DNA from: a virus
IMG/VR virus record: IMGVR_UViG_3300017779_000191
Span: 1-21,677 of that record
Reading direction: 5' to 3' (one strand)
Length of the DNA: 21,677 nucleotides
The position numbers were made by a program, and so were the translations under genes. Below are positions 1 through 21,677 of the stretch, piece by piece; position 1 is the stretch's first letter, and each line of letters begins with the position of its first letter. Below the pieces are notes generated by a model that saw nothing but the letters and a program-made list of their open reading frames with translations, did not search any database and was not told the origin of the DNA.

Positions 1-204
1 GATGCAGGTTACGGAGAGTTCATGCGAGCGCTCAACTATGGCCCACAACAACTTGGCTTACTGGCACAAGGTGTTAGTGCGTTGCCTACGCAGACCAACC
101 AATCAAATAGCTACAAACCTGGAATGGGTGATTATTTAGGTGGTGCGGCTGGTTTACTTGGATCAGCTTTTATGGGTGGGTTCAATCCATTTAAAATGGG
201 GTAA
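1..204 (+). CDS. C-terminal end of a virion (ejection-type) protein, 5' partial
   Basis: The frame is open from base 1 (D-A-G-Y-G-E-F-M...), so the ATG at 22 is probably an internal methionine and the gene begins outside the window. The visible 67 residues read EFMRALNYGPQQLGLLAQG, then a Gly/Ala-rich tail (GAAGLLGSAFMGGF). This resembles the C-termini of DNA-ejection or tail-associated proteins of podoviruses, where a 'Q-L-x-L-L-A' helix precedes a low-complexity Gly tail; that is a recollection of family style, not a search result. It lies 5 nt upstream of another virion-type gene on the same strand, which fits a late structural operon. No catalytic motif is visible. Confidence 0.6.
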   Translation, partial: DAGYGEFMRALNYGPQQLGLLAQGVSALPTQTNQSNSYKPGMGDYLGGAAGLLGSAFMGGFNPFKMG

Positions 205-209
205 TTAAT

Positions 210-1463
210 ATGTCTATTTTTAATAACAACTCGTTTAATCCTTTTGGAACTAATAATTTATTTGATGAAATAAATAAAACTAATCAACAAATAAATTCTA
301 TGAATCTTCCGCAACCAAAACCACAAAACCCTTATAGACAACAAAATATAGGTAATATGCTTTTAGCTTTTAGTGATGTGGTAAAAGGTAGAGATCCTTC
401 TGCTGGTGTCATGCAAAGAAAAACTATGTTAGATGCACAGAAAAAAGAGGCTGAAAGGAAGGCAGACATAGAAACTTTTTTAAAAAATAATCCTCAATTT
501 AAACAAGCATACGAATTAAAAAATATGCTTGGTATAGATATGCCGTCTGCAAAAGACAAAACTACATTTGAAAGATTTGGTGTTTATGATAGTACAGGCT
601 TACTTGTTGATTCTGTTAATAAAGGAGACTTACAAAAAATAAATGAAATTCAAAATGATCCAAGTCTTGTTATTGGTCAATTAAGATCAAGAAATATATC
701 AAACAACAATCAAAGTATGGAGTTATATTCTATTACAGATGGAGATGGAAATAGAATTAGAACAATAGCAGATCCCACAAAAAAAGATATTGATGATCTT
801 AATGAGAGTGGTTACTTGTTAAACAAACTACCAACACCAACAGATAGAGGTAAAGGCCCTAGTAGTGATACTGATACTGAATATGATAATATTAAAGGAA
901 GATTTATGGCAACAAGTAGGCTTGTTAATAATTTAACTAATCTAGCAAATCAATATTATGAAAATCCAGAAAGCGCACTTGCTGTGGGTAATGCTGCACA
1001 ATTTGTTGATTCAGTTGTTAAAAATGTTGATGCGGCTGGAAATATATTATCTGGTGAAAAATATAAAAATGTTAAAAATAGTGGTTACACAACCTTACAA
1101 GGTAAAGATTACTCAAATCAAATTACACAAGTTTCACAATCAACAGGCGTATCAGAATCAAGAGTAAGAGATTTAGCATATTTATTTGCAGCCGCCAGAG
1201 GGCAAGAAGGTAGAGGACTATCTGATAAAGACTACGAAAACGCTTTAAAAATTGTTAGTGGCGGTGTTGGAGCAGAAGGTAAAATAAAAGTTTTAGAAGA
1301 TGTTGCTAAAAGAGTTGATAATGAAGTTAAAAGCGATTTGGATTTTATAGTAAGAAATTTACCAAGCGAAACAGAAATTGATAAATACCAAAAATTGAGA
1401 GGGTCTTTGCCTCCATTTAATAATCCTTATCAAAACAATACAGATCCTCTTGGTATTCGTTGA
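210..1463 (+). CDS. Hypothetical internal virion protein (417 aa)
   Basis: The protein is not recognised as a named family. The N-terminus is Asn/Phe/Pro-rich (about residues 1-45), followed by a charged helical stretch around QRKTMLDAQKKEAERKADIE (about 70-90). The middle is mixed alpha/beta and the C-terminus is Asn/Pro-rich, ending near NPYQNNTDPLGIR. There is no signal peptide or membrane segment. Its place between two virion-type genes, and its junction with the next gene (its TGA shares one base with the next ATG), suggest an internal core or ejection protein made in fixed ratio with the large protein downstream. The composition is strongly AT-rich (AAA, AAT, ATA codons), more so than the replication genes. 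Function is inferred from position only. Confidence 0.75.
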   Translation: MSIFNNNSFNPFGTNNLFDEINKTNQQINSMNLPQPKPQNPYRQQNIGNMLLAFSDVVKGRDPSAGVMQRKTMLDAQKKEAERKADIETFLKNNPQFKQAYELKNMLGIDMPSAKDKTTFERFGVYDSTGLLVDSVNKGDLQKINEIQNDPSLVIGQLRSRNISNNNQSMELYSITDGDGNRIRTIADPTKKDIDDLNESGYLLNKLPTPTDRGKGPSSDTDTEYDNIKGRFMATSRLVNNLTNLANQYYENPESALAVGNAAQFVDSVVKNVDAAGNILSGEKYKNVKNSGYTTLQGKDYSNQITQVSQSTGVSESRVRDLAYLFAAARGQEGRGLSDKDYENALKIVSGGVGAEGKIKVLEDVAKRVDNEVKSDLDFIVRNLPSETEIDKYQKLRGSLPPFNNPYQNNTDPLGIR

Positions 1464-3634
1464 TGAACCTACAAGAAATAAGACAAAAATATCCTCAGTA
1501 CAACGATCTGACTGATCAAGAGCTTGTAGATAGTTTTCATAAAAAATATTATTCAGATGTTCCAAAATCAGAATTTTATAAAAAAGTAGAATTTAATACA
1601 AATGAGCCAACAAAAACATCTTTGGTTACAAATAAAACAAAACCTTCTGTAACGGCTGACGCGGCTGCAAGTTTTTCTTCTGGTATTTTAAAAGGTTTAA
1701 GTTTTATCCCTGGAATACCAGGCGACATAGAAAGGTTGTCTACTTATCTTCCTGGTGGCAAAAAAACTGGTGGATTTGATTATGGTCAACCTGGTAATGA
1801 TGAATCTTTTGGAAAATCAACAACAGGTAAATATTTATTTCCATCAACCAAACAGATTCAAAATTATTTTACAAATCCTGTTTTACAAAAAGCATTTAAT
1901 TATCAGCCAAAAACCACCCCTGGAAGATATTTGCAGACTGCATCAGAGTTCGCAATACCAGGTGTTGCAAATAAAAGCGCTGTAGCAAGAGAGGCTGCTA
2001 CTAAACTTGGTGCTGGCGGTGGATTATTGTTTCAAGGAACAGAAGATTTAACTGGAAGTTCTGGTATAGCTGCTGGTGTAACTATTCCTTCTATGCTGTT
2101 AGGAAGTAAGTTTATGAGGCCAAACACAGCAAGTCAATTAGCAAAAGATGCTTTAGAGAATGTTTCAGATGCTGAAATTACAGCAGCAAGAAATTTAGAA
2201 AAAACTGGACAAGAGATTGGTATTAATTTAACTCCAGGTGAAGTTTTTGATAATAAAAACATAAGAAACTTAACAAGAGATGTTGTTTCTTCAGAAAAGG
2301 GTTCTCCTATAATATATGCTTCTGCAAAAGATAGACGAGATAATGTTATAAAAATTGCTGAAAAACAAGCAGATGCAATAGCAAATGCTCCACAAAGCCA
2401 AAGAGTTATATATGACACAATAGGTGACACAGCAACTGAATCTATTAAAAAAGCAAAATTAGATAGATCAATTACAGCACAAAATGCTGGTTATAATGTT
2501 TCCAACACAGAAAGTTTGTTACCCGAACAAGTTTTTAATGTAATTGATAAAATTGATGAAGCTATAAAAACTTTACCAAAATCAAATCCAAGTGTAGCAA
2601 AACTAAATCAAATAAAAAATCAGTTAATTAAAAATAAAAAGAAAGTTAAAGGTAAGAAAAAGTTAGAAATAATACCAGAAACTAATATAAATAAATTAGA
2701 TAGCACTTTTAAACAATTCAGAGATGATTATAAAAAATCAAACCAAAACATAGCTAGTGAATCTAGGTTCATAGATAAACAGTTAGGTTATAAATTATTC
2801 AATGAAACTGATGACGCTATATTAAACACTCTAAACAAAGAATTAAGAACGAATACAAATTATGCAAACGCAAATGACACATTTGCAAAATTATCAGATG
2901 ACTTGGTTAAAGTTGTAGAAAATAATGTTTTACCTCTTGCAAAAGGCAAAGTTAATGAAACAACTATTAAAAGTTTTATTTTTGATCCTAAGAAAAACAA
3001 TGTTGCAGATATTAATAAAACATTTGAAATATTAAATAAAACAAATCCCGAAGCATCAATTCAAATTGCAAATGTTTATTTTAGAAATGCTCTTAATCAA
3101 TCATTTAAAATGACTAAGCAGGGAGATGATTTAACGCAAGGATTTAAGTTAATTGAGTCTATAGCTGGAACTGGACAACAAAGAAAAAATTTTATGGCAG
3201 TTATAGATAATGTAGCTAAATCAAAAAATGTTAATTCGCAGGAATTAAAAGTCGGTTTTGAAAAAATGATTAATGTTTTAGAAAGGACTGGAAGAGTTGC
3301 AAATTTAAACAACCCTGGCTTTGATTTTTCTGGCAGAGCTTCTAAAGCATTGGTTAAAGATTTAGCAATGATGAAAACATTTAATCCAATGGTTAGACTT
3401 GCTACTAAATACGGTGAGTTTAAAGCTGGTAGAGCTTGGGAAGAATTGGCAAATGTTTTTGTTCAAGATAATTCTGTAGATGCTTTAATTGATTTAGCAA
3501 AAATAAACCCACAATCTAAAAAAGCAGCTTTAAGAGTTCTACAAATTGTAGATGCCTCGCAAGGTATTCAATCTGAGCCTTTAACAGAAAATGATGAAAG
3601 ACAGTTATATTTAGAAGATTTAAACCAACAATAA
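1463..3634 (+). CDS. Large internal virion protein (723 aa)
   Basis: I place the start at the ATG at 1463, which overlaps the previous TGA by one base. A TTG at 1460 is the only nearby alternative and would add one residue. The first 40 residues (LQEIRQKYPQYNDLTDQELV, then KKYYSD.P..EF) match a recurring N-terminal module of large internal or ejection proteins of podoviruses. A glycine-rich, moderately hydrophobic stretch follows (about 68-90 and 175-215, GGGLLFQGTEDLTGSSGIAAG), then long helical, Lys/Asn-rich coiled-coil-like sequence to the end. I see no lysozyme or peptidase catalytic motif, although relatives often carry one. The likely role is DNA ejection across the host envelope, as the last gene of the late operon before attP. 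Role is inferred from the N-terminal motif, size and position. Confidence 0.72.
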   Translation: MNLQEIRQKYPQYNDLTDQELVDSFHKKYYSDVPKSEFYKKVEFNTNEPTKTSLVTNKTKPSVTADAAASFSSGILKGLSFIPGIPGDIERLSTYLPGGKKTGGFDYGQPGNDESFGKSTTGKYLFPSTKQIQNYFTNPVLQKAFNYQPKTTPGRYLQTASEFAIPGVANKSAVAREAATKLGAGGGLLFQGTEDLTGSSGIAAGVTIPSMLLGSKFMRPNTASQLAKDALENVSDAEITAARNLEKTGQEIGINLTPGEVFDNKNIRNLTRDVVSSEKGSPIIYASAKDRRDNVIKIAEKQADAIANAPQSQRVIYDTIGDTATESIKKAKLDRSITAQNAGYNVSNTESLLPEQVFNVIDKIDEAIKTLPKSNPSVAKLNQIKNQLIKNKKKVKGKKKLEIIPETNINKLDSTFKQFRDDYKKSNQNIASESRFIDKQLGYKLFNETDDAILNTLNKELRTNTNYANANDTFAKLSDDLVKVVENNVLPLAKGKVNETTIKSFIFDPKKNNVADINKTFEILNKTNPEASIQIANVYFRNALNQSFKMTKQGDDLTQGFKLIESIAGTGQQRKNFMAVIDNVAKSKNVNSQELKVGFEKMINVLERTGRVANLNNPGFDFSGRASKALVKDLAMMKTFNPMVRLATKYGEFKAGRAWEELANVFVQDNSVDALIDLAKINPQSKKAALRVLQIVDASQGIQSEPLTENDERQLYLEDLNQQ

Positions 3635-3740
3635 TTTATTTACTTAATCAGTAAACTCCTATATTAACCACGCGACAAATACGCGACTAGCTAATAATCA
3701 ATTATATTATTTGGCTGATTTGCGGTGTTTTTTACCATGT

Positions 3741-3767
3741 CGGGGAGTAGCGCAGCCTGGTAGCGCA
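3741..3767 (+). other. tRNA-Pro-like 5' half (attP core identity block)
   Basis: These 27 bases read like the acceptor strand, D-stem and D-loop of a bacterial tRNA-Pro (CGGGGAGTAGCGCAGCCTGG onward). The similarity stops at GCGCA, and no anticodon arm, T-arm or CCA follows, so this is not a functional tRNA gene. Temperate phages carry such blocks so that integration into a host tRNA restores the gene. Most keep the 3' part; here it is the 5' half. Integration would therefore leave the phage-derived 5' half in front of the host 3' half and place phage DNA where the tRNA promoter was. Confidence 0.65.
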
Positions 3768-3824
3768 ACATAGTTTCACCTAATACCAAACAATAACGCA
3801 CAATACTTTATTTGTTTGTTTCCC

Positions 3825-3854
3825 TTGTTTTTCTTGCAAAACTTAAACTATAAT
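3825..3854 (+). promoter_or_regulatory. Candidate integrase promoter
   Basis: TTGTTT at 3825-3830 and a consensus TATAAT at 3849-3854 are separated by 18 bases. The predicted start lies near 3861, upstream of the integrase and inside attP. It would therefore be reorganised by integration if the crossover lies in the tRNA block. Confidence 0.55.
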
Positions 3855-3860
3855 CTTACT

Positions 3861-3869
3861 AATAGGTAA
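3861..3869 (+). promoter_or_regulatory. Operator-like element AATAGGTAA at the integrase promoter
   Basis: AATAGGTAA begins 6 bases after the -10 box of the candidate integrase promoter. The identical 9-mer occurs 5 bases after the -10 box of the promoter of the HTH gene at 5426. The same word at the same offset suggests a shared regulator site over the transcription start. The regulator is not identified. Confidence 0.35.
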
Positions 3870-3932
3870 TGAATGTTCACAAACATTTTATAAAAAAACG
3901 CGACAAATAGGCGACTCATGGAGGTGGGAAGT

Positions 3933-5012
3933 ATGGCGAGATACAAAAGAGATACCAAGGTAAATAATTTATTAATAACAAAGAAAACATACAGAGTTAT
4001 TTATCGCATCAATGGTAAGAAGAGAGAAGCAACTATTGGTTCTATAGATATACCAATCAATGTAGCTAGAAACAAAGCACAACAAATACTTGGTGATGTA
4101 GCACAAGGCATTGATCCGTTGGAAAAGAAAAAAGCAGAAACACTTAACCAAGCATTTGAATACAAACTGCAAGAGCTGTTAGACAGTAAACGTAAGTGTG
4201 TCTATCTTAAAGACGGCAAGATAATGGGAGACACCAGAGCGTCCTGGACAAGAGATGTAGCCTCTAGCATTGGTAACATGAAGTTAGTTGATATAGAAAC
4301 GGGAGACATTACCAGGTTACATATTAAAGTAAGCCAGCGTGGTAAGTATCAAGCTAACAGAGTTGTTGGTTTAATTAGTTCTGTATTTGAACACGCAATC
4401 AGACTGTCCTTGGTGCAATACAATCCAGCCAAGTATGTAAAAAAGAACCCAGAGTTTGAAAGAAACCGACCATTAACTGACGTTGAGTTTGCACAGATAA
4501 ACAAACAGTTAAACATTATAGAAGCACAGTCTAACCCCAAGAACATAAAAGCAATCAAGTACATAAGGTTATGTATGCTAACTGGTGGCAGGTGCAAAAG
4601 CGAGATAGGATCAGCCAAGTGGTCTGACCTAGATGGTAACAAGCTAATACTAAAGAACCATAAGACAGACTATCAAGGCAAACCAAGAGTAATACACCTT
4701 AACAATCAAGCTATGGCTATCATTAACTCATGCGATACAGACAATGAAACCATACTTGGTGTCAAGTATCCTTGGCACATGTGGAACAAGATAAGAAAGG
4801 CTGCTGGTTGTCCAGATGTAACCTTGCATGATCTAAGACATAACTACGGCACTATGGCTGGCGAGACTATGAAGCTAGAGGATGTAAAAGAGTTAATGGG
4901 CCACAAAACTATTAGGGCAACAGAGAGATATAGAAAACAAAGAGAGCATATTGCAAAAGAGAATATGCAAAAGGTTGGTAACTATATGCAGAAGATAACT
5001 ATGTCTAATTAG
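3933..5012 (+). CDS. int: Tyrosine recombinase / phage integrase
   Basis: This is a site-specific recombinase that would insert and excise the phage at the tRNA-like core just upstream. The frame is open from 3918, but GGAGGT at 3920-3925 lies 7 bases before the ATG at 3933, so I choose MARYKRDTK, 359 aa. The N-terminal part (about 1-60) resembles the DUF4102-like arm-binding domain of P4-type integrases (RxxxKREATIG), followed by a SAM-like core-binding domain (about 75-175). The catalytic domain shows R220 (LTGGRCKSEI), K244 (NHKTD), H299-x-x-R302 (LHDLRHNYG), H324 (LMGHKT) and the nucleophile Y333 (TERYRK). All catalytic residues are present, so it should be active. It is convergent with the DUF3310 gene, with a 4-nt overlap at the 3' ends. 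Confidence 0.95.
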   Translation: MARYKRDTKVNNLLITKKTYRVIYRINGKKREATIGSIDIPINVARNKAQQILGDVAQGIDPLEKKKAETLNQAFEYKLQELLDSKRKCVYLKDGKIMGDTRASWTRDVASSIGNMKLVDIETGDITRLHIKVSQRGKYQANRVVGLISSVFEHAIRLSLVQYNPAKYVKKNPEFERNRPLTDVEFAQINKQLNIIEAQSNPKNIKAIKYIRLCMLTGGRCKSEIGSAKWSDLDGNKLILKNHKTDYQGKPRVIHLNNQAMAIINSCDTDNETILGVKYPWHMWNKIRKAAGCPDVTLHDLRHNYGTMAGETMKLEDVKELMGHKTIRATERYRKQREHIAKENMQKVGNYMQKITMSN

Positions 5013-5278
5013 TCGTAGGCGTTGCCATCGGGATCTACATTATAAACCATCTCTAATTCTAGCTCTATGTAGTGTCTTGCTTTGAGTAAGTCTTTTACTC
5101 TGTCTGATTTATTCCTGGTTACATACTTAACAACATTAGTTAAGTTGGGTGTAAGTCCATTACTGTAAGCATACTCCAGAGGTTGTATGCCTTTATTTTT
5201 ATAGTGATCTCCACCAATTTGTTTTTTTGTTGCTCTCACACTATCCCACTCTTGCGGTGTAATATTATTTATACTCAT
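5009..5278 (-). CDS. DUF3310 family protein (T7 gp1.7-related)
   Basis: This 89-aa protein contains the conserved block QIGGDHYK..GIQPLEY......PNLTNVVKYVTR, followed by a helix with DLLKARHYIELELE, diagnostic of DUF3310. The family includes phage T7 gp1.7, described as a nucleotide kinase, so a role in phage nucleotide metabolism is possible. The start is at 5278, because on the minus strand GGAGG (5284-5288) lies 5 bases ahead of this ATG; a TTG at 5290 would put the ribosome site inside the coding region. It is one of the few minus-strand genes and is divergent from the HTH gene at 5426, so the 147 bases between them hold both control regions. Confidence 0.85.
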   Translation of the reverse strand: MSINNITPQEWDSVRATKKQIGGDHYKNKGIQPLEYAYSNGLTPNLTNVVKYVTRNKSDRVKDLLKARHYIELELEMVYNVDPDGNAYD

Positions 5279-5366
5279 TCGTTCCTCCAAATTAATATTA
5301 AATTTTATTGGTAATTTTTCTGCAAAGTTTTTCTAAATAATATTTCTATTATTTTTGTTCCTAGAC

Positions 5367-5396
5367 TTGCTTTATTAAATTTACTCATAGTAGAAT
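5367..5396 (+). promoter_or_regulatory. Candidate promoter of the HTH/early operon
   Basis: TTGCTT at 5367-5372 and TAGAAT at 5391-5396, with an 18-base spacer, lie 30 bases before the small HTH gene. It would drive the early operon beginning at 5426. The same TAGAAT -10 word is found upstream of the small terminase gene (12730-12735), where no good -35 is visible. Confidence 0.45.
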
Positions 5397-5399
5397 ATC

Positions 5400-5418
5400 A
5401 CAATAGGTAAACAATAGG
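5400..5418 (+). promoter_or_regulatory. Tandem ACAATAGG operator-like repeat
   Basis: ACAATAGG occurs at 5400-5407 and 5411-5418, 11 bases apart centre to centre, which puts both copies on the same face of the helix. The first copy extends to AATAGGTAA, identical to the element at 3861-3869. The position directly after the -10 box suits a repressor or excisionase-type protein, possibly the product of the gene that follows. Confidence 0.4.
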
Positions 5419-5425
5419 AACTTAC

Positions 5426-5611
5426 ATGAATAGTAATAAGGTATTTCTGACGCAAAAAGAACTTGCAGAGCGTTGGAAGAAAAGTCCACAGACTTTAGCA
5501 AACAACCGATCATTAAACAAAGGCCCGTCTTATACAAAGATAGATGGTCAGATTAGATATGATTTGGATGACATTTTAAAAATAGAAGAAGATTCTAAAG
5601 TAGAACTTTAG
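5426..5611 (+). CDS. Small helix-turn-helix protein, excisionase/MerR-like
   Basis: The 61-residue protein has the fold signature of phage excisionases and AlpA/MerR-type DNA-binding domains: FLTQKELAERWKKSPQTLAN (first helix-turn-helix), then GPSYTKIDGQIRYDLDDILKI (wing with a conserved R-Y-x-x-x-D-I). AGGAA lies 6 bases before the ATG. A candidate promoter and tandem operator are immediately upstream. It may act as a recombination directionality factor for the integrase and/or as a transcriptional regulator. The shared AATAGGTAA word at the integrase promoter supports a link, but this is inference. It is the first gene of the plus-strand early operon. Confidence 0.8.
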   Translation: MNSNKVFLTQKELAERWKKSPQTLANNRSLNKGPSYTKIDGQIRYDLDDILKIEEDSKVEL

Positions 5612-5624
5612 ACTAGGAATAAGT

Positions 5625-6359
5625 GTGTCGCATTCTGTTTTAGCACCTAGTAGCATCAATAGAGTTATTAGATGTCCAGCTTCCGCAAGAATTAATGCAG
5701 AGGCAGATAGAAAATCAAACATAGCGGCAGCCAGAGGTACACAAATACACGAAATGGTTGAGATGAGATTAAAGAATAGATTAGACGGCATTACGCTATC
5801 TGATTATTGGTTAAACAAAGACTGCGAAGTTGATGGTTTTAGTTTTACTATTACTGAAGATGACATCAAGATGGCTGACACTTATGTTGACTATGTTTCC
5901 CAACGCAGAGATGAACTAAACGGCAAGCTCCTTATAGAAGAGAGAGGACAAGCGCCAGAAATCCATGAAGATATATTTGGTACTGTAGATGCGCTGATAC
6001 TTGGCGAGGGTAACAGAATGGCAGTCATAGATTTTAAGACTGGTGGTTGGCCAGTCAATGTAATCCTTAACGAACAGTTAATGTGCTACTCGCTATTTGC
6101 ACTTAGTCGTTATGGCAACGAAGATACCGTTGTAGAAATGACAATCGTACAACCAAACAAAAGAGCCTGGCATAAAGATGGTCAGATAAGAAGTTTTGAT
6201 ATTCAAGCAGTCGATCTAGTAGATTGGGGTTTTAATATCTTAAAGCCAGCATGTGATGAAGCCTTGGGTGAAGAGCCTGGTTTCAATGCTGGGGAATGGT
6301 GTAAATTCTGTACCTACAAATCAGAATGTAATAACTACCAAAATCTGAAGGAGGATTAA
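5625..6359 (+). CDS. DUF2800-type exonuclease (Cas4/RecB-like, 4Fe-4S)
   Basis: This 244-aa PD-(D/E)XK nuclease has H42 in AARGTQIHEMVE, D122 in EDIFGTVDALIL, D136-x-K138 in AVIDFKTGG and Q151/Y155 in the final helix motif. Four cysteines (C17 in IRCPAS; C226, C229 and C235 in WCKFCTYKSEC) match the one-plus-three arrangement that binds a 4Fe-4S cluster in Cas4 and AddB-type nucleases. The start is a GTG at 5625 with AGGA about 7 bases upstream. The protein likely resects DNA ends to make single strands for the annealing ATPase and SSB encoded downstream. The family assignment to DUF2800 is from memory of the motif pattern; the nuclease call rests on the visible residues. Confidence 0.88.
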   Translation: MSHSVLAPSSINRVIRCPASARINAEADRKSNIAAARGTQIHEMVEMRLKNRLDGITLSDYWLNKDCEVDGFSFTITEDDIKMADTYVDYVSQRRDELNGKLLIEERGQAPEIHEDIFGTVDALILGEGNRMAVIDFKTGGWPVNVILNEQLMCYSLFALSRYGNEDTVVEMTIVQPNKRAWHKDGQIRSFDIQAVDLVDWGFNILKPACDEALGEEPGFNAGEWCKFCTYKSECNNYQNLKED

Positions 6360-6360
6360 A

Positions 6361-6660
6361 ATGGTAAATGAAAATAAAGAAGTGAAACCTCTACTAAGTT
6401 TCCAAGATAAAGACGGAAACCAAAGAGATGTATTTGAAAAAGACTTGAATGACATCACAAGACCATTGGTTGAGGAAATCAGTCAAGACTTAAATGCAGA
6501 GCAACAGTTGAATGAAGCCTATCAGCTCGCAACTAAAACTGTGCATCACATGGAAGCGGTTAGAAAGAATGTAAGAAATGCAGTAGCAAAGTTAGAAGAC
6601 GAACTACCGCCCTACAAAAAACCAGTCAAGATTGAAGGTGTAACTAAGGAGCTAAACTAA
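6361..6660 (+). CDS. Hypothetical phage protein (99 aa) in recombination operon
   Basis: The family is not recognised. The protein is acidic in its first half (QDLNAEQQLNEAYQLA) and helical throughout, with a likely helix pair and a basic C-terminal segment (PPYKKPVKIEG). There is no membrane segment, signal or cysteine pair. A strong ribosome site (AAGGAGG) lies 6 bases before the ATG. The TAA shares one base with the ATG of the ATPase gene, so the two are translationally coupled. Position between the exonuclease and the ATPase suggests an accessory to the recombination module. Confidence 0.75.
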   Translation: MVNENKEVKPLLSFQDKDGNQRDVFEKDLNDITRPLVEEISQDLNAEQQLNEAYQLATKTVHHMEAVRKNVRNAVAKLEDELPPYKKPVKIEGVTKELN

Positions 6661-7445
6661 TGTCCTTAGCAGCGATACAAACGAAAGCAAAAGCTAAACC
6701 ATCAATCGTAATTATCTATGGCCCTTCTGGTCTAGGTAAGACAACGCTTGCAGTAGGAAGTAAGAACCCTATTGTTTTGCAAACTGAAGAAGGTCTTGGG
6801 ATATTAACCAACAATAGAGACATAGCTCACTTTCCGTTAGCTAGAGATTACGATACTTTTATTAGTTATCTTAAATCACTTATTGATGCTGATGAACTTG
6901 ACTACAACACATTAGTTATTGACTCATTAGATTGGTTAGAGCCACTCATTCATGCAAAGACTTGTGAAGTACATAAGCAGCCGACAATTGAAAGTTTTGG
7001 ATATGGAAGGGGCTTTAGTGAAGCGTTAAAGTATTTCAGAGAGGTTCTTGATTTAGTTAATATATTAAGAAACGAAAAGAAAATGCGTATTGTTATGATT
7101 GCTCATAACCAGATTAAAGCTTTTCACGATCCATCTACAGAGGCATACGATAGACACGAACTTAAGCTTCACAAAGCAGCAAGTGCCTTGGTGCTTGAAG
7201 CAAGTGATATGTGTCTATTCCTTAATTACAAAAAGGGAACTGTAAAGGTTCAGGGTAATAAAGGTTTGACTAATAAAACTGTGCAATCTGGCAGAGTCCT
7301 GGTAACTACTGAGTCACCAGCCGCAGTTGCAAAAAATAGATATGGACTACCGATGGAAATACCAGTCGTAGAAGAAGGCGAGGACTTTATAGTCAGAGCT
7401 GAGAAAACATGGGCTGAGATTGGTAAACTGATAACCAAGAAATGA
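6660..7445 (+). CDS. RecA-like NTP-binding protein (AAA_24 / Sak4-like recombinase)
   Basis: This 261-aa P-loop ATPase carries Walker A at 21-29 (GPSGLGKTT), Walker B at about 85-89 (LVIDS), a sensor-type H149-N150 (IAHNQ) and the late motif AKNRYGLP (225-232) typical of the phage NTP-binding/Sak4 group. Sak4 proteins are ATP-dependent single-strand annealing or strand-exchange proteins that work with a phage SSB. Here the exonuclease is two genes upstream and the SSB-like gene two genes downstream, which fits a complete phage recombination set. It overlaps the previous stop by one base and the next start by four (ATGA). Low residual doubt concerns only the exact biochemical activity. Confidence 0.88.
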   Translation: MSLAAIQTKAKAKPSIVIIYGPSGLGKTTLAVGSKNPIVLQTEEGLGILTNNRDIAHFPLARDYDTFISYLKSLIDADELDYNTLVIDSLDWLEPLIHAKTCEVHKQPTIESFGYGRGFSEALKYFREVLDLVNILRNEKKMRIVMIAHNQIKAFHDPSTEAYDRHELKLHKAASALVLEASDMCLFLNYKKGTVKVQGNKGLTNKTVQSGRVLVTTESPAAVAKNRYGLPMEIPVVEEGEDFIVRAEKTWAEIGKLITKK

Positions 7446-7636
7446 AAACAGATCACGAAACAATATTATATTTTTTACGAAAGGCTGTAATATTTGTAGA
7501 GGTTTGCATTGATAAAAATGGAGATGATGATTTAATTCTCCCATTAGGAGCTAACAAAGTTTTATTAGACGTTGTTGAAGCACTAGAAGAAGAAATAAAT
7601 CGGGCAAATGATTTTGAGGAATATGATCCTGGTTAA
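7442..7636 (+). CDS. Small acidic hypothetical protein (64 aa)
   Basis: This short gene begins in an ATGA overlap with the stop of the ATPase gene, which supports it as a real coupled cistron. It is strongly acidic (KNGDDDLILP, EALEEEINRANDFEEYDPG) and predicted helical, with one hydrophobic helix (YFLRKAVIFVEVC) that is too short and charged to be a clear membrane span. No family is recognised. It lies between the recombinase-like ATPase and the SSB, so a regulatory or DNA-mimic role is possible but unsupported. Confidence 0.6.
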   Translation: MKTDHETILYFLRKAVIFVEVCIDKNGDDDLILPLGANKVLLDVVEALEEEINRANDFEEYDPG

Positions 7637-7675
7637 TCATTAATTTTAATTGTTAAATTTTTAGGAGGTAACAAC

Positions 7676-8152
7676 ATGGATTTAACAGAATTTAACGACG
7701 GGAAACCGTTTGATACTGAAAACGCAACTAGTGGTGGTGGCAACTCATCACTAGAACCTGGAAGACATACTATGCACTACGCTGGTGCTGATATGATTGA
7801 AGGGAAGAATAACTGGAAAGCAATCAAAATGCTTTTTGAAGTAGATGGAACAACTATAGTTATAAGTAATACTTTTACTGTAGGATCTGATAACCCCAAA
7901 GCCGTTGACATAGGCAACAACTCTTTACTTTTACTAATGAACGCAATGGGAGTTAGCTCTTTAAAGAATACTGACGAACTTGTAGGCAAAAGTGTTAGCG
8001 CTGAACTTGTTAGAGCTGACTCAGGTTATTTAGAAATAGACGAGCAGTTTGGTAAAACCTGGCAAGAAGTAGGCGATACGCCAAGCACGGAAACACCAAA
8101 AGAAGAAGTATCTCCGTCAAGTTCCGACAATGACGAAGACATACCTTTTTGA
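7676..8152 (+). CDS. ssb: Single-stranded DNA-binding protein (DUF669-like) with SSB tail
   Basis: The 158-aa protein has a beta-rich core (about 25-125, including NNWKAIKMLFEVDGTTIVIS and a mid-protein GKSVSAELVR) and an acidic, disordered tail that ends DNDEDIPF. The D-x-D-I-P-F tip is the hallmark of bacterial SSB proteins, where it recruits repair and replication enzymes; here it implies contact with host or phage partners. The core resembles DUF669 phage proteins, which are found with Sak4-type ATPases. The best ribosome site of the operon (AGGAGGT at 7663-7669) precedes it, consistent with high expression. The next gene starts within its last 23 bases. Confidence 0.82.
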   Translation: MDLTEFNDGKPFDTENATSGGGNSSLEPGRHTMHYAGADMIEGKNNWKAIKMLFEVDGTTIVISNTFTVGSDNPKAVDIGNNSLLLLMNAMGVSSLKNTDELVGKSVSAELVRADSGYLEIDEQFGKTWQEVGDTPSTETPKEEVSPSSSDNDEDIPF

Positions 8153-8501
8153 TTATGATGATTTGAAGTTTCGGAGACAGTCACTATGTGCTTACTGCCA
8201 TGGTGTCGCGTCTCCGCTACTTTACATTAAAGACGGTAAGCACTTTGGTGCTTGCTCAATGGATCATTTACAAAAAATTGGAGAGGGTGAAAAGATGGAG
8301 GACATCAAAAACTTTGCACAAATTAATCAAGAGGGCCTTAGGTATGCCCTTAGTAATAGCAAAGACAAATATTTAGAGATATCTAAAAAGAACAAGACAT
8401 ATATTTTACACGAATGGGATAGGGAAGACCGCGTAGATTTCATTCACAAGGTAGTAGCCAATTATTTGAACCATGCCAAGGATCAGGCGAGGAGTGGCTG
8501 A
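8130..8501 (+). CDS. Putative zinc-binding small phage protein (123 aa)
   Basis: The frame starts at an ATG 23 bases inside the SSB gene, with no clear ribosome site, so coupling to SSB translation is likely. Near the N-terminus SLCAYCHG (CxxC), then GACSMDHL (C and H about 22 residues later), could form a zinc site. The remainder is helical and charged, ending in HKVVANYLNHAKDQARSG. The family is not recognised. It lies directly upstream of, and overlaps, the primase-helicase gene, whose protein lacks its own zinc finger. An accessory role at the primase is an inference worth testing. Confidence 0.7.
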   Translation: MTKTYLFDYDDLKFRRQSLCAYCHGVASPLLYIKDGKHFGACSMDHLQKIGEGEKMEDIKNFAQINQEGLRYALSNSKDKYLEISKKNKTYILHEWDREDRVDFIHKVVANYLNHAKDQARSG

Positions 8502-10356
8502 TCTTACAGAATATTTTGGTAAAGCTGGTTTAGTAGTAGATAAAAACTTTGCATTTAGTGGAGCTGACAAGTCCCTGAGCGACTTGATTAGCGAGATGCA
8601 AGGCAATGGGTTAGTTGTAGATTTTATTGACACTAGCGGCGAGCTAGTGAGAGTCCCAGTTAGCGCAACTGCATCGAACCGACCAGATAAAACCAATGAG
8701 CGTAGCGGTTGGTATGTCTACAATCAATTAGATGCAGACTTTGTATGTCTGTATGGCAACTGGCGTACATCTTTAGAGCAGAAGTTTACTTCTTATAACA
8801 CCAATGAAATGACGGTAGCGCAAAAACGCGATCTGCAAGTCAAGGTAGAGGAGGCACAACTAAGACGCGAGGAAGCAAAGAAAACCAAGCAAGACGAAGT
8901 TGCTTTGTATGTTAAAGATAAGTATGCCAAGGCTGGCGAGGTTAAGGAGCATAAGTATCTTACAGACAAGAGGGTTGAGAACCATGGTTTAAGGTTAACT
9001 AGCACTAACAATCTCATGATACCCTTACACACTATTATAAAGAGTAGTGATACTGGGTTATTAGTATCAAGAATAAGAAGTTTACAGTACATCTTCCCAG
9101 ACGGATCTAAAAAGTTTGCATCTGGTGGTGAGGTGCGCGGAAATATTTTTTTAATTGGGGTTGAACACCACCTACTGCCAACCCTTGAAACTCTGGTTAT
9201 ATGTGAGGGTTATGCAACTGGAGCTTCCATTTATGAAGCGACAGGATTGCCATGTGCGGTAGTTTTTTCGGCTAATTTTTGTTTGACTGCAACTACGCGG
9301 TTGCGAGCTATTACTAATTCTAAATTTTTACTTGCCCTAGACAATGATACTTCTGGGGTTGGCGAGAAGTGTGCTAACGAGGTTGCAAGTGCGGTTATCA
9401 ATTGCATGGTTAGACTACCAAGCGTGATTGGTGATTTTAACGACCTAGCCAATGCCAAGGGTAAAGATCAGTTAAAACTAGAGCTGTTAGAGTCTAAGTT
9501 TAATATTAGGCAGTATGCAATCCGCAACTTAGTAGAAGAACCAAAGCCGATTGAGTGGTTAGTTGATAGTTTCATACCATTAGGCAAGCCAGGCATCATT
9601 GCCGCAATAGGTGGGGTTGGTAAAAGTTTAAGTATGATACAACTAGCTCTTGGTATTGCTCTTGGTGGTAAATGGTGGGGTAAACCTATTTTACAAAAAG
9701 GCTCTAGCGTTATCTTTGCCGCAGAAGATGATTTAGCAGAGGTACATAGAAGGATTGATGCGCTTGATCCATTAGGTTTACGGTTTCAGTCTGAATATGA
9801 CGTTTATGTCTTTCCGATACCAGAACAAAAAGAGCCAATGATATTGTTAAGGGAAGAAGGCATAACACCCCAAGCCACAGAGTTAGTAGATGAACTTAAA
9901 ACTATACCTAATTTACAGTTAGTGGTATTTGATCCGTTACAAGCATTTACAACTGGTAATATTAGTTCAAGCAATGAAGTGGGCCAGTTGTGGGGCTCTT
10001 ATTGTGCCAACATAAGTGCCAGGTTGGGAGTTAGTTGTATTTCAGTCCACCATTTAAGTAAAAGTGCATTGAGTAATGACTCTGATGATGCGCTCAGTCA
10101 TAGGGCCGAGATAAGAGGCGCATCTTCCTTGGTAGATAGTGTTAGATTTGCCATAGCCATGTGGTTAGCTGATGAGGATACTTGTGAAAAGATATGTATT
10201 CAAGAAGGAGTTGAAATAGACAGAATGTCAGTTGTTAAAGCTGGCTTAGTTAAATCTAATTCTGGTAACGTAGATTATAAAACTAAGACACTTATAAGAC
10301 GTGGCGCAGTTTTAGAAATATTGGATGAAAACAAAAAGTCCTTTAACTGGGACTAG
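8473..10356 (+). CDS. Bifunctional primase-helicase (TOPRIM + RepA-like ATPase)
   Basis: The 627-aa protein would unwind DNA and synthesise primers for phage replication. The N-terminal region (1-230) contains a charged coiled coil (about 113-150). The TOPRIM domain follows, with CEGYATG (E245) and LALDNDTSG (D290, D292). A hexameric RepA/AAA_25-type helicase domain shows Walker A AIGGVGKS (378-385), Walker B LVVFDP (483-488) and the motif SVHHLSK (524-530). No zinc-ribbon cysteines are seen at the N-terminus. I keep the ATG at 8473, but a GTG at 8494 (right behind GAGGA) would shorten the overlap with the previous gene to 8 bases. No DNA polymerase gene is visible in the window. Confidence 0.92.
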   Translation: MPRIRRGVADLTEYFGKAGLVVDKNFAFSGADKSLSDLISEMQGNGLVVDFIDTSGELVRVPVSATASNRPDKTNERSGWYVYNQLDADFVCLYGNWRTSLEQKFTSYNTNEMTVAQKRDLQVKVEEAQLRREEAKKTKQDEVALYVKDKYAKAGEVKEHKYLTDKRVENHGLRLTSTNNLMIPLHTIIKSSDTGLLVSRIRSLQYIFPDGSKKFASGGEVRGNIFLIGVEHHLLPTLETLVICEGYATGASIYEATGLPCAVVFSANFCLTATTRLRAITNSKFLLALDNDTSGVGEKCANEVASAVINCMVRLPSVIGDFNDLANAKGKDQLKLELLESKFNIRQYAIRNLVEEPKPIEWLVDSFIPLGKPGIIAAIGGVGKSLSMIQLALGIALGGKWWGKPILQKGSSVIFAAEDDLAEVHRRIDALDPLGLRFQSEYDVYVFPIPEQKEPMILLREEGITPQATELVDELKTIPNLQLVVFDPLQAFTTGNISSSNEVGQLWGSYCANISARLGVSCISVHHLSKSALSNDSDDALSHRAEIRGASSLVDSVRFAIAMWLADEDTCEKICIQEGVEIDRMSVVKAGLVKSNSGNVDYKTKTLIRRGAVLEILDENKKSFNWD

Positions 10357-10364
10357 GAGAAACC

Positions 10365-10499
10365 ATGAGCAAAGGATCAGACCAACGACCAAAACAAGTA
10401 GACAATAAAACTTTCGAGGATAATTGGAACAAGGTATTTGGTAAAAGAAAAGACAAAAAAGATACCAAAAAGAAGGAAAATAGGAAGAATGAAAGATAA
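10365..10499 (+). CDS. Small basic hypothetical protein (44 aa)
   Basis: AGGAG at 10355-10359 stands 5 bases before this ATG and overlaps the end of the primase-helicase gene, a good sign for a real small gene. The product begins MSKGSDQRPK, has a core FEDNWNKVFGK, and ends in a lysine/arginine-rich tail. The 'N-W-x-x-x-F-G-K' core is reminiscent of small proteins that follow replication genes in marine phages (from memory). It is probably a nucleic-acid-associated peptide. It ends two bases before the iteron cluster, so that cluster is not interrupted by coding sequence. Confidence 0.6.
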   Translation: MSKGSDQRPKQVDNKTFEDNWNKVFGKRKDKKDTKKKENRKNER

Positions 10500-10500
10500 A

Positions 10501-10569
10501 GGCATATATGATTTAAAAACATACCCATATATAATTTAAAAACAAAGGCATATATGATTTAAAAACATA
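10501..10569. repeat. Three 23-bp iterons, replication-origin candidate
   Basis: Three contiguous units of exactly 23 bases start at 10501, 10524 and 10547. Units 1 and 3 are identical (GGCATATATGATTTAAAAAC then ATA/CAT ends), with identity running 27 bases at 10498-10524 and 10544-10570. Unit 2 keeps CATATATaATTTAAAAAC with changes at its first two bases and one internal base. There are no spacers, so this is not CRISPR. The position just after the primase-helicase gene and the AT-rich character suit initiator-binding iterons or a clustered operator. Confidence 0.6.
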
Positions 10570-10578
10570 CATGCCTTT
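10544..10578. other. Inverted repeat embracing the third iteron
   Basis: AAAGGCAT (10544-10551) pairs with ATGCCTTT (10571-10578) around the third iteron, an 8-bp stem with a 19-base loop. No uridine tract follows, so it is not a good terminator. It may be part of the origin or operator structure. Confidence 0.4.
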
Positions 10579-10607
10579 ATATACATCCTACTATACTATT
10601 AAACTAG

Positions 10608-10635
10608 GGAACGGGCATTTGAAATGCCCTGTTCC
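10608..10635. other. Strong hairpin of unknown role
   Basis: GGAACGGGCATTT (10608-10620) and AAATGCCCTGTTCC (10622-10635) are complementary over 13 pairs with one bulged base and a single-base turn, best seen as a cruciform-forming palindrome. No T-run follows on either strand, so an intrinsic terminator is unlikely. It lies between the iterons and the winged-helix gene in 225 bases that otherwise show no gene. Confidence 0.5.
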
Positions 10636-10724
10636 AAACATTAGGAAAGATATAAATTTTTTGACTTAGTTGGGTTGAAAGAGTGGGGAGTAATAACTAC
10701 ATAGTTGGTGAAAAAGGAGGAAGC

Positions 10725-11090
10725 ATGAAACAGTTAAAAGAGCGTATGAGGGTAGTTAGAGATTTAGCTTATGGTAATAGAAGGCAAAGCGGGTTTATAG
10801 CTTTTTGTCAGTCAACACCGATACATTTTTATATAGTCTTAGAAATCGCGATAGCTCAGTTAGAGGGTAATAAAATAAACTTTGAAAGGTTGGTGTATTT
10901 GTTACCTGGTAATCTGGGGAGCAGGTCAACCATTGGTAGTATTTTAGATGATTTTGTTAGACTTGGTTACATGGTTAAAAGCGTGGGAGTGGATAAGAGG
11001 AAGAGAGTTTTTGCGGTTAGCAAAAAGGGACTTGAACTATTAGACGGTTATTTTGAAAAAAGGCAGGTTAGTCTGAGGGAGGTTGCTTAG
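10725..11090 (+). CDS. Winged-helix (MarR-like) DNA-binding protein
   Basis: The 121-aa frame starts at the ATG at 10725, which has AAGGAGG 5 bases ahead; an upstream GTG at 10683 opens the same frame but has no ribosome site. The sequence shows a helical N-terminus, then helix-turn-helix segment NLGSRSTIGSILDDFVRLGY, followed by a beta wing VGVDKRKRVFAVSKKGLELL. The 'V-S-x-K-G-x-E-L' end is typical of MarR-type winged helices. It sits just after the iterons and hairpin, so it may be the protein that binds them, as regulator or replication initiator. No lambda CI-like repressor is present in the window, so this is also a candidate lysogeny regulator. Confidence 0.72.
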   Translation: MKQLKERMRVVRDLAYGNRRQSGFIAFCQSTPIHFYIVLEIAIAQLEGNKINFERLVYLLPGNLGSRSTIGSILDDFVRLGYMVKSVGVDKRKRVFAVSKKGLELLDGYFEKRQVSLREVA

Positions 11091-11519
11091 TTGAATAATG
11101 AGAAGTGGTGGTTAATAACCGATAGCATTGACGAGCCAGAGAGGTCAGGACTCATTAGCTATAGTGTGGCGAATAAATACGACAACTATGCAAAGCTCAA
11201 AAGGGTGGTCTGGAAGTGGTTTAGATCGCACCTAGATAGAAAAGATATTAGTAGTAGGGAGAAAATCATTCTGTGGTGCTTGTGTGAGCGTTACGGGAAG
11301 AGTTTTAGCTCACATGATGCTATTAGCTATTATGGTCAAATGTGTGGACTGAGTAGCGTTACAATGGGCAAAGGGTTTGCGGTATTGATGGATAAAAATA
11401 TTATCTGGTGCGCTAAACAAGATCAACGGATAATGTTGCGCAAGCTAAAGAGTGGGATGCAGCACAAACACTTCTTGCTCGTTGGTTTAGGCGTGATGTT
11501 GGAGAAAGAGGCTAGTTAA
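11091..11519 (+). CDS. HTH-type replication/regulatory protein (142 aa)
   Basis: The gene abuts the previous stop and uses TTG (11091) as its only plausible start, with GGGAGG about 9 bases ahead. The central part SSREKIILWCLCERYGK, then SHDAISYYGQMCGLSSVTMG and KGFAVLMDKNIIWC, has the layout of the winged-helix HTH_36 domain common in phage and plasmid replication proteins. The N-terminus is Trp-rich (EKWWLITD, VVWKWF). It forms a two-gene unit with the winged-helix gene upstream and ends in a bidirectional terminator. Whether it loads the helicase at the iterons or represses transcription cannot be told from sequence. Confidence 0.68.
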   Translation: MNNEKWWLITDSIDEPERSGLISYSVANKYDNYAKLKRVVWKWFRSHLDRKDISSREKIILWCLCERYGKSFSSHDAISYYGQMCGLSSVTMGKGFAVLMDKNIIWCAKQDQRIMLRKLKSGMQHKHFLLVGLGVMLEKEAS

Positions 11520-11533
11520 TGTTTAGCCTTTTT
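11505..11533. terminator. Bidirectional intrinsic terminator between convergent genes
   Basis: AAAGAGGCTA (11505-11514) pairs with TAGCCTTTTT (11524-11533) around a 9-base loop; the stem is ten pairs including one G-U. Read rightward it ends in CCTTTTTC, and read leftward in CCTCTTTC. It spans the stop codons of the plus-strand gene ending at 11519 and the minus-strand gene ending at 11523, so both transcription units stop here. Confidence 0.7.
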
Positions 11534-11681
11534 CGTATGCGGGCCTGATTTGTTTTTTGGTTATTCTTTTAACTTGGTTTGTCTCCTCGTCAATGAATAC
11601 TACTTTATTTAGTTTTATATCCAGATAGTTGTCTTGAACGTAGCCGAATATAGTTGTACCGCGTATTTGTACTCTGGTCAT
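11523..11681 (-). CDS. Small hypothetical protein (52 aa), last of minus-strand cassette
   Basis: The minus-strand frame starts at the ATG at 11681, sharing one base with the TGA of the previous small gene. It encodes MTRVQIRGTTIFGYVQDNYL followed by a charged region ending KQIRPAYEKG. The beginning looks like a small beta barrel (alternating polar/hydrophobic VQIRGTTIFGYV and LDIKLNKVVFID). No family is recognised. The terminator overlapping its stop and the coupled start support it as a gene. Confidence 0.6.
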   Translation of the reverse strand: MTRVQIRGTTIFGYVQDNYLDIKLNKVVFIDEETNQVKRITKKQIRPAYEKG

Positions 11682-11779
11682 CAGACACCGCCAGGAAATA
11701 GATCAAACAAGTTTTTTAATGCTTGATCTGATAAGTAAAGCAGATGTTTAGGTATTTTAGTTCTGTCAATGTGTTTCAT
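11681..11779 (-). CDS. Very small hypothetical protein (32 aa)
   Basis: This is a 33-codon frame whose ATG at 11779 shares one base with the TAA of the preceding gene and whose TGA shares one base with the next ATG. The product is MKHIDRTKIPKHLLYLSDQA followed by LKNLFDLFPGGV, an amphipathic helix. There is no independent ribosome site, so it depends on coupling. The perfect chaining with both neighbours is the main reason to call it. Confidence 0.5.
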   Translation of the reverse strand: MKHIDRTKIPKHLLYLSDQALKNLFDLFPGGV

Positions 11780-11916
11780 TAGTCTAGCTCTTCTATTTCT
11801 TTAATTAAATCTTCAGCACTTGAACCCTCTTGTAGTGAGTCCCACGCATCGCTGTCTACAATGTGCTGTAATGTATCTTTACAGTCATTTAATAATTGTT
11901 TTATTTCTTTATTCAT
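11779..11916 (-). CDS. Small acidic hypothetical protein (45 aa)
   Basis: The minus-strand ATG at 11916 is preceded by AGAGGT 8 bases upstream. The product (MNKEIKQLLNDCKDTLQHIV, then SLQEGSSAEDLIKEIEELD) is acidic and helical with a single cysteine. It is not recognised. The TAA overlaps the next ATG by one base. Its ribosome site falls at the end of the tiny upstream frame 11922-12014. Confidence 0.6.
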   Translation of the reverse strand: MNKEIKQLLNDCKDTLQHIVDSDAWDSLQEGSSAEDLIKEIEELD

Positions 11917-11921
11917 TAGTC

Positions 11922-12014
11922 TTACCTCTTTTTAAAATAGTTAATATAATATGAACCGTGCCAGGCTGTGCGCCTGGTTGGTTTGTTGAATAGATAGTTT
12001 ATTAAGTGTTTCAT
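11922..12014 (-). CDS. Possible 30-aa peptide or structured leader
   Basis: A 31-codon frame on the minus strand starts at the ATG at 12014, sharing one base with the TAA of the 113-aa gene, and ends 5 bases before the next ATG. The product is basic and aromatic (MKHLINYLFNKPTRRTAWHG, SYYINYFKKR). The same DNA contains a hairpin, CCAGGC/GCCTGG at 11961-11977 with a 5-base loop, so the segment could instead be a structured intergenic leader. Coupling favours translation; confidence is low. Confidence 0.4.
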   Translation of the reverse strand: MKHLINYLFNKPTRRTAWHGSYYINYFKKR

Positions 12015-12355
12015 TATGCTACTTTCCTATTATATTGTTTGATTTCATTCATGTATTCTTGGTCTTCTGGGTGCATGTCGTCATATTCTTGTAATAGTTC
12101 TTTATAGCAACCCTCTCTGCCTTCGTATGGTGTTGTATAAAAACTATAAAGCTCCTTGCTTTCATCGTCATACATAGCAACCTGGTAATCTGAGTTAGTC
12201 AAAAAGACATAACCAGAGTTCATATTAAAAGCAACCTTGATGCCGTCACTATAAAAATCATCTGGTAAGCCGTTGCTAATAGCTGTTAATAGTTTTCCCG
12301 CTTCTTTTAATTCTCTATAACCAAATTCTGATAAGTTTTCTGTATATCCGTTCAT
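12014..12355 (-). CDS. Hypothetical phage protein (113 aa), 'SGYVFLTN' family
   Basis: The minus-strand gene has GGAG about 8 bases ahead of its ATG (12355). The central segment MNSGYVFLTNSDYQVAMYDD is like one I associate with small proteins of marine phages, where it is followed by a region describing a residue-rich acidic tail; the C-terminus here is EGREGCYKELLQEYDDMHPE. The N-terminal third is helical (LSEFGYRELKEAGKLLTAIS), the middle is beta. There is no catalytic motif, signal or membrane span. It is the second gene of the minus-strand cassette. Function is unknown. Confidence 0.75.
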   Translation of the reverse strand: MNGYTENLSEFGYRELKEAGKLLTAISNGLPDDFYSDGIKVAFNMNSGYVFLTNSDYQVAMYDDESKELYSFYTTPYEGREGCYKELLQEYDDMHPEDQEYMNEIKQYNRKVA

Positions 12356-12378
12356 GTTATTAATCTCCGTTAGTTAAT

Positions 12379-12422
12379 ACCACCAAAAGCCCACAAATGC
12401 GGGCTTGATTGTTTAAGGTGGT
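12379..12422. terminator. Nested inverted repeats, possible attenuator
   Basis: On the minus strand, AAGCCCGCA and TGTGGGCTT (12406-12387) form a 9-pair hairpin with one G-U, followed by TTTTGG. An outer stem ACCACC/GGTGGT (12422-12417 and 12384-12379) encloses it. It lies between the 65-aa gene and the 113-aa gene. The U-run is short, so partial termination or mRNA stabilisation is more likely than full stop. Confidence 0.4.
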
Positions 12423-12423
12423 T

Positions 12424-12621
12424 TTACATTCCTATAATTTGTCCTGTTGCTTCTCTGAATTTTACTTCATCAAAATTGGTGTTTTCTTGTTTTAAAAAAT
12501 CACAAAGACCGTCCATGAATGCTGCTTGTTCTATTACAAACATCGGGCTATTTCTAACATTAGCCATTCTGCCATTGTCCTTAATTAATTCTGCTAGTTT
12601 TATAAAATGTTTTCTTGTCAT
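12424..12621 (-). CDS. Small hypothetical phage protein (65 aa), first of minus-strand cassette
   Basis: AAGGAG lies 9 bases before the minus-strand ATG at 12621. The protein begins MTRKHFIKLAELIKDNGRMA and ends NFDEVKFREATGQIIGM; the pattern 'M-T-R-K-x-F-x-x-[IL]-A-E ... F-D-x-x-[KR]-F' is shared with a family of small proteins widespread in phages (recollection of motif, no search). It is all-helical and soluble. It is followed by an attenuator-like hairpin and preceded by a candidate promoter, so it probably has the highest transcript level in the cassette. Function is unknown. Confidence 0.75.
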   Translation of the reverse strand: MTRKHFIKLAELIKDNGRMANVRNSPMFVIEQAAFMDGLCDFLKQENTNFDEVKFREATGQIIGM

Positions 12622-12659
12622 GTTAGTTATCTCCTTAAGTATTTACTAATAACTCACAT

Positions 12660-12687
12660 ATCATAACAAAAGATACTTATATAACAA
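12660..12687 (-). promoter_or_regulatory. Candidate promoter of the minus-strand cassette
   Basis: On the minus strand TTGTTA (12687-12682) and TATGAT (12665-12660) are 16 bases apart, and the ATG of the 65-aa gene follows 38 bases later. The 145-base gap is divergent: for the plus strand only a TAGAAT (12730-12735) is seen before the small terminase gene. Confidence 0.45.
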
Positions 12688-12766
12688 GTAGTTAGCATCA
12701 AAAACATACAGTTTTTTTAAGAAATGCTGTAGAATAAAGGCTTAAAAAGGATAAAAAACTTCAATT

Positions 12767-13252
12767 ATGAGTCAAAAAGTAGCTAAAAAGTCGGGTAGAA
12801 AGCCAATAAAGATTGATTTAGAACAAGTTGAGAACCTTGCCAGTCGTGGACTTGGTAACTCTCAGATTGCGCGTGCCTTGGGCGTTTCATGGGATACGAT
12901 AGACCGTAACAGAAAACGCTCTGCGGATTTTGAGGGTGCTTTAAAAAGGGGGAAAGCTCGTGGCTTGGCGCAAGTGACAAACGCTTTGTTTGAGTCGGCC
13001 ACCGAAAAAAACTCGGTTGTTGCCCAGATATTCTATTTAAAGAACCAAGATCCAAAGATATGGAAAGATCGCGTAGAGAATGTTCATGCAACCATAGATT
13101 TAAACCAGGTATTATCTGGCGCTAAGGATCGTATCGGCGACTTATCCGCGACTATAGAAAAGCCGCGCGTTATAAACGCTGTTAAATCAACACATAAAGA
13201 GCAGCGCAACGTGGTAGACAATCAGGTTAACAAAAACAAAGACACTAAATAG
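12767..13252 (+). CDS. terS: Terminase small subunit
   Basis: This 161-aa protein recognises phage DNA for packaging and hands it to the large subunit. An N-terminal homeodomain-like HTH (LASRGLGNSQIARALGVSWDTIDRNRKRS, about 24-52) is followed by a helical oligomerisation region, and then the motif IFYLKNQDPKIWKDR (about 88-102), characteristic of small terminases. The tail is basic and likely disordered. The ribosome site is weak (AAGGAT 14 bases upstream). The large subunit follows 176 bases later, a gap with two competing hairpins and a run of eight C (13323-13330), but no gene. Confidence 0.85.
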   Translation: MSQKVAKKSGRKPIKIDLEQVENLASRGLGNSQIARALGVSWDTIDRNRKRSADFEGALKRGKARGLAQVTNALFESATEKNSVVAQIFYLKNQDPKIWKDRVENVHATIDLNQVLSGAKDRIGDLSATIEKPRVINAVKSTHKEQRNVVDNQVNKNKDTK

Positions 13253-13256
13253 GGCG

Positions 13257-13289
13257 GATAGTTTGCTATCGGTAAGGGTTGCCCGATAG
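13257..13289 (+). other. Two mutually exclusive hairpins after terS
   Basis: CTATC at 13266-13270 can pair with GATAG at 13257-13261 (loop TTTG). Extended to CTATCGG, it can pair instead with CCGATAG at 13283-13289. No T-run follows. The arrangement could be a weak transcript switch or a packaging-related signal; neither is demonstrated. Confidence 0.35.
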
Positions 13290-13428
13290 TCTGCAAATCA
13301 ACACGATTTAAAACGATTATTACCCCCCCCTTACATTTTGCGCGACGGGTATTGTATGTGTAACTGTAGAACTAAAATTTTTTAATTTTTTTTGATACAA
13401 TAGTAAGAGGTAATAACAAAGGGTATCT

Positions 13429-14961
13429 ATGAAATACGGAGCTGAAGCAGAAAAACAACTAATGACCGAGATATGGTCACCACAAGTTGCGGACGATCCA
13501 TACAATTTTGTTAAGTTCATCTTCCCTTGGGGAGAAAAAGACACCCCCCTTGAAGAATTTACTGGCCCACGCAAGTGGCAGGAAAAAATTTTAAAAGATT
13601 TAACAACCCACATACAAAGAAACCAAGGCGAAGTAACCCCAGAGATGTTTAGACTCGCCGTTGCCTCTGGTCGTGGTATTGGCAAGTCCGCTTTGGTCGC
13701 TTGGTTAATACTTTGGATGCTGTCAACCAGACTTGGTTCTACGATTATCGTAACCGCCAACACCGAACAACAGCTCAGATCAAGAACCTGGGCAGAATTA
13801 GGTAAATGGCTAACCTTGTCCATAAACAACCATTGGTTCACCAAGACTGCAACCACCATAAAACCAGATGGTTGGTTTGAAGAAGCGCTGAAACGCGATT
13901 TAAAAATTGATACTGGCTATTACTACGCCCAAGCACAGTTATGGAGCGAGGAAAATCCAGATGCGTTTGCAGGTATCCATTCATCTTACGGAGTTTGTTT
14001 GATAATGGATGAAGCCTCTGGTATCCCCGCTCCTATCTACAGCGTATCCGAGGGTTTCTTTTCTGAGCCAACCGAAAATCGCTTTTGGTTCACTTTTTCT
14101 AACCCGCGCAGAAACACAGGCCCTTTTTACGAGAGCTTTACCTCTAAGCGCAAGTTCTGGAACTTAAAACAAATTGATTCTAGGACAGTAGAGGGTACAG
14201 ACCAAAAGTTGTTCCAAGATATGCTTGAACAATATGGTGAAGATTCAACTGTAGCTAGAGTAGAGGTAATGGGAGAGTTTCCTAACGCCGATGATGACAG
14301 CGTCATACCAATAGAACTAGCTAGAACAGCCATAGACAGAGACGTATCGCTAACAGCTAAAGCACCTATTGTGTGGGGATTGGATGTAGCTCGCTTTGGT
14401 GGTGATAATTCCGCGCTTTGTGTTAGACAAGGTAATACTGTCTTTGAAATTAAGACTTTTAAATCGATGGATTTAATGCAATTATGCGGTGCAGTTAAAA
14501 ATAAGTATGACGATTGCACGGTAGTTGAACAACCCCAAGAAATACTTGTAGACGTTATTGGTTTGGGTGCTGGGGTGGTAGATAGGCTTGCAGAACAAAA
14601 CCTACCCGTTCGCGGAATCAACGTATCTGAATCGCCGTCTACAAGAAAGAACTATTTAAACCTAAGAGCTGAGTTATGGTTTGCAGTTAAGGACTGGCTT
14701 ACGCAGCGAGATTGCCGACTGCCTGGTGATGATGAACTTATATCAGAGTTAGCAGCACCTAGTTATAAATACACTTCAACTGGTAAAATAAAAATAGAGT
14801 CAAAGGATGAAATGAAAAAAAGAGGCATAAAATCTCCTGACAAAGCTGATGCATTAGCATTAACCATGGCAAGTGCAGCCGCAAGTTTTAGTGGTGGTGA
14901 GAACTTTTTAGGGTATAATTTCAAGAAACCCTTGACATCAAGAATAATTAGAGTGGGATAA
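13429..14961 (+). CDS. terL: Terminase large subunit (ATPase-nuclease)
   Basis: The 510-aa packaging motor has Walker A ASGRGIGKSAL (about 79-89), Walker B with catalytic acid CLIMDEASG (D194, E195) and a coupling-type motif FTFSNPRR (221-228). The RNase H-like nuclease domain shows D319 (VWGLDVARFGGD), D375 (ILVDVIGLGAGVVD) and D474 (SPDKADALALTMA). All catalytic residues are present. The start at 13429 has AAGGG 7 bases upstream; a TACAAT box (13396-13401) lies in the T-rich leader but has no convincing -35. The portal gene begins 5 bases after its stop. Length is typical of the family. Confidence 0.96.
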   Translation: MKYGAEAEKQLMTEIWSPQVADDPYNFVKFIFPWGEKDTPLEEFTGPRKWQEKILKDLTTHIQRNQGEVTPEMFRLAVASGRGIGKSALVAWLILWMLSTRLGSTIIVTANTEQQLRSRTWAELGKWLTLSINNHWFTKTATTIKPDGWFEEALKRDLKIDTGYYYAQAQLWSEENPDAFAGIHSSYGVCLIMDEASGIPAPIYSVSEGFFSEPTENRFWFTFSNPRRNTGPFYESFTSKRKFWNLKQIDSRTVEGTDQKLFQDMLEQYGEDSTVARVEVMGEFPNADDDSVIPIELARTAIDRDVSLTAKAPIVWGLDVARFGGDNSALCVRQGNTVFEIKTFKSMDLMQLCGAVKNKYDDCTVVEQPQEILVDVIGLGAGVVDRLAEQNLPVRGINVSESPSTRKNYLNLRAELWFAVKDWLTQRDCRLPGDDELISELAAPSYKYTSTGKIKIESKDEMKKRGIKSPDKADALALTMASAAASFSGGENFLGYNFKKPLTSRIIRVG

Positions 14962-14966
14962 AATTT

Positions 14967-17111
14967 ATGGAATACGATAAAGACGAAACAATCGATGAGC
15001 TAGAAGGTCAACAAGAGTCTTACGATGAAGAAGAATTGCAAGGCGTTCTTAAAAGTGAGATGGATGACGCTAGAGACTTTATTGACCAAATTGGTCAGGA
15101 AAGAAGTGAAGCTACTGAATATTATTTAGGCGAGTCCCCAGAGGGACAAAGTTCCATGCAGTCAGAGTTTGTATCAACCGATGTAAGAGACAGCGTCTTG
15201 TTTATGCTGCCTTCTATCATGCGTACCTTCTTTGGTACTAATAAGATAGTTGAGTTTATACCCAAAGGCCCAGAAGACATTGCACTTGCAGAACAACAAA
15301 CCGATTACATTAACTACATACTCCAACAAAAGAATCCAGGCTTTAAAGTTTTCTATGACGCATTTAAGGATGCGCTTATCAGAAAGACTGGTTATGTAAA
15401 AGCCTACTGGGATGACAGCATTACTGCATCTACCCATTCATACACAGGCATACCGCCAGAAGCATACCAAGCGCTTATGCTTGATCCAAATGTTGAGCTG
15501 GTTAAAGAAAAAGTTGAAATGGAAAGTATGACACTTTTAGATCCAAGCACGGGTGAGGAAACTACACAAGAAACCCCAGCAAGTTACGATGTAACTATCA
15601 GGCGCATCAAGCCAAAAGACCAAGTGGTTATAGAGGCAATACCGCCTGAAGAAGTCCTTATTTCAAGAAACGCTAGAGACTTACATTCATCGCCTTATGT
15701 GGCTCACCGCATGGTCAAAACAATTAGTGACTTGGTTGCCATGGGTTATGACAAGGACGACATGGAACAATACGCTGGTTCTGGTAATTATGTAGACGCT
15801 GAAGCCTACGAGGAAGAGCAAGCTAGAAACCCAGCAGCAGACTACACAGGTGTAGATAGAAATGACAACAACAACAAAAATGTTTTGTACGTAGAACACT
15901 ACGTTTTTTATGATTTAGATGGTGATGGCATAGATGAAAGGATTAGAGTATGCACCGTGGGAAATGGATTAAATATTGTTAATTCAACACCCTGGGATGA
16001 TTTACCTATAACACTCTTCTGTCCCGATCCAGAGCCTCATACCTCCATAGGCTCGTGTCCCGCAGACTACTTGATGCCAATTCAAGCAGCTAAATCTCAG
16101 ATAATGAGAGATACGCTTGATAGTCTAGGTCACGCCATCTTCCCGCGCATGGGTATAGTAGAAGGACAAGTCAACATTGACGATGTTCTTAACACCGATA
16201 TAGGACAACCAATAAGAATGCGTGCGCCAGGAATGGTACAACCATTTACCGTACCTTTTGTTGGTAAAGAAGCCTTCCCAGTTTTATCTTATTTAGACGA
16301 AGCCAAGGAAAACAGAACTGGCGTATCCAAAGCTAGTGCTGGACTTAACGCTGAAGCATTGCAATCAACAACTTCGGCGGCAGTATCAGCAACCATGTCT
16401 GGAGCGCAAGGCAGAGTAGAACTTATTTGTCGTCACTTTGCAGACGGCATGAAAGACCTTTTTAAACTTGTAAACAACTTGGTTATCAAGCACCAAGAGA
16501 AACAAGACATGATAAGACTTAACAATGAGTTTGTTCCTATTGATCCTAGATACTGGGACATAGACAAAGACATAGCAATCAATGTTGGTATTAGCAAAAA
16601 CTCAGACGAAGAGAAGTTCCAAGTCTTAACCTCGCTTGCACAAAAACAAGAACAGATTATGCAAACCCTAGGCCCACAAAATCCTTTGGTTAATTTACAG
16701 CAATACGCAAACACACTTACAAAAATGATTGAGATGGCTGGTTTCCAAGACGCACAATCATTTATAAATACACAAGTGCCGCCTATGCCACCACAGTCAC
16801 CAGAAGAACAGAAACCTGATCCAGCAGAAATACTAGCACAAGCAGAAGCGCAGAAAGCACAGAACCTAGGTCAAAAAGCTATCATAGACGCAGAGACAGA
16901 CAGAATGAAAATCATCATGGAAGATGATAGAGACAGAGATCAAGCTCTTGCAGATATGCAGCTTAAAATTGTTGAACTTCAAGCTAAGTATGGCGCACAA
17001 GTAAACGTAGCTGAGATCAACGCAATCATGGAAAGAGACAGAGAAGCTCTCAGACAAGTTGCTAAGAACCAAGCACAAGGAATGTTCACTAACGGAAACG
17101 GAGCAAATTAG
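14967..17111 (+). CDS. Portal protein (P22-like, 714 aa)
   Basis: This protein would form the dodecameric channel at one capsid vertex through which DNA enters and leaves. The family pattern is visible: an acidic N-terminus, then STDVRDSVLFMLPSIMRTFF (about 70-89), QQTDYINYILQQKNPGFKVF (about 111-130) and ALIRKTGYVKAYWDD. The long C-terminal region is Gln/Ala-rich and helical (AEILAQAEAQKAQNLGQKAI onward), consistent with the portal barrel of P22-type phages. Position directly after terL supports the call. It is followed by small basic genes and not directly by a scaffold or capsid gene, which is a departure from the usual order and leads into the inserted late cassette. Confidence 0.9.
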   Translation: MEYDKDETIDELEGQQESYDEEELQGVLKSEMDDARDFIDQIGQERSEATEYYLGESPEGQSSMQSEFVSTDVRDSVLFMLPSIMRTFFGTNKIVEFIPKGPEDIALAEQQTDYINYILQQKNPGFKVFYDAFKDALIRKTGYVKAYWDDSITASTHSYTGIPPEAYQALMLDPNVELVKEKVEMESMTLLDPSTGEETTQETPASYDVTIRRIKPKDQVVIEAIPPEEVLISRNARDLHSSPYVAHRMVKTISDLVAMGYDKDDMEQYAGSGNYVDAEAYEEEQARNPAADYTGVDRNDNNNKNVLYVEHYVFYDLDGDGIDERIRVCTVGNGLNIVNSTPWDDLPITLFCPDPEPHTSIGSCPADYLMPIQAAKSQIMRDTLDSLGHAIFPRMGIVEGQVNIDDVLNTDIGQPIRMRAPGMVQPFTVPFVGKEAFPVLSYLDEAKENRTGVSKASAGLNAEALQSTTSAAVSATMSGAQGRVELICRHFADGMKDLFKLVNNLVIKHQEKQDMIRLNNEFVPIDPRYWDIDKDIAINVGISKNSDEEKFQVLTSLAQKQEQIMQTLGPQNPLVNLQQYANTLTKMIEMAGFQDAQSFINTQVPPMPPQSPEEQKPDPAEILAQAEAQKAQNLGQKAIIDAETDRMKIIMEDDRDRDQALADMQLKIVELQAKYGAQVNVAEINAIMERDREALRQVAKNQAQGMFTNGNGAN

Positions 17112-17120
17112 AAGACAACA

Positions 17121-17369
17121 ATGATTACATACAGAGGCGAACGATTTAGCGGTTACAACAAGCCAAAAAGAACACCAGGTAAATCTAAAAAGTTTGCCGT
17201 GGTAGCCAAAGTAAAAGACTCAACCAAACTTATACGTTTTGGTGATCCTAAGATGACAATTAAAAAAGACCAACCAGCAAGAAGAAAAAGTTTTCGTGCT
17301 AGGCATAAATGTGACACCAGTCCGCCTAGTAAACTAACCGCAAGATATTGGTCTTGCAAAAAATGGTAA
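17121..17369 (+). CDS. Small basic phage protein, DUF5872-like (82 aa)
   Basis: The protein reads YRGERFSGYNKPKRTPGKSK, then a beta strand region KLIRFGDP, and ends ARRKSFRARHKCDTSPPSKL, ARYWSCKKW. This matches the pattern I know from small basic proteins of marine phages (GYNKPKRTP ... RFGD ... SFRARH ... YW..K.W), usually labelled DUF5872. Two cysteines near the end could coordinate metal. The function of the family is unknown to me; the strong positive charge suggests DNA binding or capsid packaging. It is the first of four consecutive basic small genes. Confidence 0.75.
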   Translation: MITYRGERFSGYNKPKRTPGKSKKFAVVAKVKDSTKLIRFGDPKMTIKKDQPARRKSFRARHKCDTSPPSKLTARYWSCKKW

Positions 17370-17378
17370 GGAGATAAA

Positions 17379-17537
17379 ATGCCTGGAAAAAAGAAAGGAC
17401 TCTACGCAAACATACATGCGAAACGTAAAAGAATAAAAGCTGGCTCAAAGGAAACTATGAGAAAACCTGGTACAAAAGGCGCACCTAAAGCTAGTGCGTT
17501 TAAAAAAGCTGCTAAGACAGCAAAGAAAAGGAGATAA
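17379..17537 (+). CDS. Very basic small phage protein (52 aa), 'NIHAKRKRI' type
   Basis: AAGGAG lies 5 bases before the ATG. The product (MPGKKKGLYANIHAKRKRIK, then GSKETMRKPGTKGAPKASAF) matches a small protein seen beside structural genes in many marine phages ('L-Y-x-N-I-H-A-K-R-K-R-I ... M-R-K-P-G-x-K-G-A-P'), by memory of motif. About 40% of residues are Lys or Arg. A DNA-condensing or packaged role is plausible but not shown. Confidence 0.75.
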   Translation: MPGKKKGLYANIHAKRKRIKAGSKETMRKPGTKGAPKASAFKKAAKTAKKRR

Positions 17538-17539
17538 CT

Positions 17540-17620
17540 ATGCCAAGTGGAAAAGGAACTTACGGATCTAAAAAAGGCAGACCGCCTAAAAAGAAAAAAA
17601 CTAAAACTAAAAAGAAATAA
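17540..17620 (+). CDS. Tiny AT-hook-like basic peptide (26 aa)
   Basis: AGGAG stands 6 bases before the ATG, which lies 3 bases after the previous stop. The product MPSGKGTYGSKKGRPPKKKK plus six more residues contains a K-K-G-R-P-P-K core like an AT-hook. Similar 'GKGTYGS..GRPPKKK' peptides follow the gene above in other marine phages (recollection). It would bind the minor groove of AT-rich DNA if the resemblance is functional. Confidence 0.6.
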   Translation: MPSGKGTYGSKKGRPPKKKKTKTKKK

Positions 17621-17631
17621 GGATTAAGACT

Positions 17632-17793
17632 ATGAACTTCATTAAAAATTTTTGGAATAAGTTTACTGGAACTGAAACAGTTGTAGTAAGAGCTAGGAAT
17701 AAAAAAGGACGCTATGTTGCTGATGACAAGTCAACAAAAAAAGTGAACGAAGCCTACACAACTAAAAGAATAAAAAAAACCAAAACTAAATAA
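17632..17793 (+). CDS. Small basic phage protein (53 aa)
   Basis: The frame starts at 17632, with GGATTAAG as a weak ribosome site, and its TAA shares one base with the nuclease ATG. The product begins MNFIKNFWNKFTGTETVVVR and contains ARNKKGRYVADDKSTKKVNE; the 'K-G-R-Y-x-x-D-D-K-S-T-x-x-V-N-E-A' segment looks conserved in small phage proteins by my recollection. The first helix is amphipathic. It completes a run of four small basic proteins. Confidence 0.65.
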   Translation: MNFIKNFWNKFTGTETVVVRARNKKGRYVADDKSTKKVNEAYTTKRIKKTKTK

Positions 17794-18173
17794 TGGCTTC
17801 TTCACCAGACGCCTTTGTCTATAATGCTAGGCTAGATAGAATAGTTGATGGCGATACATTTGATTGTATCTTAGACCTTGGTTTTGATGTCAAGCTCCAC
17901 AAACAAAGAGTAAGACTAGCAGGCATAGACACCCCTGAATCCAGAACCCGCGACCTTGAAGAAAAGAAACTTGGTCTTGCTGCAAAAGAAAGACTACAAG
18001 AACTATGCGTTGGCAAGTTAAAAATAAAATCCCTTGGTAAAGGCAAGTATGGTCGCATACTTGGCATACCCTACACAGAAGACGGTCAAGACATTTGCCA
18101 AATGCTCATAGATGAGGGCCATGCAGTTGAATACCATGGTGGAACAAAAACTAAAGTGTGGGGCGCTTATTAG
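17793..18173 (+). CDS. Staphylococcal-nuclease-like (thermonuclease) endonuclease
   Basis: The 126-aa OB-fold nuclease has the SNase landmarks: VDGDTF (D19, D21), RVRLAGIDTPES (R41, D46, E49) and GKGKYGRILG (R88), corresponding to the R35/E43/R87 set and calcium ligands of the staphylococcal enzyme. It lacks a signal peptide, so it acts in the infected cell. Host DNA degradation or nicking is possible. It lies in the late region between portal-linked basic proteins and the membrane/curli cassette. It is close to the minimal length for the family, yet all catalytic residues are present. Confidence 0.88.
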   Translation: MASSPDAFVYNARLDRIVDGDTFDCILDLGFDVKLHKQRVRLAGIDTPESRTRDLEEKKLGLAAKERLQELCVGKLKIKSLGKGKYGRILGIPYTEDGQDICQMLIDEGHAVEYHGGTKTKVWGAY

Positions 18174-18179
18174 TCTTTC

Positions 18180-18530
18180 ATGGATAGCGTTGTCACATTA
18201 ATCAACGAGGTTGGTTTTCCCATAGCAGCAGCTATAGGACTTGGTTTATTTATCTGGAAACTTATCAATAAAATCATTGACGGCATGGAGACAAAAGTAG
18301 ACGTGCTGGATGAAAAAGTATCAGCGCAAATATCAGAAATAGAAGCAAGGCTAGGTCAAAAACTAGATTCACAACACGGCATTTTGGTAGCTCTTATTGA
18401 CAGAGTGCGTTCTGTAGACAATGAGATAATTAGACAAGACACGCTTTTGAAGACTATACTAGGTGTACCACAACTTATGCACACCGACAGGTTAGCAAAG
18501 GCGGATAGAGATGACCAAAGAAAAGACTAA
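18180..18530 (+). CDS. Membrane-anchored coiled-coil protein, holin-like position
   Basis: One N-terminal transmembrane segment (about 11-30, VGFPIAAAIGLGLFIWKLIN) is followed by a long amphipathic helix or coiled coil (about 33-95, KVDVLDEKVSAQISEIEARL onward) and a charged tail. The architecture, one membrane span plus a helical tail, is shared with small phage membrane proteins often labelled putative holins. No sequence signature proves that. The last 20 bases overlap the CsgF-like gene, tying a membrane protein of lysis type to the curli genes. No clear ribosome site is seen; the gene starts 6 bases after the nuclease stop. Confidence 0.7.
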   Translation: MDSVVTLINEVGFPIAAAIGLGLFIWKLINKIIDGMETKVDVLDEKVSAQISEIEARLGQKLDSQHGILVALIDRVRSVDNEIIRQDTLLKTILGVPQLMHTDRLAKADRDDQRKD

Positions 18531-19050
18531 GAAAAGAGGCAGACCAAGTAAAGCTGATTTAGCACTAAGAGCTGAAGAAGCCGAGAAACAAAAGATAATA
18601 GAAATAGTTTTTGTTATTGGTATAATTTTATTTCTAGGTGTCTTTGTTCAAAACGCCAGAGCAGATCAAATAACCCACAAGTTTAAATCACCATCCTTTA
18701 ATGGTATTAATACCTCTAGCCATTATCTTACTATTGAAAACCAAGAGTTTAACAGACGCCAAACAATTAAGGACGAATTAAAGGCTGCTATAGAAGAAGC
18801 TGAAAGAGACAAAGAGAATTCTACAGTTCAGAGGTTTATTCGAAATTTTGAATCGCGTGTCTATGCAGAACTAAGCCGACAGCTTATTGCCAACCTCTTT
18901 GGTGAAACACCATCTGACTCTGGGGTTATATCTTTGGAAGGGAATACGATAGAATACAGCACAGACGGAGATTTTTTAACACTAAGAATTACGGAAGCAG
19001 ATGGCACAGTCACGGTTATTACAATTCCTATTGGTAGCTTCACTTTCTAG
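18511..19050 (+). CDS. csgF: CsgF-like curli secretion accessory protein with extended N-terminus
   Basis: In curli systems CsgF is exported, caps the CsgG channel and couples secretion to nucleation. Here a 30-residue charged n-region (containing KKRGRPSK, AT-hook-like) precedes a hydrophobic segment (about 31-47) and a signal-peptidase site ARA at 49-51. The mature start ITHKFKSPSFNGI aligns with E. coli CsgF's MTFQFRNPNFGGN, the peptide that inserts into the CsgG barrel. A long charged helix (about 84-130) and a beta-rich head (about 138-177, ...TDGDFLTLRITEADGTVTVI) follow, as in CsgF. The n-region is far longer than usual, so it may stay membrane-anchored. It overlaps csgG by 50 bases. 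Confidence 0.82.
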   Translation: MTKEKTKKRGRPSKADLALRAEEAEKQKIIEIVFVIGIILFLGVFVQNARADQITHKFKSPSFNGINTSSHYLTIENQEFNRRQTIKDELKAAIEEAERDKENSTVQRFIRNFESRVYAELSRQLIANLFGETPSDSGVISLEGNTIEYSTDGDFLTLRITEADGTVTVITIPIGSFTF

Positions 19051-19873
19051 TTGCTCTATTTTTGACCAGTATGCTGATACATACGAACAAAGATTCAAGG
19101 CACATGATGTTGTACGAATAGATGAATTACAATCAAAATATTTACTGGATGTTGAACCTCCAGCAGTTAGTCCCGTTGTCGCTGTTTACCCTTCCGCCTT
19201 TACAGACCAGACAGGTCAAAGAAAAAGTAATAGTGAGTTTGCTTTATTCTCTACAGCCATAACCCAATCACCTAACACGCTATTAATAAGAGCATTGAAG
19301 CATGCGGGCCATGGACAATTTTTTCGCGTAGTAGAAAGGGTTGGTCTTGATAACCTTACCAAAGAACGTCAACTAATTAGATCTGCCAGGGAACAATTTG
19401 CAACGGATGAAGAGAAAAAGAAACAGCTCTCACCTTTGCTCTTTGCTGGTGTCTTGCTAGAAGGAGCTGTCATAAGTTATGATAGTAACTTGACAACTGG
19501 TGGTATTGGCGCTCGTTACCTTGGAATAGGAACTAGCATCCAATACAGAGAAGATAACATTACAGTAAGTTTAAGAATGGTATCTGTGGCAACTGGTGAA
19601 ATACTTATAGAGGTGTTAAGCCAAAAAACCATATTTAGTTATGGTAAGTCAGAAGACGTTTTTAAGTTCATTGAAATGGGAACTGAGTTGGTAGAAATAG
19701 AACTAGGCAACTCGCGGAATGAATCAACAACAATAGCATTAATGAAAGCTATTGAGGGAGCAGTATTAGAACTTATTACTATCGGTTACGATAGAGGATT
19801 TTGGAAACATGCAGAAATACAAATTAAAAAGCCTACTTGCGATGATGATGACTGTCTCGCTATACGCGGCTGA
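19001..19873 (+). CDS. csgG: CsgG-family outer-membrane secretion lipoprotein
   Basis: CsgG forms a nonameric barrel in the outer membrane that exports curli subunits. The lipoprotein signal is MAQSRLLQFLLVASLSSC, with C18 as the lipid anchor. Shared blocks with E. coli CsgG include STAITQSPNTLLIRALK (84-100), ERVGLDNLTKERQLIRSARE (112-131), EGAVISYDSN, GGIGARYLGIGTSIQY (167-182), VSLRMVSVATGEIL (189-202), KTIFSY and DRGFW (264-268). Both membrane hairpin regions are present. The constriction loop differs: the bases before FSTA read SEFAL, not the E. coli PASN. A tail beyond DRGFW (271-290, with C-D-D-D-D-C) is encoded mostly by the overlap with the next gene. The start has only a weak GGAAG. 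It is full length (mature 273 aa). Confidence 0.93.
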   Translation: MAQSRLLQFLLVASLSSCSIFDQYADTYEQRFKAHDVVRIDELQSKYLLDVEPPAVSPVVAVYPSAFTDQTGQRKSNSEFALFSTAITQSPNTLLIRALKHAGHGQFFRVVERVGLDNLTKERQLIRSAREQFATDEEKKKQLSPLLFAGVLLEGAVISYDSNLTTGGIGARYLGIGTSIQYREDNITVSLRMVSVATGEILIEVLSQKTIFSYGKSEDVFKFIEMGTELVEIELGNSRNESTTIALMKAIEGAVLELITIGYDRGFWKHAEIQIKKPTCDDDDCLAIRG

Positions 19874-20540
19874 TAACGAAATATATTTAGACCAAAGCGG
19901 TACTACACTTAATTTAGACATTGAGCAGCTAGGTATCTCTAACATTATTGGTGGACTTAACTCATCGGCAGGAAGCCTTACAGCATTTGACATTGACGGT
20001 ACTAGTATGACTATTGATATTAATATGATTGGTAATACTAACAAGTTTCTTGGTGATATATGGGCAGATAACTTTACTGCTTTATACAATTTTACTGGTA
20101 ATACAAATACGTTTACTATTCAAGTTGACCCTACTAATACTTATGGTGCTGATTCTTCTAATCAAAACATCGCTGTTACTGGTTCAAGCAATACCTTTAC
20201 ACTTAACCAAGGCACAACTGCTTTAGCAGCTACTTTGGATTTAGACTGGATTATCCAGGGTTCTAACAACACGGTTGTATCTAATATTAATATTGATGGT
20301 GCTACAAACTACATGGACATAGACGGTTCAGATAACACAGTTAATTATACTGGTGCAGGTGTCACAGCGTCAGCAGGAGGCTACTTTTGGTTAGATCACA
20401 CAGGTGGACAAAGAACATTCAATATACAACAGTTAAGCACACAAGATAATGACTGGCTTAAAGTTATTAGTATTGGTGGCAATGCTGCTTCCACAGTTTG
20501 TATTATCCAAAACGACCAAGGAACAAGCACTAGCTGCTGA
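19809..20540 (+). CDS. Secreted curlin-like repeat protein, candidate export substrate
   Basis: A clean signal peptide (MQKYKLKSLLAMMMTVSLYA, cut before ADNE) starts a 243-aa protein rich in Asn, Thr, Gly and Ile. The first mature residues, NEIYLDQSG..LNLDIEQLG, match the curlin pattern N-x-I-x-x-x-Q-x-G. G-[NS]-x-N-T turns then recur at about 75, 97, 125, 151 and 173, 22-28 residues apart, near the unit length of CsgA repeats. The C-terminus VCIIQNDQG is again curlin-like. A beta-solenoid amyloid exported by the CsgG next door is the leading idea; the repeats are degenerate, so a non-amyloid adhesin is also possible. It overlaps csgG by 65 bases and the FecR gene by 92. Confidence 0.72.
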   Translation: MQKYKLKSLLAMMMTVSLYAADNEIYLDQSGTTLNLDIEQLGISNIIGGLNSSAGSLTAFDIDGTSMTIDINMIGNTNKFLGDIWADNFTALYNFTGNTNTFTIQVDPTNTYGADSSNQNIAVTGSSNTFTLNQGTTALAATLDLDWIIQGSNNTVVSNINIDGATNYMDIDGSDNTVNYTGAGVTASAGGYFWLDHTGGQRTFNIQQLSTQDNDWLKVISIGGNAASTVCIIQNDQGTSTSC

Positions 20541-21567
20541 TATTGGTGGGATATCTGAACTTAATGGTTCAGCGCAAATTGTAAGAGACAAGCCATTTAT
20601 TGCAGAAGTAGACTTTGCAATCCAAAGCAACGATGAAGCTGTTACCACTAATGGTCGTATGGCTATTACCTTTCTTGATGACTCTACAGTAAAACTAACC
20701 GAACACTCACAACTAACCATAGATGAATACATCTATGATCCAAACCCAAGCAAAGCAAAGATGGCCCTTACCTTTGGACTTGGTACTGCAAGGTTTATTA
20801 CAGGTAATCTTAACCGCATAGACAAACAAAACATATCGCTTAAAACCCCTACAGCTAACATAGCCATAAGAGGTACAGATTTTACAGCCACAGTAGATGA
20901 GCTTGGTAAATCCTTAATAATTTTATTGCCAGATGCTTATGGTTTATCTAGTGGTGAGATAGAAGTAGTAACGGCTATGGGTAGCGTACTGCTTAACAAA
21001 CCATTTCAAGCTACAACAGTCAGCGTCTTTGAGTCTGCTCCTAGTAAACCAGTTATCTTGGATTTAACTTTAGACATTATAGATAACATGCTTATTGTTA
21101 CACCTCCTAAAAGTGAAATGACTCTAACAGAAGAAGTATCACAAAACGCTAAAGCAAACATACTGGATTTTAATGATCTTGATATAGATTATCTTGATGA
21201 AGATTTTTTAGGCGAGGATGAACTAGAGTTTACCGAGCTTGATATTAACTACCTTGATACTAACTTTTTAGAAGACCTGCTTAATGTTTTAGATTCTTTA
21301 GCTATAGGAGAAGATGAGGATGTCTTAGCAGACGCAGGTGGTATTAACTTAACAGGCACTAGAATAGGACAAGATACCGATACACAAATAACTACTTTAG
21401 TCGCAGGAGATGTAATAAGTCTTAGAAGACAAGTCAATGATTCAGTTAGACTAGATCTTAATGGTAATGGCTCTTATACACTTATTATTATTCAAGATGG
21501 TGTATCTAATGTTGTTAAGATTAACGGTGGTGGTGATTCTAATATAACCATAACTCAAAGTGAATAA
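20449..21567 (+). CDS. Secreted FecR-domain protein with acidic repeat and curlin-like tail
   Basis: A signal peptide (MTGLKLLVLVAMLLPQFVLS) precedes a FecR domain (about 38-148: GSAQIVRDKPFIAEVDFAI, TTNGRMAITFLDDSTVKLTE, ISLKTPTANIAIRGTDFTAT), a beta-rich module normally seen in periplasmic signalling and surface proteins. A very acidic stretch contains a 20-residue repeat (DLDIDYLDEDFL at 243-254, ELDINYLDTNFL at 263-274). The end (about 342-371: TLIIIQDGVSNVVKINGG, DSNITITQSE) has curlin-like I-x-Q-x-G and N-x-x-x-I-x-Q spacing. The protein may be a minor curlin/nucleator that docks on the repeat protein; this is inference. The start lies 92 bases inside the preceding gene, because the signal peptide must be encoded there. 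Confidence 0.8.
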   Translation: MTGLKLLVLVAMLLPQFVLSKTTKEQALAADIGGISELNGSAQIVRDKPFIAEVDFAIQSNDEAVTTNGRMAITFLDDSTVKLTEHSQLTIDEYIYDPNPSKAKMALTFGLGTARFITGNLNRIDKQNISLKTPTANIAIRGTDFTATVDELGKSLIILLPDAYGLSSGEIEVVTAMGSVLLNKPFQATTVSVFESAPSKPVILDLTLDIIDNMLIVTPPKSEMTLTEEVSQNAKANILDFNDLDIDYLDEDFLGEDELEFTELDINYLDTNFLEDLLNVLDSLAIGEDEDVLADAGGINLTGTRIGQDTDTQITTLVAGDVISLRRQVNDSVRLDLNGNGSYTLIIIQDGVSNVVKINGGGDSNITITQSE

Positions 21568-21677
21568 ACTCTTACTGCCTTTACTTATCTTGCTAAGTTT
21601 GCCCTTGGTGTTTCAAAGCACGCCAACAGAAATACTTAAACTAAAAATATTTGATGCTTTTGTAACAACGCCAGAAC
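21560..21677 (+). CDS. Exported protein, N-terminal fragment (CHASE2-like?), 3' partial
   Basis: A GTG at 21560, 8 bases inside the FecR gene, opens a frame that stays open to the window end (39 residues). It begins with a signal or anchor (VNKLLLPLLILLSLPLVFQS), then TPTEILKLKIFDAFVTTPE. The R/K-x-x-x-F-D segment right after an N-terminal hydrophobic helix is like the beginning of CHASE2 sensor domains, which often follow FecR genes in bacteria. Too little is visible for certainty. The position and overlap make it part of the curli-like cassette. A GTG start without a strong ribosome site again implies coupling. Confidence 0.55.
   Translation, partial: MNKLLLPLLILLSLPLVFQSTPTEILKLKIFDAFVTTPE

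Follow-up and report, generated by a model that had tools for sequence, protein, structure and literature searches.

The segment lying 3′ of the primase-helicase gene in a 21,677-base stretch of phage DNA (a linear virus record, the whole of which is referred to below as the window) is very probably the site at which this phage lineage starts its replication, namely an origin of the iteron type served by a predicted initiator, the small winged-helix protein wh2 encoded shortly downstream. The sequence-only reading had described this segment as a replication origin or control element, and the proposal gains support because the layout of the element is kept beside the primase-helicase gene, wh2 is related to initiators, its sequence covaries with that of the repeats, the sites occur nearly nowhere else in the genome, and Pol A and Pol B are lacking. 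Tandem direct repeats of about 20 bp, an A+T-rich segment and a nearby initiator-like gene, i.e., the attributes of an iteron origin, are found here together, in the following order (coordinates of the window):

8473–10356, plus strand: primase-helicase with TOPRIM and AAA_25 (RepA-type) domains (Pfam AAA_25 2.5e-29, Toprim_3 2.5e-8; PHROG DNA primase 2.5e-39)
10365–10499, plus strand: open reading frame of a basic 44-aa “KGSD” protein just upstream of the repeats, seen in translation
10494–10513, plus strand: iteron 1, 20 bp, core GGCATA, an extra site compared with three-site relatives
10517–10536, plus strand: iteron 2, core CCCATA, from repeat searches and the register of relatives
10540–10559, plus strand: iteron 3, core GGCATA, from repeat searches and the register of relatives
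10563–10582, minus strand: iteron 4, core inverted (CATGCC), from the repeat search and the register of relatives
10585–10607, no strand assigned: ATCC (10585–10588) followed by the A+T-rich segment (10589–10607), a proposed unwinding element
10608–10635, plus strand: hairpin of 12 bp with loop TGA and a bulged T at 10630, a proposed primer or single-strand initiation signal
10725–11090, plus strand: wh1, a small HTH-like protein (poor model, pLDDT 57.9; weak Penicillinase_R matches, 0.012 at best, for 16 of 23 members)
11091–11519, plus strand: wh2, a 142-aa single winged-helix protein with a TTG start, the proposed initiator; recognition helix at about residues 86–92
12767–13252: terminase small subunit, 2 kb downstream of the element, the terminase large subunit being also downstream

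The cluster of iterons noticed from the letters alone is real: Tandem Repeats Finder reports one 23-bp array (10503–10570, 3.0 copies, 84% matches) with a score of 108, which is the sole strong tandem repeat of the window, the runner-up scoring 47. A repeat search likewise returned three direct copies at 23-bp spacing together with an inverted pair (10544–10560 and 10562–10578, 88% complementary). Being read in the register of the relatives, the window contains four 20-bp sites spanning 10494–10582 at a pitch of 23 bp, with gaps of 3 bp between them. Thus, from the initial description of three 23-bp iterons without spacers, the pitch is retained, while the unit has to be shortened to 20 bp and the number of copies increased to four; the stem perceived around the third iteron does pair, and is really formed between site 3 and the inverted-core site 4. 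Inside each of the window’s sites the dyad is weak, covering 3 to 5 of 7 arm positions. The segment at 10589–10607 is 79% A+T, and in 58 relatives the same segment ranges from 0.70 to 0.88 with a median of 0.73. The hairpin, folded as DNA, reaches −11.5 kcal/mol, where shuffled sequences average −3.8 (z −4.8; none of 200 shuffles equal); the palindrome formerly counted as 13 pairs has 12, with the T at 10630 left unpaired. A DnaA box (TTWTNCACA) is found nowhere near the element, and only once in the window (at 18475) where 3.8 are expected.

Conservation of this layout, defined as repeats, ATCC, A+T-rich segment, hairpin bearing a single bulged base and an initiator-like gene and called by script, extends to 91 distinct contigs, the window counted and loci of one contig merged, all from a phage group that is uncultured and mostly marine. 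Scanning IMG/VR with the primase yielded 74 loci, among which the primase end was placeable in 67; the seven left out are those with a primase match ending before residue 600 (L028, L036, L057, L061, L069, L072, and L075), L028 having later entered as L136. The layout is present in 58 of these 67 loci, and the remaining nine run past the end of the contig. A second scan of IMG/VR with the wh2 alignment confirmed 352 wh2 relatives, of which 80 were kept, adding 71 further locus ids, some on already known contigs; here 58 of 71 loci have the layout and nine have 119 bases or fewer upstream. Four further loci (L170–L173) are misses of the script, since on visual inspection the layout is there, a mid-stem mismatch or a small internal loop taking the place of the bulge. 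In all 91 called contigs the hairpin has a single-base bulge, separated from the loop by six to nine pairs; there are 22 distinct stem sequences, and the hairpin score was reached by one of 1800 mononucleotide shuffles made from 18 distinct segments of relatives and the window. The element always lies 3′ of a primase-helicase gene, with wh2 as its constant neighbour. In one subclade (L046–L053, L062, and L063), inspected by eye, the A+T-rich segment is itself palindromic, so that another small stem precedes the main hairpin.

The sequence of the repeats, on the contrary, differs completely between subclades, copies within one genome being alike. Conservation of the 23-bp unit in relatives, proposed earlier as a check, therefore holds for architecture and fails for sequence, and since the former is kept while the latter varies, non-conservation of the unit would have misled if taken as refutation. 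In the main clade the sites lie at −72, −49, and −26 from the ATCC end and are built as 7-6-7 imperfect dyads, whose cores, for example TACGGG or CCCGTA, occur in either orientation; the dyad is clear in many relatives, involving up to 7 of 7 arm positions. Cores placed in either orientation within such dyads argue that the sites are recognized as double-stranded DNA. For the window and nine near-complete relatives, each genome’s own sites are located essentially at the element alone, the few others having 4–5 mismatches and falling in or near the control range, and none of these ten genomes has a second cluster of sites. A search of the open-access literature found no published description naming this element.

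The protein expected to read these sites is confidently modelled (pLDDT 87.6) and its relatives are akin to initiators. The Pfam family HTH_36 is matched by 33 of 38 wh2 relatives (best 1.5e-10), the PHROG “replication initiation O-like” by 25 of 38 (best 3.7e-7), and PHROGs termed “replication initiation protein” by 26, 24, and 13 of 38 (best 6.8e-9); the window’s own wh2 has no direct Pfam or PHROG match, and RepA_N is not among the 25 Pfam families listed for the 38 members. Comparison of folds returns winged helices of a generic kind, among which transcription regulators are numerous, with Foldseek E-values never below 0.07 and tied VIA Z-scores of 7.4 at most. The initiator-like rows of this comparison (RctB domain 1 5ube, 4pt7, 4pql, and ORC) were dropped as being tied with Fur and TFIIE; the “initiator” 4pt7, for instance, matches wh2 with Z 6.0, as do many winged helices. 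At a threshold of E 1e-5, none of 50,697 phage records in GenBank holds a relative of wh2. As for wh1, it is missing from many relatives, and comparison of L020 with L022 demonstrates an array that is unchanged although wh1 is absent. The “KGSD” frame has no match in Pfam and PHROG searches, and judged by eye it is not present in all relatives either, being missing, e.g., from L046, L047, and L063.

The repeats appear to change together with wh2 and not with wh1 or the primase, which makes wh2 their predicted reader. Over 465 pairs of relatives, which are not independent of each other, Spearman correlation of iteron identity with the identity of wh2, wh1, and primase is 0.77, 0.66, and 0.56, respectively, and the corresponding partial correlations are 0.57, 0.20, and −0.26. 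Because of this non-independence the weight is carried by natural swaps. The near-identical L017 and L018 (primase 99.2%, wh1 100%) have iterons only 63% identical, and their wh2 proteins have five differences (V59L, N89H, K91H, D104N, and R122A), three of which fall at DNA-reading positions, two of them (N89H and K91H) within the recognition helix and one (R122A) in the wing. L012 is distinguished from L017 by these three DNA-reading differences again, accompanied by just one more. Between L037 and L074, wh1 is 97.5% identical, wh2 is 49.6% identical, and the repeats differ; L074 and L031, conversely, have identical wh2 and share the repeat unit, the script identity of 67.6% reflecting the fewer copies in L074. 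Thus, from the two winged-helix genes formerly nominated as encoding binders, covariation favors the second (11091–11519) as the likely one, while the sequence of the first (10725–11090) does not track the iterons.

Correspondence between protein and DNA was followed further by typing within one clade, with six untypable contigs and one outside the classes (VSRQTV) left out. The type of recognition helix matches the type of arm in 51 of 53 typed contigs: HRHT occurs with GTAYA arms (18/19), NRHT with GGMTA arms (16/16), and NRKT with GGGTA or GACCA arms (17/18). The wing residue has its own counterpart, since 29 of 30 contigs with Ala have one or more TCG arms and 22 of 23 with Arg have none. 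Both exceptions, L116 and L148, come from metagenome 3300046167 and have opposite helix-arm mismatches; their explanation as a single cross-assembled pair is unsupported, the longest run common to both from array to wh2 being 42 bases. They are either recombinants or assembly artefacts, and they count against a strict helix-arm code.

Neither Pol A nor Pol B was found in any of 16 contigs, in agreement with the earlier remark that no DNA polymerase is seen. The AAA_25 family of the helicase includes RepA of RSF1010. According to domain and PHROG matches, an integrase, an exonuclease, and a Sak4-like annealing protein are encoded upstream of the primase-helicase in the window. When 84,980 species genomes were scanned for a host or prophage by means of the primase alignment, seven distant helicase matches (25–35%) and nothing closer came out, so that neither prophage nor host is assigned. 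GC skew, another check suggested at the outset, was followed in nine near-complete relatives (e.g., G001 and G004), where it rises toward the element and drops just after wh2; the sign of this break is that of a cumulative maximum, which is wrong for a plain bidirectional origin, and at four-fold degenerate sites of near-complete relatives there is no break at the element. The skew therefore reflects coding content more than replication strand and was rejected as evidence for an origin.

Three to four spaced dyads may also be thought of as an operator or immunity control region similar to lambda OR, where wh2 or another phage protein would be a repressor or regulator and specificity would diverge by immunity selection. 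With a 23-bp pitch and the gene of the predicted binder next to them, three dyads do resemble an operator set, the fold of wh2 is a generic winged helix, and an integrase is present in 14 of 16 contigs, and a CI-like HTH_3 protein reaches the cut-off in 0 of 16. An operator nevertheless appears improbable, given that it leaves the constant A+T-rich segment and the bulged hairpin without a role, that the element always follows the primase-helicase gene, and that among PHROGs the relatives of wh2 match initiators rather than repressors. Lambda has two operator regions, whereas here the sites are confined to one place per genome; moreover, a sigma-70 promoter-like site, the one promoter type covered by the model used, is not found within 10300–11100. 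Repeats can serve as terminase sites in other phages, and proximity of the terminase small subunit gene brings to mind a packaging site (cos or pac) with the repeats bound by terminase; this we consider highly improbable, the repeats covarying with wh2, which rather than terminase is the constant neighbour, and the position after the primase-helicase gene being against such a function.

The hairpin might in principle be unrelated to the repeats and represent an RNA structure or a transcription terminator ending the early operon. Its stable GC-rich stem, occurring in 22 distinct sequences just past the replication operon, would suit this role. Covariation in the stem does not separate an RNA role from a DNA role. 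A terminator is nonetheless rather unlikely: no T-run is present 3′ of the hairpin, it is not called as a terminator, and the one-base bulge that is kept is not a terminator feature. In addition, Rfam models give eight matches with E from 0.17 to 4, all on the minus strand and all below the gathering score.

For an iteron origin read by wh2, we infer the following course of events. Dimers of wh2 would bind the 20-bp sites, which are imperfect dyads around a 6-bp core and which, spaced by 23 bp, would all look toward nearly the same side of the helix. The resulting nucleoprotein would open the A+T-rich segment adjoining ATCC, and the phage AAA_25 helicase with its TOPRIM primase would be loaded onto the opened strand; known relatives of this helicase are hexameric. 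The bulged hairpin, being exposed in single-stranded form, would most likely be a signal for primer synthesis or for helicase placement, its assignment to priming in particular standing close to, and just short of, an even chance. Elongation would be carried out by host DNA polymerase III. It is possible that the initiator plays a double role and also controls its own operon.

Several known systems have part of this arrangement. In lambda, dimers of O bind tandem iterons, imperfect inverted repeats of about 19 bp, beside an A+T-rich tract (PMC7466680). Dyadic iterons of about 20 bp (clear in the main clade and weak in the window), the adjoining A+T-rich tract, and the matches of wh2 relatives to O-like initiators in PHROG are similar to the lambdoid origin. 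Unlike lambda, whose origin is inside the O gene, the element is positioned between genes, upstream of wh1 and wh2; wh2 has 142 aa and a single winged-helix domain, whereas O has a second domain recruiting the helicase loader; and the phage considered here possesses its own primase-helicase and a hairpin kept after the A+T-rich tract. At oriV of RSF1010 (IncQ), RepC reads the iterons, RepA unwinds, the primase RepB′ reads the stem-loops ssiA and ssiB, and host proteins extend the primers (PMC4234260). Iterons with a separate predicted initiator, a RepA-type helicase (AAA_25), and a short stem-loop are the shared attributes. The differences are that the primase is of the TOPRIM type (Toprim_3) and fused to the helicase, unlike the archaeo-eukaryotic RepB′, that one hairpin is seen instead of two, and that the order of parts is changed; the initiators are likened by predicted role. 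Since the defining features of lambda (position and size of O) and of RSF1010 (type of primase) are absent, the element is classed as a variant of iteron origins and as a member of neither system.

Covariation has a counterpart in the PLE satellite of Vibrio cholerae, where there are three semi-palindromic iterons and the DNA-binding domain of the RepA_N initiator covaries with the origin, both functioning only as matched pairs (PMC8263062). Three semi-palindromic iterons (in relatives) and the change of initiator and origin in step are common to both; the sites of 20 bp and the one-domain wh2 differ from the iterons of about 30 bp, the two-domain RepA_N initiator, and the dependence on phage ICP1 described for PLE in the same paper. 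A stem-loop 3′ of the primase-helicase gene is also comparable with the origin stem-loop located just downstream of this gene in plasmid pRN1 and phage BIP-1 (PMC4234260), which deviate by an archaeo-eukaryotic primase, a stem-loop of 100 nt, and the lack of iterons.

Putting these elements together leads to a tentative picture, which we would hold with less than even confidence, of a compact self-contained module: a one-domain wh2 of 142 residues would read the 20-bp dyadic iterons, residues 89, 91, and 122 (L017 numbering) would set the iteron sequence, the bulged hairpin would prime the TOPRIM primase fused to the RepA-type helicase, and the pair of initiator and origin would repeatedly switch specificity in a nearly unchanged phage backbone. 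By analogy with PLE and ICP1, such switching is perhaps driven by satellites or by origin-directed defences. The relatives form a large natural series in which initiator and origin vary together and the remainder is almost constant, and this series yields a residue-to-base hypothesis for initiator specificity. If true, an uncultured phage group having no wh2 relative among GenBank phages would obtain a defined pair of origin and initiator, with the bulged hairpin as a concrete candidate for the start signal of a TOPRIM primase.

More distant phages, cultured and having a related primase-helicase, were inspected by eye. Clustered short repeats lie downstream of the distantly related primase-helicase gene in phages of Alteromonas, Salicola, Idiomarinaceae, and Rhizobium (L174:4380–4590, L175:4350–4475, L176:4510–4725, and L178:3665–3860), in most cases with a GC-rich hairpin; the feature tables mark none of these four regions as an origin. 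Within the group itself, DNA-modification genes have a hotspot of insertion in the gap that separates the origin from the primase-helicase gene, namely Mom-like ones and cytosine-5, Dam-type, and N6/N4 methyltransferases (L029:1364–1855, L018:2985–4118, L005:1968–2387, L064:4027–5019, L066:6654–7952, L068:7861–8616, and L031:9364–10221). L029, which is near-identical to the window’s phage (99.5% in the primase), has the Mom-like gene that the window is without. At the other end of the window (19001–21567), CsgG (1.7e-47) and FecR (2.5e-9) proteins are encoded around a repeat-bearing, secreted-looking protein, forming a curli-export-like set.
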